A stretch of DNA of 64,000 nucleotides from Yoonia sp. BS5-3 (GTDB lineage Bacteria > Pseudomonadota > Alphaproteobacteria > Rhodobacterales > Rhodobacteraceae): contig NZ_CP150951.2 of assembly GCF_038069655.2 (NCBI RefSeq), positions 3,498,001-3,562,000 of the forward strand, given 5' to 3'. Position 1 is the first letter of the stretch; every line of letters starts with the position of its first letter. A model generated the notes under the pieces. The model was not told the origin of the DNA and ran no database searches. It worked only from the letters and a program-made list of their open reading frames with translations. Shown in pieces: positions 1 through 64,000 of the stretch. Position numbers and translations under genes: made by a program.

Positions 1-886
1 TGGCCTGCGCAAGAGCCGGATTGCCCATCATCTTAGCAAGCCCAGCAAAATCCACCTGCGAACGTGAGGAATGCAGGTCCATTGCCCCTTGCGCCAATTT
101 GGTGATCTTGCCGATGCCGCCCCCGATTGTCACCCGCTCAATCGGGTTTTTTGCCAGATATTTCAGCATCCCCCCTGCGAAATCCCCCATATCCAGCATG
201 GCATGATCGGGGAGCTCATAAAGTTCCTGCACGATCCGTTCCGACGTCGCCCCGGTACAGCCCGCCACATGGGTCAGCCCGTCGGCGCGCGCCACATCAA
301 TGCCCCGATGGATTGAGGCGATCCAAGCCGCGCAGCTAAAGGGCCGCACGACGCCCGTTGTCCCAAGGATCGATATCCCCCCCACAATACCTAAACGCGG
401 GTTCCAGGTTTTTTGGGCCAAAGCCACCCCGCCGGGCACCGAGATCGTGATGCAGATATCCGGTGCCTGGCCGTATTCTGCGGCCATCTGCACCACGACA
501 TCCTGCATCATTTGGCGGGGCACCGGGTTGATCGCAGCTTCACCTACGGCGATCGGCAATCCCGGTTTCGTCACGGTTCCGACCCCCTCACCGGCCTGAA
601 ACTGCACACCGCCTGATGATGGGCTGACACGCACGACGATCAAGGCACCATGGGTCACATCAGGGTCATCGCCCGCATCTTTGGTAATCCCGACCTCTGC
701 CCAACCGTTTGCCGCATCTTGATGGGCGAGCGGAAAGCAGGGCGTCTCGCCCTTGGGCAAAGTGATCGTCACAGATGCCGGAAACGCAGGCCCCCAGAGT
801 TTTTCCAACGCCGCCTTGGTGGCCGCTGTGGCGCAAGCCCCCGTCGTCCATCCGCGCCGTAAATCACCTGTGGGCTTCGTTCTCAT
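1..886 (-). CDS. cbiD: Cobalt-precorrin-5B C1-methyltransferase CbiD (partial, C-terminus off the left edge)
   Basis: CbiD methylates C-1 of the corrin ring during cobalamin synthesis, using S-adenosylmethionine in the cytoplasm. About 295 codons are visible, starting at the ATG ending at 886. The N-terminus carries the family hallmark GWTTGACATAATKAA (residues 13-27), followed by the conserved KPGLPIAVGEAAINPVPRQM region and a G-rich stretch (ILGTTGVVRPFS). The family is usually about 360 residues, so roughly 60-70 lie beyond the window. It is divergent from cobA, with 98 bp between the starts. CbiD is the enzyme of the cobalt-early pathway, whereas the adjacent cobB naming follows the oxygen-dependent pathway, so a hybrid route is inferred. 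Confidence 0.93.
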   Translation of the reverse strand, partial: MRTKPTGDLRRGWTTGACATAATKAALEKLWGPAFPASVTITLPKGETPCFPLAHQDAANGWAEVGITKDAGDDPDVTHGALIVVRVSPSSGGVQFQAGEGVGTVTKPGLPIAVGEAAINPVPRQMMQDVVVQMAAEYGQAPDICITISVPGGVALAQKTWNPRLGIVGGISILGTTGVVRPFSCAAWIASIHRGIDVARADGLTHVAGCTGATSERIVQELYELPDHAMLDMGDFAGGMLKYLAKNPIERVTIGGGIGKITKLAQGAMDLHSSRSQVDFAGLAKMMGNPALAQA

Positions 887-984
887 CAGGCGGACTATAG
901 GCAGGACAGCCGATGCCGCCAACGGCCAATTGCAGGTCGTTTGATGGCTTTTCATTAGGCGCTGGCAGCGGCATAAAGGCAGGC

Positions 985-1836
985 ATGAGTAACGCTTTGT
1001 CCCTTCCCGGTTTTGACTGGCCGCAATTGGAGCCCGGCTGGGTCTGGCTTTGCGGCGCAGGTCCCGGCGATCCGGGACTACTGACACTGCATGCGCTCAA
1101 TGCACTCAGCCAAGCCGATGTCGTCATCTATGATGCGCTGGTACAGGAACAGATCCTGAGCTGGGCGCCGCAGGCCGAACATATCTATGCAGGCAAGCGG
1201 GGCGGCAAACCATCGGCCAAACAACGTGATATCTCACTGCATCTGATTGAACTGGCGCAGAACGGCAAAAAGGTGTTGCGCCTGAAAGGCGGCGATCCTT
1301 TTGTATTCGGGCGCGGCGGAGAAGAGGCGCAGACCCTTGTTCAGCACGGTATTCCCATTCGGATCATCCCCGGGATCAGTGCTGGGATTGGGGGGCTGGC
1401 CTATGCCGGGATCCCGGTCACTCACCGCGATGTGAACCAGTCTGTCACCTTTGTCACCGGCCATGACCAATCAGGCAACACGCCTGGATCGCTGGACTGG
1501 ACCAGCATCTCAAAGGGTAGCCAGGTCATCGTGATCTATATGGGGATGAAACATATCGCTCAAATCACGGCCAAACTACTCGCCGCCGGACGCAGTAATG
1601 ATGAGCCTGTCGCAGTTGTCACAACCGCCACAACCGCAGAGCAACAGGTGCTTGAAACCACTTTGGGCCGCATAGTTGATGACATCGCCGCCAGTGGAAT
1701 GGCCCCGCCCGCCGTTATTTGCGTCGGCCAATCAGTGCTGATGCGCCAAGTGCTTGACTGGCAAGGCATGGCTGCGGGCGCGCGCCCGCGCAATCTTGAC
1801 CCGCTAGGGCGCGGCCGCCCGGCCGAGACGGCCTAG
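985..1836 (+). CDS. cobA: Uroporphyrinogen-III C-methyltransferase (SUMT)
   Basis: This enzyme methylates uroporphyrinogen III at C-2 and C-7 to give precorrin-2, the branch point from haem to cobalamin and sirohaem. The 283-residue product has the tetrapyrrole-methylase signatures: LCGAGPGDPGLLTLHA near the N-terminus, YDALV, and the KGGDPFVFGRGGEEA SAM-binding loop. I chose the ATG at 985 because it starts just before the conserved core. An in-frame start at 913 would add 24 unconserved residues and run into the cbiD promoter. cobB follows 20 bp downstream, suggesting a cobA-cobB transcript. It is a stand-alone SUMT, not fused to a CysG-type dehydrogenase/ferrochelatase. Confidence 0.93.
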   Translation: MSNALSLPGFDWPQLEPGWVWLCGAGPGDPGLLTLHALNALSQADVVIYDALVQEQILSWAPQAEHIYAGKRGGKPSAKQRDISLHLIELAQNGKKVLRLKGGDPFVFGRGGEEAQTLVQHGIPIRIIPGISAGIGGLAYAGIPVTHRDVNQSVTFVTGHDQSGNTPGSLDWTSISKGSQVIVIYMGMKHIAQITAKLLAAGRSNDEPVAVVTTATTAEQQVLETTLGRIVDDIAASGMAPPAVICVGQSVLMRQVLDWQGMAAGARPRNLDPLGRGRPAETA

Positions 1837-1856
1837 CCGATGGGCTGCACCGCCAC

Positions 1857-3104
1857 ATGAGCTTTATCATCGCCGCCCCCGCCTCTGGCAGTGGGAAGAC
1901 GACGATTACCCTTGGGCTACTGCGCGCCATCAGCCGCAAGCACCCCATTCGCGCCGCAAAATCAGGCCCCGACTATATTGACCCCCGCTTTCATGAGGCC
2001 GCCTGCGGACAGCCTTGTCTGAACCTTGATGCTTGGGCCATGACACCAGACCGGATCAAGGGGCTGGCAAGCGGCGATCAGCCTTTGATCATTGAGGGGG
2101 CCATGGGTCTTTTTGACGGCGCGCCGCCTGACGGCAAAGGCGCCACGGCCGATCTGGCCCGTATCCTGGGGCTGCCGGTCGTGCTTGTGGTCGATGCGGG
2201 CAAAATGGCAGGCTCTGTTGCGCCCTTGGTGCAAGGTTTTGCCGCATATGACAGCCAAGTCCCAATCGCCGGGGTCATTTTGAACAATGTCGGCTCACCA
2301 CGCCATGAGGCGATGCTGCGCCGCGCGCTGCCCCATTTTCGCATTTTTGGGGCAGTCCTCCGCCGTCCCGATTTGGCCCAACCCTCACGTCATCTGGGAT
2401 TGGTACAGGCGCAAGAACGACCCGATCTGATGACATATCTCGATCAAGCCGCTGATATTGTGGCCGAAAACATCGATCTGGATCAGCTTTTGGCGCTGCC
2501 ATCCCCGAACTGGGAAGGCGACCCGGCCAAGTCTATTCCGCCTCCGGCTCAGCACATTGCCGTCGCCCAAGATGCTGCATTTGCGTTCACCTACCCGCAT
2601 ATGCTGGCCGATTGGCATGCCGCCGGGGCGCAGATTTCCTTTTTCTCACCCCTGGCCAACGATCCGGTCCCGGATGCCGACTTCATCTATCTGCCCGGCG
2701 GCTACCCAGAGCTGCATGCCGGGCAACTTGCCGCAAACACCGTCTTTCTGGACAGCTTACGCCGCAGTGAGGCGCTGATTTATGGCGAATGCGGGGGGTA
2801 TATGACATTGGGCGAGAGGCTGACCGATGCTGCGGGCCATGTGCATCATATGGCGGGGCTACTGCCACTGGCCACTTCCTTTGCCGCGCGAAAACTGCAT
2901 CTGGGATACCGGCAATTGGTCTGTGATTGGGCACCACTGCAAGGCCAATGGGCCGGGCATGAATTTCATTATGCCACGACCCTTTACGCCGAAGGTGAAC
3001 CGCTCTTTCAGGCCCGCGACGCCGAAGGAACCGCCCTTGCCGCAATGGGCCTGCGCAATGGCCGGGTCTGCGGATCTTTCGCACATCTGATTGATGCGGT
3101 TTAA
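1857..3104 (+). CDS. cobB: Cobyrinate / hydrogenobyrinate a,c-diamide synthase
   Basis: This glutamine-dependent amidotransferase amidates the a and c side chains of the corrin macrocycle, using ATP. The 415-residue protein opens with a P-loop (APASGSGKTTITLG, residues 7-20) of the dethiobiotin-synthetase-like domain. The C-terminal glutaminase domain shows the LPGGYPELHA segment and the nucleophile region YGECGGYM, where the Cys is catalytic. Length and two-domain order match CobB/CbiA. It begins 20 bp after cobA on the same strand, and its product acts several steps later in the same pathway. The sequence alone cannot say whether the natural substrate already carries cobalt. Confidence 0.93.
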   Translation: MSFIIAAPASGSGKTTITLGLLRAISRKHPIRAAKSGPDYIDPRFHEAACGQPCLNLDAWAMTPDRIKGLASGDQPLIIEGAMGLFDGAPPDGKGATADLARILGLPVVLVVDAGKMAGSVAPLVQGFAAYDSQVPIAGVILNNVGSPRHEAMLRRALPHFRIFGAVLRRPDLAQPSRHLGLVQAQERPDLMTYLDQAADIVAENIDLDQLLALPSPNWEGDPAKSIPPPAQHIAVAQDAAFAFTYPHMLADWHAAGAQISFFSPLANDPVPDADFIYLPGGYPELHAGQLAANTVFLDSLRRSEALIYGECGGYMTLGERLTDAAGHVHHMAGLLPLATSFAARKLHLGYRQLVCDWAPLQGQWAGHEFHYATTLYAEGEPLFQARDAEGTALAAMGLRNGRVCGSFAHLIDAV

Positions 3105-3146
3105 AACTCGTTGCCTTGCCCCAAAAGCAAGCGTACCGATACCGCT

Positions 3147-4361
3147 ATGACAGAAATTAACGACACCCGCGCGAAACGAAACGTGGCCGTGCTTGTGCTG
3201 GCGCAGGCGATCCTGGGCGCACAAATGCCAATGATCTTTGTCATTGGCGGACTTGCCGGCGGGCAGCTTGCATCGAATGTCTGCCTTGCGACCTTGCCGA
3301 TCTCTTTCATCGTCTTTGGATCGATGACAACGGCCCCCTGGCTGAGCCCGCTCATGCAACACCGCGGGCGACGCTTTGGGTTCTTCGTTGGTGCAATCGC
3401 GGGGGCTGCCGGGGCGGCGGTGGCCGCATATGGGCTTTATGTCAGCTCATTCGCGATCCTGCTTGCCGGATCATATTTGACCGGTATCTACATGTCAGCG
3501 CAGGGTTTTTACCGGTTCGCTGCAACAGATTCTGCATCCGAAGCGTTCCGGCCAAAGGCCGTTTCCTACGTCATGGCGGGCGGGCTGCTGTCGGCCATCA
3601 TCGGGCCAGAGCTGAACAAACATGTCTCAGACGCATTTGTGATCCCGTTTCTGGGCACGTATCTGACCATTGCCGTACTGAATGTCGTCGGCATGCTGTT
3701 ATTCTTCTTTCTGGACCTGCCAAAGGGCAGCAAAACCGCCCCCGATCAGCCCTTGGCCGCCCCCCGCAGCCGTAAAGAGCTGCTGCGCGAGCCCCGCATC
3801 ATCGTCGCGATGATTTGCGGGATGGTATCTTACGCGTTGATGAATCTGGTGATGACATCAACACCGCTGGCAGTGGTTGGCTGTGGGTTCACCACCGACA
3901 ACGCCAATGACATCGTGCGCGCCCACGTGTTGGCGATGTTCGTCCCCTCATTCTTTACCGGTCATCTGATCGCCCGTTTCGGGGTTGAGCGGATCGTGTC
4001 AGCAGGTCTTGTGATCCTTGCGATTGCCGGTGTTGTCGCCTTGTCAGGTGTCGAACTGACACAGTTTTACGGCGCATTGATCCTGTTGGGGCTGGGTTGG
4101 AATTTCGGCTTTATCGGCGCCACAACCATGCTGGCCGGCGCCCACCGCCCCGAAGAACGCGGCGTGGTCCAAGGGATGAATGATATGGTCGTCTTTGGCA
4201 TGGTGACGGTGGCGTCGCTGGCCTCGGGCGGGCTGATGAATTGCTCAGGCGGCACCGCAATTGAGGGCTGGAACGCCGTCAATTTGGCGATGGTCCCGTT
4301 CCTTGTGCTGGCGGGTGGCTCACTTATCTGGCTCGTGCGACAACCCAAAATGGCGACGTAG
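3147..4361 (+). CDS. MFS transporter (YbfB/UMF1-like permease, substrate unknown)
   Basis: This is a 404-residue polytopic membrane protein with about twelve hydrophobic segments and the long central loop of the major facilitator superfamily (around residues 190-215, PKGSKTAPDQP). A conserved motif-A-like stretch, MQHRGRRFGFFVG, follows the second helix. The ATG at 3147 was preferred over an upstream in-frame start at 3111 because it begins the polar N-tail immediately before helix 1. It lies 42 bp after cobB on the same strand, so it could belong to the cobalamin transcript, but nothing in the sequence identifies the substrate. The next gene starts 4 bp after its stop, implying co-transcription. 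Confidence 0.85.
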   Translation: MTEINDTRAKRNVAVLVLAQAILGAQMPMIFVIGGLAGGQLASNVCLATLPISFIVFGSMTTAPWLSPLMQHRGRRFGFFVGAIAGAAGAAVAAYGLYVSSFAILLAGSYLTGIYMSAQGFYRFAATDSASEAFRPKAVSYVMAGGLLSAIIGPELNKHVSDAFVIPFLGTYLTIAVLNVVGMLLFFFLDLPKGSKTAPDQPLAAPRSRKELLREPRIIVAMICGMVSYALMNLVMTSTPLAVVGCGFTTDNANDIVRAHVLAMFVPSFFTGHLIARFGVERIVSAGLVILAIAGVVALSGVELTQFYGALILLGLGWNFGFIGATTMLAGAHRPEERGVVQGMNDMVVFGMVTVASLASGGLMNCSGGTAIEGWNAVNLAMVPFLVLAGGSLIWLVRQPKMAT

Positions 4362-4365
4362 CCGA

Positions 4366-5046
4366 ATGTTTTGGCGACAAAGGGCAAGTATTGGCGATGA
4401 TCTAAAGGACTGGATTGAAGACAGTTTCGATTGGTGCCGTGATCGGTTTGGCGTTGACTGGCAAACATCAAGACAACTGATCACCGCTGACAAAACATTT
4501 TTCACCGCCGGTGCTGGTCACACGCCTGAGGTGGCACAACAAATCGCAGATGACATCGCGAAATTGATCCCTGTCCGCAGCATCGAGGTCCAACCGATCG
4601 CAGCGCTCGACCCCGAGTACCGCCATAGCTATCAGGACATATCTAGTGTCGCAGGCGCCTATCTGCATGATGATGAGGTGCCATTGATCAATTACGATCC
4701 ATCCCTGATGACCAAGCCAATTGCTTTCATCAACACGATGACCCACGAACTAATGCATGATCGGCTTGCATCGTATGTTGACGATATGCCGGGCGGTGAA
4801 CCGGCGCATGAGCTTTCTACAGATTTGCACTGTACCACCCACGGCTTTGGGCTTTTTGCGCTGGATGGACCCGCACAAGTAGGGTGGTCTGGCTATATGA
4901 CGCAAGAGTCGCGCGCATATGCCTTGGCCACGTTCTTAGATCGCCATGATGTCGACCCTGAATTCGCAGCATCCCGCATCAGCGGAAGATCGGCAAAGGC
5001 ATTGCGCCGCGCTGTTGCTGAACGAATGCGCGATTTCGCAACATAA
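4366..5046 (+). CDS. Putative zincin-like protein with HExxH motif
   Basis: A 226-residue protein with no signal peptide. Residues 127-131 read HELMH, a classic HExxH zinc-binding motif, followed by EPAHELSTDLHCTTHGFGLF (residues 145-164). The pattern HExxH, then E..TDL, then GFG.F, occurs in small uncharacterised bacterial zincin-like proteins, where the downstream acidic residue is a candidate third metal ligand. No prosegment or export signal is visible, so a cytoplasmic role is likely. It starts 4 bp downstream of the MFS gene and appears translationally linked to it. The function is unknown; metallopeptidase activity is an inference from the motif only. Confidence 0.7.
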   Translation: MFWRQRASIGDDLKDWIEDSFDWCRDRFGVDWQTSRQLITADKTFFTAGAGHTPEVAQQIADDIAKLIPVRSIEVQPIAALDPEYRHSYQDISSVAGAYLHDDEVPLINYDPSLMTKPIAFINTMTHELMHDRLASYVDDMPGGEPAHELSTDLHCTTHGFGLFALDGPAQVGWSGYMTQESRAYALATFLDRHDVDPEFAASRISGRSAKALRRAVAERMRDFAT

Positions 5047-5054
5047 GTTTAACT

Positions 5055-5822
5055 TCAAACCCACCAGCCACGTAAGGCGACATGTAAGAACCTCAGCTGA
5101 TCCCGCATGGGATGCGGCACTGTGCGCCCTTCTGACACGATCGCGGGGCGGCGGGCCACCCGCTGCAAGGTCGGGCGCGCGGCATAGCCCGCCAAAAGCG
5201 CAGGTGCCGCATCAGCTGGCATACGCCGTCTTGCCGCCGTCGCGGCCTTGAGCCGATCAAGCCCCTGACGCGCAAGCGCCTTTACCCCGTCAGCCGAACC
5301 ATCAACCAAAGGCTTGCGCCCCCGCTCTTCCAGGTCAGGTATCGCCTGAAACCAATTGGCAATCCCTGACCCCGCTGCAAAATCCCGCACGATCTGTTCT
5401 GGCGCCGCACCCAATAGCCGCGCAGCCGTCCACATCAGATGCCCAGCTGTCGCATCGATATAGCTATCGAAATGCGCGGTGTCCTCAAACGGATCTTTGT
5501 AGATGTCCCATCGCCGGGCCGCTACCAGCCCGTCCAGCAACTTGGCGCCTTCAGGATCAAGCACTTGTGCCAGCGCATCGACGACCTCATGTTTTCGCGC
5601 AGGGCCGCCCGCTGCGATCTCCTCCAGCGCATCACGCCACCATTGCAGGCGCATCTCGGCAATCATCGGCTCTTCGGTCACCCAGGGCGCGCGGGCAACT
5701 TCGACGTTGAAGGCATAAATCGGAAACAGGACGCGGCGGGCGGGCACAGGTGCCGTCATCGTGGCCCGGAAACGCGCAGGATCGGCTCGCTGAACGAGCG
5801 CGGCACAAGCGTTCAAACTCAC
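5055..5822 (-). CDS. Squalene/phytoene synthase family protein (NDUFAF6-like)
   Basis: A 255-residue all-helical protein of the squalene/phytoene synthase superfamily. Visible family blocks are RVLFPIYAFNVEVAR near residue 30, RLQWWRDALEEI (about 58-69), and IANWFQAIPDLEERGR in the second half. The two Asp-rich motifs needed for prenyl diphosphate ionisation are not intact: the position of the first reads WRDAL with no DxxxD. This resembles the group related to the complex I assembly factor NDUFAF6 rather than a true phytoene synthase. No carotenoid genes are nearby. It overlaps the upstream lipoprotein gene by 4 bp, so both are probably on one transcript with cimA. Confidence 0.75.
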   Translation of the reverse strand: MSLNACAALVQRADPARFRATMTAPVPARRVLFPIYAFNVEVARAPWVTEEPMIAEMRLQWWRDALEEIAAGGPARKHEVVDALAQVLDPEGAKLLDGLVAARRWDIYKDPFEDTAHFDSYIDATAGHLMWTAARLLGAAPEQIVRDFAAGSGIANWFQAIPDLEERGRKPLVDGSADGVKALARQGLDRLKAATAARRRMPADAAPALLAGYAARPTLQRVARRPAIVSEGRTVPHPMRDQLRFLHVALRGWWV

Positions 5823-6259
5823 TCTGAAACGCCCTCAACCGCATCGCGGTAAACCTGCCGCACGGCCTCTTGGGCGGCGCGCATATCGGTGTTCGGACAG
5901 CCATCGGCCATCGTTTGTTGATCATCGGGCGCATCGACAACTGTGATGTAGTCAGTCCCATAATCCACGCAGAGCACCCCATCGGGCTGCTCATATGTGG
6001 ACATTTGCGCCAGCGCGACGCCGCGCATTTTTTCGTATGTTCCGGCAGGCAGGTCCGTCACGACCGTCTGATCATTGCCATTGGTGGGATCCCAATTGGA
6101 AAAGACAACCGTCTCATCTGCATAAATGACCATCCGATTGCTGCCGTGCACCGACCCACCATTGCCTATATCGACATGCGGTTGTTCGCGGTTCACCAGC
6201 GACCCAGGATCAACGCATCCAAACAATCCCAACAATGAAGTGATCATCATATGACGCAT
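5819..6259 (-). CDS. Putative small lipoprotein
   Basis: A protein of about 146 residues whose N-terminus is short, hydrophobic and ends in a lipobox-like LFGC within the first 16 residues, predicting lipid attachment at the Cys. The remainder is soluble and polar, with two further Cys (around VLCVDY and DGCPN) that could pair. I know no family for it. The ATG at 6259 overlaps the cimA stop as TGATG, indicating translational coupling. Its own stop overlaps the start of the squalene/phytoene synthase-like gene. An upstream GTG at 6262 is also in frame. Confidence 0.6.
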   Translation of the reverse strand: MRHMMITSLLGLFGCVDPGSLVNREQPHVDIGNGGSVHGSNRMVIYADETVVFSNWDPTNGNDQTVVTDLPAGTYEKMRGVALAQMSTYEQPDGVLCVDYGTDYITVVDAPDDQQTMADGCPNTDMRAAQEAVRQVYRDAVEGVSE

Positions 6260-7875
6260 CACGCGGTCGCCTTGTCACGGATCAGTTTCCAGTTAATCGC
6301 ATCAACCAGCGCATCGAAAGACGCATCAACTATGTTGGCGCTAACGCCTACAGTGGACCAGCGTCGCCCCTGCCCGTCTTCGCTATCGATGATCACGCGG
6401 GTCACCGCCTCGGTGCCGCCATTGGTGATGCGCACCTTGAAATCGACCAGCTGCATATCGTCAATGATCGCCTGATAAGGCCCGAGGTCTTTTGCCAAAG
6501 CACGGGACAAAGCGTTCACAGGGCCTTGGTCTGATCCGTCCGGGCCCTGACTTTCGCTGACATTCAAAACCTTCTTGCCACCAACCTTGGTGACAACAAC
6601 GGCCTCTGAAAGAGATACCATCTCATTGCGCTTGTTGCGCCGCCGTTCGACCGTCACGCGGTAGCGTTTCACCTCAAAGAAACGAGGCAATTTACCCAGC
6701 TCTTCGCGGGCCAGCAGCTCAAAGCTGGCCTGCGCCGTGTCATAGGAAAAGCCCTGCGCTTCCTTTTCCTTGATCCGCTCAACAATGCGGGCCAGCGCGG
6801 GATCGCCCGCCTGAACGGTCAGCCCGGCTTCGGCCAGGCGCGCACGAAGGTTCGATTGGCCCGCCTGATTGGACATGGGCACGATGCGGCTATTGCCCAC
6901 AGTTGCCGGGTCCACATGTTCATATGTGCTGGGGTCCTTGGCAATGGCGCTGGCATGCAGGCCCGATTTATGAGCAAAAGCCGAGGCGCCGACATAGGGT
7001 GCCTGTTTGGCGGGCACACGATTCAGAATATCATCCAGCATGCGCGAGGCTTTGCGCAGCCCCGTCAAAGCCTCAAGCGTGACCCCGGTTTCAAACTGGC
7101 TGGCAAAGGGTTCTTTCAGCAGTAGCGTCGGGATCAAGGTTGTCAGGTTTGCATTGCCGCAGCGTTCGCCTAGCCCGTTCAATGTGCCCTGAATTTGGCG
7201 GGCACCGGCCAGAACGGCGGCCAGCGATCCAGCCACGGCATTTTCGGTATCATTGTGGGTATGGATAGCCAGATGATCACCCGGGATGCCGCTGGCGATC
7301 ACCTCAGTGACGATGCGGCCAATCTCATCCGGCAACGTACCGCCATTGGTATCGCAAAGCACAATCCATCGGGCCCCGGCGCCATGGGCGGCATGGACAC
7401 ATTGCAGCGCATAATCCGGGTTGGCTTTATAGCCGTCAAAAAAATGTTCGGCGTCAAACAACCCCTCGCGGCCCTGCCCGGCGATATGGGCAAAGCTGGC
7501 TGACAGATTTTCAAGGTTTTCTTCCAGCGTGATCCCGAGGGCTTTGGTCACATGGAAATCATGCGATTTGCCCACCAGACAAACGGCGGAAGTGCCCGCA
7601 TTCATCACCGCTGACAGGACATCATCGTTTGCGGCCGAGCGGCCCGCGCGTTTGGTCATGCCAAAGGCTGTGAAGGTGGCACGTGTCTTGGGCGGGGCGG
7701 CGAAAAAGGCGGTATCTGTCGGATTGGCCCCCGGCCAGCCGCCTTCGATATAATCCAGACCCAGTTGATCCAGCACAGTGGCGATCTGGCGCTTTTCATC
7801 AGCTGAGAATTGGACACCTTGGGTCTGGGCCCCGTCCCGCAGCGTTGTATCAAACAGGTAAAGCCGTTCTTTCAT
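6259..7875 (-). CDS. cimA: (R)-citramalate synthase
   Basis: CimA condenses pyruvate with acetyl-CoA to (R)-citramalate, a threonine-independent entry to 2-oxobutanoate and isoleucine. The 538-residue protein has the DRE-TIM metallolyase start LFDTTLRDGAQTQGVQ (residues 7-22), the GGWPGANP loop, the metal-ligand HTHNDTENAVA segment and the AHKSGLHASAI motif, followed by a C-terminal regulatory domain typical of isopropylmalate/citramalate synthases. The arrangement LDYIEGGWPG favours the citramalate-synthase clade over LeuA. It lies downstream of cysS with 37 bp between, and that gap holds a perfect hairpin. Confidence 0.9.
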   Translation of the reverse strand: MKERLYLFDTTLRDGAQTQGVQFSADEKRQIATVLDQLGLDYIEGGWPGANPTDTAFFAAPPKTRATFTAFGMTKRAGRSAANDDVLSAVMNAGTSAVCLVGKSHDFHVTKALGITLEENLENLSASFAHIAGQGREGLFDAEHFFDGYKANPDYALQCVHAAHGAGARWIVLCDTNGGTLPDEIGRIVTEVIASGIPGDHLAIHTHNDTENAVAGSLAAVLAGARQIQGTLNGLGERCGNANLTTLIPTLLLKEPFASQFETGVTLEALTGLRKASRMLDDILNRVPAKQAPYVGASAFAHKSGLHASAIAKDPSTYEHVDPATVGNSRIVPMSNQAGQSNLRARLAEAGLTVQAGDPALARIVERIKEKEAQGFSYDTAQASFELLAREELGKLPRFFEVKRYRVTVERRRNKRNEMVSLSEAVVVTKVGGKKVLNVSESQGPDGSDQGPVNALSRALAKDLGPYQAIIDDMQLVDFKVRITNGGTEAVTRVIIDSEDGQGRRWSTVGVSANIVDASFDALVDAINWKLIRDKATA

Positions 7876-7888
7876 CGCGCGCCCTCCG

Positions 7889-7910
7889 CAGAATTTTTGC
7901 TAAAATTCTG
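7889..7910. promoter_or_regulatory. Perfect AT-rich inverted repeat between cysS and cimA
   Basis: CAGAATTTT and AAAATTCTG form a perfect 9-bp inverted repeat with a 4-base loop, 14 bp before the cimA start and 3 bp after the cysS stop. It is AT-rich with no T-run, so it looks more like an operator or mRNA hairpin controlling cimA translation than a terminator. I do not recognise the cognate regulator. Confidence 0.4.
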
Positions 7911-7912
7911 CA

Positions 7913-9304
7913 TCATACATCCTCCAATTTGGTCGCGTCGAATGCGGGTCCGGCTTCCAGCTCAACCCCGGTTTTCGACATGCGCACCTCGACACCCGCG
8001 CCCAGCAGCATGGACTTCATGGCATCCACCGCCGCGAAATCCTTGGTTTCCATCGCCTGCGCGCGCAAGGCGCCAAGCTTGTCAGCAAAGGCACTCAGAT
8101 CAACCGTCGCTGCGTCCCAGCCGCCCAGCTCTTCCGTCAATAGCCCAAGCAGCCGCGCCGACGATAAGAACACGGCTTTTTCGATATGACAGTCTTTCTG
8201 AGGGTTCGCCGCTATCTCTTTGGCCATCGCATGCAGACGCATCAACGCCCCAGCCGTATTCAGATCATCGGCAAGAAGGTCAACCACCTCTTGGTCAGGG
8301 CCGACCTCTTCGGCACCTTTGATCAGCTTACGCCATGCCTTCAAGGTCTTCGTCGCCTGCGCGGCTTTGGCAGCCGTCCAATCCATCGGCTTGCCGTAAT
8401 GGGTACCCAGCATGACTATACGGATCACCTCGCCCGGGATGCCCTGATCAAGAAGATCACGGATGGTAAAGAAGTTGCCCAGCGACTTGGACATCTTCTT
8501 GCCCTCGACCTGCAGCATCTCATTGTGGATCCAATAACGAGCGAATTCGCCCTCTGGGCAGGCGCAGCTAGACTGCGCAATCTCATTCTCATGATGGGGA
8601 AATTGCAGATCATTGCCGCCGCCATGGATATCAAAGGTCGCGCCCAGCAGATCATGCGCCATGGCCGAGCATTCGATATGCCAGCCTGGGCGGCCATAGC
8701 CCCATGGGCTGTCCCAGCCCGGCACGCCCTCGCCCGATGGCTTCCACAGCACAAAATCCATCGGATTGCGTTTGTAAGGGGCAACCTCAACCCGTGCGCC
8801 CGCAATCATGTCATCAACGGACCGACCCGACAGAGCCCCGTAATCGGCGTAACTGTCCACGGCAAAAAGCGCATGGCCTTCAGCGGCATAGGCATGACCC
8901 TTGGCGATCAGATCTTCAATCATCGCGATCATCTGCGGAATATACTGGGTTGCCCGGGGCTCATGGGTTGGGCGCATCGCGCCCAAGGCATCCATATCTG
9001 CGTGATACCAGCCAACGGTTTCTTCGGTGATATCTGAAATCGGGCGGCCCGTCTCTGCGGCGCGCGCGTTGATCTTGTCATCCACATCCGTGAAGTTGCG
9101 CACATAGGTCACATGATCCGCGCCATAAATATGGCGCAGCAGCCGGAACAGCACGTCAAACAGCAGCACATTGCGCGAATTACCCAGATGCGCTCGATCA
9201 TAGACCGTCGGCCCGCACAGATACATGCGGACGTTTTGGGGATCGATCGGCACGAAATCCTCGCGTTTGCGGGTTTTCGTATTCTGGAGACGGATCGTAG
9301 TCAT
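7913..9304 (-). CDS. cysS: Cysteinyl-tRNA synthetase
   Basis: A class I aminoacyl-tRNA synthetase that charges tRNA-Cys. The 463-residue protein shows [16 protein letters not shown] near residue 28, containing the first zinc ligand Cys and the HIGH-box variant, then [12 protein letters not shown], the GWHIECSAM zinc region, HHENEIAQS, and KMSKSLGNF as the KMSKS loop. Length matches the family. It lies upstream of cimA on the minus strand. The 139 bp upstream of its start hold no recognisable gene. Confidence 0.96.
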
Positions 9305-9443
9305 AGGTCCTCACGCGCAAATGTTGCGCCGCGGGCTTAGCAAGTTCAGGTTAGAAGTGAAACGTGAAAGAACAGCCCGCGACAGATGTCAGCAGGTAAT
9401 AATGCAGCAGATAATGATGCATGTGTTCTTCATACGACCAGCT

Positions 9444-9965
9444 TTAGACCGATGCATTCAACATGTCCACCATCTTGATCACGGTGTTCAGGTTGCGCGC
9501 TGTCACCTCAACCCCGATAAGCCTTTCAAGCTTAGCCGCCAGCTTTGACCGCCCGATGCCGCCCGGCGCATAAAGCCACACCGTCCGATCCACGACCGCA
9601 ATCTGTTCGCCATCCGCCTTCAACGCTGCGACAGCGGCCATATCAAGCTGGGGGCTGTCGTAGCATAGATAGGCATGAACCAGTTTGCCCGCATCCATTG
9701 GGAACGGGTTGCCAGACAGCACAGCGCGCATCTGCGTCTCTTCCAGAACCAGAACAGGCACCTCAAAGCCAAATCGGTCCTTGATTGCGGCCTGCAAGCC
9801 ATCTGCAAGATCAGCGCTATTGCCCGTTGCCGTGAAAATCACGTTGCCCGATGCGATATAGGTCTGCACATCCGTGCCAGGACAAATTTCCCGCAAGTCG
9901 GCCATTGGCACCTTTCTGTGCCCACCAACATTGATCCCGCGCAGGAATGCCACAAATTTTGTCAT
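9444..9965 (-). CDS. DUF1697 family protein
   Basis: A 173-residue cytoplasmic protein beginning MTKFVAFLRGINVGGHRKVPMADL, the characteristic start of DUF1697 proteins, with YIASGNVIF and the C-terminal TARNLNTVIKM also typical. Family function is not established. It is divergent from the MmcQ/YjbR-like gene, with 36 bp between the starts, so the two may share control elements. Confidence 0.85.
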   Translation of the reverse strand: MTKFVAFLRGINVGGHRKVPMADLREICPGTDVQTYIASGNVIFTATGNSADLADGLQAAIKDRFGFEVPVLVLEETQMRAVLSGNPFPMDAGKLVHAYLCYDSPQLDMAAVAALKADGEQIAVVDRTVWLYAPGGIGRSKLAAKLERLIGVEVTARNLNTVIKMVDMLNASV

Positions 9966-10001
9966 CTTGCCTCACCCCCCATCACGGGGCATCCTAGGCG
10001 T

Positions 10002-10340
10002 ATGTCACGCGATGTCATCAACGAAATCTGCGCCGCTTTGCCCGGCGCCCGCGCTTCAGACCCGGCGGTTGAGCTGGACAGCTGGAAGGTTGGCGACAAG
10101 ATGTTTGCCTGTTTCGGCGACCGGATCGATGGCGTCTGTACAAAGACGGACAGTGTAGAGACCGCGCAAATGCTGATCGATGCAGGCGCGGCCACCAAGG
10201 CCCCGTATTTCCACAAAAGCTGGGTTCTGGTTCGTTTTGACAGTGACGCAGATGAGCTGCGCCACCGGCTAGAGGCGTCTTATGCGATTGTTTTCAAAAG
10301 TCTGCCAAAAAAGCGACAGGCGGAAATCGCTGCGGGGTAA
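10002..10340 (+). CDS. MmcQ/YjbR family protein
   Basis: A 112-residue single-domain protein matching the MmcQ/YjbR family (CyaY-like fold): LPGARASDPAVELDSWKVGDKMFACFG in the first third and PYFHKSWVLVRFDSD in the middle. The ATG at 10002 begins the conserved region; the in-frame open stretch upstream is antisense to the DUF1697 gene. The family is often described as DNA-binding-like, but its biological role is unsettled. Convergent with the VOC gene. Confidence 0.82.
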   Translation: MSRDVINEICAALPGARASDPAVELDSWKVGDKMFACFGDRIDGVCTKTDSVETAQMLIDAGAATKAPYFHKSWVLVRFDSDADELRHRLEASYAIVFKSLPKKRQAEIAAG

Positions 10341-10362
10341 GCCTTTTGAGGTCTGATAGGCA

Positions 10363-10749
10363 TTAGGTGTAGCTGATAACTTCGATCTCAACCCCATCAT
10401 GATCGTAGAAATAGAACCGGCGCCCTGGTTCATAATCCGCATGACTATGCGGCTCAAAACCCAAAGCACTCACCCTCTGTTCGATCGCATCCAGATCATC
10501 AACCACCACCCCAATGTGATTAAGCCCGCCCTTGCGCGCGTAGCTGTCATCATGGGTGGTCTGCTTGGCCGACCCGTTGGGCCCTGCATAAAGCGCCAGA
10601 TAGCTACGCGCACTTCCGACATGGACGGTAAAGCCGCCATTGATCGCGGCCCCTTCCCAACGGGTTGTCCATCCGAAGACATCTGACAGCATCGCGGCCG
10701 TTGCGCGTGGATCTGCGACAGTAATATTTGCATGTTCCAGATAAGCCAT
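10363..10749 (-). CDS. VOC (glyoxalase/bleomycin-resistance fold) family protein
   Basis: A 128-residue protein of the vicinal-oxygen-chelate superfamily, with paired beta-alpha-beta units: MAYLEHANITVADPRATA at the start, NHIGVVVDDLDAIEQRV in the second half and RRFYFYDHDGVEIEVISY near the end. The conserved H and E positions of the metal site are present (H6, H in NHIGV, E in VEIEV). It starts 2 bp after the stop of a hidden 57-residue gene, so the pair is an operon under the sox box at 10965-10982. A role in detoxifying electrophiles or redox-active compounds is inferred from that control. Confidence 0.82.
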   Translation of the reverse strand: MAYLEHANITVADPRATAAMLSDVFGWTTRWEGAAINGGFTVHVGSARSYLALYAGPNGSAKQTTHDDSYARKGGLNHIGVVVDDLDAIEQRVSALGFEPHSHADYEPGRRFYFYDHDGVEIEVISYT

Positions 10750-10751
10750 TC

Positions 10752-10925
10752 TTAGCCCCCCATTTTCCATTTATTCCAAATCCGCCCATGGCTGCGCCGT
10801 TGGGGCGTGGCGGGCGCCTCAAAACATCCGCATTCAAGGTCATGACCCCAGCCCAAACCATCGCGCTTCATCGCGGCGATAGCTGCCGGATCGGCGCAGT
10901 ATTTTTGTGTTCTTTTCTGCCGCAT
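10752..10925 (-). CDS. Small 57-residue Cys-containing protein, SoxR-controlled (hypothetical)
   Basis: A short gene with start ATG at 10925, preceded by a purine-rich GGAAAGGAAAAG ribosome-binding stretch, and stop TAA at 10752, just 2 bp before the VOC gene. The product is basic and hydrophilic, with Cys at positions 10, 32 and 34 (the latter in LECGCFEA) and several Trp. I recognise no family. The case for a real gene is positional: good ribosome-binding site, correct placement behind a soxS-like promoter, and tight coupling to the VOC gene. Confidence 0.6.
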   Translation of the reverse strand: MRQKRTQKYCADPAAIAAMKRDGLGWGHDLECGCFEAPATPQRRSHGRIWNKWKMGG

Positions 10926-10955
10926 ATCTTTTCCTTTCCTTTTTGCTCTTATTGC

Positions 10956-10986
10956 TTTCTAATTTCTCAAGTTAACTTGAGATCAA
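10956..10986 (-). promoter_or_regulatory. SoxR-activated promoter: sox box between -35 and -10
   Basis: The perfect 18-bp palindrome TCTCAAGTTAACTTGAGA (10965-10982) differs from the E. coli soxS operator only at its outermost base pair. Reading leftward, it is flanked by TTGATC (-35, 10986-10981) and TAGAAA (-10, 10961-10956) with a 19-bp spacer, the over-long spacing that MerR-family regulators such as SoxR correct by twisting DNA. The geometry matches soxS exactly. It faces the 57-residue gene and VOC gene, while soxR starts 14 bp to the right and may be autoregulated. Confidence 0.9.
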
Positions 10987-10996
10987 GAGGTTTTTT

Positions 10997-11440
10997 ATGA
11001 GCCAGGGATTATCCATTGGCGATCTTGCCGACAGGACGGGTCTGGCCGTTTCGGCGATCCGGTTTTATGAAACCCATGGGATCGTGAAGCCCCTGCGAAA
11101 TAAGGGCGGCCATCGCCGCTATGGCCGGGCCGACATTCGCCGCCTGTCTTTTGTCATGGCGGCCCAAACGCTGGGGTTTCCACTGTCGGAAATCGCGGTG
11201 CATCTGCACGCGTTGCCCGATCACAAAGCGCCGACCAAGGCCGATTGGACCCGGATCAGCAAATCATTTCGCAACCAGATCGACGCCCGAATCGCAGCGC
11301 TCGAGGATCTCAGGGACAAGCTGGATGGCTGCATCGGCTGCGGCTGTCTGAGCCTGAAATCATGTGCGCTTTACAATCCATCCGATATCAAAGGCCGCGA
11401 AGGTTCTGGCCCGCGCAATTTGTCCGGGATCGCCGGTTGA
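10997..11440 (+). CDS. soxR: Redox-sensitive transcriptional activator SoxR
   Basis: A 147-residue MerR-family regulator that senses redox-cycling compounds through a [2Fe-2S] cluster. The N-terminal winged helix (IGDLADRTGLAVSAIRFYETHGIV) is followed by a dimerisation helix and the cluster motif CIGCGCLSLKSC, Cys 112, 115, 117 and 123, with the same spacing as E. coli SoxR. A sox box lies directly upstream, and the divergent two-gene operon is the only clear target in the window. No soxS is present, as expected outside enterobacteria. Confidence 0.95.
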   Translation: MSQGLSIGDLADRTGLAVSAIRFYETHGIVKPLRNKGGHRRYGRADIRRLSFVMAAQTLGFPLSEIAVHLHALPDHKAPTKADWTRISKSFRNQIDARIAALEDLRDKLDGCIGCGCLSLKSCALYNPSDIKGREGSGPRNLSGIAG

Positions 11441-11473
11441 CTTCCCCCGTGATTGCCCGTTTCCCTCGGGCTT

Positions 11474-12649
11474 ATGGAACTTTCTTCACGTCTTACAAAT
11501 ATCACGGGCGGCGGCTCTGACGGCTGGGCTGTCTTTTATCGCGCGCGGCGGATGATTGATGCCGGCCTCACCGTGACCGAGCTGACAATCGGCGAACATG
11601 ACATTCGCACGCATGACAGTATTCTAGCCGCCATGAACCTGTCAGCCATGGGCGGACATACAGGCTATGCCGAGGTGCCTGGCACCGCTGATCTGCGCGA
11701 TCTGGTTGCCGCAAGAGTGGCCAAGCGCACCGGTGTTCCGACCACGGCGGACAATATTCTGATCACCCCGGGCGGTCAGGCTGGCCTTTTTGCGGCGCAT
11801 CTGGCCGCATGCAATCCCGGCGACCCTGCCCTTTTTATTGATCCTTACTACGCAACCTATCCCGGAACGATCCGCGCCGTAGGCGCAGAGCCGGTCCCTG
11901 TGCAGACCCGCCCCGAGAACGGCTTTCAACCGGGCAAAGCCGCTTTGGACGCCGCAGCCGCCGGGGCGGCGTCCCTTTTGATCAACACACCCAATAACCC
12001 TACGGGGGCAGTTTACAGCCGGGATACCCTGACAGGTGTCGCTGAAATTTGCCATGCGCATGACCTGTGGCTGATCTCGGACGAAGTGTATGACACCCAA
12101 GTGTGGGAAGGGACACATATTAGCCCACGCAGCCTGCCAGGCATGGTCGAACGCACGCTGCTTGTCGGCTCAATGTCGAAAAGTCACGCAATGACGGGCA
12201 GCCGGATTGGATGGGTTTGCGCGCCTGAGCCTGTGATCACACATCTGATCAATCTGGCCACGCACACCACCTATGGTGTGCCCGGTTTTGTGCAGGATGC
12301 GGCCGCCTTTGCCTTGCAACAGGGCAGCGCCTTTGAAGAGGCTGTCGGCGCCCCATTTGCACGGCGCCGGGCGCTAACCCTTGCAGCCCTGAAGGGCCAA
12401 AACATTGTCCAGCCCGTCCCGGTTCAGGGTGCGATGTATGCAATGCTGGATATTCGGGCCACGGGCCTTAGCGGCGAAGCCTTCGCCAACGGCCTTCTGG
12501 ATGCGGAACATATCGCTGTCATGCCGGGCGAGAGCTTTGGAAAGGCTGCGGCCGGCCATGTGCGCGTGGCCATGACAATCGACGACGATGCCTATGTCGC
12601 CGCGTTAAACAGGCTGGTTGCCTTCGCCGCGTCGCAAGTGTCGCAATAG
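11474..12649 (+). CDS. PLP-dependent aminotransferase class I/II
   Basis: A 391-residue fold-type I aminotransferase. Recognisable are ITPGGQAGLFAAHLA, NTPNNPTGAVYSRDTL (Asn contacting the cofactor), ISDEVYDTQVW (Asp to the pyridine nitrogen), and SMSKSHAMTGSRIGW, where the Lys after SMS forms the Schiff base. The substrate cannot be read from the sequence; close relatives are annotated as aspartate or aromatic aminotransferases. The ATG at 11474 begins the conserved N-terminus; an upstream ATG at 11453 adds 7 residues. It follows soxR by 33 bp and could be partly co-transcribed. Confidence 0.85.
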   Translation: MELSSRLTNITGGGSDGWAVFYRARRMIDAGLTVTELTIGEHDIRTHDSILAAMNLSAMGGHTGYAEVPGTADLRDLVAARVAKRTGVPTTADNILITPGGQAGLFAAHLAACNPGDPALFIDPYYATYPGTIRAVGAEPVPVQTRPENGFQPGKAALDAAAAGAASLLINTPNNPTGAVYSRDTLTGVAEICHAHDLWLISDEVYDTQVWEGTHISPRSLPGMVERTLLVGSMSKSHAMTGSRIGWVCAPEPVITHLINLATHTTYGVPGFVQDAAAFALQQGSAFEEAVGAPFARRRALTLAALKGQNIVQPVPVQGAMYAMLDIRATGLSGEAFANGLLDAEHIAVMPGESFGKAAAGHVRVAMTIDDDAYVAALNRLVAFAASQVSQ

Positions 12650-12699
12650 CTGCCCGATTTCAGGCGGCAAGGCGCGGGGGAATCGTCTAGGCTTGGTAC

Positions 12700-13755
12700 A
12701 TGTTATTTGCCCTTCCCTCTGATGCGGCGCTTTATGAGGCGCTGCTGAACCGCGATACCCGTTTTGACGGGCAGGCTTTTGTTGGTGTCACATCAACGGG
12801 CATTTTCTGCCGCCTGTCCTGCCCGGCGCGCAAACCAAAGCGCGAAAACTGCCGGTTTTATGATCGGGTCTCTGCCGCGATCGAGGCCGGGTTTCGCCCC
12901 TGCAAGCGTTGCCATCCGCTGGGGCCTGCCGCTGCGGCAGAGCCGCATATCCAAACCCTGCTGAACGCTTTAGATGCACGCCCCCAGCATCGCTGGCGCG
13001 AGACGGATATCAGCGCGCTTGGGGTTGACCCTTCGACCGCGCGGCGCAGCTTTAAGCGCCATTTTGGCATGACCTTTCTGGAAATGGCCCGCCAAAGGCG
13101 TCTGGCCCATGGCTTTACCGCGCTCGAGGACGGCAAGGTGATCGATGCCCAGCTTGAGGCCGGTTTCGACAGTCCTGCGGCCTTTCGCGCAGCCTTTGCC
13201 AAATTGCTGGGGGCCGCGCCGGATCATTTTAAAAAACAGGCTATACTGCGTGCACATCCAATCAATACGCCGCTTGGCACCTTGATCGCCATCTGCGACG
13301 ATCACGGGCTGCATTTACTGGAATTTGCGGATCGCAAGGCGTTACCTGCCGAACTCAAACGACTCAGCAAAATGACGAAAGGCCATATCGGGGTTGGGCG
13401 GACAGACGTGACAGATCACGTATCCGCTGAGCTTGCGCGTTATTTCACAGGCGAAAGCGATGATTTCCAAACGCCGCTGATCCTGCATGGCACGCCGTTC
13501 ACCCGGCAGGTCTGGACCGCTTTGCGCAAGATACCAGCCGGCGAAACCCGCAGTTACGCAGCGCTTGCCCAAGTTATCAACGCCCCGACAGCCACCCGCG
13601 CCGTGGCCCGTGCCAATGGTGCAAACCAGATCGCCATATTAATCCCCTGTCACCGCGTCATCGGCGCAGATGGGGCCTTGACGGGATATGGCGGCGGGCT
13701 TTGGCGCAAACAACGCTTGATCGAACTTGAACAGCATTACGCAAAAAGGACCTAA
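12700..13755 (+). CDS. ada: Ada: methylphosphotriester/O6-methylguanine-DNA methyltransferase and activator
   Basis: Bifunctional adaptive-response protein of 351 residues. The N-terminal zinc domain carries Cys 37, 41, 68 and 71 with the C-x3-C and C-x2-C spacing of Ada, where the first Cys accepts methyl groups from phosphotriesters. An AraC-type helix-turn-helix region follows (about 90-180, ALGVDPSTARRSFKRHFGMT). The C-terminal alkyltransferase domain ends with IPCHRVIG, containing the acceptor Cys for O6-methylguanine. All functional parts are intact. The following gene starts 1 bp after its stop, making an operon likely. Confidence 0.94.
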   Translation: MLFALPSDAALYEALLNRDTRFDGQAFVGVTSTGIFCRLSCPARKPKRENCRFYDRVSAAIEAGFRPCKRCHPLGPAAAAEPHIQTLLNALDARPQHRWRETDISALGVDPSTARRSFKRHFGMTFLEMARQRRLAHGFTALEDGKVIDAQLEAGFDSPAAFRAAFAKLLGAAPDHFKKQAILRAHPINTPLGTLIAICDDHGLHLLEFADRKALPAELKRLSKMTKGHIGVGRTDVTDHVSAELARYFTGESDDFQTPLILHGTPFTRQVWTALRKIPAGETRSYAALAQVINAPTATRAVARANGANQIAILIPCHRVIGADGALTGYGGGLWRKQRLIELEQHYAKRT

Positions 13756-13756
13756 T

Positions 13757-14566
13757 ATGACCCATTCGGCAGAAACATTCCGCGCCCTGCACCAAAAGGG
13801 CGATCCACTTTTGATGGTCAATGTCTGGGACCGCGGATCGGCCAAGATGATGCAGGCGATGGGGGCAAAGGCGCTGGCCACATCCTCGGCGGCGCATGCG
13901 TTTACCATGGGGCGGCCCGATGGCGGTAATGTCACCCGAGACGAAGCTTTGGCACATGCACAAGAGATTTTGTCAGTGGCAACGGTGCCCATGCAGGGCG
14001 ATTTCGAAAACGGGTTTGGCGACACGCCAGAAACCTGCGCTGAAACCGTCAAACTGGCCGCTGAAATTGGTCTGGCTGGAATATGCATCGAGGATATCGC
14101 GCTGCCGACCGAGACCGCCTACGATTTTGATCTGGCTATTGAGCGGATCAAGGCAGCTGCGGCAGCCGCAAAGGATTTGCGGCATGATTTTATCCTGACG
14201 GCACGCGCGGACGGTATTCTGCGCGCGCAATATGACACGGATGAAGCGATCCGTCGGTTGCAGGCCTTTGAAGCTGCGGGCGCGGATTGCCTCTTTGCAC
14301 CGATGCCGCCCGATATGGACGCGCTTGCCCGCATCTGCGCCGCAACAACCGCCCCGGTGAACGCATTGGTGGCAGGTGCCTTTACACAGCAAACCGTCAC
14401 GGATTTCGCCCAAGCGGGCGCGGCACGCCTGTCTTTGGGGTCTTCGTTGGCCCGGATGACGCACCGGGTCATGCATGATGCGGCGCTTCGGATGTTCTCG
14501 GATGGTCAGTTTGACTTTCTCAAAAACGGGATTCGCAGCGATACAATTGACGCGTTGCTGCGCTAA
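13757..14566 (+). CDS. Isocitrate lyase/PEP mutase family protein
   Basis: A 269-residue TIM-barrel protein of the PEP mutase/isocitrate lyase superfamily: VNVWDRGSAKMMQAMGAKALATSS near the N-terminus, GDFENGFGDTPE (metal-binding acidic loop), GICIEDIA and ILTARADG. The isocitrate-lyase KKCGH signature is absent, so the reaction is more likely a C-C or C-P bond lyase on an oxo-acid such as 2-methylisocitrate or an oxaloacetate analogue. The start at 13757 follows the ada stop directly, and an ada-lyase pairing suggests shared expression, though no functional link is obvious. Confidence 0.8.
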   Translation: MTHSAETFRALHQKGDPLLMVNVWDRGSAKMMQAMGAKALATSSAAHAFTMGRPDGGNVTRDEALAHAQEILSVATVPMQGDFENGFGDTPETCAETVKLAAEIGLAGICIEDIALPTETAYDFDLAIERIKAAAAAAKDLRHDFILTARADGILRAQYDTDEAIRRLQAFEAAGADCLFAPMPPDMDALARICAATTAPVNALVAGAFTQQTVTDFAQAGAARLSLGSSLARMTHRVMHDAALRMFSDGQFDFLKNGIRSDTIDALLR

Positions 14567-14666
14567 AGCGTTTTGCTTTTTGTCTGAGCAACCCGCATCG
14601 CAAATTGCGTTCGACCGCAGGGAGAGGCAGCGAATTGCGATCCCGTTCAAACGCAAAATGCTCTAA
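14567..14666. repeat. Imperfect inverted-repeat element
   Basis: Between two genes, AGCGTTTTGC near 14569 is mirrored by GCAAAATGCT near 14653-14662 with one mismatch. Nested inside are CGCAAATTGCG and GCGAATTGCG. The nested, slightly diverged arms about 80 bp apart resemble a small non-coding palindromic repeat that may form a cruciform or long RNA hairpin. No reading frame spans it convincingly. I cannot tell whether it occurs elsewhere in the genome. Confidence 0.5.
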
Positions 14667-14670
14667 CAAA

Positions 14671-14696
14671 AAGGCCCGCAGCATGCTGCGGGCCTT
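14671..14696 (-). terminator. Rho-independent terminator of the outer-membrane barrel gene
   Basis: A perfect 26-bp palindrome built from AAGGCCCGCAGCA and its complement. On the minus strand the stem is followed by TTTTTGTT, so it should terminate the barrel gene whose stop lies about 70 bp upstream. It could also serve the plus-strand lyase gene, but the U-run is weaker in that direction. Confidence 0.85.
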
Positions 14697-14764
14697 GATG
14701 AACATCCGGGGTGACGGAGCTTGAGGGGAAGGGACAGATCACCCCGGACGCCTGTGAGTGGTGT

Positions 14765-15385
14765 TTAGAACTGGAACGATACGCGCGCTGTGGCTGTTGT
14801 CGCATCAATATCAATTCCGGTACCGTCAAAGTCTTCAAACTGATGCTGAAGAACTTCGCCGCCAACGCGCATGCTGTCACTGATGCGATATTCTACGCCA
14901 AGGCCTCCAAAGGACCCTGTGTCTTCACCGTCAACTGCGCCTGATGTGCTCGCCTGGGCGATACCACCGGTTACATATGGCAGCCAGTTTCCAGCATCAT
15001 AGCCAACGCGCAATTTTGCGCGGGCGACTGAATCAAGGGCCACATCGGCAGTCTCATCTTCAATCTCGGTGCCATCGATGTCCAATTCGCCACCGATTAT
15101 CCAGCTACCCAGATCATAAAGGTAACCACCATGCACACCGTATAGCAGACCGTCGGGATCTTCGGTCAAATCATCTGAATCCAGTTGACCAAACCCAAGC
15201 TGGCCACCGGCATAAAAACCCGTCCAATCCGATATCGGAGCTACTGGCACAGGTGCCGGAGCAACCGGTACCGGCGTCGGAGCCGCAACAGGCTCAGACA
15301 AGCCACCGGCTGAGGCCATGCCTGCCACTGCGATCAGAGGGGCAGCCATCATGCTCGTGCGGGCCATTTTGAATGTCGATTTCAT
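14765..15385 (-). CDS. Outer-membrane beta-barrel protein (OmpA/OprF-like opacity fold)
   Basis: A 206-residue secreted protein. A Sec signal peptide ends at about residue 26 (AVAGMASA-GG), followed by a Pro/Val-rich linker (APTPVPVAPAPVPVAP) and an eight-stranded small barrel beginning WTGFYAGGQLGFG. Alternating hydrophobic strands end in the C-terminal signature ATARVSFQF, whose terminal Phe is the usual BAM-recognition residue. No OmpA peptidoglycan-binding domain follows. Probable role: outer-membrane structural protein. A strong terminator lies downstream and the 220-bp AT-richer stretch upstream should contain its promoter. Confidence 0.85.
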   Translation of the reverse strand: MKSTFKMARTSMMAAPLIAVAGMASAGGLSEPVAAPTPVPVAPAPVPVAPISDWTGFYAGGQLGFGQLDSDDLTEDPDGLLYGVHGGYLYDLGSWIIGGELDIDGTEIEDETADVALDSVARAKLRVGYDAGNWLPYVTGGIAQASTSGAVDGEDTGSFGGLGVEYRISDSMRVGGEVLQHQFEDFDGTGIDIDATTATARVSFQF

Positions 15386-15605
15386 TTTCTTCTCCGTTCA
15401 TTCGGGGTTGTCGTACGCATCTACATGGCACCGAAAACGGCAGGGACAACGCCCCTCACGGGCCTGTGAATTCATTCGGCGAATTCGAGCGAAATTGTGA
15501 ACGAAAACTGAGCCATTTACCGCCCATAAATGAAACAATCAGAAAAAAACTAGAGCATTGTAGCAAATTATCGAGATTTTTCTCTGAAATTGCGACTTTT
15601 ATTTG
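15386..15605. other. Intergenic leader region of the barrel gene
   Basis: A 220-bp stretch, AT-richer than its surroundings, between the anmK stop and the barrel start. A TTCTCC (minus-strand GGAGAA) Shine-Dalgarno lies just before the barrel ATG. The length suggests a long 5' untranslated leader, as common for abundant outer-membrane proteins, but no specific regulatory motif was recognised. Confidence 0.4.
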
Positions 15606-16706
15606 TCACTCTATACGCGGGAACGCGACCTGGCCGCCCGTCGCAGGCTGACTGATTCCAGTGCTCGCAGGGGCTGAAATCGGCAATCCGCGTGCAGCGC
15701 GCACCGCCAAATATGCAAAGGCCTGCGCCTCCAGCATATCGCCACTTAGCCCCGCCCGTTCCACCACTGAAACGTCGCAATCAAGCGCTTGGGCAAGCCC
15801 CCCCATGATGGTCCGGTTGAGCCGTCCGCCCCCGGTCACAAGCACCCGCGACGGCGGCGCCGGGCATTGTGCGATCGCGCGCCAGACGCTGACCACTACC
15901 GCCTGGGTCAATGTCGCGACAGCCCGCGCATCGGGCAATTCAGCGACCGCATCGATGAGCCCGGCAAAATCATCCCGGTCCAGCGATTTCGGCGGCGCCT
16001 TTTTGAAATAGGGGTGCTGCAGGAAATCCTCAAGAACCTGCAAGTCGGCCTTGCCGATCCCGGCAAGCGCGCCACCTGTATCAAAAGGAACGCCGCGGCG
16101 CTGCATCATCAGATCGTTGATCGGGGCATTGGCAGGGCCGGTATCAAAGGCCATCAACGCCCCTTCATCCGCCGGATCATCAAATGACGGATCAACCCAG
16201 GTCAGATTGCCCACCCCGCCAAGGTTCAAAAAGACAACAGGCTCTTCTGCCTTGATCCATTTCGCCAAAGCAAAGTGATAAAACGGGGCCAGCGGCGCAC
16301 CCTGCCCGCCTGCAGCCACATCAGCGCTGCGAAAATCCCAAACAACGGGATAGCCCAGCGCATCAGCCAGATTTTGACCGTTGCCACATTGATGCGTACC
16401 GCGCCCACCCGGATCATGGGCCAGCGTCTGCCCGTGAAATCCGCCGATATCCACGCGGCCAAGGCTGTACATCGCCTCCCAATGGGCCCATTCGATAAAT
16501 CGGGCGGCATTCTCGACGTCATCACCCTGCCAGCACCCCAGATGGGCACGCAAAAAAGCGCGTTCGTCGTCACGATAAGGGCGATACATTGTTGGGCCAA
16601 ATCCGGCGATCTGCACGCCATCGGTGATCACAACCGCCGCATCCACCCCATCAAGTGAGGTGCCAGACATCGTCCCGAGGGCTGTGACCAAGCCTGCCTG
16701 CAACAT
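15606..16706 (-). CDS. anmK: Anhydro-N-acetylmuramic acid kinase
   Basis: AnmK phosphorylates and opens 1,6-anhydro-MurNAc during peptidoglycan recycling, giving MurNAc-6-phosphate. The 366-residue protein has the nucleotide-binding start [18 protein letters not shown] (from residue 9), the [23 protein letters not shown] segment, [12 protein letters not shown] and [12 protein letters not shown], all family hallmarks, and GGGRLN near the C-terminus. The start at 16706 places these at normal positions; an upstream in-frame ATG at 16802 would overlap the divergent tyrS leader. It shares a 63-bp promoter region with tyrS. Confidence 0.93.
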
Positions 16707-16769
16707 CCACTTTCCCTTGCTCTTTGACCTCAGTATAGAGTGCACCGTGCGCCCCAGAGGAACCAGCCA

Positions 16770-18020
16770 ATGACTTACCATCCCAAATCCGACTTCATGC
16801 AAACGATGATCACGCGCGGCTTTCTGGCCGATTGCACCGATTATCAGGGCCTGGATGAGATGCTCAGCAAAGGCGTTACACCGGCGTATATCGGATTTGA
16901 CGCCACTGCCAAGTCGTTACATGTCGGATCACTGATTCAGATTATGATGTTGCGCTGGTTGCAAAAAACCGGACACAAGCCGATCACCTTGATGGGCGGC
17001 GGCACGACCAAAGTGGGCGATCCGTCGTTTCGCGCGGATGAACGTCCGCTGCTGGGACCGGAGCAAATCGACGCCAATATCGCCGGGATCAAAAAGGTCT
17101 TTTCGGCCTACCTGACCTATGATGACAGCCCCACCGGGGCCTTGATGATCAACAATGCCGAATGGCTGGACGGGTTGAACTACCTTGATTTTCTGCGGGA
17201 TATCGGGCGGCACTTTTCGATCAACCGGATGCTGTCTTTTGAAAGCGTCAAGTCGCGGCTTGACCGGGAACAATCGCTTTCCTTCCTCGAATTCAACTAC
17301 ATGATCTTACAGGCCTATGATTTTCTTGAGCTGAACCGCCGTTACGGCTGCTTGCTACAAATGGGCGGATCGGATCAATGGGGCAATATCGTCAACGGGA
17401 TCGATCTGACCCGGCGGGTGCTGGACCATGAAATCTATGGGCTGACCTCGCCGCTCTTGACGACCAGCGACGGCAAGAAGATGGGCAAGTCCCAAGCTGG
17501 TGCTGTCTGGCTCAATGCCGACATGCTGTCCCCTTATGAATTCTGGCAATTCTGGCGCAATACGACCGATGCAGATACAGGCCGTTTCCTAAAGCTTTAC
17601 ACCGAGCTGCCGCTGGACGAATGCGACCGCCTCGGCGCGTTGGAAGGCTCAGAGATCAATGCGGCCAAGATTATCCTGGCCAATGAGGTCACAACCTTGC
17701 TGCATGGCGCTGACGCGGCCAAGACGGCCGAGGCCACGGCCAAGGAAGTCTTTGAAAAGGGCGGCGTTGGTGACGATCTGCCCACCCTGACCTTATCTGC
17801 AGACGATGTGCAGGACGGGATCTCGATCGTGCAACTGCTTGTACGCTCAGGCCTTGCCGGCAGCGGGAAAGAGGCAAAACGCCTGATCGCCGAGAATGGC
17901 GCGCGCCTCAATGATGCACCGCTGACCGATGCCAGTCTGTTCATGGATGCCGCAGCACTGGCTGAACCAATCAAGCTAAGCGCGGGCAAAAAACGACATG
18001 CGCTTGTGCAGGTTGGCTAG
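16770..18020 (+). CDS. tyrS: Tyrosyl-tRNA synthetase
   Basis: A class I synthetase charging tRNA-Tyr. The 416-residue protein has [17 protein letters not shown] (HIGH-type motif), the tyrosine-recognition segment [44 protein letters not shown] (KMSKS loop) and a C-terminal S4 RNA-binding domain ([24 protein letters not shown]). I chose the ATG at 16770, which follows a GGAACCAGCC ribosome-binding stretch. An upstream start at 16740 would extend into the divergent promoter. Confidence 0.96.
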
Positions 18021-18166
18021 AACAACAGCAAATCAATCACCAATAGCGTCACGCCAATGGGAAAGGTGATGGTGGCCGCAACAAGGGCGGCGCCCAGCAC
18101 GGTTGGGCGTGGCGGTGGCGCGCTGATCCCTGCGACGGTGCGGGCTGTCGTGTTTTTGCGTTTCAT
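18017..18166 (-). CDS. Small single-pass membrane protein (hypothetical, 49 residues)
   Basis: A short gene whose stop codon overlaps the tyrS stop on the opposite strand. The product has a basic N-terminus ([13 protein letters not shown]), a Pro-rich hinge (APPPRPT), and then a continuous hydrophobic helix of about 28 residues to the C-terminus. The positive-inside pattern fits an inner-membrane protein. The ribosome-binding site (GGCGG) is weak. I know no family. The coherent topology makes chance less likely. Confidence 0.5.
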
Positions 18167-18212
18167 GCCGCCATTAACCCCAGCTTAGGTTTCGGGTGGC
18201 TTAACAACGCCC

Positions 18213-19040
18213 ATGAAATCAACACCTGCCCTGCCCCTGCAACAGCATCCCAGTTTTGCCGCCGCTCTGGGCCGTTTGGGCCAGCAGGTCGATATCCACC
18301 CTCTGCCCCATGCGGCGCCGCTGTTGTCGATCAGGCGGTTCGGGCTGCGCTTTGCCTCGCGTGGTCCGATCTGGATGACAGATGCCCCTATCGATGCGCG
18401 TGTGACCAGTTTACGGCAATCGCATTTGCGGCTGGTCAACACCGACTCAAAGGAACCAAAGACACTGCGCCGCGCGGGGTTTCGGCTGATCCATACGGCC
18501 GGATCGGTGGCAGAGCTTGATCTGACGGACACCGAAGGCGGCCTGCTGACCCGCGCGCATGGCAAATGGCGTAACATCTGGCGGCGCAGCCAAAGCAGCG
18601 CGTTGCGTTATCACCGCGAACGGTTTGCCCCGCATAAGCATGGGTGGCTATTGGATGCAGACACGCAGCAACAAAAGCAAAAAGGGTATCGGGCGCTGCC
18701 GCATAGCATTATCCGGGCCTATGCCGCTGAAAATCCCAAAGATGTCGTCGTGTATTCAGCCGGCCGCAAAGGCACGGCCATCGCTGGAATGCTGTTTTTG
18801 CTGCATCACCCAGTGGCGACCTATCATATCGGCTGGACCAGTGCCGAGGCCCGGCAGGACGGCGCACATCACCGGATGCTGATGGATGCAGCCAGCCACT
18901 TGGCGCAGCGCGGCTTTACGCGTCTGGATCTGGGCCAGGTAGATACCGACACGGCGCCCGGCCTCGCCCGTTTTAAGATCGGCACAGGCGCGGTCATTCG
19001 CCCACTCGGGGGGACTTGGTTGAAAATTCCGGGGCTTTAG
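18213..19040 (+). CDS. GNAT / FemAB-like acetyltransferase (hypothetical)
   Basis: A 275-residue protein with an unconserved N-terminal half and a C-terminal segment resembling the GNAT/FemAB fold: VVYSAGRKGTAIAGMLFLLHHPVATYHIGWTSAEARQDGAHHRMLMDAASHLAQRGFTRLDLGQVD (about residues 178-245). The GWTS...G.H..LMDAA..LA..G pattern is that of FemAB-like methicillin-resistance-type aminoacyl/acyl transferases (COG2348-like). The substrate is unknown. It precedes the antiporter gene by 55 bp on the same strand. Confidence 0.6.
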   Translation: MKSTPALPLQQHPSFAAALGRLGQQVDIHPLPHAAPLLSIRRFGLRFASRGPIWMTDAPIDARVTSLRQSHLRLVNTDSKEPKTLRRAGFRLIHTAGSVAELDLTDTEGGLLTRAHGKWRNIWRRSQSSALRYHRERFAPHKHGWLLDADTQQQKQKGYRALPHSIIRAYAAENPKDVVVYSAGRKGTAIAGMLFLLHHPVATYHIGWTSAEARQDGAHHRMLMDAASHLAQRGFTRLDLGQVDTDTAPGLARFKIGTGAVIRPLGGTWLKIPGL

Positions 19041-19095
19041 CTTTGCCCCGCATCAAGCAAATGATAAGCCAAGGGAAATAAACCGGGGCCTTTTC

Positions 19096-20349
19096 ATGAC
19101 TTTACTGCAAATCACCTCATTATTGATCGTTCTTGCCGGGGCATTTGGCGCAATTAACTACCTGTTCCTGCGCCTACCCTCTGCCATCGGCATTCTTATC
19201 GTCGCGCTTTTGGCGTCATTTGTCATTATGTTGCTAGACATGGTGCTGCCCGGCTTGGGCGTCGCGGATGTGGTCCGCACCACCGTATTGGGTATCGATT
19301 TTTCCGACGCATTGCTTGAAGGGATGCTGGGCCTGCTTTTGTTCGCTGGCGCTTTGCATGTGAAACTGTCCGATCTGAAACGCGAATGGGTTGTGGTCAT
19401 GCTGATGGCGACGATGGGCATCGCGCTTTCAACGATTATTGTGGGCTATGGGTTTTCATGGCTCACGGGCATGCCGATCTTGATCGCCTTGGTTTTTGGA
19501 GCCTTGATTTCACCCACAGACCCGGTTGCGGTGCTAGGGGTGCTGCGGCAGGCTGACCTTCGCAAATCGCTTGAAACCAAGATCGCGGGAGAAAGCCTGT
19601 TTAACGATGGCGTCGGCTATGTGGTATTCTTGGTTCTGGTCGGGCTGGCCTTTCCGCATGGCGACGCACATGGCAGCGGGCTGGCCGATGCGGTGCAGCT
19701 ATTCTTCCAAGAGGCGCTTGGCGGCGCGATCCTGGGGATCGTACTGGGCTGGCTGACTTTCCGGGTGATGCGGCGGATCGATGACTATTCGCTTGAGGTG
19801 CTGATCACATTGGGACTGGCCTTTGGCGGGTATGAGCTTGCGGTGTATCTGCATGTCTCGGCCCCAATTATGGCGGTTTGCGCCGGGCTTTTGATTGGCG
19901 ATTTTGGCGCGAAACACGGGATGTCAGACGAAACCCGGCATTATGTTGACGCATTCTGGAAACTGATCGATGAAATTCTGAACGCCGTCTTGTTCCTGCT
20001 GATCGGGTTTGAGGTATTCGCCATCGCGTTCGAACTGGAATACCTGACAGCCGGTGTCGCCGCCATCGCGCTGGCCTTGATTGCACGCCTGGCGGCGGTC
20101 GCGGGCCCGGTGCTCACACTCCGCCCATTCCGCGAATTTTCGTCCGGGGTTATTCCGATTATGACCTGGGGCGGGCTGAAAGGCGGTATCTCGGTTGCGC
20201 TGGCCCTATCACTGCCCGATAGCGAATGGAAACCGCTGATCCTGACGGCCACCTATATGGTCGTGATCTTCTCAATCATCGTGCAAGGGCTGACCGTCGC
20301 GCGTTTGGCCGAAAAGGTGGGCCGCGAAACACAGGAACCAGCAGCATGA
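19096..20349 (+). CDS. CPA1-family Na+/H+ antiporter (NhaP-like)
   Basis: A 417-residue integral membrane protein with about 12 helices. The hallmark ion-binding segments are SPTDPVAVLGVLR (around residue 138) and GESLFNDGVGYVVF (around 165), including the ND pair thought to bind the transported cation in CPA1 exchangers. TWGGLKGGISVALALSLP near the C-terminus is also typical. It exchanges cytoplasmic Na+ (or K+) for protons and fits a marine lifestyle. The phzF-like gene overlaps its stop by 4 bp. Confidence 0.9.
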   Translation: MTLLQITSLLIVLAGAFGAINYLFLRLPSAIGILIVALLASFVIMLLDMVLPGLGVADVVRTTVLGIDFSDALLEGMLGLLLFAGALHVKLSDLKREWVVVMLMATMGIALSTIIVGYGFSWLTGMPILIALVFGALISPTDPVAVLGVLRQADLRKSLETKIAGESLFNDGVGYVVFLVLVGLAFPHGDAHGSGLADAVQLFFQEALGGAILGIVLGWLTFRVMRRIDDYSLEVLITLGLAFGGYELAVYLHVSAPIMAVCAGLLIGDFGAKHGMSDETRHYVDAFWKLIDEILNAVLFLLIGFEVFAIAFELEYLTAGVAAIALALIARLAAVAGPVLTLRPFREFSSGVIPIMTWGGLKGGISVALALSLPDSEWKPLILTATYMVVIFSIIVQGLTVARLAEKVGRETQEPAA

Positions 20350-21197
20350 CCAAATATGTCGTCTACGACGTCTTCACCGAGAACGCATTTGGCGGAAATC
20401 AGTTGGCCGTCATACCCGATGCCACACAGCTGGCCGAGGATGACCTGCAAAAGATCGCGCGTGAATTTAACTTCTCCGAAGTCACCTTTGTCTACCCGCC
20501 AACAAATCCGGGGCATACGGCAAAAGTACGCATTTTTACGCCAACAATGGAGGTGCCCTTTGCCGGACATCCCACCATCGGGACCGCTATCGCGCTGCGC
20601 GATCTGGGGCACGCCGGGGATATGGTTATGGAACTTGGGGTTGGGCCGATTCCCTGCACCTTCGACGGCGACTTGGCCTCCTTTACGACCAGCAAAGCAC
20701 TTGAACTCTTGGATCAGCCCGATCCTGCCCTGGTGGCCGAAGCGCTCGGGCTAACACCCGGCGATCTCAAGACAGATGTCCATGTCCCGCAACAAGCCAG
20801 CCTCGGCCTGCCGTTCGTCATCTGCCAGCTGCAAAATTCCGATGCGCTGAACCGCTGCAGCCCCTCGCTCGACGCGATCAAACGGGGCGCGGGCCAGCAT
20901 CCCGTCGGGCATGATTTTTCGCTATACGCCTACGTGTGCGAGGGCGATGAAATCCAATCGCGCATGTTCGCCCCGCTCGACAACATCCCAGAGGACCCGG
21001 CCACCGGCAGTGCCGCCGCGACGCTGGCCGCCCTTTTGACCGAAAAATTGGGCACGGCGCAAACGCTGAACATTACCCAAGGCACCGCCATGGGGCGTCC
21101 TTCGCAAATCACGGCAACGACAGATCAAAGCACGCCCGTGGCTGTGACGATCCACGGGCAAGCTGTCAAAACGATGCAGGGTGAATTGGTTTTCTAA
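20346..21197 (+). CDS. PhzF family isomerase/epimerase
   Basis: A 283-residue two-lobed protein of the PhzF/diaminopimelate-epimerase fold. It begins YVVYDVFTENAFGGNQLAVI and has FNFSEVTFVYPP, whose Glu (in NFSEV) is the general acid/base in PhzF. Also present are FAGHPTIGTAIAL and the C-terminal DPATGSAAATLAALL. No other phenazine genes are nearby, so this is one of the many PhzF homologues of unknown substrate. The ATG overlaps the antiporter stop, indicating translational coupling. Confidence 0.88.
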   Translation: MTKYVVYDVFTENAFGGNQLAVIPDATQLAEDDLQKIAREFNFSEVTFVYPPTNPGHTAKVRIFTPTMEVPFAGHPTIGTAIALRDLGHAGDMVMELGVGPIPCTFDGDLASFTTSKALELLDQPDPALVAEALGLTPGDLKTDVHVPQQASLGLPFVICQLQNSDALNRCSPSLDAIKRGAGQHPVGHDFSLYAYVCEGDEIQSRMFAPLDNIPEDPATGSAAATLAALLTEKLGTAQTLNITQGTAMGRPSQITATTDQSTPVAVTIHGQAVKTMQGELVF

Positions 21198-21339
21198 CGC
21201 GTTTCAGGTTTAGCTTGAGGCATCTTTGCATGCGACCGTCAGGGAAATGCGATTTGCGTGGGCAACGGAAATGCCCTGGCGGCTCTGGCAACCGGGCGGC
21301 AGGCCGGTTATGAACAGGCTGACAAATTCTGGGACCCCA

Positions 21340-21759
21340 ATGACGAACACCATTCTCGCCCGCTGTGAAGCCAACGGCCTGCGTATGACCGAACAGCGCC
21401 GCACGATTGCGGGCGTGCTTGAAGAGGCCGACGACCACCCGGATGTCGAAGAGCTTTACAAACGAGCCTCAAGCGCTGATCCGCGGATTTCGCTGGCCAC
21501 GGTTTATCGGACGGTCAAACTGTTCGAAGAATCCGGAATCCTGGAAAAACACGAATTCGGCGATGGGCGGGCGCGTTATGAAACAGCGGATCGGGATCAC
21601 CACGATCATTTGATCAATATGCAAACCGGCGAAGTTATCGAATTTGTCGATCCCGAAATCGAAGCGTTGCAGGAACGGATCGCAGCCAAGCTGGGCTATC
21701 GGTTGATGGGGCATCGGCTTGAACTTTATGGCGTGCCCCTTTCTGACAAGGACGACTGA
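21340..21759 (+). CDS. fur: Fur-family metalloregulator (Fur/Mur type)
   Basis: A 139-residue winged-helix repressor. The DNA-binding half has LRMTEQRRTIAGVLEEADDHPDVEELY and ISLATVYRTVKLFEESGILEKHEFGDGRARYE; the dimerisation half has the metal-site cluster DRDHHDHLINMQTGEVIEF. The HxH cluster and the absence of C-terminal CxxC pairs fit alphaproteobacterial Fur. In Rhodobacterales the orthologue is described as Mur, which responds to manganese rather than iron. An in-frame ATG at 21310 is an alternative start; 21340 gives the usual family N-terminus. Confidence 0.88.
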   Translation: MTNTILARCEANGLRMTEQRRTIAGVLEEADDHPDVEELYKRASSADPRISLATVYRTVKLFEESGILEKHEFGDGRARYETADRDHHDHLINMQTGEVIEFVDPEIEALQERIAAKLGYRLMGHRLELYGVPLSDKDD

Positions 21760-21762
21760 GCA

Positions 21763-23969
<2,207 letters not shown>

Positions 23970-24018
23970 GAAAAAAGACCGAAGCTCGGTTAAACAGACC
24001 GCGACATCGCCCTCATAG

Positions 24019-24044
24019 AAACCTTCCCCACGGGGAAGGTTTTA
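24019..24044 (+). terminator. Rho-independent terminator of eno
   Basis: AACCTTCCCC and GGGGAAGGTT form a perfect 10-bp stem with a 2-base centre, followed by TTTATAG on the plus strand, about 50 bp after the eno stop. Confidence 0.85.
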
Positions 24045-24082
24045 TAGTGTCCACCGCAGAGTAATTGGCAAAGGTAAGGTTC

Positions 24083-24679
24083 ATGACCCTCGAAAACGGT
24101 AAACACCCCCTGCCCCCTGGCAAACTGGCCGCCGTGGTAACCTATCTGCAGATGCACGCCCCGCCCGAACGGGCGCCAGTGCCCGCCCCCGACGGCGCGA
24201 CACTGACGCATCTGCCAACGCCCGACCCCGACTGGTATCTCGATCTTTTCCGCGAAATCGGCACGCCATGGCTCTGGACCTCGCGGCTGCGGCTGGAGCG
24301 TGAGGCGCTGAACGCGATCCTGACCGACGAAAACGTCCTGATCCACGCCGTGCGCCAGGATGGGCAAGACATCGGGTTGGTCGAGCTGGACTTCCGGCGG
24401 CCCGAGGTCAATGAAATCGCCTTCTTCGGCCTCATCCCCAGCGCCACGGGCCAAGGGCTGGGGCGCTGGATGATGGACCAAGCAATCCGCAAAGCCTTCG
24501 CGACCCGGAACACCCGCCTCTTCCTGCACACCTGCACGCTCGACAGCCCCGCCGCGCTGCCGTTCTACCAAAGCTGCGGGTTCACAGCCTACAAACGCGC
24601 TGTAGAGATATTGGACGATCCAAGGTTCGACGAAACGCATTCAATCAGCGCCGCACCGCAAATTCCATTTCTCCAATAA
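24083..24679 (+). CDS. GNAT family N-acetyltransferase
   Basis: A 198-residue acetyltransferase. The acetyl-CoA-binding motif A is clear: EIAFFGLIPSATGQGLGRWMMDQAIRKAF (about residues 111-139, with the Q/RxxGxG/A core as GQGLGRW), followed by the motif B segment NTRLFLHTCTLDSPAALPFYQSCGFTAYKR. Substrate unknown. The ATG at 24083 follows AAGGTAAGG. It sits alone between the eno terminator and the convergent lower-GC gene at 24745-25386. Confidence 0.85.
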   Translation: MTLENGKHPLPPGKLAAVVTYLQMHAPPERAPVPAPDGATLTHLPTPDPDWYLDLFREIGTPWLWTSRLRLEREALNAILTDENVLIHAVRQDGQDIGLVELDFRRPEVNEIAFFGLIPSATGQGLGRWMMDQAIRKAFATRNTRLFLHTCTLDSPAALPFYQSCGFTAYKRAVEILDDPRFDETHSISAAPQIPFLQ

Positions 24680-24744
24680 AAGATCATTTGGCTTCCCAAG
24701 TACGCCGAACAATTGCGTGGCCCAGACGAAACCACGATAACCGA

Positions 24745-25386
24745 TCAATCACCGCAGCCGCCGCAATCCCCTGAACCACAGTCCCCCGCGTCATCGTCGG
24801 CGAACGGATCATCGCACCCAAAGATCAAGGTAAATTCACCTTTCTTTGTGAAACGTTTATACGTGCTTGCTGACATGAACATCGCGGCACCCAGAGCGAA
24901 AATTCCATCGGGTTCCCCTCCATGGACAGCCGCCGCACCAGCGACAGCAAAAGTCGCAATAGTTATCAAACCAATATAGTTCTGCAGCCTATTATTCTGC
25001 CGCCAGATCCCTTTCGGAGGTGATCCAAAAAGGGGCCTATAGGCGGCGACAGTCGCCTTGTAGTCCTCAAGATGTCCAACGCCGTTCCCACCCGGATTAT
25101 GATGCACGGGTTTGCCCAATTTCTGGCAAAACACATCCCAGTAATCTCGGCTGTGCTGCATATGCAGATGCCAGACCAGATCCACAGCCTTCGAGGGAAC
25201 ATTCCGTTCCCGCCGCGTGGCGCAGATATACATAAATTTCAGGTATTCAGAGATCGCCACTGTGGCCGTTTCTTGAGAGATGCTGTTTTCATTCATCAGC
25301 TGTTCAATGAATGGTGTGCCATCAGCATCATCAGGCATTTTATGCGTCTTAATCAGCTCCCATAGCTGAGTATTGAGAGAGGTCAT
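24745..25386 (-). CDS. Glycine-rich-domain-like (GRDP/DUF1399-type) protein with Cys/Gly tail
   Basis: A 213-residue protein. The first half contains SKAVDLVWHLHMQHSRDYWDVFCQKLG followed by HHNP (residues 65-97), matching the D..WH.H....Y...C pattern of DUF1399/glycine-rich-domain-containing proteins. Two hydrophobic segments follow (about 135-170). The C-terminus is acidic and Cys/Gly-rich (DDPFADDDAGDC, then GSGDCGGCGD). Such tails are seen in membrane proteins of unknown function, and metal binding is conceivable. Base composition is noticeably lower in GC than the flanking genes, suggesting later acquisition. Confidence 0.6.
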   Translation of the reverse strand: MTSLNTQLWELIKTHKMPDDADGTPFIEQLMNENSISQETATVAISEYLKFMYICATRRERNVPSKAVDLVWHLHMQHSRDYWDVFCQKLGKPVHHNPGGNGVGHLEDYKATVAAYRPLFGSPPKGIWRQNNRLQNYIGLITIATFAVAGAAAVHGGEPDGIFALGAAMFMSASTYKRFTKKGEFTLIFGCDDPFADDDAGDCGSGDCGGCGD

Positions 25387-25969
25387 CGGAGCCTCCTATA
25401 TTTTCTCTTTTTTGCAGCTTTTAGAAAACACCCAAATGTAAAAGTTATGTGACGCAAGCCGGCATCAGCTTTTACACCGTAGGATCGTATAATTCGTCAG
25501 GACCTCGGAGCCGAAATTAAGCAATGTAAGGCAGACGAGGGACGCGACAAAAACCAGCACCAATCAAACGGTAGATTGACCCTAATAAGGGCGCACGGAC
25601 CCTGCACCTGTCTGCTGCTGAACCCGGTACATCAGGCTTCACGAACGCTTCGGCAAGCGCGTCAGTTTCACCTGCAATGGGCCAATCAATGGGGGAATCG
25701 TTTCCACCGCTCGGTGTCGCAGGCAACCACGAATCAGCCCTAAGGGCAGTAACAAAGGCGTTACAAAAACGGCGCAAACGCCTTATTTTATTGTGTTTCG
25801 CCAGGTTTCGGTAGAATGCCGACACAAAGATGCCACGAACCCCCGGGCGGAACTGTACTTTAGCATAGTTCTGAAAATTTGCCGCAAAGCTTCATTGACT
25901 TTTAATCGATCTGAGACCTAATGAACCCTACGTAAGGCAGATGTTTTCTGCAGTGTTTGTAAGAGTGTC
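25387..25969. other. Gap without a convincing gene
   Basis: 583 bp of mixed composition. A 102-codon open frame runs on the minus strand (25517-25825), but its product has no recognisable domain, no clear ribosome-binding site and a composition like random high-GC sequence, so I do not call it. Short inverted repeats (for example around AAGGCGTT and AACGCCTT, near 25755-25785) are present. The gap probably holds the promoters of the genes on both sides. Confidence 0.4.
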
Positions 25970-26245
25970 ATGGTTATCAAAGTAAATGGTATGATCCGTA
26001 TGATCGGGATGTCGTTACTCGCGGCATCCACACCGTCAATCGTCAGCGCGAATGATATCGCGCTGACGATACATCAAAACGGCACGACGATTGTTGGCGA
26101 ATTCGCCGGGTTCGTCGACAACTTCTATATCGTGACAACACAAAACGGCACGGCCTATGTGCCCGCAGCCGTTGTGTCTTGCGAAGGGACGGGATGTGTT
26201 GAGATGTCAGTCCCGACAGCCGCGGCGGGCGACGGCAACCTATAG
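25970..26245 (+). CDS. Small exported protein resembling the N-terminal domain of Rhodobacteraceae substrate-binding/OmpA proteins
   Basis: A 91-residue protein with a signal peptide (hydrophobic to about residue 26, VSA-NDIAL), then a compact beta domain: LTIHQNGTTIVGEFAGFVDNFYIVTTQNGTAYVPAAVVSCEGTGC. The pattern of an antiparallel sheet ending in a C-x4-C pair is like the N-terminal domain fused to phosphate-type binding domains and OmpA domains in this family. Here it stands alone. A periplasmic location is expected. Its stop overlaps the convergent Gfo/Idh/MocA gene by 6 bp. Confidence 0.6.
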   Translation: MVIKVNGMIRMIGMSLLAASTPSIVSANDIALTIHQNGTTIVGEFAGFVDNFYIVTTQNGTAYVPAAVVSCEGTGCVEMSVPTAAAGDGNL

Positions 26246-27328
26246 GTTGACCGCCTGCCCTGATTGCGCGCTACGTTGGGCGGCCAGACCAATGGCAATC
26301 GCCTTGGCACCGTCCGATAGCGTAACCTCTACCTCACCCTCGCCGCGCAGCACTGCATTAAAGCGCTGGTGCTGATAAAAGGTTGATCCGTTATGATCGC
26401 CTGCCTCAAGCAACGTCTGATCGACCGGGATCTCTGACACATAAGGGCCCTTCGGCGCGCGCGGGCTAATGATCATCTGCGGCACAGGTGGATCACCCAA
26501 CAGCTTTGGCCAGAAACGGCCAGGTCCTGGGACCAGCGCCTCGATCTTGCCCTTGGGGCCAACCGCGCTGATCTCTTCCTGCCATTTTGATCCTTCGGCA
26601 AACATGCACAGCTCAAGCATGGCGCGCGCACCTTTGGCAAAATCCAGGATCACATAGCCATTATCCCAAATATCCGGGGCGTGCCCGTCGTAACGCTCAT
26701 CAATATGGTTCAGCGACTGCCCGGCGCTGGCCATCACACGCACCGGCTCATCCTGCAAAATCAGGCGCATCAGATCAAAGAAGTGGCAGCATTTCTCAAC
26801 CAATGTCCCGCCTGTCTTGGCATTAAAGCGGTTCCAATCGCCAATCTTCGGCAAGAAGGGAAAACGATGCTCGCGGATGGTCAACATCTTGATACCGCCT
26901 GTCGCCTGCTCAGCCTGCGCAATCAAGGCGGCGACGGGGGGCATATAGCGATACTCCATCGCGACCCATACCGGATGGGGGTAGCCTTCAAACAACGCGT
27001 CCAGCACCGGGGCGTCGGCCGGGTTTGTATATAGCGGCTTTTCACACAAGATCGGCAGCGGGCGGGTTTCAACAATCTGGCGCAGCTGCGGGACATGCAG
27101 GTAGTTCGGACTGACAATGATCACCGCATCAAGCTGTTCAAAGGCCAACAGGTCTTCCAATGTCTCTGCCACATGGGCATCCTGAGCCATTGTGGCAGCC
27201 TTTTGGGCCTGCTCGGGCACCGGATCATAGACCACTGATACCCGTCCCTGCGGCAACAGATTGATATTCAGAATGTGTTCGCAGCCCATCATGCCGCAGC
27301 CGATCAGGCCATAGTTTACCATTTCCAC
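26240..27328 (-). CDS. Gfo/Idh/MocA family protein; candidate NAD-dependent sulfoquinovosidase or sugar dehydrogenase
   Basis: A 362-residue protein with an N-terminal Rossmann fold (YGLIGCGMMGCEHI, residues 5-18), the LCEKPLYTNP motif (EKP, about residue 95), EYRYMPPVAALI, and GGTLVEKCCHFFDLMRLI in the substrate domain. The fold serves NAD(P)-dependent sugar dehydrogenases and also some NAD-dependent glycosidases, including (from memory) the GH188 sulfoquinovosidases. It is 6 bp downstream of gntR and divergent from the smoC-like operon, so it belongs to that pathway. A GTG start at 27328 is preferred for its spacing from AAAAGG; an ATG at 27322 is possible. Confidence 0.82.
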   Translation of the reverse strand: MEMVNYGLIGCGMMGCEHILNINLLPQGRVSVVYDPVPEQAQKAATMAQDAHVAETLEDLLAFEQLDAVIIVSPNYLHVPQLRQIVETRPLPILCEKPLYTNPADAPVLDALFEGYPHPVWVAMEYRYMPPVAALIAQAEQATGGIKMLTIREHRFPFLPKIGDWNRFNAKTGGTLVEKCCHFFDLMRLILQDEPVRVMASAGQSLNHIDERYDGHAPDIWDNGYVILDFAKGARAMLELCMFAEGSKWQEEISAVGPKGKIEALVPGPGRFWPKLLGDPPVPQMIISPRAPKGPYVSEIPVDQTLLEAGDHNGSTFYQHQRFNAVLRGEGEVEVTLSDGAKAIAIGLAAQRSAQSGQAVNL

Positions 27329-27334
27329 GTCGCT

Positions 27335-28042
27335 TTAACCTTTTCCCATACGAGAGATATATGCAGCGCGCCCAGCATCGTACCAGGTGCGCGAAAATTC
27401 GGCCGGTTCCTTGGCGGCGGTCCAGCTGACCCGCGCGATATAGCCGGCCATGACACCGGGACGCAGATGGAAGGCCGCAGGCGCCCAATCGGGCACGGCT
27501 TCGACACCAATCCGGTCTTCGACACTGGCGATCACCAGCCCCAACTCATGGCGATAAAAATGATAAAGGGACTCCGAAAGGTCCTCGGTCGCGATGACAT
27601 CGCGCTGTGCGCCGTCCAGCCAGATTTCCTCAAGCGCAATCAGCACATCATCAAGATAACGCAAGCGGCGGATACGGTGGCCTTCGGGATCGCCGCCAAG
27701 GCGGGCAAAAGGCGCCGGTTTGGCCAGACGCGCCACATCCAAAACCTCGGCCGTAGGAAGCCCCCCACCTTTCAGCAGCTCCAGCCGGAAAAACGCATAG
27801 ACCGATTCAACAGCAGGCCGGTGGCGCACATAGTTGCCAGAGCCTTGGATACGCTCCAGCAGCCCCTTTGCCTCAACATCAGCCAGCGCCTTGCGCAGCG
27901 TGCCAACAGCCACGCCCAGATCATCCGCCATCTCGCGCTCGGGCGGCAGGCGTGCGCCATCTGCCAAATGCCCCGCCGCTATCTCACGGATCAACATTTC
28001 GCTCAGCTGAATAAACTTCGGCAAAGAAGAGGTATTCGCCAT
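27335..28042 (-). CDS. GntR-family (HutC/UTRA type) transcriptional regulator
   Basis: A 235-residue regulator. The N-terminal winged helix (ARLPPEREMADDLGVAVGTLRKALADVEAKGLLERIQGSGNYV) is of the HutC subfamily, followed by a UTRA effector-binding domain (RIRRLRYLDDVLIALEEIWLDG). The ATG at 28042 has a GGGGAGGGG site at good spacing; a longer open frame to 28165 lacks these features. It is transcribed divergently from the smoC-like gene across a 103-bp region and heads a two-gene operon with the Gfo/Idh/MocA gene, so it most likely represses both directions until a pathway sugar binds. Confidence 0.9.
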   Translation of the reverse strand: MANTSSLPKFIQLSEMLIREIAAGHLADGARLPPEREMADDLGVAVGTLRKALADVEAKGLLERIQGSGNYVRHRPAVESVYAFFRLELLKGGGLPTAEVLDVARLAKPAPFARLGGDPEGHRIRRLRYLDDVLIALEEIWLDGAQRDVIATEDLSESLYHFYRHELGLVIASVEDRIGVEAVPDWAPAAFHLRPGVMAGYIARVSWTAAKEPAEFSRTWYDAGRAAYISRMGKG

Positions 28043-28145
28043 GGCGACCCCTCCCCGTGGCCTGCGCATGAAATTGATACACCATTGCTTCACATATTCA
28101 GCCATGCTAGGCAAGGGAAAATAATTCCAAACGGGAGGGGAATCG

Positions 28146-29303
28146 ATGACCATCGTACCGGTCACAAGTGCAGACCTGGATGCGGCCGAAGTCAGCTGGT
28201 TTTCAGCCCTGTGCTCGGATGATTATCAGTTCCTCGGCGTACCCGATGGCGATCTGCGCAGCAGCTGGGAACATTGCCGCGATATCGCCCTGACGGCCGA
28301 GGAACAAGGGTTCCGCAACATCCTCGCCCCCTCCTCTTTTCAGGTCGGGCAAGACACGCTTTCATTCGTCGCCGGCATGGCACCACTCACGGATCGGATG
28401 AATTTCCTCGCAGCGATCCGCTGCGGGGAAATGCAACCGATCATGCTGGCACGGACGGTCGCCACGCTTGACCATATGCTCAAAGGGCGGCTGACGCTGA
28501 ATGTCATCAGCAGCGACTTCCCCGGCGAAGTGGCCGAAAGCAGCTACCGCTACAAACGCAGCCATGAGGTTGTTGAAATCCTGCGCCAAGCGTGGACGCA
28601 GGACGAAATCAACCACGATGGGGAAATCTACCAATTCAAAAACGTGCCCACCGATCCGGCACGGCCCTATCAGCAAAACGGCGGGCCACTGCTCTATTTC
28701 GGCGGCTACTCGCCTGCGGCGCTGGAACTTTGCGGGGCACAATGCGACGTCTACCTGATGTGGCCCGAACCAGTCGAACAACTCGAACAGCGGATGAAAG
28801 ACGTGCACGCAAAGGCCGAAGCCCACAACCGCACGCTCGACTACGGGCTGCGGGTGCATATGATCGTGCGCGATACCGAGGCCGAGGCAAAAGAATACGC
28901 CGACTACATCGCCTCTAAACTGGATGATGAATACGGCAAACTGATCCGGGACCGGGCGCATGACAGCATCTCGCTTGGGGTCGCGCATCAGGCTAAGGCA
29001 CGGGAACTGGCCGATAAATTCGGCTATGTCGAACCCGGGCTCTGGACCGGCGTCGGGCGGGCACGCTCTGGCTGTGGGGCGGCGCTGGTTGGGTCGACCG
29101 ACCAGATCATGACAAAAATCGAGGCCTATCAAAAGATGGGGATCCGTGCTTTCATCTTCTCAGGCTACCCGCATATCGACGAGGCGAAACATTTCGGCAG
29201 CCGCGTGATGCCGAACCTGAAAACCTGCTCATTGCCCCATGAATACGGGCGTGTGCCATCTGAAACACCAGCCACGCCGCTCGGCACAGGGATCCGCAAG
29301 TGA
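28146..29303 (+). CDS. smoC: FMN-dependent sulfonate monooxygenase, SmoC (sulfoquinovose monooxygenase)-like
   Basis: A 385-residue bacterial-luciferase-like monooxygenase of the SsuD group. Reduced FMN plus O2 would convert the C-6 sulfonate of a sugar to an aldehyde and sulfite. The SsuD-type substrate residues are in place: W206 (YLMWPEP), R236 and H238 (GLRVHMIVRDT) and H343 (GYPHIDE). From memory these are the positions proposed for the sulfonate pocket of sulfoquinovose monooxygenase SmoC. It heads an operon with an aldo/keto reductase (GTGA overlap), a flavin reductase and a TRAP transporter. An alkanesulfonate monooxygenase is the alternative, but the sugar-type reductase and regulator argue against it. 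Confidence 0.8.
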   Translation: MTIVPVTSADLDAAEVSWFSALCSDDYQFLGVPDGDLRSSWEHCRDIALTAEEQGFRNILAPSSFQVGQDTLSFVAGMAPLTDRMNFLAAIRCGEMQPIMLARTVATLDHMLKGRLTLNVISSDFPGEVAESSYRYKRSHEVVEILRQAWTQDEINHDGEIYQFKNVPTDPARPYQQNGGPLLYFGGYSPAALELCGAQCDVYLMWPEPVEQLEQRMKDVHAKAEAHNRTLDYGLRVHMIVRDTEAEAKEYADYIASKLDDEYGKLIRDRAHDSISLGVAHQAKARELADKFGYVEPGLWTGVGRARSGCGAALVGSTDQIMTKIEAYQKMGIRAFIFSGYPHIDEAKHFGSRVMPNLKTCSLPHEYGRVPSETPATPLGTGIRK

Positions 29304-30190
29304 ACCGCATCCAGATTACCAATGACCTTTCCTTCAGCCGCATCGTTTACGGGATGTGGCGGCTTGGGGATGACACAGACACCTCGCCCGCCCACGTGCA
29401 GGCCAAGATCGAAGCCTGCCTGGAGCAAGGCATCACGACCATGGATCAGGCCGACATCTATGGCGGCTATGAAGCCGAAGAAGTGCTGGGTAACGCACTC
29501 AAGGCCGCCCCTGCCCTGAAAGACAAGATCGAGATCGTCACAAAATGCGATATCGTGGCACCGATGGGCCGTTACAGCGACGCACGGGTGAAATACTACG
29601 ACACCAGCCGGGATCATATCCTGGCCTCTGTGGATCATTCGCTGCGGCTGATGGATGTGGACAAGATCGACACGCTTCTGGTGCACCGGCCGGATCCGAT
29701 GATGGATCACAAGGAAACCGGCGCCGCATTGGATGCGGTCGTGGCCTCCGGCAAGGTGCGCAGCGTCGGGGTGTCCAACTTCAAACTGCACGATTGGACA
29801 TTGCTGCAATCGGCGATGGACACAAAACTGGTCACCAACCAGATCGAACTATCGCTGACCGCGCATCAAGGCTTCACCAATGGCGATGTGGCGTATCTGC
29901 AGGAACGGGATGTGCCGATCATGGCATGGTCGCCCTTGGGCGGCGGCAGCCTGATGACCGGTAATGGCGCACCGCAAGATGCGCTGGCCAAGGTGGCAGA
30001 GGCCAATAGCGTTGACAGTGGGGCTGTTGCAGTGGCTTGGCTGCTCGCCCACCCAGCCAATATCATGCCGGTGATGGGCACCAACAACCTCAGCCGGATC
30101 AAAGGCTTGTCAGACGCTTTAAAAGTGAAAATGGACCGGCAAACCTGGTTCGAACTCTACACCGCCGCGCTCGGCACCGAGGTCCCATAA
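29300..30190 (+). CDS. Aldo/keto reductase, SmoB-like (candidate 6-dehydroglucose reductase)
   Basis: A 296-residue TIM-barrel oxidoreductase with the complete AKR tetrad: D49 and Y54 (MDQADIYGGY), K82 (VTKCD) and H129 (LLVHRPDP). It begins with GTG at 29300, overlapping the monooxygenase stop by 4 bp. It belongs to the YdhF-like group. In the sulfoquinovose monooxygenase pathway SmoB is an AKR that reduces 6-dehydro-D-glucose, the monooxygenase product, to glucose with NADPH. The adjacency to monooxygenase and flavin reductase makes that role likely here. Other sugar-aldehyde substrates remain possible. Confidence 0.82.
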   Translation: MNRIQITNDLSFSRIVYGMWRLGDDTDTSPAHVQAKIEACLEQGITTMDQADIYGGYEAEEVLGNALKAAPALKDKIEIVTKCDIVAPMGRYSDARVKYYDTSRDHILASVDHSLRLMDVDKIDTLLVHRPDPMMDHKETGAALDAVVASGKVRSVGVSNFKLHDWTLLQSAMDTKLVTNQIELSLTAHQGFTNGDVAYLQERDVPIMAWSPLGGGSLMTGNGAPQDALAKVAEANSVDSGAVAVAWLLAHPANIMPVMGTNNLSRIKGLSDALKVKMDRQTWFELYTAALGTEVP

Positions 30191-30693
30191 TGGAGGCGGG
30201 CACCATCGCCAGCTTTGACCCCAGCGCCGATGCCGATAGCTTTCGGGGCGCCTTGGGCAGCTTTGCGACCGGGATCACCGTGGTGACGACGGACAGCCCC
30301 GAAGGGCCGGTCGGGATCGTGGCAAACAGCTTTTCCAGCGTCTCGCTTGATCCGCCATTGGTGCTTTGGTCGCCGGCCAAATCATCCAAACGGTTCGAAC
30401 ATTTCGCAGGCTCGCGGCGCTATGCGATCCATGTGCTAGGGGCAGACCAACGCGATATCTGCGCGGCCGTGGTCAAATCAAAAACAGCGATCAGTGATCT
30501 GCCAACACACCCGTCCCATTGCGGCATGCCGCTGATTGACGGGGCCGTGGCAACCTTCGAATGCAATCTCGAAGCCACGCATGATGCGGGCGATCACGTG
30601 ATCATTGTTGGCCGCGTGACAAAAGCACATTATGCAGGTGGCGAGCCGCTTGTGTTTCACGGGGGAAAATACGGAGCCTTCAAAGAAACCTGA
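30190..30693 (+). CDS. NAD(P)H:flavin reductase, SmoA/HpaC-like
   Basis: A 167-residue flavin-reductase-domain protein: FRGALGSFATGITVVTTDSPEG, GIVANSFSSVSLDPPLVLWSPAKSSKRFEHF, and DHVIIVGRVTKAHYAGGEPLVFHGGKYG. These are the FMN-binding and dimer segments of the short-chain flavin reductases that supply reduced FMN to two-component monooxygenases. It starts within the aldo/keto reductase stop codon (TAATG). Its obvious partner is the luciferase-like monooxygenase two genes upstream. Confidence 0.88.
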   Translation: MEAGTIASFDPSADADSFRGALGSFATGITVVTTDSPEGPVGIVANSFSSVSLDPPLVLWSPAKSSKRFEHFAGSRRYAIHVLGADQRDICAAVVKSKTAISDLPTHPSHCGMPLIDGAVATFECNLEATHDAGDHVIIVGRVTKAHYAGGEPLVFHGGKYGAFKET

Positions 30694-30705
30694 TTTCTTT
30701 TGGCC

Positions 30706-30776
30706 CCAAATATCCCGGGGGAATTGCCCGGCACGGGCAAGGGGGCAGCGCCCCCAAAACATGGGCAAAATGCCCA
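30706..30776. repeat. Tandem GC-rich hairpins between flavin reductase and TRAP genes
   Basis: Three adjacent palindromes occur in about 55 bp: TTGCCCG-GCA-CGGGCAA (30724-30740), GGGGGC-AGC-GCCCCC (30741-30755) and GGGC-AAAAT-GCCC (30763-30775), preceded by GGCCCCAAATATCCCGGGGG. This string resembles intergenic repeats common in Rhodobacteraceae. Inside an operon it could stabilise the upstream message or lower expression of the transporter. The exact element boundaries are uncertain. Confidence 0.65.
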
Positions 30777-30797
30777 AAAAACAGGGGAGGAGCCGGA

Positions 30798-31394
30798 ATG
30801 TCGGTCCTGTTTGGCCTTCTTTGGCCGATAGAGCGGTTCAACACCGCAGTGCTTGCGATAGGCAAAGCCATCGCGGTTGCCGCGCTGACCATTATGGTTT
30901 GCCTGATTCTTGGGCAGGTCTTTTTTCGCTATGTGCTGAATGACGCGCCCAACTGGACAGAGGAAGGCGCGCGGTTCGGAATGCTCTGGATGACCGGGCT
31001 GATGGCGCCACTGGCCTACCGGATGGGGGGCTTTGTTTCCATCGACATGCTCGAACGGGCCCTGCCCCGAATGGCTTCGGCCATTCTCTCACTGATCCTG
31101 ATGAGCATTGCCATGTGGGTGCTTGTGATTGCCTGGGACAAGGGTTGGAACAACCATATCACCGGGATTTCCGGGCGCGGCTGTTCGTCATCACTGCGGT
31201 GGCCACTAGGGATTGAGATCGGGCGCTGCGGCGATAAATTCGCCAACAGCTACCAATATGCGTCACTCTGGGTTGGGGTGAACCTGTTGATTGTCGTGAA
31301 CGCCGAATTGATTATCCGGCAAATCATCAAGATCACTGGCGGCGGCGACAGACTTAAACCATTGAACGCAGACGATTTTCAAGGAGCCGACTGA
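30798..31394 (+). CDS. TRAP transporter small permease (DctQ type)
   Basis: A 198-residue membrane protein with four hydrophobic helices. It has RYVLNDAPNWTEEGARFGMLWMTGLMAPLAYRMGGFVSIDML in helices 1-3, the standard DctQ pattern with the W-E-E segment. It has an unusual insert before helix 4 (TGISGRGCSSSLRWPLGIEIGRCGDKF) with two Cys that could form a periplasmic disulfide. Its stop overlaps the large permease start (TGATG). A GGGGAGG site precedes the ATG. Confidence 0.9.
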   Translation: MSVLFGLLWPIERFNTAVLAIGKAIAVAALTIMVCLILGQVFFRYVLNDAPNWTEEGARFGMLWMTGLMAPLAYRMGGFVSIDMLERALPRMASAILSLILMSIAMWVLVIAWDKGWNNHITGISGRGCSSSLRWPLGIEIGRCGDKFANSYQYASLWVGVNLLIVVNAELIIRQIIKITGGGDRLKPLNADDFQGAD

Positions 31395-32962
31395 TGCTAT
31401 TATGGTTCCTTCCCGTCTTTCTTGTACTGATCATGGTCGGCTTGCCCGTAGCCTTCGCGCTGCTGGCTGCCCCCTTCGCGCTGCTGACACTGGATGATCA
31501 GGCCCGGCAACTCTCAGTGCTTTATCGCAATTTCTACACAGGGATGGACAGTTTCCCCCTGATGGCCCTGCCCTTCTTTATGCTGGCGGGGGAAATCATG
31601 AACCGGGGCGGGATCACCACCCGCCTGGTCGAGTTTTCCCAGGCCTTCATGGGGCACCTGCGCGGCGGGCTGGCGCATGTGAATATCCTGTCATCGATCC
31701 TCTTTGCCGGGCTTTCAGGCTCCGCCGTGGCGGACACATCGGCGCTCGGTTCGACATTGATCCCCGCCATGGAGAAAAACGGCTATTCCCGCAAATTCGC
31801 GGCTGCGATCACGGCTGCCTCTTCGGTGATCGGGCCGATTATCCCGCCATCGGGGATCATGATCATCTATGCCTACGTGATGGGCGAAAGCGTCGCTGCA
31901 CTGTTCCTGGCGGGGATTGTGCCGGGTGTCATGGTCGGGGTTGGGCTGATGGTCATGGTACGGCTGATGGCCGACCGGTACGACCTGCCCAAGGCGGAAC
32001 GGATCGTCACCAAAGACCAATCCGTATCGCAAGTGGAATATTGGGTCAGTTTTGCATTGCTGCGGATCAACGTCGCCGGGCTTTTGATGGCCGTCTACAG
32101 CGGTCTGGCAACAACGGTTGGGCTGGCTGAGATCAACGAAGCAGGCGATAAAATCCACGCGTTGAACCTGTGGGTGGTATTCGGGGCGCTGCTGGCCATC
32201 GCGCATGTCATGCTGATGGGCTACCGCAAAAAGGTCAGCCATGATTTTCGGATGGTCTGCAAAAAGGCGATCGCGCCGCTGCAAACACCGATCATCATCC
32301 TCGGCGGGATCCTCGTGGGGGTCTTCACCCCAACCGAAGCCTCAGCCATCGCGGTTGCCTACGCGCTTGTGGTCAGCTTTCTGGTGCTGCGATCCATGAC
32401 ACTGAAGGATCTGGGACAAGTGCTGACCCGCTCGGCGCTTGGAACCTCAGCTGTTTTGCTGCTGGTTGGGGCGGCTGTGGCGTTCAAAACCGTGGTCAGC
32501 CTCAGCTATGCACCGCAAATCCTGTCAGACTACATCCTGTCGCTGTCCGACAACCCGCTGATGCTGCTGTTCCTGATCAATATTCTGCTGTTTGTGGTGG
32601 GGATGTTCCTGGATGCGGGACCGGCAATCATCATCCTGGGGCCAATCCTGGGACCCATCTTTGTGGACCTGGGCGTGCACCCGGTGCATTTCGCCATCAT
32701 CATGAGCGTGAACCTGACGGTGGGGCTGGCAACACCGCCCATGGGGCTTGTCTTATTCGTGGCCAGTACAGTGTCCAAGGAAAAGGTCGAAACCATCGCC
32801 AAGGCGATCCTGCCTTTCCTGGCGGTCGAGATTTTTGTGATCTTCCTGATCACCTATATCCCGGCGATCTCAATGACGGTGCCCTATGTGACCGGCTTTT
32901 TAGGCTGCGGGCCGGAAGTTGGCTTTAGCGCCTGTATCAGCCCGGCACCGGGCGGAAACTAA
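31394..32962 (+). CDS. TRAP transporter large permease (DctM type)
   Basis: A 522-residue polytopic protein with about 12-13 helices. Typical DctM blocks include PFFMLAGEIMNRGGITTRLVEFSQAFMGHLRGGLAHVNI, LFAGLSGSAVADTSALGSTLIPAME, IGPIIPPSGIMIIYAY, GVFTPTEASAIAVAYA and NLTVGLATPPMGLVLFVAS. It is longer than the usual 430 residues because of an extra stretch of helices around residues 215-285. It works with the small permease and the binding protein that follows, driven by the sodium or proton gradient. Confidence 0.93.
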   Translation: MLLWFLPVFLVLIMVGLPVAFALLAAPFALLTLDDQARQLSVLYRNFYTGMDSFPLMALPFFMLAGEIMNRGGITTRLVEFSQAFMGHLRGGLAHVNILSSILFAGLSGSAVADTSALGSTLIPAMEKNGYSRKFAAAITAASSVIGPIIPPSGIMIIYAYVMGESVAALFLAGIVPGVMVGVGLMVMVRLMADRYDLPKAERIVTKDQSVSQVEYWVSFALLRINVAGLLMAVYSGLATTVGLAEINEAGDKIHALNLWVVFGALLAIAHVMLMGYRKKVSHDFRMVCKKAIAPLQTPIIILGGILVGVFTPTEASAIAVAYALVVSFLVLRSMTLKDLGQVLTRSALGTSAVLLLVGAAVAFKTVVSLSYAPQILSDYILSLSDNPLMLLFLINILLFVVGMFLDAGPAIIILGPILGPIFVDLGVHPVHFAIIMSVNLTVGLATPPMGLVLFVASTVSKEKVETIAKAILPFLAVEIFVIFLITYIPAISMTVPYVTGFLGCGPEVGFSACISPAPGGN

Positions 32963-32987
32963 TCAGTATAAAAAGGGAGAACTATCA

Positions 32988-34049
32988 ATGCTGAACAAAA
33001 TGAAAATCGCGGCCACCGCTGCGCTTTTGGCGACACCATTCGCCGCATGGGCGCAGGCCGAGCCGGAATTCACCATCCGAGCCACTGCAAACTCCAATGA
33101 AAACGACGAAGATTATGACGGTCTGGTCGTGTTCAAAAGCTATGTCGAAGCCGCTTCTAACGGGCGCATCGGGGTAGAACTCTTCATCGGCACGCAGCTT
33201 TGTGCGACGGGCGCGGAATGCCTCGAAGGCGTGTCCGAAGGGTCCATCGATGTCTATATCTCCACCTCTGGCGGTGCTGCTGGCATCTTCCCTTATGTGC
33301 AGGTGCTGGACCTGCCATATCTGATGGCCAATGACCGGGTGGCAGAGCATGTGCTGACCTCCGACTTTGTGCGCACCATGCGGGACATGGCGCTGGAAGA
33401 CAGCGGTGACACGATCCGTCTGATGACTATCGGCAACACTGGCGGCTGGCGTAACTTCGCGAATACGCAGCGCCGTGTGGCAGAGCCTTCCGACATGGAA
33501 GGTCTGAAAATCCGGACCGTTGTGGCCGACCTGCCGCAGGAACTGGTCCGCGCGCTTGGCGCCTCCCCAACGCCGATCCCATGGCCCGAGCTGTTCACCT
33601 CATTCCAGACCGGCGTTGTTGAAGGCTCCAAAAACGGGATCACCGACATCATGGGCATGAAATTCCCAGATGCGGGTCTGCAATACATGACACTGGACGG
33701 GCACGCCTATATGGGCGCGCTCTGGTGGATGAGCAACGACAACTTCATGGCGATGCCAGAGGATTTGCGCCGCGTCGTTGTCGATGGCTTTGCCGAACTG
33801 CAGCAAGCCACATTCGCCTCGCCCAAGCGCAAATCAATCGAAGCCTACCAGGCTTTCGTTGAGGGTGGCGGCGATCTCTATGTGCCAACGCCCGAGCAAA
33901 AAGCAGCCTTCGCCGAAGCCGCAGCACCGGTCCAGGATTGGTTCCGCAGCAATGTTGACCGCGGCGACGAAATCCTCGACGCGCTGATCACTGCCGTGGG
34001 CGAAGCCGAAGCCGAGCTTGAAGCCGCCTACGCAAGCGACCTGAACTAA
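32988..34049 (+). CDS. TRAP transporter substrate-binding protein (DctP type)
   Basis: A 353-residue periplasmic protein. A signal peptide ends near residue 22 (FAAWAQA), and the mature part follows the DctP fold. FVRTMRDM, GNTGGWRNFANTQRRVAEPSDMEGLKIRTV (with the Arg that normally contacts an anionic group) and ELFTSFQTGVVEGSKNG are recognisable. Two Cys (QLCATGAEC) may be disulfide bonded. The Arg suits a carboxylate or sulfonate ligand, so in this operon the ligand could be sulfoquinovose or its glyceryl glycoside. The ATG at 32988 follows AAAAGGGAG. A terminator follows the gene. Confidence 0.9.
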   Translation: MLNKMKIAATAALLATPFAAWAQAEPEFTIRATANSNENDEDYDGLVVFKSYVEAASNGRIGVELFIGTQLCATGAECLEGVSEGSIDVYISTSGGAAGIFPYVQVLDLPYLMANDRVAEHVLTSDFVRTMRDMALEDSGDTIRLMTIGNTGGWRNFANTQRRVAEPSDMEGLKIRTVVADLPQELVRALGASPTPIPWPELFTSFQTGVVEGSKNGITDIMGMKFPDAGLQYMTLDGHAYMGALWWMSNDNFMAMPEDLRRVVVDGFAELQQATFASPKRKSIEAYQAFVEGGGDLYVPTPEQKAAFAEAAAPVQDWFRSNVDRGDEILDALITAVGEAEAELEAAYASDLN

Positions 34050-34070
34050 GCATCGCGCTAAAGTAACACG

Positions 34071-34099
34071 AAAGGCCGCCCCTAACCGGGCGGCCTTTT
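34071..34099 (+). terminator. Rho-independent terminator of the TRAP operon
   Basis: AAAGGCCGCCC and GGGCGGCCTTT form a perfect 11-bp stem around a 6-base loop, ending in TTTT, about 20 bp after the binding-protein stop. It closes the smoC-to-TRAP transcript. Confidence 0.92.
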
Positions 34100-34429
34100 G
34101 CTGTTTTACTCATCTGATCGACTTGTACGATCTGAAGGGAATATTCTGGCGGCGGCGGAATGGGCAATGTCATCAGCTTCCAGATTGGACGCGTTGACGG
34201 CGTCATTTGAAGCAAACCCGGCAAAGGCCCAACTACGATCTTTCTGGCACGGGCCGAAGCCCGCCAGCCTTTTCCACTTATAATATCTCTTCCGCTGATG
34301 ATGATCCGAACCAAGCAATCTTTGGGCACGGCACCATAGGGATGCCGCACACAACATCGCACGCTGACATACAACAGGTTTCAATCTGCGCTTTGATCAA
34401 AACCCGCGACGCGCCAAAAAGCTCGCGGA
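34100..34429. other. Gap without a convincing gene
   Basis: 330 bp with open frames on both strands. The longest is a 92-codon minus frame (34106-34384) with a basic first half and an acidic second half, no recognisable domain and no good ribosome-binding site. It may be a remnant gene; I see nothing firmer. Confidence 0.35.
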
Positions 34430-34891
34430 TCAAGCGGCAATAGCTGTCTGCGCATCTTCATATAGCTGCTGCACAAAATCATACATGCCAGCACCGCCGC
34501 TATCCTCTTCTGACAGAGCCTCAAACAGGCTTTGAAACAGCGATTCCGCGTCAATGCCGCTTGGATCACCGCTGGGCGGCGGGCCACCGTTTGGCGGTCC
34601 GTTTTTGCCTTCAGGACCACCAGCCTCGCGGGCGGCTTCGGCGCCGACATCAAGCTCGGCAATGCTCAGCAGACCGTCGCCATCTGTATCGATATCACCA
34701 AAACCATCGCCAATCCGCTGGCCTAGTTTTGTATCTTCAATCTCGCTCGCCGACAGGCTGCCAGAGCCATCAGCATCCAGCTTTTTCACCAGATCCTCAC
34801 CCGATGGGGGCGGCGGCGGAGGCGGACGGTTCTGACCCGATTGCGTCGCGAACGACACCATGGACAAGTTATTCACGCGAAGACCTTTCAT
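34430..34891 (-). CDS. EF-hand domain protein
   Basis: A protein of about 153 residues with two calcium-binding EF-hand loops: DADGSGSLSASEIE and DTDGDGLLSIAEL, with Asp/Ser/Gly/Glu at the expected chelating positions. A Pro tract (PPPPPPPSGED) precedes them, a Gly/Pro-rich linker follows, and the C-terminus is helical. No clear signal peptide is seen. The start is uncertain: ATG at 34891, ATG at 34861 or GTG at 34906 are in frame and none has a strong ribosome-binding site. Bacterial EF-hand proteins of this type often act in Ca2+ buffering, but the role here is unknown. Confidence 0.7.
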   Translation of the reverse strand: MKGLRVNNLSMVSFATQSGQNRPPPPPPPSGEDLVKKLDADGSGSLSASEIEDTKLGQRIGDGFGDIDTDGDGLLSIAELDVGAEAAREAGGPEGKNGPPNGGPPPSGDPSGIDAESLFQSLFEALSEEDSGGAGMYDFVQQLYEDAQTAIAA

Positions 34892-34976
34892 CCGTAAGTT
34901 TCGCACGAAAGTTGACAGACCAATCTTAGCAACGCGTTACCGCATATGCGGCGCGGACCCGAAAATAGATAGCATT

Positions 34977-35582
34977 TTATTCAACTGCCTTATACCCTGT
35001 AGCGCGCGCTTTGCGTCGAGCTTCGTATTTGTCCCAAATATGCATACGCCCCTTCTGCCGGGCATCGGCCAGCCACAGCTTTTTGCGAGCATCCGGCGTT
35101 TCGAATTGGGCATAAACACCACCCGAATACTTCGGCCAATCTAAGGCTAAACCCAGTTTAACCATCTCAGATGACAAATCACGCCCGTCTGGCAAGAAAC
35201 ACTTTGCAACCGTCCGACCATGGCTATCCTTCCCGGTCACTTCCGCGCGTATTTTCTGCCCTTTGCAAAGCCTGTGCAACGCCCACTTGGCCTTCTTCCC
35301 AAGCGGGTGCCCAAATTCGGGGGCATCAATCCCAAAAAGGCGAATTTCAGTGTTTTTGATCCTGAGACCGTCACCATCGGTGACGAAGGCAAGCCCAGCA
35401 ATCTCATATCGAACGGTTGCCCGGGGCACAACACCTGATCGCGTATGTTGAACTTTTGGTGGATGCGACGGTGGCGGTTCTTTGGGAGGCGAGCGAGACG
35501 TCGATCCTTGCGATAACCGGATCGGCAAAATGAGCATCCCAAACACGACACCAACAGCAATAACAATACCAAAAACTTCCAA
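34977..35582 (-). CDS. Membrane-anchored thermonuclease (SNase-like) family protein
   Basis: A 201-residue protein. An N-terminal hydrophobic anchor (residues 4-22) and a Ser/Pro linker precede an SNase-like OB domain: VTDGDGLRIKNTEIRLFGIDAPEFGHPLGKKAKWAL, then DSHGRTVAKCFLPDGRDLSSEMVKLGLAL. The catalytic Arg in RLFGIDAPE and the D/E pair are present, and the second Arg is in HGRTV, so nuclease activity is plausible. The site faces the periplasm. GC content is lower than in the flanking core genes. Confidence 0.82.
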   Translation of the reverse strand: MEVFGIVIAVGVVFGMLILPIRLSQGSTSRSPPKEPPPSHPPKVQHTRSGVVPRATVRYEIAGLAFVTDGDGLRIKNTEIRLFGIDAPEFGHPLGKKAKWALHRLCKGQKIRAEVTGKDSHGRTVAKCFLPDGRDLSSEMVKLGLALDWPKYSGGVYAQFETPDARKKLWLADARQKGRMHIWDKYEARRKARATGYKAVE

Positions 35583-35673
35583 GCGCCGCTCCGTAGGTGG
35601 TGTATAGAAAAATCAATACACGCATAGAGCGATTCTTGATAGATGATTGTCATCATTATGACCTAGTAGAATT

Positions 35674-36174
35674 TTACCGAAACGGATACATCCAGCCCTT
35701 GTAGTCATCTACAAGGACTTCGGCCCGGGCCCGTTCGGCGGCGGTCAGACGCGGGGTGATCAGCTCAAGCGAATCCAGTGCATCCGGGTCCCCGCCTATT
35801 GCCGATAAGGCATACCAAAGATAGGCTCTGACCATATCTGGCGCGGGCAAGCCCCGGCCGACCTCATAGTACCAGCCAAGCCCGGATTGTGCCCCAGGAT
35901 GCCCTTTCAAAGACGCCCGCAAGTACCAGTCAAACGCGCGCTCATCATCGCGCTCAACCCCCAGGCCAAGGGCGTACATGACGCCGATCAATTCCTCGGC
36001 TTCGGCATTGCCAGAGCGGGCATAGACCTCAAACAGCGCGCGGGCTTCGGCGTAGTCCCCCGCCTCCATCAGATCGCGCGCCGTCTCCATATCGGCCTGG
36101 GCAGGCGCCGCCCAAAGCAGCGCCAAAGCCAAAGCGTATGTACAGCGTCTGTACGCATTCTGTACCGGGTGCAT
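35674..36174 (-). CDS. Sel1-repeat periplasmic protein
   Basis: A 166-residue secreted protein: signal peptide ALALALLWAAPAQA-DM, then tetratricopeptide-like Sel1 repeats (DYAEARALFEVYARSGNAEAEELIGVMYALGLGV; DDERAFDWYLRASLKGHPGAQSGLGWYYEVGRGL). Such solenoids usually mediate protein interactions. The start is well supported by AAGGAG 7 bp upstream. Its ATG is directly back-to-back with the in-frame ATG of the divergent cytochrome peroxidase. Confidence 0.83.
   Translation of the reverse strand: MHPVQNAYRRCTYALALALLWAAPAQADMETARDLMEAGDYAEARALFEVYARSGNAEAEELIGVMYALGLGVERDDERAFDWYLRASLKGHPGAQSGLGWYYEVGRGLPAPDMVRAYLWYALSAIGGDPDALDSLELITPRLTAAERARAEVLVDDYKGWMYPFR
36139..36165. promoter_or_regulatory. 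Three TGTAC direct repeats at 11-bp spacing
   Basis: TGTAC occurs at 36139, 36150 and 36161, exactly one helical turn (11 bp) apart, just inside the Sel1 gene and immediately before the divergent peroxidase start. The 11-bp period is not a multiple of three, so the coding frame does not explain it. It could be a row of binding sites on one DNA face. The regulator is unknown. Confidence 0.35.
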
Positions 36175-37455
36175 ATGGGTCTCCTTGGGTTGATTTGCGC
36201 CGGGCAAATGGCGGCGGCGCAGGCGATCAGCCCGGATGATTACATCCCCATCGACCCGGATCAAGCCCGGATCGGCCAGCTGCTATTTTATGATAAGATA
36301 CTGTCAGGAAACAGAAATATCTCATGTGGGACCTGTCACCATCATGATCATGCGGGCACAGATGCACTGTCGCTTGGCATTGGCGAAGGGGGTATCGGCG
36401 TTGGGCCCAATCGGACAGCCGGCGAAGGGCGCGATGCGATCCGAAAACGGATCCCCCGAAACGCGCCAGCCCTTTGGAATCTTGGGCATAATTCGGTTGA
36501 GGTGATGTTCCATGACGGACGACTGACCGCCTCGGATATCTTCGGAAATGGCTTTGATTCCCCCGCCGAAGAATGGCTGCCCGAGGGGCTGGATAACCTC
36601 GTGGCGGCCCAGGCCCTTTTCCCGATGACGGCCCAGTTTGAGATGGCTGGAAACCTAGGCGAAAACGATGTGATCGGTGCTGTCAACAACCGGATCGACC
36701 GGGGCTGGCCGATCATCGCTAAACGGGTGCGCACGCTCCCGCAATATGGTCAGATGTTCGTACAAGCCTTTGATCACATTGACGAACCCAGCGATGTGAC
36801 CATTGTTGAGATTGGCAACGCGCTAGGGGCCTTCATCGCCGCCGAATGGCAATCCTATGACAGCCCTTACGACGCTTGGCTGACCGGCACACCCCTGCCC
36901 GATGATGCGGAACGGGGCCGTCAGCTTTTCTTTAACAATCGCTGTGCATCCTGCCACGCAGGCCCGCTATTTACTGATCAGAATTTCCACGCGCTTGGCC
37001 TGCCCGCCTTTGGCCCGGGCCGCACAAGACAATGGGATCCGATCCCGCGCGATGTGGGCCGCATGGGTGAGACGCATTTGCTTGAAGATGCCTATAAATT
37101 TCGCACCCCGTCTTTGCGCAACGTCGCATTGACGGCCCCCTACGGACACAACGGCGCCTACCCGACGCTGACAACCATGATCCGGCATCATGCGAACCCC
37201 GCCACGGCGGACTGGACGCCAGAGATGGCCAATCTGCCCGACGTGCCCTGGCTTGAGGCCGTCGATTTCGCGATCCGGGCGGACACGCGCGAAATGGCCC
37301 GGCAAGCGGCGATCCGCGATATCAACACAATGACGCTCAGCGATCAGGATATCGCTGATCTGGTTGCCTTTTTGCATGCTCTGACCGGTGAAAGCGCCCT
37401 GACCCGCCCCATGGGCCGGCCAGAGACTGTGCCCAGTGGCCTGCCTGTTGATTAA
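36175..37455 (+). CDS. Di-haem cytochrome c peroxidase / MauG-family protein
   Basis: A periplasmic protein of about 426 residues with two c-type haem sites: CGTCHHHDHAG (residues 44-48 region) and CASCHAGPLF (about residue 260). YGHNGAYPTLTTMIRHH near the C-terminus is also typical of cytochrome c peroxidases and MauG. It would reduce H2O2 or oxidise a protein partner. The short N-terminal hydrophobic stretch (MGLLGLICAGQMAAAQ) ends in AQA, but lacks a basic head and a good ribosome-binding site. A GTG at 36169 is an alternative start. Confidence 0.82.
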   Translation: MGLLGLICAGQMAAAQAISPDDYIPIDPDQARIGQLLFYDKILSGNRNISCGTCHHHDHAGTDALSLGIGEGGIGVGPNRTAGEGRDAIRKRIPRNAPALWNLGHNSVEVMFHDGRLTASDIFGNGFDSPAEEWLPEGLDNLVAAQALFPMTAQFEMAGNLGENDVIGAVNNRIDRGWPIIAKRVRTLPQYGQMFVQAFDHIDEPSDVTIVEIGNALGAFIAAEWQSYDSPYDAWLTGTPLPDDAERGRQLFFNNRCASCHAGPLFTDQNFHALGLPAFGPGRTRQWDPIPRDVGRMGETHLLEDAYKFRTPSLRNVALTAPYGHNGAYPTLTTMIRHHANPATADWTPEMANLPDVPWLEAVDFAIRADTREMARQAAIRDINTMTLSDQDIADLVAFLHALTGESALTRPMGRPETVPSGLPVD

Positions 37456-38636
37456 AGCCGGATCATAACGCCCAGATCGGCGACATTGGTGCCGGTCGCC
37501 CCGGTTTTCAGCAATGCGCCCGCCTGCTCTAGGGCGTGATAGCTATCATTATTGGCCAGCAGCGCGTCAACATTCGTAATTTTATCAAGCACCTGCCCAT
37601 CAACCAAACCGCCTGCAGCATCCGTTGGCCCGTCACGCCCGTCACTGCCGCCCTGCAGACAGACCCATTTTGACCAGCCGCGGGCGCGGGCCTCTTGTGC
37701 GATACGCAGCGCCAATTCCTGATTGCGCCCGCCGCGCCCATCCCCGCGCAAAACGACAGTCGTCTCGCCGCCCCAAACGGTGATCCCGGGGCCAGCTTGA
37801 TCGCAGATGATACGGGCGGCCTCAGCCACATCCCCCTCAATCGGCGCAGGCAGGACATGGGCCGCGCCCGCAGCTTTGGCCATGGCAGCAACACTTTTGC
37901 GATTAGAGCCAACCAAATGATTGACGGCATGCGGGGGCGGGTCCGCAGGGGACGCAGCGCTAAGATGCTTGCGGACAGGCTCGGGCAACTGCGCCCACAG
38001 CCCCGCCCCTTTCAGCACAGTGATCGCGTCGGCCGCAATGCCAATTGGCGGCGCCGTTGGGCCGCTGGCAATCGCTGACAAATCATCCCCGATGACATCC
38101 GACAAAATAAGCGCCGTCACCGGCTGAGGCGCCGCATGGCGCAGAAACCCGCCGCCCTTTAAGGTCGAAAGCTGTTGGCGGACCAGGTTCATTGCCCGAA
38201 TATCCAACCCCGCCCCAAGCAATAGCGCATTCACCGCAGCTTTATCCTGCAAGCTAAGGCCGGGCACAGGCGCAGGCAGCAGCGCCGAGCCGCCGCCCGA
38301 AATCAGGGCCAGCACCGGCCCCTCAGCGGCCTGCAGCGCTGCGATGACGGCGTGCGCGGCCTCGGCCCCATTTTCATCGGGCACCGGATGACCAGCAGCA
38401 AAGACGGCCGCGCCGTCCAGCGGATCGGCATTTTCGTAATTGGTCACAACCAGACAGGGGATCGCACCAAAATGATCCAGCGCGGCCTTGGCCATCAAGC
38501 GGGCAGCCTTGCCCACAGCAATGATCTGGGTGGGACGCACGACGTTACCGAGATGCCCCGCCACCGCCGCATAAGGATCAGCAGCGCGCAGCCCTGCATC
38601 AAAAATGCGGCGTGCCTCAGCATGCATATCATCCAT
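37452..38636 (-). CDS. Glycerate 2-kinase (MOFRL family)
   Basis: A 394-residue protein of the glycerate kinase/hydroxypyruvate-reductase-like (TtuD/GckA) family. It has IIAVGKAARLMAKAAL, LALISGGGSALLPAP (phosphate-binding Gly/Ser loop), LSTLKGGGFLRHA, LSDVIGDDLSAIASGPTAP, and the C-terminal MOFRL domain (GRGGRNQELALR; GGSDGRDGPTDAAGG). It phosphorylates D-glycerate to 2-phosphoglycerate in glyoxylate and photorespiratory salvage. Its start overlaps the 3' end of the upstream membrane-protein gene by 8 bp, so they are co-transcribed. It is convergent with the peroxidase gene, overlapping by 4 bp. Confidence 0.88.
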   Translation of the reverse strand: MDDMHAEARRIFDAGLRAADPYAAVAGHLGNVVRPTQIIAVGKAARLMAKAALDHFGAIPCLVVTNYENADPLDGAAVFAAGHPVPDENGAEAAHAVIAALQAAEGPVLALISGGGSALLPAPVPGLSLQDKAAVNALLLGAGLDIRAMNLVRQQLSTLKGGGFLRHAAPQPVTALILSDVIGDDLSAIASGPTAPPIGIAADAITVLKGAGLWAQLPEPVRKHLSAASPADPPPHAVNHLVGSNRKSVAAMAKAAGAAHVLPAPIEGDVAEAARIICDQAGPGITVWGGETTVVLRGDGRGGRNQELALRIAQEARARGWSKWVCLQGGSDGRDGPTDAAGGLVDGQVLDKITNVDALLANNDSYHALEQAGALLKTGATGTNVADLGVMIRL

Positions 38637-39837
38637 CTTGGGTCTCCTCTTTGGCTGCGATCAAGGCCGCCATACGCTGCACCACCTGCAGTTCAAGCTC
38701 TGTTGCTGGCGATGCGCTGAGTGACGGCATGGCAAGCGCCACGAGCACCCGGGGCCTGCTGCGCGCCAAGATCACATGGGTGGCCGAATACCGTTCAAAC
38801 AGATAGGCGATGTGATCCTCGGCCACAGGGCCAAGCTGCGGCGGGTCGAAGCGGCGCAACACCGGGGAGGCCGCGAAAATCTGATCCAACACGGGGTCTT
38901 GCAACTCAGACAGGCTGTCTTCGCTGACAATGACCGCCCCATCAACGCGCGGGTGCGTTTGCAAATCGCGCAAGAACCTCATCGGATCTTTCACTTCGGC
39001 GGTGGCCAGATGACGCAGCAGGCCCAGGCTTTGTTCTTCGGCACGCAAACTGCGTGCGTCATTCAAAATGGCAACCACAAACAGGGTCGTCATGAAGGCC
39101 GCAGCGCAAAGCAGCGCGCCGTTGCGATCAAGACCGGCCAGAAAGCTGATCATCGCGCTGAACACGGCAGAGGCTGCGATCATCACCCCAAGGCTGGCCA
39201 AGGTGGCACCATGGCCCAATTGGGCACGTGCCAGACCAATCGCCAGCCAACACAGGATCAAGACGCCAAGCGCGGAAAACTGGATCGGCAGGCCCGTGTA
39301 GATCAGCAGGAAATCCCCCGCCGCCAGCGGTATGAACAACAAAAGCGACAGGCCCAAGCGGACCACTGTCGTATTCTCGCCCGCCGAAAGCGACGCCCGG
39401 TCGCGGGTGATGATCATCCACCCTGCCATGCAAAACCCGGCAATTTGCACAGCAAGCTGCGCAATCAGCCGCTGCGGATCAATGCTGCCGGAATACCACA
39501 AGGCCAGAACGCCAAAGATCACAGCCGCCCCGCCCATACTGGCTTTCACAAAACCAGGCGCATGTCTGCGTAGCAACCCTTCGGTTAACACAATTGCGGC
39601 CAGCGGGATCAATGCAGCGGCGAGCAGGACCAGAATGCGAAACGCCTCAACGCCGGTCAGCGTCATCGCAAGGCGGCCGGTAAACAAAAGGATTGAAACC
39701 CGGATACAAAACAGAAAACGCCGGTTCAGCGGATCCCACCTGTCGCGGCGGACAATGACCCGGCGCAGGACTAAAAGGCCCAGCAACGCGCCGCCCGAAA
39801 GGTAAATCTGGACCATAACGCTGGCCGCTAAAATCAT
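38629..39837 (-). CDS. Multi-pass membrane protein with a soluble C-terminal domain (unknown)
   Basis: A 402-residue protein with about eight to nine hydrophobic helices over the first 265 residues and a soluble, mixed alpha/beta C-terminal region of about 130 residues. No catalytic motif is visible, and I recognise no family. The ATG at 39837 overlaps the upstream gene's stop (ATGA), and the 3' end overlaps the glycerate kinase start, so the three genes form one translationally coupled unit. The topology would suit a sensor or lipid-handling protein, but this is speculation. Confidence 0.6.
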   Translation of the reverse strand: MILAASVMVQIYLSGGALLGLLVLRRVIVRRDRWDPLNRRFLFCIRVSILLFTGRLAMTLTGVEAFRILVLLAAALIPLAAIVLTEGLLRRHAPGFVKASMGGAAVIFGVLALWYSGSIDPQRLIAQLAVQIAGFCMAGWMIITRDRASLSAGENTTVVRLGLSLLLFIPLAAGDFLLIYTGLPIQFSALGVLILCWLAIGLARAQLGHGATLASLGVMIAASAVFSAMISFLAGLDRNGALLCAAAFMTTLFVVAILNDARSLRAEEQSLGLLRHLATAEVKDPMRFLRDLQTHPRVDGAVIVSEDSLSELQDPVLDQIFAASPVLRRFDPPQLGPVAEDHIAYLFERYSATHVILARSRPRVLVALAMPSLSASPATELELQVVQRMAALIAAKEETQDG

Positions 39838-40787
39838 GCGCCCGGCCCTTTGCGCGGGCGCAGGATCGACCAAGGTTTGCTGCCATCTGCCCAGTGGATC
39901 GCAGGCAAAACCAAACGGCGCAGCGCCACCAGTCCGCCAGTTAATACGACACCCAGGATGGCCGATTTGGGCACCTCGCGCAGCAGATAGCCGCGCATTG
40001 CCGCAATATCCATCCGGCCCAGCTGCAACACATCGTCGCCGCGCCCATAATCCAGCATCTTGGCGCAGAAATCATTAAACTGCACATCACGGTGCTTTGG
40101 CGCGTTATCCCAGGTCTTTTTCAAATCATCCGATCCGCCGGTATAGGCGTCTGTGATGACAAAGCGGTCCTCATCAAACCCGGCCTCTGCCCCGACGCCA
40201 AAGATATGGCGCTGACTGGCCATGATCCGGCGGGCCAGCAGCAGATGGTTCAGCGTACGCCGCCCGCCCCTTGGGCCGGGCCAGACATCCGAAAACATCT
40301 GCGAGACCATGCCAACCACAGCAGGCACCTGCGTGACATTGGACACCCAGATTGGCCGGAACTGGCGCCGGAAGAAGATCAAGAAACAGGTCAGCCCATA
40401 AAGCACCCAAGACAGGTTCTTTGACCGCTCTGCGGGATCGACCATCACAAGGCCTAAATGCAGCACCTCAGTGGGGTGTGGGCTATCCTGAAGCGTCATG
40501 ATCGCAAGGGCATTAAAGGCAATCGGTGTGCCATCACGGCGGGCAACCAGCGTGATAATCACAGCCTCCATCCGCGCTTTGTCACCCGAAAAAACACCAT
40601 AAGTCAGGCTGCCGGCATCCAGCGTTTTCGCCGCGATCTGACGCAGATTTGCGCTCAGCTCGGCCAGCGCATCCGGCGCCATCCACAGGCCCGGACGTTC
40701 AATAATGCGCACCGTGTAGTCGGGACCGGACCGCAAGGTCACGTCCATATATTTGCGCCCAATTGCCTTGAGAATGGTGCCAATCAC
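39834..40787 (-). CDS. Hypothetical protein with GNAT-like segment and C-terminal membrane helix
   Basis: A 317-residue protein. Residues 75-165 read like an acyltransferase core (IITLVARRDGTPIAFNALAIMTL, then EVLHLGLVMVDPAERSKNLSWVLYGLTCFLIFF and WVSNVTQVPAVVGMV), and residues about 275-300 form a hydrophobic helix. No family was recognised. It is the first gene of the unit with the multi-pass membrane protein and glycerate kinase, 75 bp downstream of xylA. A GNAT-like fold is a tentative reading. Confidence 0.5.
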   Translation of the reverse strand: MIGTILKAIGRKYMDVTLRSGPDYTVRIIERPGLWMAPDALAELSANLRQIAAKTLDAGSLTYGVFSGDKARMEAVIITLVARRDGTPIAFNALAIMTLQDSPHPTEVLHLGLVMVDPAERSKNLSWVLYGLTCFLIFFRRQFRPIWVSNVTQVPAVVGMVSQMFSDVWPGPRGGRRTLNHLLLARRIMASQRHIFGVGAEAGFDEDRFVITDAYTGGSDDLKKTWDNAPKHRDVQFNDFCAKMLDYGRGDDVLQLGRMDIAAMRGYLLREVPKSAILGVVLTGGLVALRRLVLPAIHWADGSKPWSILRPRKGPGA

Positions 40788-40862
40788 AGCGTGTTCCCTG
40801 TCCCTTGCCCTGCACCCTATGCAGCAGGGGAAACCAGCACAAGGCCGCGGATCAGGCCCGGG

Positions 40863-42167
40863 TTACAGGTAGCGGTTCACCAGATTTTCCAGCCGTTCCT
40901 GCCGCCCCGAGCGTGGCTCTGGTTCAATCGCTTGTTCGGTCACTTTTGCATAACAATCCTCAAGACTGCTGCGATGTAGCAAATCTTGGCCCGCGGCCGT
41001 GTTCCAACCGGCATAGCGGGCATCGCGCGCGGCCTCTAGCTTGCCATCCTCAAACATTGCCGCGGCAGCCTTCAGACCGGCGGCGCAAGCATCCATGCCG
41101 CCAACATGAGCAATAATTAAATCTTCCGGATCAAGACTTTGTCGGCGTAACTTCGCGTCGAAATTGGTGCCGCCGGTGGTGAAGCCGCCCGCGCGCAGAA
41201 CCTCGTAATAGGCCAATGCCATCTCGGGCACATTATTAGGAAACTGGTCGGTATCCCAGCCGGATTGATAGTCATTCCGGTTCATATCGATTGAGCCAAA
41301 AATGCCCAGCTCGCGGGCCAAGGCCAGTTCATGCTCAAAGGAATGGCCAGCCAAAATGGCATGGCCCTGTTCGATGTTTACCTTGACCTCATCCTCAAGG
41401 CCAAAATCCTTCAAGAACCCGTAAACAGTGGCGACGTCATAATCATATTGATGTTTTGTCGGCTCTTGGGGTTTGGGCTCAATCAGGATCGTCCCTTCAA
41501 AGCCCATCTTGTGCTTATAATCGACGACCATCTGCAACATACGGCCCGCCTGCTGTCGCTCGCGGCCCATATCGGTGTTCAGCAACGTCTCATACCCTTC
41601 GCGCCCGCCCCAAAGCACGTAATTCTCGCCACCCAGCTTGATCGTGGCATCCATGCACGCCTTGATCGTGGCGGCAGCATAGGCAAAGACATCCGGGTCC
41701 GGGTTCGTCGCAGCCCCGGCCATATAGCGACGATGGGAAAACAGATTGGCCGTTCCCCAAAGCAGCTTGACGCCGCTCTGATCCATCTTTTCCGCAAAGT
41801 AATCAGTGATTTGCGCAAGGTTATCAATGCTCTCTGAAAATGATGCCCCCTCTGGCCGGACATCTGCATCGTGAAAGCAGAAATAGGGCACACCCAGGAT
41901 CTGGAACATCTCAAGGGCGACATCGGCCTTCATCTTGGCCGCGTCCATTGTGTCATCAAACCAAGGGCGTACGAAGGTTGGACCGCCAAAAGGGTCACCG
42001 CCCGGCCAAGCGAAAGAGTGCCAATAGGCGCAGGCAAAGCGCAGATGATCCTTCATGGGCTTGCCCATGATAACAGCATCCGGGTCGTAATGGCGAAAGG
42101 CAAAATCATGTGCCGCCTCTGGCCCCTCATAGGCGATCGTTGGGATTCCATTGAAGAAATCAGTCAT
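40863..42167 (-). CDS. xylA: Xylose isomerase
   Basis: Interconverts D-xylose and D-xylulose. The 434-residue, type II-length protein shows [12 protein letters not shown] (catalytic His region), [52 protein letters not shown] and [20 protein letters not shown], carrying the metal-binding Glu, Asp and His residues. Its start overlaps the end of xylB by 4 bp, giving the order xylB-xylA. No xylose transporter or xylR is visible next to it. Confidence 0.96.
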
Positions 42168-43606
42168 GACAGTCCTTTCAATGCAGCATAACCGGCGCGG
42201 TAGCGCGCGTGCGCATCGGCAAACGCGTCGGTCAGCGCCCGGTCTGGCGTGATCGTTCGGGCAATGGCGGGCGGGCCCGCGATCTCGGGCCCGGCACCGG
42301 TTGCGGCCATCAGGCCCAGCCTGGCGGCACCAAACGCACCACCGAAATCACCGGCAACGGGCAGATCAATCGGCATATCCAGCGATGTGGCCAAAGCCTT
42401 GAGCCAGTAATCCGATTTCGACCCACCACCGACCGCAATCAGACGGCTGATCTGCGTGCCCGTCGCCGCAAGCGCATCATGGCAATCGCGGATCGCATGG
42501 GTCACCCCTTCCAACACGGCGCGGGTCGCTGCGGCCTGATCGGCGGCATGATCCAGATGCAGGAAAGCGCCGCGTATCTGGCTGTCATTATGCGGGGTCC
42601 GCTCGCCGCCGAGATAGGGCAAGAACAAAGCCCGTGAAGGGGCCTGCAAATCGCCCAAAGATGCGGTCAGGCTGGCCGCTGGTTGGCCCACAAGACGGGC
42701 ATACCAGTTCAGCGCATCTGCCGCCGCCAGGATCACACCCATCTGATGCCAAGTCCCCGGCAATGCGTGACAAAATGTATGCACGGCACTAGCCGGGTCA
42801 GGTCGGTAGGCATCCGAGGCCGCGAATAAGACGCCCGACGTGCCCAGCGACACAAACGCATCACCCGCAGAGACAACGCCGACCCCAACGGCACTTGCCG
42901 CATTGTCACCGCCGCCGCCCGCGACAACCACACCCTTGGGCAGCCCCCAGCGCTGCGCCAATGCATCGCGCAGCTGGCCGGAAACCGCCGTGCCTTCCAC
43001 CAAACGGGGCATATGATCGCGGGACAGCCCTGTGGCGGCCAGCAAATCATCAGCCCAATTGCGCTTGGCCACATCCAACCAAGATGTTCCAGCGGCATCC
43101 GACATCTCGGCCACAGCCTCACCGGTCAGCCATAGGCGCAGATAATCCTTAGGCAAAAGAACCCGCGCCACTTTGGCAAATATCTGCGGCTCATGCTGGG
43201 CCACCCAGCTGAGCTTGGGCGCGGTGAAGCCGGGAAAGACGATATTGCCAGTCAGGGCACGAAAACGGGGATCGGCGTCCATTTCAGCCGCCGCATCAGC
43301 GGCCCGCGTATCATTCCATAAGATACAGGGGCGCAACACAGCGTCATAAGCGTTCAAAAGCGTCGCGCCATGCATCTGGCCAGACAGGCCAATGGCCCGC
43401 ACCGCATCAAGCGGCACCTGCCCCGCCAAGTCCCGCAGCACAACATCAGCAGCATCCAGCCAGCTCTGCGGGTCCTGCTCAGACCAGCCGGGTTTGGGAC
43501 GGCTGACTGTCAACGAAACCGCTGCCTCGGCCCGCAGGGTTTGCGCCTCATCAATCAACACAGCCTTCAGACCAGACGTGCCCAAATCCAGACCGATATA
43601 CATCAA
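42164..43606 (-). CDS. xylB: Xylulokinase
   Basis: Phosphorylates D-xylulose to xylulose-5-phosphate. The 480-residue FGGY-family kinase begins [20 protein letters not shown] (phosphate-1 loop) and has [26 protein letters not shown], the [14 protein letters not shown] adenosine region and [19 protein letters not shown] near the C-terminus. The MHG motif supports xylulose over glycerol specificity. It is the first gene of the xylB-xylA operon. About 190 bp upstream contain no recognised operator. Confidence 0.94.
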
Positions 43607-43794
43607 GGCGCCCCGTCAAAGGGCAACAACCGCCGCAGCATTTTTGATAATCCTCCTCAGCGCGATAGGATCGCACATAGGCATCATCACGCGGCGCTGC
43701 GCGGTAATCAAGAGGATAAGGGAAAGCTAAGCTCTGGACCAGAAAACCGGTTTATGATCCTGTAGACAGCGATCTGGAATGTGGGATTTCGCAG

Positions 43795-44025
43795 ATGGCA
43801 TGTACAGAAAATTTTGCTTACGTTCATTTTTACTTTTGGCCTATGGCGTTTATTCTGGCCTACCTTGTTAGAAAGCATAATAAATTTGGACTGAAAGATA
43901 CGTTTCTCGTAATGATTGGGGTGAAAACACATCTCAGCACATTACTGATAAAAGTGTTTCACGCTCTAATGATTTTGGGCTCAATCGGCATTATTTTGTG
44001 GATTGCGCAAACCTGCCCCACGTGA
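43795..44025 (+). CDS. Small AT-rich membrane protein (hypothetical)
   Basis: A 76-residue protein with two hydrophobic segments (about residues 10-25 and 50-72) separated by a basic stretch (RKHNKFGLKDTF), predicting a two-helix hairpin in the inner membrane. The coding sequence is strikingly AT-rich for this window. A purine-rich GGAATGTGGGA lies upstream. I know no family. It sits just before the CPBP protein in the same AT-rich stretch. Confidence 0.45.
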   Translation: MACTENFAYVHFYFWPMAFILAYLVRKHNKFGLKDTFLVMIGVKTHLSTLLIKVFHALMILGSIGIILWIAQTCPT

Positions 44026-44146
44026 TTGCACTGGCAACACACGGAAAGCTTGGTAGCCCACCGAGACTGTACTAAGGACAGGACGTAAGTCTCGCTGAGA
44101 TATCTAGAATGGCCTGTACCAGCAGCCAACTATAAATGTGGTATCC

Positions 44147-44887
44147 ATGAATCTTGCACAAAGCATACTCTTCTTCGGACTGCCGGGGTTTGTTATTCTG
44201 GTCGCTCTCTATTTCGGGGTACCGATTGCAACAAGTCTCGGCATCCCACTCATTGTCAGTTGGACGGCAGGGTTGTGGCTACCTATTATTCTGCTCCTGT
44301 GCTGGGTGCTCGTGCGCCACTTTCGAAACCCAAAGTCAGACGAATTCAAAGAAAGGTTTCGTCTAAAAAAATTGCAGCGAGGCGATTGGATTGCCATTGC
44401 CGTTGCTTTCGTCGCAGTGCAGGTGTGCGAAATCTCGCTTTCCAGAACTGGGGCGATTATTTCTGAGATGTGGTTCTTCTCGACACCCAGCGTTATCCCC
44501 GAATTGTTTGATCCCGGGCTCGATATTGAAGCCGGGTTGAGCACGTTTTTCGCAGTACCTGTGGAAGGGAACTGGTGGCTGCTTGTATTTTGGCTCGGTT
44601 GGCTGGTTATCAATATCGGCGGGGAGGAACTACTATGGAGAGGCTATGCCCTGCCGCTGCAAGAACGTGTATTTGGCGGTTACGCGTGGTTGGTAAACGG
44701 TCTATGTTGGAACCTTCTCGTCCACGCATTCATGCGCTGGAATTTCCTCACACTGATGCCCGTCAGCTTGGTAATTCCCTATCTGGTGCAACATCGAAAG
44801 AACACCTGGATCGGCATTTACCTTCATGGGCTCGGCAACGCGCTTGTGCTTTTGATCCTGGTTCCCAGTATCGCTGGATGGATCTAG
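44147..44887 (+). CDS. CPBP family (Abi/CAAX-protease-like) intramembrane protein
   Basis: A 246-residue polytopic protein with about seven helices. The CPBP motif EELLWRGYALPLQERVFGG (EExxxR, around residue 163) is followed by LLVHAFMRWNF and GIYLHGLGNALVLL, supplying the conserved His positions of the glutamic-type intramembrane protease fold. Relatives include Rce1-like proteases and bacteriocin-immunity proteins. Composition is lower in GC than the genes around it. A GTG at 44138 is an alternative start. Confidence 0.8.
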   Translation: MNLAQSILFFGLPGFVILVALYFGVPIATSLGIPLIVSWTAGLWLPIILLLCWVLVRHFRNPKSDEFKERFRLKKLQRGDWIAIAVAFVAVQVCEISLSRTGAIISEMWFFSTPSVIPELFDPGLDIEAGLSTFFAVPVEGNWWLLVFWLGWLVINIGGEELLWRGYALPLQERVFGGYAWLVNGLCWNLLVHAFMRWNFLTLMPVSLVIPYLVQHRKNTWIGIYLHGLGNALVLLILVPSIAGWI

Positions 44888-44977
44888 TCCAAGGGCTTCT
44901 TAGTGTTGTTCATCAGGCACCATAATGCGTAACCACATAATATGCTTCTCGTGCCCAGACCTTCCGCAGGAAGCCCC

Positions 44978-45880
44978 ATGACATCCCAACCGACCGTGAA
45001 AAACTGGCTGTCCATCGGCGCGCGTGGCGTCATATGGGGCGCGACGTTTATGGTCGTCTCTATCGCGCTTACGGGGTACGGCCCGTTGACCGTGGCTTGC
45101 GCCCGCACAACGCTGGGCGCGGCGGCACTGCTTGCTTTGATGTGGTTGATGCGGCGCCCGTTGCCCGACTTCACCCCGCGCATGTGCAGATATCTGCTGT
45201 TGATCGGCCTTTTGAACACCGCACTGCCCTTTGCGCTGCTCAGTTGGGGGCAGCAATTTGTGCCATCGGCCTTTGCGGGCATTTCCATGGCCGCCTTGCC
45301 CCTGTTCGTGTTGCCTTTGGCGCATCTGTTCACAGATGAAAAGCTGACCCAGCGCAATCTGGCTGGCGTTTGCCTTGGCTTTGTTGGTGCGGTCATCCTG
45401 ATTGGTCCGGGTGTGCTGCGTCTGGGCACGGGGACAGCGCCATGGGGCCAACTGGCCTGCCTGGCCGCTGCGCTGTCTTATGCGGTATCCAGCATCATGA
45501 CCCGGCGTTGCCCGCCTATCGACCCGATCACCATGTCTGCACTGCTATTGCTCGTGGGGAGCGCCGCCCTGATCCCGGCCATGCTATGGATCGAAGGCAT
45601 CCCGCATCTGGCGGATACACGCGCAACCACGGCCATCATTGCGCTTGGACTGCTGCCGACGGCGCTTGCCGCGCTGATCCGCGTCGTAACGATCCGCACG
45701 GCGGGTTCGGTTTTCATGACATTGGTGAACTACCAGGTGCCGGTCTGGTCGATGCTTTTTGGTGCCTGGATTTTACAAGAAATGCTGCCGCTGCGGTTCT
45801 TTGCGGCCCTTGCATTGATCCTTTTGGGTCTTGCGATCAGCCAATGGTCCAGCCTCGTGCGTCTGTTCCGGCCGGAATGA
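44978..45880 (+). CDS. DMT (EamA) family transporter
   Basis: A 300-residue protein with ten helices in two EamA repeats: RGVIWGATFMVVSIAL at the start and the second repeat from AALSYAVSSIMTRRCPP. It is an exporter-type metabolite transporter of unknown substrate. The ATG at 44978 follows AGGAAG, whereas a longer frame from 44942 lacks a ribosome-binding site. Not obviously linked to the preceding CPBP gene or to the pyrimidine-type dehydrogenase downstream. Confidence 0.83.
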   Translation: MTSQPTVKNWLSIGARGVIWGATFMVVSIALTGYGPLTVACARTTLGAAALLALMWLMRRPLPDFTPRMCRYLLLIGLLNTALPFALLSWGQQFVPSAFAGISMAALPLFVLPLAHLFTDEKLTQRNLAGVCLGFVGAVILIGPGVLRLGTGTAPWGQLACLAAALSYAVSSIMTRRCPPIDPITMSALLLLVGSAALIPAMLWIEGIPHLADTRATTAIIALGLLPTALAALIRVVTIRTAGSVFMTLVNYQVPVWSMLFGAWILQEMLPLRFFAALALILLGLAISQWSSLVRLFRPE

Positions 45881-45994
45881 CTTTCACCGCCTGAACCACT
45901 TCTTAGCATCTTTAACGGCATCCTGTTTTTTAAGCATGATGCTGCAATAATAGCGGTGATTTCCAAGGTTATCCCTATCGTCTCACGAAAAATA

Positions 45995-46010
45995 TTGACT
46001 TTTTGGTCAA
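45995..46010. promoter_or_regulatory. RutR-like operator upstream of the PreA-like gene
   Basis: TTGACTTTTTGGTCAA matches the RutR consensus TTGACCAnnTGGTCAA at 12 of 14 defined positions, with the same 16-bp spacing. It lies 40 bp before the PreA-like start. RutR is the TetR-family regulator of pyrimidine catabolism, so the site supports pyrimidine-responsive control. Confidence 0.6.
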
Positions 46011-46049
46011 AAATTACCCTGATCAATGGTAACAAAGCGAGGATACGCC

Positions 46050-47147
46050 ATGCAAAAAGAGCTTTCGACTGAGTTTACCGGTCTTAAATTTGTGAACCCC
46101 TTCGTGCTGGCCTCTGCGCCGCCGACGGAAAGCAAACGTAAAATCCTCAAGGCGTTTGAGGCCGGTTGGGGCGGTGTCGTCACCAAGACCATCGGCTTGC
46201 ACCCGGTCGAAAACGTCGCCGGTCCCAAAACGATCTTTCAGCGCACCAGCGAAGAAAAGCCCTATGTCTCGCGCAATAAACGGGCCGATACGGTATCGCA
46301 TTCCTCCTGGAATTGGGAGCTGATCTCAGACCAACCGCTCGAACTTTGGTTGCCAGACCTGGAAGAGATCAAAACCACCTACCCGGACCGTATGCTGATC
46401 GCCTCGATCATGGCCGGTGCGGGCAGCGAGGAAGAGATGGACAATTGGCGCAAATTGGCCACCGCCTGCGTTGGGGTCGGCTGCGACGCGCTGGAACTGA
46501 ACCTGTCCTGCCCGCATATGGACCGCAAGGATATGGGCGCGAATGTCGCCAACGATGAGGATATCATCAGATCCATCCTGCAGGCGGTGACATCCGTTGT
46601 TGATGTACCGATTTGGGTCAAGCTGACGCCCTCAACCTCAACGCTGGTGAGCGCCGCTGCCGCCGCCTATGAGGCGGGCGCCTCATGTATATCGCTGTGC
46701 AACACCTTCCCGTCCCTGCCCCTTATGGACCCCGAAACCATGAAGTTCGAAGTCGAGGTCGACGGGCTCGTCACCTCTGGCGGGCTTGGAGGTTTGGCGA
46801 TCCTGCATCAGGCCTTGCAACGGGTTTCGGACATCTCGCGGGCCTTCCCGGACAAATCGATCTCGGGCATTGGCGGCATCAAGGGCTTCCGCGAGGCGTT
46901 CAACTTCATCGTGCATGGGGCTGGAAACCTGCAAATCTGCACCGCCGCAATGGAGGAAAAAGGCAGCGGCGGCGTTGGTGTCAAGCTGATCCAGGAACTG
47001 ACAGAAGACCTAAGCGAGTATCTACAGCGCAAGGGCTATGCCTCGATCGAGGAATTCCGCGGCGCGGCGCGCGAACGGATTGTCGAACACTCTCAGGTCC
47101 GCCGCAAAAGCGACGATTATAACGGTGGATATGCCAAATCGGCATAA
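46050..47147 (+). CDS. PreA-like dihydropyrimidine / dihydroorotate dehydrogenase family protein
   Basis: A 365-residue FMN TIM-barrel of the dihydropyrimidine-dehydrogenase PreA/DHOD group: FVNPFVLASAPPTESKRKILKAFEAGWGGVVTKTI, LELNLSCPHMDRKDMGANV, WVKLTPSTSTL and SGIGGIKGFREAFNFIVHGA. Unlike typical PreA of just over 400 residues, it ends without a C-terminal 4Fe-4S ferredoxin domain. The loop after NLSCPH has Val where mammalian DPD has the catalytic Cys. The RutR-like box upstream favours a pyrimidine role. The ATG at 46050 follows GAGGA. Electron partner and true substrate are uncertain. Confidence 0.78.
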   Translation: MQKELSTEFTGLKFVNPFVLASAPPTESKRKILKAFEAGWGGVVTKTIGLHPVENVAGPKTIFQRTSEEKPYVSRNKRADTVSHSSWNWELISDQPLELWLPDLEEIKTTYPDRMLIASIMAGAGSEEEMDNWRKLATACVGVGCDALELNLSCPHMDRKDMGANVANDEDIIRSILQAVTSVVDVPIWVKLTPSTSTLVSAAAAAYEAGASCISLCNTFPSLPLMDPETMKFEVEVDGLVTSGGLGGLAILHQALQRVSDISRAFPDKSISGIGGIKGFREAFNFIVHGAGNLQICTAAMEEKGSGGVGVKLIQELTEDLSEYLQRKGYASIEEFRGAARERIVEHSQVRRKSDDYNGGYAKSA

Positions 47148-47163
47148 GGCCGCATGTAAGATA

Positions 47164-47186
47164 GCGGGCCGCATTTGGCGGCCCGC
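47164..47186. terminator. Hairpin between convergent preA-like and glmM genes
   Basis: GCGGGCCGC and GCGGCCCGC form a perfect 9-bp GC-rich stem around a 5-base loop, in the 52-bp gap between convergent stops. There is no good T-run on either strand, so a transcription barrier is inferred from stem strength and location. Confidence 0.6.
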
Positions 47187-47199
47187 AGAGCGATGCCGC

Positions 47200-48543
47200 C
47201 TATATGGCCGCTTCAACCTCTTGCACGATATCATCAACGACCTGCACCAGCAGATCGCTATCCTCGCACTCGGCCATCACGCGGATCAGCGGCTCGGTCC
47301 CTGATTTGCGAATAAGCAAACGCCCCAGGCCCTGCAATTTGCCCTCGGCTGCGGTGATGCATGCTTTGACGCCCTCTGCATTCAAGGGGTCCTGCCCCGC
47401 CGCGTAGCGCACATTCTTCAGCAATTGCGGCACGGTTTCAAATGTCTTTGTCAGTGCGCTGGCCGGCTGGCCGGTTTCGATCATTGCAGCAAGAAATTGC
47501 AGCCCGGCCAGCAAGCCGTCGCCCGTTGTCGCATAATCAGTCATCACGATATGACCAGATTGCTCTCCGCCCAGATTAAGGCCCTTGGCGCGCATCGCCT
47601 CAACCACGTACCGGTCCCCAACGGCTGTGCGTTCCAGCCGCAAACCGCGCCCTTCCAAATAGCGCTCAAGCCCCAGATTTGACATCACGGTGGCGGCCAG
47701 GGCGCCGCCTTTCAGCCGATCTTGGTCAGCCCAACGCCCGGCCATCAGTGCCATCAGCTGATCACCATCAGCAACCGTGCCTGTCTCATCCAGGATCATC
47801 ACCCGGTCCGCATCGCCATCAAGGCAGATGCCAACATCAGCCCCTTCACGCAGGATTGCCGCCGCTGCGGCAGATGTGTCGGTCGAGCCGCAACCATCGT
47901 TTATATTCAGACCATCAGGGCTGACGCCCACGGGGATCACGGTTGCACCGAGCTCCCAAAGCACCTCGGGGGCGACACGGTGTGCAGCCCCATTGGCACA
48001 ATCCACGACAACCTTTAGCCCATTCAGGCGCATGCCCGTAGGAAAGGTTGATTTGACACGTTCTGCATAGCGAAAGCGGCCATCATGGATATGCTTGGCC
48101 CGCCCGATATTCTGCGCTTGGGCCGGTTCAATGTCGCTATTGATGAGGGCCTCGATCTCGAACTCGGCCTCATCGGACAGTTTGAAGCCATCGGGACCGA
48201 AGAATTTGATCCCATTGTCATGATAAGGATTGTGGCTGGCCGAAATCATGATCCCGACATCGGCGCGCATCGATGTGGTCAGCAAACCAACAGCGGGGGT
48301 TGGCACCGGCCCAAGCATCAGCACGTTCATGCCTGTGCTAGTCAACCCGGCGGTCAACGCCCCCTCAAACATATAGCCGGACAGGCGCGTGTCCTTGCCA
48401 ATCACAACCCGGTGCCCGTTTGATCCGTCATTTCGGAAATAGCGCCCTGCCGCGGCCCCAATTTTCAAGGCCATGTCGGCGGTCATCGGATAGGTATTGG
48501 CCTTGCCGCGCACCCCATCGGTACCAAAGAACTTACGTGTCAT
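47200..48543 (-). CDS. glmM: Phosphoglucosamine mutase
   Basis: Converts glucosamine-6-phosphate to glucosamine-1-phosphate for UDP-GlcNAc synthesis. The 447-residue protein begins [14 protein letters not shown] and contains [23 protein letters not shown], with the phosphorylated Ser in [21 protein letters not shown] (metal-binding DGDAD) and GGEQSGHIV, and ends with [15 protein letters not shown]. All catalytic motifs are intact. It overlaps folP by 11 bp, giving the classic folP-glmM order. Confidence 0.97.
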
Positions 48544-49549
48544 ATTGTTCTGCTGCCCCTATTGCCCATTCCAGGTCCAATGCCTGTTTGGTGGCAAATG
48601 TATCGTGCACACGCAGGAATTGCACCCCCTGCCGTGCGGCATGCAGCGCCACAGCAACCGATCCACTGACCCGGTCGGTTGCATCTGTCCCGCCGCCAAT
48701 CGTGCCGATAAACCGTTTGCGTGATGCGCCCAGCAGGATCGGGCAGCCAAGCGCATGAAAAACCGCGATCCCGCGCAACAGAGCAAGATTATGTGCAATC
48801 GTCTTACCAAAACCGATACCAGGATCCACGATGATCTTATCCCGGGCAATCCCCGCAGCCTCGGCCACCGCGATCCGCTCTGCCAGAAAATCATACACAT
48901 CCAGCACCACATCCGCATATTGCGGATTATCCTGCATGGTTTCGGGATCCCCCTGAGCATGCATCAAACAGACCGGTAATCCCGATTGTGCCGTCAGCGC
49001 CGCCAGCCCCGGATCAAAGGTAAACGCCGCCACATCATTGATCAGATCAGCCCCATTTTCGATAGCCGGCGCTGCAACGGCCCCTTTGCGGGTGTCAATT
49101 GAGATCGGCACCGGGTTTTGAGCCCGAATGGCCGCGATAACGGGGGCCGTGCGGGCGATTTCATCCTCAACCGGTACAGGAGCGGCGCCGGGCCGGGTGC
49201 TTTCCCCGCCGATATCAATCAGATCAGCGCCATCCGCCTGCATCTGCGCGGCGTGCTCCACAGCCGCATCAAGGCGATCAAACTGCCCCCCATCCGAGAA
49301 ACTATCGGGGGTGACATTCAAAATACCCATAATCAACGGACGACTAAGATCGCAGCCCGCAATAGGTGCGCGCGGGCGGGTCAAACGGTCGAGCGCCTCT
49401 GGCGGGATATCCGTTGCGGGCACAATTTGCGGTGCAGCATTGCGGTCAAGCACCTCAACCTGATCAAACCAGCAGGCTTGCGCCCCAATGGTCAGCGCCG
49501 CCTTGGGCCGATCACCAAAGCGCAGCAAAGGGCGATAGTAATGCGTCAT
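48533..49549 (-). CDS. folP: Dihydropteroate synthase
   Basis: Joins p-aminobenzoate to dihydropterin pyrophosphate; the sulfonamide target. The 338-residue protein has an N-terminal extension of about 80 residues and then the TIM barrel: [72 protein letters not shown] and [10 protein letters not shown]. The ATG at 49549 overlaps the folB stop, and the open frame further upstream is antisense to conserved folB sequence. Part of the folB-folP-glmM unit. Confidence 0.95.
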
Positions 49550-50478
49550 GGCAATATCGGGTCGGTGATATCGGCGCGGCGCAGGGACAACCCCCCAGGC
49601 AGGGCGGCCTGAGATATCTCGGCACCGATCACCAGCATTTCTTTGGCCATCATCTGACCAGCAAACCAAGCGGCCAAAGCAGCACCATCCTGCGGGCCGG
49701 CGGCAGGGCCATCGACAGCATCAAGCACGATCTTGGACGGGGCCCAGATGCAAATCTGGTCGTTTTTCATGGCCCAATCCAGCTCGGTCCGGGTGCCAAC
49801 GACCGTGCAGCGCCTGTCGCGGGCCGCCAGTGTCCAGGCGTTCTGTTCGATGGCTAACAAATCAATGCGCCTTTGGGTCAAGGCGTTCCCGGCTTGCGGC
49901 GCGGGCTGATCGGCAGGGCCGACACAAATGATCAGCGGTGCATCGCGGGCGGAAAGCTGATCGATCCAGCCACTTAAGTACGGCGCATCAATTGCCGCAT
50001 TGGACAAAAACACCAAACGCGGATGCGGTGCGGGCACATGATCTTGGCCTGCCAGATCCACGCCATCACGCGCGCGGACAATTTCCACGCCAAGCGCAAA
50101 GGGACCACGATCCAGCTTTTCAATGCGGACAAAGACCCTTTCGGCCTGCGGTTCCAGCAAGATACGCTCGGCGACGCGGGCGGCCAAGGTTTCAAGCAGG
50201 TTCAGACGCTCGGCTTCAAGCTCAAACCCGATGGCTTCGGTCACTTTGTCATAAGACAGGATGCGGTCGACATCATCGTCGATCGGGCCGGTCAGCGGCA
50301 GCACCTCAACCACGACATTGAACCGGACACGCTGCAATGTGCCGCGCTCTTGTTGGAAAGCGCCGATTTCAACCTCAACCACATAGTCGCGCAGCGAAAT
50401 GCGGTCGCATGGTGTTGTGCTGCTGGCCTCAGCCCGTTCGCTGGGATGCGCAAAAGCAAGGCGAATGTCGTCTGTCAT
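49546..50478 (-). CDS. folB: Dihydroneopterin aldolase fused to an extra C-terminal domain
   Basis: A 310-residue protein. The first half is FolB: DRISLRDYVVEVEIGAFQQERGTLQRVRFNVVVEV, DDDVDRILSYDKVTEAI, LNLLETLAARVAERIL and RIEKLDRGP, which cleaves dihydroneopterin in folate synthesis. FolB alone is about 120 residues. The remaining 170 form a second domain (LIICVGPADQPAPQAG; WTLAARDRRCTVVGTRTELDWAMKNDQICIWAPSKIVL) that I do not recognise. The in-frame ATG at 50478 gives the natural start. Overlap with folP indicates coupling. Confidence 0.9.
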   Translation of the reverse strand: MTDDIRLAFAHPSERAEASSTTPCDRISLRDYVVEVEIGAFQQERGTLQRVRFNVVVEVLPLTGPIDDDVDRILSYDKVTEAIGFELEAERLNLLETLAARVAERILLEPQAERVFVRIEKLDRGPFALGVEIVRARDGVDLAGQDHVPAPHPRLVFLSNAAIDAPYLSGWIDQLSARDAPLIICVGPADQPAPQAGNALTQRRIDLLAIEQNAWTLAARDRRCTVVGTRTELDWAMKNDQICIWAPSKIVLDAVDGPAAGPQDGAALAAWFAGQMMAKEMLVIGAEISQAALPGGLSLRRADITDPILP

Positions 50479-50578
50479 GGCGGTCAGGTCCCAAGATGAC
50501 ACAGGTTATCCGTGGCATATAAGCAGTGCGACCAAGCAGCAAGCGGCTGGGGCGACAATGCCCCTGCTGCATGCGACG

Positions 50579-51247
50579 TTACTGCGAAGCTGTGCGGATC
50601 GGCTGGCGATAAAAGTAATGCGATCCAATCGACGCCGTGCGCGGGAAACGCTGCGCCCAAGATGGGTTGACAGCCTTGGTATGATAATGGGTCGCGCCTC
50701 CGGTCAAAGCACGGGGGGTGCCGTCCATCAGCAGACGGGCAACTTTGCCGACACGCTCCCACGCGCGGGGTTCGTTGATAACCTCGGCTTTGCCATCACA
50801 TGTATAGGTGAATTGGCAGGCGTAACGGCGCCCCGTACCCTGATTGATCACGGTGCAAAGGGTGTCAGGATAGGCGCTGCTATCCACACGGTTCAAGATC
50901 ACCTCGCCCACCGCAAACATACCGCGGACGGTCTCGCCCCGTGCCTCGAAATACAGCGCCTGGGTCAGGCATTCCCATTGGTCACCCCCATCAGCAGCTG
51001 GCAGGCTGGCAAGATAGTTGCGGTCATAAACCATCCCGGTCTGCGTCTCGATCCCGCGCGATTGCGCGGATGGCAAAGACGTCAGCACGGATAAACGGGC
51101 GTCGGGGACAATCGACAGCGCCTCGCGCTCTTGCCCTAATATTGCGGCCAAACGGCTGGCCAGCAATTCATCCGCAACGGATGTTGAGGCCGTAAGCGAC
51201 AGCAACGCCGCAAATGATGCGGCGAAAAACGCCCGAATAATCGTCAT
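50579..51247 (-). CDS. SleB-type cell wall hydrolase
   Basis: A 222-residue exported protein. A signal peptide covers residues 1-24 (FAALLSLTASTSVA) and the hydrolase domain runs from about 90: WECLTQALYFEARGETVRGMFAVGEVILNRVDSSAYPDTLCTVINQGTG, then CQFTYTCDG. The catalytic Glu in YFEARGE is intact. It is a spore-cortex-lytic-enzyme-like glycosylase, common in non-sporing alphaproteobacteria where it trims peptidoglycan. The ATG at 51247 fits the signal peptide; upstream in-frame codons are unlikely. It lies 180 bp downstream of ppdK. Confidence 0.9.
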   Translation of the reverse strand: MTIIRAFFAASFAALLSLTASTSVADELLASRLAAILGQEREALSIVPDARLSVLTSLPSAQSRGIETQTGMVYDRNYLASLPAADGGDQWECLTQALYFEARGETVRGMFAVGEVILNRVDSSAYPDTLCTVINQGTGRRYACQFTYTCDGKAEVINEPRAWERVGKVARLLMDGTPRALTGGATHYHTKAVNPSWAQRFPRTASIGSHYFYRQPIRTASQ

Positions 51248-51427
51248 AACATTCCCACCCAGGAAACCACGCGGATAAGCCTCGCGCAGGCGGGGCAGCA
51301 CATAGGCCATCAAAATCGATCCGTCTACCCCTCGGGTCAGACTGTCGCAGTTCCTGAAACATCCCGGCCACAACAAGGTGACTATTTCGAAATGACGCCG
51401 CGTCTTACCGTGGGTCTGTAACAAAAG

Positions 51428-53989
51428 TCACGAATTGCGGGATGGCCGATCAGGGTCAAGCAAGGTCAGTTGCGCAGCGGTCAGCCGCGCAACCGGTACC
51501 CGGAAGGGCGAGCATGAGACATAATCAAACCCATGCGCCCGGCAAAACGCAATGGCAGAGCGGCTGCCCCCATGTTCACCGCAAATAGCCAGAGCCACAT
51601 CAGGGCGCCCGCGCCTGCCCCGCTCTGCCCCAAGCGCGACAAGCTCGCCCACACCTTCGATATCCATCGTATGGAACGGATCTTCGGCATAAACGCCCTG
51701 TTTGACATAGGCCGACATAAAGCGCCCCGCATCATCGCGCGATAGACCATAGGTCATCTGGGTCAGATCATTGGTGCCGAAAGACAGGAATTCAGCATGT
51801 CCGGCGATATCTTCGGCGCGCAAGGCCGCACGCGGGGTTTCGACCATGACGCCAAGGCGATAAACAAAATCGACCTTTGATTTGGTCCGCACCGCATTTG
51901 CGACGGCATCCAGACGGGCCTTCATCAACTCCACCTCGCGCATGGCACTGACGAGGGGGATCATGATTTCAACATTGATCTTGATGTCTTTTTGACGGAC
52001 AGCGACCATCGCCTCAAAAATAGCGCGGGCCTGCATGTCGTAGATTTCAGGGATCGCGATACCAAGACGGACGCCGCGCATACCCAGCATCGGGTTATAT
52101 TCACTCAGCGCCTGCACGCGCTCGGTCACTTCGGGCAGCGGCAGGGCCAGCTGGGTGGCCAAATCGCGCATCCCCGCCTTATCGGCTGGCAGAAATTCAT
52201 GCAGCGGCGGATCAAACAGGCGGACGCAAACCGTCGTACCCGCCATAATTTCAAAAAGCGCCTGAAAATCAGCGCGTTGCATCGGCAATAGCCGGTCGAG
52301 AACCGCGCGCCGGTCAGCGCCCTCTTCGGCAAAAATCATTTCGCGCATCACGCCCAAGCGGTGGCCTTCAAAGAACATATGCTCAGTGCGGCACAATCCG
52401 ATGCCCTCTGCCGCAAAGTTGCGGGCGGTCTGCGCATCGGCGGGTGTGTCGGCATTGGCACGCACGCCGATATCACGATAATCATCGGCCCAATGCAGTA
52501 ATGTCTGAAACGTATCATCCAGCGCCGCCTCAAGCGTTGGCGGCTCACCCGCCAGCACCTGGCCCGTTGTCCCGTCCACCGTGATCATGTCACCAACCGC
52601 AAAGACACGGCCATCAGCGGCCTTGACCTGATCGGCTTTGCGATCAATCACCAGATCAGAGGCACCCACAACGCAAGGCACACCCAAACCGCGGCCAATC
52701 ACGGCCGCATGACTGGTCACACCGCCGCGCATGGTCAACACGGCCTGTGCCGCATGCATGCCGCGGATATCCTCTGGTGTGGTTTCGCGGCGGACAAGAA
52801 CGCAAGGCTCACCCCGGGCGGCACTGGCCTGTGCGGCGGCAGAGGTCAGCACAATACGCCCGCTGGCCGCGCCCGGGCTGGCGGCAATACCGCCCGTGAT
52901 CACATCACGGTCCGCTTCGGGGTCAACTTGACGGTGCAGCAATTCGGACAAGGCGGCCGGTTCAACCCGCATAACAGCCTCTTCACGGGCGATGATCCCA
53001 TCTTCGGCAAGGGCCACTGCGATCCGGACCGCCGCACGCGAGGATCGCTGCACCCGAATGGCATCCAGAATGCGCAAACGGCCATCTTGCAGGGTAAAGA
53101 TCACTTCCATCTCTTCGCGCAAACGCCTGCGGCACAGATCGCCATAGGACAAAAGCTGCGCGAATTGATCAGGGCAGATTTCCTCAAGCGAGGGACCGCG
53201 CGGATCGCGGTTCAAAAACAGCGCACCTTCGGATTTGCGGCTCAGCTCTTGGCCCTGATATTGGCTGATATAGCGGCCCACGACGCGCGGCGCGCCCGTG
53301 GCCGGATCGACAAACTGGATCACGCCTTGCCCGCATTCGCCTTCGCCCACGCCCAGGGCCATGGCCTGCACGACAAGACCCAACCCCGCATCAACCGGCG
53401 CCCCTTTTGCCTGGCGTAGCAGCCGCGCGGTCGTGCCATCCCAGGCCCGCGCCATCGAGCGTAGAACTTCGGACAATTGCGCCGCCACATCCTGCGGAAA
53501 CGCCTCATCCGTTTCCTGCTCATATGTCTCAAGCATCGCGCGCAGGCTATCCGCATCAGGCGTGTCGGGCAGATAAAACGCGTCCGGGTCCAGTCGGGCC
53601 ACATGAATGGCGTATGATTGGATAAAGCGCAGATACATATCCGTGGCCTGACGCACGCCAATCGTCTGGGTCAGGGCCGCATGGCGAGCGTCATTCATGC
53701 CCACATTCAATATCGCACCCGGCCCGCCCCAATCAGGGTCTTGGCTGGACGGGCGCACCGACAAAAGCGGGTCATCCCCAAACGGGGCAAGCAGCGTTTG
53801 CATGTCTGGCAAACGCCCCTTTGCAGCATCATGGACCGCGTCAAAAGACAGGGCCACCGTGACGGGCACAGGCATATCAAGCCGGATCAACCGTTGCAGA
53901 CATTTCGCCCGCCCGCCATGAACAGCCGCCGACATTTTTGCAGTTGGCGTGATCAGGGTCAAAGGACTATATGTGGTCTGTTGCTGCAA
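51428..53989 (-). CDS. ppdK: Pyruvate phosphate dikinase family enzyme
   Basis: Interconverts pyruvate, ATP and Pi with PEP, AMP and PPi. The 853-residue protein has an N-terminal nucleotide domain (LLSVRPSSQDPDWGGPGAILNVG), a swivelling phosphohistidine domain (VLTMRGGVTSHAAVIGRGLGVPCVVGA, with the catalytic His), and a C-terminal TIM barrel with GIGLCRTEHMFFE, GMRGVRLGI, SFGTNDLTQMTYGLSRDD and CGEHGG (catalytic Cys). The N-terminal ATP-grasp is slightly shorter than usual and its GGKGANL motif is degenerate (GGRAKCL). It follows glyS in the Rhodobacteraceae-typical order. Confidence 0.9.
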   Translation of the reverse strand: MQQQTTYSPLTLITPTAKMSAAVHGGRAKCLQRLIRLDMPVPVTVALSFDAVHDAAKGRLPDMQTLLAPFGDDPLLSVRPSSQDPDWGGPGAILNVGMNDARHAALTQTIGVRQATDMYLRFIQSYAIHVARLDPDAFYLPDTPDADSLRAMLETYEQETDEAFPQDVAAQLSEVLRSMARAWDGTTARLLRQAKGAPVDAGLGLVVQAMALGVGEGECGQGVIQFVDPATGAPRVVGRYISQYQGQELSRKSEGALFLNRDPRGPSLEEICPDQFAQLLSYGDLCRRRLREEMEVIFTLQDGRLRILDAIRVQRSSRAAVRIAVALAEDGIIAREEAVMRVEPAALSELLHRQVDPEADRDVITGGIAASPGAASGRIVLTSAAAQASAARGEPCVLVRRETTPEDIRGMHAAQAVLTMRGGVTSHAAVIGRGLGVPCVVGASDLVIDRKADQVKAADGRVFAVGDMITVDGTTGQVLAGEPPTLEAALDDTFQTLLHWADDYRDIGVRANADTPADAQTARNFAAEGIGLCRTEHMFFEGHRLGVMREMIFAEEGADRRAVLDRLLPMQRADFQALFEIMAGTTVCVRLFDPPLHEFLPADKAGMRDLATQLALPLPEVTERVQALSEYNPMLGMRGVRLGIAIPEIYDMQARAIFEAMVAVRQKDIKINVEIMIPLVSAMREVELMKARLDAVANAVRTKSKVDFVYRLGVMVETPRAALRAEDIAGHAEFLSFGTNDLTQMTYGLSRDDAGRFMSAYVKQGVYAEDPFHTMDIEGVGELVALGAERGRRGRPDVALAICGEHGGSRSAIAFCRAHGFDYVSCSPFRVPVARLTAAQLTLLDPDRPSRNS

Positions 53990-54066
53990 CGCGGCACCAT
54001 TTATTGTGTAGGTGCAGCATAAGGGATAAATCCCTTACTTGTAGCTAAATTTTTACAAAAAATCGA

Positions 54067-54678
54067 TTATCCTTCGATCTTGGTTAAATCGGCGACAGAC
54101 AGGCATATTTTTCTGATCCGTGACAACAGGTTAAGACGATTGCGCCGCAGAATTTCGCTATCGGCGTTAACCTGCACATCGGTGAAAAATTGATCAATTG
54201 GTCCGCGAAGTGCTGCCATAGCGGTCATCGCGGTGCTGAAATCTTCAGCATCCATGGCTGGCGCGATCTTTGCATCTGCAGCATCGAGGGCCGCGAAAAG
54301 CGCCTTTTCGGCGTCATCTTCGGCAAATTTGATGTCCGCCCCGTAAGAGTATTCTACCCCATCCTTGTCCTCGGCCTGGGTCAGGATGTTGTTGGCGCGC
54401 TTGAACCCCTGGATCAGGTTTTCGCCGTCATCTGTGGCCAGCGTTTCGGCCAGCGCCTCGACCCGCTTGACCAACAAGGTCAGGTCGTCATTACCCGGCA
54501 TCGCGATGCAGGCGTCGATGATATCGTGGCGGATGCCTTTGTCTTTGAGGAAGACTTTCAGGCGGTCGTGGAAGAAGGAGAGAAGGTCGGGCAGTTTCCA
54601 GTCTCGAACGGGGTACCATTCTTCAGCTGCTCTTCTGGAAATGATGAAATCGATTGTATCCCGTAGAATTCTCTTCTG
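54067..54678 (-). pseudogene. glyS: glyS C-terminal part, out of frame (anticodon-binding region)
   Basis: This open frame continues the normal GlyS sequence: [20 protein letters not shown], then HDRLKVFLKDKGIRHDIIDACIAMPGNDDLTLLVKRVEALAE and a helical tail. It has no start codon of its own before 54501, and overlaps the end of the N-terminal part by about 55 bp in another frame. A single-base shift near 54630-54645 would join the two into one GlyS of about 750 residues. Because GlyS is essential and no other copy is visible, a sequencing error or a recent frameshift is more likely than two genes. Confidence 0.75.
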
Positions 54679-56386
54679 TTATGGGAAGGCTCTCATCAAT
54701 CTTGGTGTCGGAAAAGAGAGCCTCTATCCATCCCTGCTTCTGCTCAGTCGAGCCAATTGAGGTCTCATTGATAAAGTCGGCCAAATGGTCGTACTTATCT
54801 TTGATCGCCAAGTACTCACCTAGCAAGTCTGACTTCTCATGCTCTAAGATCTTATCAATTCTGCCCAAAAATGCAGACTTCAGAGTATCTTGCATAGAGA
54901 AACCAAGCTTATTCTCCAAAACCAACCGAATAACCCCCAACGCTGCTCTGCGCAGCGCAAACGGGTCCTTACTCCCGGTCGGCTTTTCATCTATCGCCCA
55001 GAACCCGGTCAGCGTGTCGATCTTATCGGCCAGCGCCACGGCTACTGACACAGGCGCGGTTGGCACATCATCTGATGGCCCCAGCGGCGAATAATGCTCT
55101 TGCGCGGCGGCGGCAATCGCCGGGTCCAGCCCGGCCTCTGCCGCGTAGTACCGGCCCATCAGCCCCTGCAATTCAGGAAATTCATAGACCATTTCAGAGG
55201 ACAGATCGGCCTTGGCCACTTGCGCCGCCTTCTCTGCCAGATCCGGATCGGCCCCAACACTTGGCGCAATCTCCTTCACCAGTGCCGCGATCCGTTCGAT
55301 CCGGTCTTTCTGGCTGCCCAGCTTATTGTGGAAGGTCACATTGGCCAGGCTGTTGAGCCACGGCTGCATCCCGGCCTTGGCAACGCGCAAATCATTTTCC
55401 CAAAAGAACTTCGCATCCGCCAGCCGCGCCGATAGCACCTTTTGGTTCCCCGCCAAAATGGTCGCGCCATTGTCGGCCGTTTCCATATTGGCCACGGTCA
55501 CAAATTGCTCAATCCGGCCTGTCTTGGGGTTCTTGACCGAGAAAAACTTCTGATGCTCTTTCATCGAGGTTTGCAAAACCTCGGGCGGCAGACCCAGAAA
55601 TTCTTCGTCAATCTTGCCCATCAGAACAACGGGCCATTCGACCAGCCCGGCGATCTCGGCCAATAGCCCGCGATCCTCAACAACCTCCAGCCCTTGGGCA
55701 AAGGCCTGATTGGTGGCGTCATTCCAGATCATCTCGGCCCGCTCATCTGGGCGCAGGATGACATTGGCGCGTTTCAGTTTCGCCTCGTAATCGTCAAACC
55801 CGGTGACGCTGAAGGGTGTCGGCGCAAGGAAGCGGTGGCCCTGCGTGGTATCGCCCGAGGCGATCCCATCAACATCCAGCGGCACGATCTGCGTGCCCGC
55901 TTCATCCGTCAGGAAGCACAGGATCGCATGCAAAGGGCGCACCCATTTCAGCGGGCCAGAGCCCCAGCGCATCGACTTGGGCCATGGGAAATTGCGGATT
56001 GTCTTTTCCAGCACCTCGGCGATGATATCCGCCGCCGCGCGCCCCGGCTTTTCGATCACCGCGAAATAGACCTGACCCTTTTTGTCATCGCGAATTTCCA
56101 GATCGTCCTTGGCCACCCCTGCCCCGCGCAGGAAGCCTTCAATGGCTTTGTCAGGCGCACCGACCTTGGGGCCTTTACGCTCTTCGCGCACAGGTTTGCT
56201 TTCGCCCAGCAGATCGCTGATCGTCAGGGTCAAACGGCGCGGCGTAGCAAAGGCAGCAGCGCCAACATAGGTCAACCCGGCCTCGACCAGACCGTCGGTG
56301 ACCAGCTTTTGCAGATCCTCGCTGGCGCGCTTTTGCATGCGTGCGGGGATTTCTTCGGAGAAAAGTTCAATCAGAAGATCGGGCAT
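54623..56386 (-). CDS. glyS: Glycyl-tRNA synthetase beta subunit, N-terminal 587 residues (frameshifted)
   Basis: Beta subunit of the alpha2-beta2 glycyl-tRNA synthetase. Conserved stretches include [64 protein letters not shown], and [37 protein letters not shown]. The reading frame ends early with a poorly conserved tail ([13 protein letters not shown]), while the anticodon-binding C-terminus continues in another frame (54067-54678). The last 300 bp (54620-54940) are markedly AT-richer than the rest. It starts at the stop of the small membrane-protein gene (TGATG). Confidence 0.88.
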
Positions 56387-56910
56387 CAGTTGGTGCTTTC
56401 GGGTTGGGCTGGGCAGCCTTCGGGGGCGGGATCACCGTCAAAGACGACCTCACCGCATGCGTTAATCTGGTGCCAGGCAAAGGCCCGGCCATCGGGGTAG
56501 ACGGCGACCAGACGGTCGATCCCATAGTGAATGTTTTCAACGCCGAGGAAGGCGATAGCGTCACCGCTGACAAGATCCTCGCCGATTTGGGCGGCGTCAA
56601 AACAGTCAAACCATCCGGGGGCGACAAGTGGTTCAGCATCGTCGCGGATGACATAGGTTTCGGTCAACGTGGCCTGACTGAGCGGCGTGGTGAAACAGGC
56701 GCGGTACCGAATGGGCGAGCTGTCTGCATCAATCGCCTCAAACCCGTCAAACAGGATCGGCTCAGCCTGTTCAGTAACCAGATTGGTCAGCCGTACATCC
56801 GCATCCTGCGCTTGGACGAGCGTGTAGTAAGCATAGATCTGTTGGTAATAGAGCAGCGCCCCTGCGATCAGTGCCAGCATCAGAAGTCCTACAATTGCAA
56901 CACGCGCCAT
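56386..56910 (-). CDS. Membrane-anchored hypothetical protein between glyQ and glyS
   Basis: A 174-residue protein with one N-terminal helix ([26 protein letters not shown]) and a periplasmic beta-rich domain containing four Cys (ACFTTP, FDCFDA, NACGEV, EGCPAQ), which could form two disulfides. Similar small proteins occur in this position in Rhodobacteraceae (I believe the family is called DUF6446). The ATG overlaps the glyQ stop and its stop overlaps the glyS start, so it is translationally locked between the two synthetase subunits. The function is unknown. Confidence 0.75.
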
Positions 56911-57830
56911 CAGGCCGCCTGCCCCCCGGCTTCGGTTTGCACAAAAGCATCGGCGCATTGCTTGGCCAGCGCCCGGACGCGGCCGATATAGGCCTGCCGT
57001 TCGGTGACCGAAATCACGCCGCGCGCGTCCAGCAGGTTGAACACATGAGACGCCTTGATGCATTGGTCATAGGCCGGATGGGCCATGATGATGCGCATTC
57101 CCGTCTTTGGGTCGTCAGCAGGTTCGGCCAGGATACGTTCGCATTCCGCCTCGGCATCCTTGAAATGCTGTAGCAACGTGTCGGTATCGGCCACGTCGAA
57201 GTTCCAGCGCGCATATTCTTGTTCGGTCTGCTTGAACACATCGCCATAAGTCAGCGGGCTAGGCGATTGAGGGTCGTTAAATGGCATGTCCATCACGTGA
57301 TCGACGCCCAAAACATACATGGCCAGCCGTTCCAGCCCATATGTCAACTCGCCCGAGACAGGTTTGCAATCATGGCCGCCCACCTGTTGGAAATAGGTGA
57401 ACTGGCTGACCTCCATACCGTCGCACCAGACTTCCCAGCCAAGTCCCCAGGCACCCAGGGTCGGGCTTTCCCAGTCATCTTCGACAAAGCGGATATCGTG
57501 AAGGGAGGCATCGATGCCAATCGCGTCAAGTGATCCCAGATACAGCTCTTGCAGATCAGGCGGGCTGGGTTTGATCAGCACCTGATACTGATAGTAATGC
57601 TGCAACCGGTTCGGGTTTTCGCCATAGCGCCCATCGGTCGGGCGGCGTGAAGGCTGCACATAGGCAGCGGCCCAGGCATTACTGCCCAGGGCACGCAAGG
57701 TTGTAGCTGGGTGAAATGTCCCGGCGCCTACCTCCATATCGTAGGGCTGCAAAATGGCACAGCCGCGCCCGGCCCAGTATGTCTGAAGCCGCAGGATGAT
57801 CTCCTGAAAACTGCGTGGTTTTTCCGCCAT
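56910..57830 (-). CDS. glyQ: Glycyl-tRNA synthetase alpha subunit
   Basis: The 306-residue catalytic subunit, a class II synthetase that forms glycyl-adenylate. It has [73 protein letters not shown] (motif 2 region) and [22 protein letters not shown]. It is the first gene of glyQ - small membrane protein - glyS - ppdK. The 177-bp gap to the divergent SPOR protein should hold promoters for both. Confidence 0.96.
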
Positions 57831-58007
57831 ATCTGAACCCTTTTCGCGTTTATGCGATCAATAGGGCGCAGCGGCGGAAGGGTCAATCAGACAACGGGGC
57901 GTGACCTAAAGTATGCACTCACGTCAAATTTAGCGCAAAGGTCTTGCGTCTGGCCGCGTGTCAGGCCAGTGAAGGTGTGGGGACGACCGAAGGACAACTG
58001 GGGATCA

Positions 58008-59774
58008 ATGTTTAAGGCAATCGCAACGATCATCATGCTGGTGGTGTCGACGCTATCAGCGCATGCGCAAGACAACTTTTGGGTGCAGATCGAAGCCCAG
58101 CAAACATTGCGCTCTGCGCAGGATCGGGCGCGTGATTATGCGCGGCGTTTGGACGACATCCACGGATATTACATCGATGATGGGTTTTACGGGATTTTCA
58201 TTGGCCCATATAACGAGGAAGACGCACAAGCCGCGCTGCAAAGATTGTTGGCCCAAGGCGCGATTCCACGCGACAGTTTTGTCTATAATGGCCGCTGGCT
58301 GCGGCAGCAGTTTTGGCCAATCGGCGGAGGTGCGCCGACCCCAGCGACAGTCCCTGATGCGGCCCCCGCCGAGGAACCGGTCGCGCCGCCCCCCGCATCC
58401 ACGCCCGATATCAGCGCCCTGCCCGCTGATCCGCCACTGATCGCCAGTGATGAAACATTGGATGAGGCCCGCGCCTCAGAAGCGGCGCTTGAACGCGGCG
58501 AAAAAGAAGAGCTGCAAAAGGCACTGCAATGGGCCGGCTACTATACAGCGGCCATCGATGGGTCATTTGGCGGCGGCACCCGGCGCGCGATGCAAGCCTG
58601 GCAAGACGCCAATAACATGGAACCAACGGGCGTTCTGACCACCAGACAACGCGAATTGCTGATCCGGCAATATAATCAGGTGCTGCGCGGGCTGAACCTG
58701 CGGCTTGTCCGCGACAATGCCTCTGGCATCCAAATGGATATTCCAACCGATGTCGTCGCCTTCTCTGAATACCGACCGCCTTTTGTGCGCTTCGAAGCCT
58801 CAGGCGATATTGACGACGCGCTGGTCTTGTTCATCTCGCAATTGGGGGATGAGGGGCGGCTGATCGGCCTTTATGAAGTCATGCAAGTGCTTCAGATCAT
58901 CCCACCGCAAGGCCCGCGCGAGATTAACGCAGATGGCTTCGTGATCGAAGGGATCGGCAATGGCATCCATTCCTACACCAGCGTCACCTTGGTGGACGGC
59001 GAAATCAAGGGCTTTACCCTGGTCTGGCCCGAAGGGGATGAAGCACGGCGCAGCCGGATGCTTGCTGTGATGCAGGACAGCTTTGAACGGCTACCCGGCA
59101 CGCTTGATCCATCCATTGTGCCTGCGACCGAAGATCAGGCCATTGATATGGTCGCAGGGCTTGCCGTGCGCCAGCCGCGCCTGTCGCGCTCGGGCTTTTA
59201 TGTGGATGACGCAGGCACGGTCGTCACAACGCCGGAAGTGCTGGACAGCTGCACGGATCTCACTTTTGACCGGGAAACCGATGCCGAGGTGGTCGCCAGC
59301 GATCCTGATCTGGGTATCGCCGTTCTTCGCCCGGTTGAGGCCCTGGCCCCGATCGGGATCGCCGCTTTCCAGACCGCTTTACCGCGCCTGCAAGACCAGG
59401 TTGCCGTCGCAGGCTACCCGTTTAACGGCGTGCTCAGCGCGCCAACGCTGACCTTTGGACAGGTGGTCGATATCCGGGGGCTAACAGGGAATGAGGACAT
59501 CAAGCGCCTGTCGATCCTGCCCCAGCCCAGCGATGCAGGCGGACCTGTCTTTGACCAAAGCGGCGCTGTGCTGGGCATGCTTTTGCCGCGCCAAGACGGG
59601 AATACCCGGGTGCTACCGCCCGAGGTGAACTTCTCGGTGGACGCATCCGAAATCGTGGATTTTCTGGAAGCCCAAGAGATCACAGCGCGCACGGTCGGTG
59701 TGTCGCCCGCGATTTCGCCCGTCGCATTGACCCGGCGCGCGGCTGACATCACCGTGTTGGTCAGCTGCTGGTAA
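58008..59774 (+). CDS. SPOR / peptidoglycan-binding protein with a degenerate trypsin-like domain
   Basis: A 588-residue secreted protein. A signal peptide (IATIIMLVVSTLSAHA-QD) is followed by a SPOR-like domain (residues 20-100, FWVQIEAQQTLRSAQDRA), a Pro/Ala linker, a PG_binding_1 domain (about 160-225, LQKALQWAGYYTAAIDGSFGGGTRRAM) and a chymotrypsin-like domain from about 390. In the last, the Asp region is kept (DPDLGIAVL), but the His position reads TTPEVL and the active-site GDSGG reads SDAGG (Ala near residue 510). It is therefore probably an inactive protease used for binding at the cell wall. The ATG at 58008 begins the signal peptide. Confidence 0.82.
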   Translation: MFKAIATIIMLVVSTLSAHAQDNFWVQIEAQQTLRSAQDRARDYARRLDDIHGYYIDDGFYGIFIGPYNEEDAQAALQRLLAQGAIPRDSFVYNGRWLRQQFWPIGGGAPTPATVPDAAPAEEPVAPPPASTPDISALPADPPLIASDETLDEARASEAALERGEKEELQKALQWAGYYTAAIDGSFGGGTRRAMQAWQDANNMEPTGVLTTRQRELLIRQYNQVLRGLNLRLVRDNASGIQMDIPTDVVAFSEYRPPFVRFEASGDIDDALVLFISQLGDEGRLIGLYEVMQVLQIIPPQGPREINADGFVIEGIGNGIHSYTSVTLVDGEIKGFTLVWPEGDEARRSRMLAVMQDSFERLPGTLDPSIVPATEDQAIDMVAGLAVRQPRLSRSGFYVDDAGTVVTTPEVLDSCTDLTFDRETDAEVVASDPDLGIAVLRPVEALAPIGIAAFQTALPRLQDQVAVAGYPFNGVLSAPTLTFGQVVDIRGLTGNEDIKRLSILPQPSDAGGPVFDQSGAVLGMLLPRQDGNTRVLPPEVNFSVDASEIVDFLEAQEITARTVGVSPAISPVALTRRAADITVLVSCW

Positions 59775-61413
59775 GCGCGATATCCGATTTGACGTGAATA
59801 AGTGTTGGCCCCTTACGGGCCAGCGCATCTTTGATATCCTGTTGAAATGACAGCAAATCGGCCGGCGCCACAGCGGCCGCGCCATAGGCCTCGGCCAATT
59901 TGCAAAAATCAGGATTGCGCTGAATCACGGCATTCGGCGCGATCTGCGCACGAACCATGCTGTCTTCAATCTCGCCCAGCTTACCATTGTCCCAAATGAT
60001 GATGGGCAGGGTCAGCTCCAACTCAACCGCGACGGCCAGTTCCTGCACGGTATATTGAAAGCCGTAGTCACCCAGGATGGCAATTGTCGGCGCTTGGGTT
60101 TCACCCACCCTACCCGCCGCATCCGTAGGGTGGGTGAAACCCACGCACCGCCCAATACAACCACCAATAGCCGCAGGCAGCGCATACCCAAGCGTGCCAA
60201 ACCCATAAGGATGATGCCAATGACCGGGGCGATCCATCGGATAGACCTCTTTGGCGGCATAGGCGAATTGAGTCATGTCAGAATAGATCATCGTGTCCGC
60301 AGGCAGCGCTTCTTTCAAAGCATCTACAACGGGCAAGATACCCGGACGTTCAACTTCGATCTCGGCCCGCCAACGGGAACGAGCCGCAGCTACCTTTTCG
60401 TTAGACCACTCCGATTGCAGGTTTTCTGGTAGAATTTCCGACAGCATTTCGAGGGCTGCAAAGCAATCCCCATGTATCATTAACTTGTGAGAGCCTTCTT
60501 GTCCGGCAAGCCGCGTTAGCGTCGAGACGTCATTGTTGATTGCAGCAAACTTAGCTGTCGCACCAAGCTGGCTTCTCCATAGATCTGTTTCAGCAAGGTC
60601 AGTACCAACAGCGATAACAAGATCAGCAGATTCTAAGATTTCAGCACTGCCAGGACGGGCCAGTAGAGCGCCGAAATGTAGCGGATCTTCAGGAGCCGCA
60701 ATTCCGCGCCCCGCATAAGTCGTAAAACTGGCTGCGGACCAGCGCCGCAACAACGGGTCCATGAAATCGACCCAACGCGCACCGCCTCCAAACACAAAGA
60801 GTGGGCGACGGGCCTCTCGCAGCCAAATAGCAAGGTTGTGCAGACCAGCCCCGTCAGGGACGGCTGCGCCAGCGAGTGGAGGGCCTCCTGCGCTGGCAGG
60901 CTCGGCTGGAGCCTCCAGCAAAGCAATGGGCACATGCACAGCCTTGGGACACCGCTCAGAAAACCAAAACTCGTCTAAAGCCCGGTCAATCAACCCATAC
61001 GCCGCTTCAGCCGACCGTGCCGTCTCGGACCAATCACAAACCGTGCGCGCGGCCCCTTCCTGATCCTTCATCTGATGCAACTGGCCACGCTTGGCCGCTG
61101 TTTCATCCAGACAACTTGAGATCACCAGCATCGGCACACTATCCGAATAGGCCTGCCCCATCGGCGTCATGATGTTACACAGCCCCGGCCCGGTGATCAC
61201 ATAGGCCACTCCCGGCTTACCCGTCGCGCGGGCATATCCGTCTGCCATAAACCCCGCGCCCTGCTCATGGCGGGCCAGCACATGGGTAATCCCGGCCTCT
61301 TCGATGCCCCGGTACATCTCTTGGTTATGCACGCCCGGAATGCCGAAAATCACATCCACCCCGCGATCTTTCAGCATATGCGAGATTTGGGCACCAAGGG
61401 GGCGTTGGGTCAT
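59761..61413 (-). CDS. ThDP-dependent enzyme of the acetolactate synthase family (AruI-like)
   Basis: A 550-residue protein with three ThDP-enzyme domains: an N-terminal PYR domain with the cofactor-activating Glu (LARHEQGAGFMADGYARATG), a central nucleotide-type domain, and a C-terminal PP domain (LGDYGFQYT followed 18 residues later by IIIWDNGKLGEIEDSM). GDG is changed to GDY. Close relatives are annotated as 5-guanidino-2-oxopentanoate decarboxylase or acetolactate-synthase-like. Residues about 424-440 are encoded by a 49-bp palindrome inserted in frame. The region 60280-60720 is lower in GC. It follows trkH with a 1-bp overlap and is convergent with the pseudoprotease gene. Confidence 0.82.
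   Translation of the reverse strand: MTQRPLGAQISHMLKDRGVDVIFGIPGVHNQEMYRGIEEAGITHVLARHEQGAGFMADGYARATGKPGVAYVITGPGLCNIMTPMGQAYSDSVPMLVISSCLDETAAKRGQLHQMKDQEGAARTVCDWSETARSAEAAYGLIDRALDEFWFSERCPKAVHVPIALLEAPAEPASAGGPPLAGAAVPDGAGLHNLAIWLREARRPLFVFGGGARWVDFMDPLLRRWSAASFTTYAGRGIAAPEDPLHFGALLARPGSAEILESADLVIAVGTDLAETDLWRSQLGATAKFAAINNDVSTLTRLAGQEGSHKLMIHGDCFAALEMLSEILPENLQSEWSNEKVAAARSRWRAEIEVERPGILPVVDALKEALPADTMIYSDMTQFAYAAKEVYPMDRPGHWHHPYGFGTLGYALPAAIGGCIGRCVGFTHPTDAAGRVGETQAPTIAILGDYGFQYTVQELAVAVELELTLPIIIWDNGKLGEIEDSMVRAQIAPNAVIQRNPDFCKLAEAYGAAAVAPADLLSFQQDIKDALARKGPTLIHVKSDIALTSS
60095..60143. repeat. 49-bp palindromic repeat inside the ThDP enzyme gene
   Basis: TGGGTTTCACCCACCCTAC (60095-60113) and its exact complement GTAGGGTGGGTGAAACCCA (60125-60143) flank an 11-bp loop. 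The repeat is read in frame and encodes about 17 residues within RCVGFTHPTDAAGRVGETQA, which are absent from the expected GCIG-to-TIAI join in related enzymes. It looks like a mobile REP-type palindrome captured by a coding sequence. Confidence 0.85.
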
Positions 61414-62861
61414 CAGTTTCTCCAGAACTTGATCGATAGAATGGTCAACACAACCATGATCTCAAGCCGGCCAACAAACATGGCGATAGCCAGGATCCAT
61501 TTGGCAGTGTCATTCAGATTGGCGTAGTTTCCGGCAGGACCAATCTCAAGCCCCAGCCCGGGGCCGATATTGGCCAAAGCCGCCGCCGCACCCGATACGG
61601 ACGTGATAAAATCAAGGCCCGTCAGACCCAGCAATACCGATGTCACACCCAAAGACAGGATGAAGGCAACCAGAAAGGCCATCACCGAATTAAGCACGTC
61701 ATCGGCAATGGGGCGCCCGTCGTAGCGCGGGGTGAAGACACCATGGGGCGAATGGATCTGCCTAATCTGGCTTTTGATCGCGGCAAACAGCAACTGATAG
61801 CGAAACACCTTGACCGAGCAAGAGGTCGAGCCCGCGCAGCCGCCAATCAGCCCGATCAAAAAGAACATCACGACAGGGAATGTGCCCCACGCCATATAGT
61901 CAGCGCTGGCATAGCCAGTCCCGGACATAATCGAAACGACGTTGAACAAAGCTTCGCGAAAGGCCAGCTCAGATAGCTCTCCCTCGCGGCCTGCAACCCA
62001 TGCGGTAATCAGCAAAACACTTAAGATGATCAGATTGAAAAAACTGCGGGCCTGGGCGTCCTTCCATAGCGGTTTGACGGCCCCGGCAATCAATTGGACA
62101 TAACGAACAAACGGGAGAGCGGCCATGAACATAAAAAAGACAGCCACATAGTGGATCGGGCCACTATATTGGCTGAAAGACGCATCAGAATTGGCCATAC
62201 CGCCAGTTGAAACCGTCGTCATAGCATGCACAAACGCATCAAAAGCAGGCATGCCCAGGGCGGCATAGATCATGCCGCAACAGACCGTCAGAACCAGATA
62301 AACCTGCGATATGCGGCTTGCGATCGTGCCGGCCCGGGGCAAAATCTTGCCCATTGTGTCAAAGGCCTCAGAGCGAAACATCTGCATACCACCAACTCGC
62401 AACTCGGGCAGGAACACCATCGCGACAACAATAATCCCAATGCCGCCAAGCCATTGCAAAATGCCGCGCCAAAGTTTGATCCCGTCAGGAAGCATTTCGA
62501 TCCCTGTAAATACCGTGGCGCCGGTGGTGGTTAGGCCTGACATCGCCTCGAAAAACGCATCGGTAAAGCTGGCTTGCGGCGCGCCGAAAATAAAGGGCAG
62601 CGCACCAAAAATAGGCAGTGTCAGCCACACCAGTGAGGTCAGCAAAAAGGTCTGGCGCAATGTCAGCCCAGCGGTCACACCATTTGCGCAGGCAAGCGCC
62701 GTCAGACCGCCGATCAACACCGTAATAACCGCGCTTTCAAAGAACACAGGCCAATGCCCATTGCCCGCCAGAACATCCGCGACAAGCGGGCCCAACATCG
62801 TCAACCCGAGCGCGGCGACAAGCAGACCAATCACATATCCAACGGGGCGCAAATCAAGCAT
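61413..62861 (-). CDS. trkH: Trk potassium uptake protein TrkH
   Basis: A 482-residue K+ channel-like subunit of the Trk/Ktr/HKT superfamily. Four pore-loop repeats are visible, with selectivity-filter-like TTTGATVFTGIEMLP, TTVSTGGMANSDASF, SGTGYASADYMAW and AGSTSCSVKVF. About ten or more helices surround them. It mediates K+ uptake with a TrkA partner that is not in this window. The stop overlaps the start of the ThDP enzyme gene. Confidence 0.93.
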   Translation of the reverse strand: MLDLRPVGYVIGLLVAALGLTMLGPLVADVLAGNGHWPVFFESAVITVLIGGLTALACANGVTAGLTLRQTFLLTSLVWLTLPIFGALPFIFGAPQASFTDAFFEAMSGLTTTGATVFTGIEMLPDGIKLWRGILQWLGGIGIIVVAMVFLPELRVGGMQMFRSEAFDTMGKILPRAGTIASRISQVYLVLTVCCGMIYAALGMPAFDAFVHAMTTVSTGGMANSDASFSQYSGPIHYVAVFFMFMAALPFVRYVQLIAGAVKPLWKDAQARSFFNLIILSVLLITAWVAGREGELSELAFREALFNVVSIMSGTGYASADYMAWGTFPVVMFFLIGLIGGCAGSTSCSVKVFRYQLLFAAIKSQIRQIHSPHGVFTPRYDGRPIADDVLNSVMAFLVAFILSLGVTSVLLGLTGLDFITSVSGAAAALANIGPGLGLEIGPAGNYANLNDTAKWILAIAMFVGRLEIMVVLTILSIKFWRN

Positions 62862-62958
62862 GGTGCAGCGTTGGCCTCTGGGATGCTAAGTGTCAAGAAC
62901 AGGCGACGGAATTCGCGCGTAGATGCGTATAAGCGTTGCAACACCGCAGGAGGCATCC

Positions 62959-63774
62959 ATGTTAAAGCGTATCTTTTTTCTACCCTTGATCCTCGCACTT
63001 ATCGGGGCAGCTGCTGGCGCGCAAGAACGTCAGGAATTCGCCTACGGGGGCGATCCTTTGCAACGCCTTGACCTTTACCGCGCAGCCCAGAGCACCAACG
63101 CCCCGATCATCGTGATGCTGCATGGGGGCGCTTGGCGCGACGGTGACAAACGCGCGCGCGGCGTCTGGCAGAACAAGGCGGCATATTGGACTGCGCGCGG
63201 CTATTTGTTTGTGTCCGTGAATACCCGGCTGCTGCCAGATGCACATCCCACCCAGCAGGCCCAGGATTTGGCAGCAGCCATGGCCTTTATCCAGCAAAAT
63301 GCAGCACGTGTTGGCGGGAACCCCGATCAGATCATCTTGATGGGCCATTCGGCCGGGGCGCATGTTGCCGCGCTTTTGGCGACGCGCAATGACCTGCGCC
63401 GGGCTGCGGGGGTGCAGCCCTGGGCCGGGACGATTGTTTTGGATACAGCCGCACTTGATCTTGAGACCGTGATGAACGACGACCCGGCCCGGCTTTACCT
63501 GCAAGCCTTTGGGCGCGGGGCCGACTACTGGCGTGCGGCCTCTCCCTTGCGTCACATCAGCCGACAGGAAGGCCCCTTTTTGGTCGTTTGTTCGGCGCTG
63601 CGGGACGACGCGTGCCCGGCCGCTGAAAGCTTTGCACAGGCGGCCGCAGCCCAAAGGGTGGATGTGACCATCGCGCCGCAACCCCTGTCACATGCGCAAA
63701 TTAACCGCAGGCTAGGTCAATCCAGCAGCTACACCGCAACGGTGGACAATTGGATCACATCCGCGCTGCAATAG
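62959..63774 (+). CDS. Secreted alpha/beta hydrolase (esterase/lipase-like)
   Basis: A 271-residue protein with a signal peptide (ALIGAAAGA-QE) and an alpha/beta-hydrolase domain: MLHGGAWRDGDK (oxyanion HGGAW), SVNTRLLPDAHPTQQAQDLAAAMAFI, and the nucleophile elbow ILMGHSAGAHVAALLA. The Asp/His partners are likely in VVCSALRDDACPA and PLSHAQINRRLG. This is similar to arylformamidase/carboxylesterase relatives; the substrate is unknown. The ATG at 62959 follows GGAGG. Confidence 0.85.
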   Translation: MLKRIFFLPLILALIGAAAGAQERQEFAYGGDPLQRLDLYRAAQSTNAPIIVMLHGGAWRDGDKRARGVWQNKAAYWTARGYLFVSVNTRLLPDAHPTQQAQDLAAAMAFIQQNAARVGGNPDQIILMGHSAGAHVAALLATRNDLRRAAGVQPWAGTIVLDTAALDLETVMNDDPARLYLQAFGRGADYWRAASPLRHISRQEGPFLVVCSALRDDACPAAESFAQAAAAQRVDVTIAPQPLSHAQINRRLGQSSSYTATVDNWITSALQ

Positions 63775-63810
63775 CTTGAAACTGGACCGAGGCGGGATAA
63801 CTGGCCTCTC

Positions 63811-64000
63811 ATGTTTGAACCAAGTTACACCGCCGCCCTGCAACGACTGCAAAATTTCCTGCCCCACGCAGGACGTGATTATGCGGCAAGACGCAATTAT
63901 GATGACATCCGCGGGGTGTCGGGCCTGTCACCCTATCTGCGGCACCGGATCATCACAGAGGCTGATGTGCTCAAGGCCGTTTTAGGGCGTCATTCACCGC
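63811..64000 (+). CDS. FAD-binding photolyase/cryptochrome-like domain protein (partial, right edge)
   Basis: Only the first 63 codons are in the window. The product starts MFEPSYTAALQRLQNFLPHAG and continues with RDYAARRNYDD, then VSGLSPYLRHRIITEADVLKAVLGRH. This matches the C-terminal FAD-binding domain of photolyases/cryptochromes, which in some bacteria occurs alone as an FAD-binding domain protein. The SGLSPYLRH motif is characteristic. It starts 36 bp after the hydrolase gene. Whether an N-terminal photolyase domain is really missing cannot be fully judged, but none lies upstream. Confidence 0.75.
   Translation, partial: MFEPSYTAALQRLQNFLPHAGRDYAARRNYDDIRGVSGLSPYLRHRIITEADVLKAVLGRHSP

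Follow-up and report, generated by a model that had tools for sequence, protein, structure and literature searches.

We describe here a putative SoxR-driven unit that encodes a VOC-fold protein and, as we consider likely, a genuine 57-residue protein ahead of it, found in a window of 64,000 nucleotides from Yoonia sp. BS5-3. The evidence comes from the anatomy and conservation of the promoter, from the coding constraint on the small gene and from the linkage of the VOC gene to soxR and to the small gene, with which it forms one uninterrupted reading frame in some relatives.

The promoter and its divergent genes

In the leftward promoter (Table 1), a palindromic sox box lies inside the 19-bp spacer between the -35 and -10 hexamers, which is the arrangement of a SoxR-activated promoter. 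The first-pass annotation had described a soxS-like box with this spacing, and both points hold: only the outermost pair sets the box apart from the soxS operator of E. coli, and the spacer has the expected length, though the -10 hexamer is weak. Likewise, the box points at the 57-codon open reading frame, with the VOC start 2 bp past its stop. The 16-bp core of the box, CTCAAGTTAACTTGAG, occurs at a single place in the whole 3.98-Mb genome when up to two mismatches are allowed; the reversed pattern, used as a control, gave 0 matches in the same genome, and base composition predicts only ~0.0004 exact copies per genome. A looser pattern, CTNAAGNNNNCTTNAG, occurs once against ~2.4 expected. Regulation of the small-protein/VOC unit by SoxR is very likely, and, with just 14 bp separating the box from the start codon of soxR, autorepression of soxR is probable.

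Table 1. Features of the soxR locus, with positions in the window
Feature	Position	Strand	Basis
sox box TCTCAAGTTAACTTGAGA, 18 bp	10965-10982	none	genome pattern scan; box-like sites beside soxR in relatives
-35 hexamer TTGATC	10981-10986	-	consensus match only
-10 hexamer TAGAAA, weak	10956-10961	-	consensus match only; follows the 19-bp spacer
soxR, MerR-family redox sensor	10997-11440	+	TIGR01950; [2Fe-2S] motif CIGCGCLSLKSC
small protein, 57 aa, GxGW core	10752-10925	-	homologues beside soxR; codon tests; no library model
VOC-fold protein, 128 aa	10363-10749	-	PF00903; AlphaFold model; VOC fold matches

The SoxR protein scores 181.7 bits against TIGR01950 (curated cut-off 116.9), which places it in that family, and carries the ligand pattern CxxCxCx5C of the [2Fe-2S] cluster as CIGCGCLSLKSC. 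An aminotransferase gene (11474-12649) begins 33 bp past soxR, if its start is the ATG at 11474, and is followed by an Ada-type methyltransferase gene (12700-13755); read-through from soxR is possible.

Membership of the downstream protein in the VOC superfamily is given by its match to PF00903 (45.8 bits, cut-off 20.6) together with the folds that its AlphaFold model (pLDDT 85.8) resembles, namely glyoxalase I (GloA2, E. coli GlxI), FosX, TnmS3 and ChaP. GloA2 (Z 14.1, rmsd 2.5-2.6, 111-119 aligned residues) and the antibiotic-binding TnmS3 (Z 12.7, rmsd 2.8, 115 aligned) are both close in fold, at sequence identities of 13-26% among the 50 structure matches listed. The protein reaches the cut-off of none of the eight NCBIfam models listed, and we rejected its naming as glyoxalase I (TIGR00068, 12.3 against 120; NF050074, 25.3 against 165) or as FosA/FosX (NF000496, 13.8 against 180; NF000222, 12.3 against 170). 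Residues E5, H6, H78, E121 and E123 are invariant in an alignment of 25 rows, from which L031, L035, L036 and L040 were left out, and would, by comparison with the ligand positions of known VOC enzymes, suit a metal site of two histidines and one carboxylate. The fourth ligand of glyoxalase I seems to be absent here.

The 57-residue protein matches no Pfam or NCBIfam model at E values up to 1. A search of solved structures gave no credible relative, the best match having E 3.7, and the AlphaFold model of the protein is of low quality (pLDDT 68.3, pTM 0.35). Searches of plasmids and of phage-defence models gave no match. A kinship with DUF1127 was considered and dropped: PF06568 was listed for none of 27 homologues at an E limit of 10, at which HMMER filters nonetheless remove most matches above 0.1, while a profile comparison that also returned nothing carries no weight here, its alignment being flawed by one wrong open reading frame (L175).

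Neighbours of soxR across the family and class

Among 198 genomes of the family, 88 have soxR, and all 88 loci, that of the window included, were examined. The first-pass annotation had a SoxR-type promoter driving the small gene and the VOC gene as a pair. This arrangement recurs across genera, yet the wider partner of soxR is the VOC gene, which is divergent to it at 67 of the 88 loci, and not the small gene, which occurs at 10 (nine with VOC, one without). The box, at up to two mismatches of a degenerate 25-mer, is present at 66 of the 88 loci, comprising 55 of the 67 with VOC and 11 of the 21 without; the other 12 VOC-linked loci have no box at this threshold. As a genome-wide search, the box pattern matched 47 of the 198 genomes and its reversed control none. 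In five family genomes, selected because a VOC gene was seen at a distant box and none at soxR, the VOC gene directly follows a box away from soxR. In Ruegeria sp. TM1040, the annotated soxR and VOC genes are divergent neighbours.

The 21 soxR loci that have no VOC gene (e.g. L056, L064 and L133) represent a second group of SoxR, in which the box beside soxR is often kept, perhaps for autoregulation only. Two sox-box-like sites, at 1525 (-) in L095 and at 1501 (+) in L113, immediately precede genes for MFS transporters (PF07690) in loci without soxR; from this position, these genes are probable additional SoxR targets in the family.

A scan of 385 genomes of the class found soxR in 31 of them and a VOC match at E <=1e-15 in 17, with 14 of these matches below 1e-30. 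Twelve of these 14 strong matches are divergent neighbours of soxR; of the other two, the VOC gene of G434 is tail-to-tail with soxR and that of G463 unlinked, and each is preceded by a box-like site, with 0 and 2 mismatches, respectively. Seven families other than this one account for nine of the 14, and their box-like sites have 0-4 mismatches, where 4 is close to the 5-7 of the second-best places in the same loci. Two results speak against a class-wide rule: of the 26 soxR genomes outside the family, 17 have no strong VOC match, and three weaker VOC matches (E 4e-16 to 4e-18) fall in genomes without a soxR match. In G463 (L195, 1424-2600), the C-terminal half of the VOC gene under the box-like site is repeated downstream of the gene, with the frame shifting from copy to copy.

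The small gene is found more narrowly, placed ahead of VOC under the promoter in only part of the family. A search of the 198 family genomes gave 13 matches, and the nine at E < 1e-4 all adjoin soxR, each with a box-like site that departs from the pattern at 0-4 of 16 positions; VOC is present at eight of these nine loci. The remaining four matches, which are weaker (L011-L014), do not lie by soxR and were dropped as chance. A scan of named genomes, some of them shared with that search, gave 28 small-gene loci (L015-L042) in Yoonia, Loktanella, Cognatiyoonia, Wenxinia, Octadecabacter, other genera and further Rhodobacteraceae. At all 28, soxR is divergent and a box-like site (weighted mismatch 0-2.5) lies between the two genes; in 27, VOC is next to the small gene. 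Ten matches of the class scan outside the family (E 5e-4 to 0.01) were set aside as chance, there being no soxR in the loci fetched. In Cognatishimia G105 (L035/L075), the small gene stands under a sox box in a genome with no VOC match at E 1e-10. Loci L124 and L156 have a different short open reading frame in the slot between box and VOC, weakly DUF1127-like (E 0.009 and 0.027) and below the cut-off.

Within the same genus, 56 genomes were sampled, 43 with soxR and 13 without. A box (0-1 mismatch) and a VOC gene are present at all 43 soxR loci. The small-protein profile matched 31 of the genomes, and 30 matches are credible, all beside soxR; that in G617 (L238), not by soxR, was discarded as chance, and the 13 genomes without soxR gave no match at E 0.001. 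Counted by locus, the small domain is present at 35 of 43, including five diverged versions counted by eye (L245, L247, L249, L253 and L254); L251 keeps a remnant, and at seven loci VOC directly follows the box. The small protein of L211 is identical to that of Yoonia maricola (L021), and the Loktanella locus L018 matches the same-genus locus L212.

A quick SoxR tree of 108 rows and 143 columns, in which many forks are unresolved, places the VOC-less loci to one side of a branch with weak support (65); the small gene requires 3 changes against a mean of 27.3 after shuffling. This fits a small gene that was gained once, between the promoter and VOC, and later lost in some loci, and stops short of proof of a single origin or of the first state.

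Coding constraint and the possible role of the small protein

The small open reading frame is, by its codon pattern, a real and constrained protein of a new family without a library model. In 27 aligned rows, pN is 0.40 and pS, which is saturated, 0.74; L031, whose frame was shifted, and L036, which the motif filter missed, were left out. Among 30 same-genus pairs (pS below 0.6), omega is 0-0.31 in 21 and 0.47-0.78 in the remaining nine, values that are rough as the pairs are short and have common members. Seven of the nine compare a Cys-type with a Cys-less form (the other two are L219-L227 and L232-L234). The GxGW motif is conserved in 27/27 aligned rows, Cys10 in 26/27 and Cys34 in 19/27; the pattern used to scan the named genomes demanded the core motif, so that motif conservation there is partly built in, whereas the codon tests are independent of this demand.

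At nine of the 43 same-genus soxR loci (L230, L233, L235, L236, L237, L244, L245, L253 and L254), the small-gene frame continues without a stop into VOC. The VOC gene retains its own ATG in these frames, preceded by a Shine-Dalgarno-like stretch in five of them (L230, L233 and L235-L237), and hence fusion and dual start are both possible. Because the frames are continuous in these nine loci, we read the small protein as an accessory domain of VOC. That it is a partner of VOC at all we regard as an evenly balanced proposition; direct contact between the two would be expected on this reading. The fuller proposal is that the 57-residue protein founds a new family of accessory domains under SoxR control, whose task would be to dock on, complete or place a VOC enzyme dedicated to redox-active compounds, with shifts between separate and single-chain forms within the genus and loss of the cysteines; we put it forward tentatively, as somewhat less probable than its negation.

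Two other roles for the small gene would leave its product without a function on VOC. It could act mainly in cis, with its translation opening or setting the VOC ribosome-binding site and the peptide itself having no job. Such coupling would suit the tight junctions of the genus: at 18 of the 23 separate-gene loci listed, the VOC start (chosen by script) comes 2 bp after the small-gene stop or overlaps it by 4. L222 was left out of the listing, as no start passed the filter. It would also suit the basic KRR tail of many versions, which overlaps the Shine-Dalgarno-like AAAAGGAG of the VOC ribosome-binding site and is, because of this coincidence, not to be over-read. The amino-acid constraint, however, is concentrated in residues 1-37, well away from where VOC begins (pN 0.32 in the core against 0.62 in the tail), omega is at most 0.31 in 21 of the 30 pairs, and the continuous frames need no coupling, which together make a cis role improbable.

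Alternatively, the small protein might be a SoxR effector in its own right, for instance one whose cysteines bind a metal or a thiol-reactive compound, and merely share the VOC mRNA. The frequency of Cys10 and Cys34 speaks for it, as does the Cognatishimia genome that retains the small gene without VOC. The Octadecabacter protein (L041), however, has no cysteine and keeps the GxGW core, as do most of the run-on forms, and pairs among the Cys-less forms L233-L237 are still constrained, with omega 0.19-0.28. A general cysteine-based mechanism is therefore unlikely, and of the earlier description as a cysteine-containing 57-residue protein the gene itself stands, while the cysteines are not an essential feature. 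Given also that VOC accompanies the small gene in all but one of the named loci, we consider an independent effector unlikely, if less so than a cis role.

A further doubt concerns the VOC protein, which might act not on a drug but on a metabolite of the cell itself that rises under redox stress, for example a quinone breakdown product or an aldehyde. Glyoxalase I is indeed among its nearest folds, but FosX and the antibiotic-binding TnmS3 are among the same matches, and SoxR targets elsewhere include a paraquat exporter and modifying enzymes (PMC4411124, PMC4146615). We thus rate an endogenous substrate as somewhat unlikely, though a shade more credible than an independent role of the small protein. 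The part in redox-drug defence that the first-pass annotation had proposed is plausible, given SoxR and the VOC fold.

Proposed mechanism and comparison with known SoxR systems

In the mechanism that we favor, a SoxR dimer would sit on the single box in the overlong 19-bp spacer of the leftward promoter, forming a SoxR divergon. Redox-active compounds would induce the unit by oxidising the [2Fe-2S] cluster of SoxR, with the resulting twist of the DNA leading to a two-gene mRNA for the small protein and then VOC, and soxR itself would probably also be held in check by the same box. As the effector, the VOC protein would inactivate the redox-active compound, most likely as an enzyme that depends on a metal, or else by binding it. 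One lineage probably acquired the small protein later, and there it would most likely serve as an accessory domain of VOC in its assembly, loading or placement.

The SoxR design is known; the VOC target and the small-protein family appear to be new. No mention of VOC as a SoxR target was found in the literature searched, which covers few subscription papers and leaves room for an earlier mention, and the text of PMC8859910 contains neither 'glyoxalase' nor 'bleomycin'. The SoxR of this marine family gains a concrete conserved target, a VOC subfamily under a sox box at most loci checked, and the natural toxin or metabolite that SoxR senses can be sought by way of the VOC substrate. A family of constrained small proteins, matched by no model in the libraries searched, is added, and the natural continuous small-VOC frames make the partner hypothesis testable.

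In E. coli, the target soxS is a transcription factor that drives a wide regulon. The 19-bp spacer of that system is like the one described here, whereas the targets in Yoonia look like effectors and not like a regulator, and the SoxR loop reads CLSLKSC in place of the CLSRSDC of E. coli. The first-pass annotation was fair in stating that few SoxR targets are defined outside enterobacteria and pseudomonads, yet some are, among them mfsA of S. maltophilia and six genes driven by SoxR in S. coelicolor (PMC4411124, PMC4146615). The S. coelicolor SoxR is activated by plumbagin, pyocyanin and toxoflavin and not by paraquat (PMC5288332). The closest parallel in design is S. maltophilia, for which PMC4411124 describes soxR divergent to mfsA, a target in drug tolerance; the box there lies in a 19-bp spacer, extends over the start of soxR and also represses that gene. 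The divergon design is the same in both, with an MFS exporter as the target there and a small protein and a VOC protein here.
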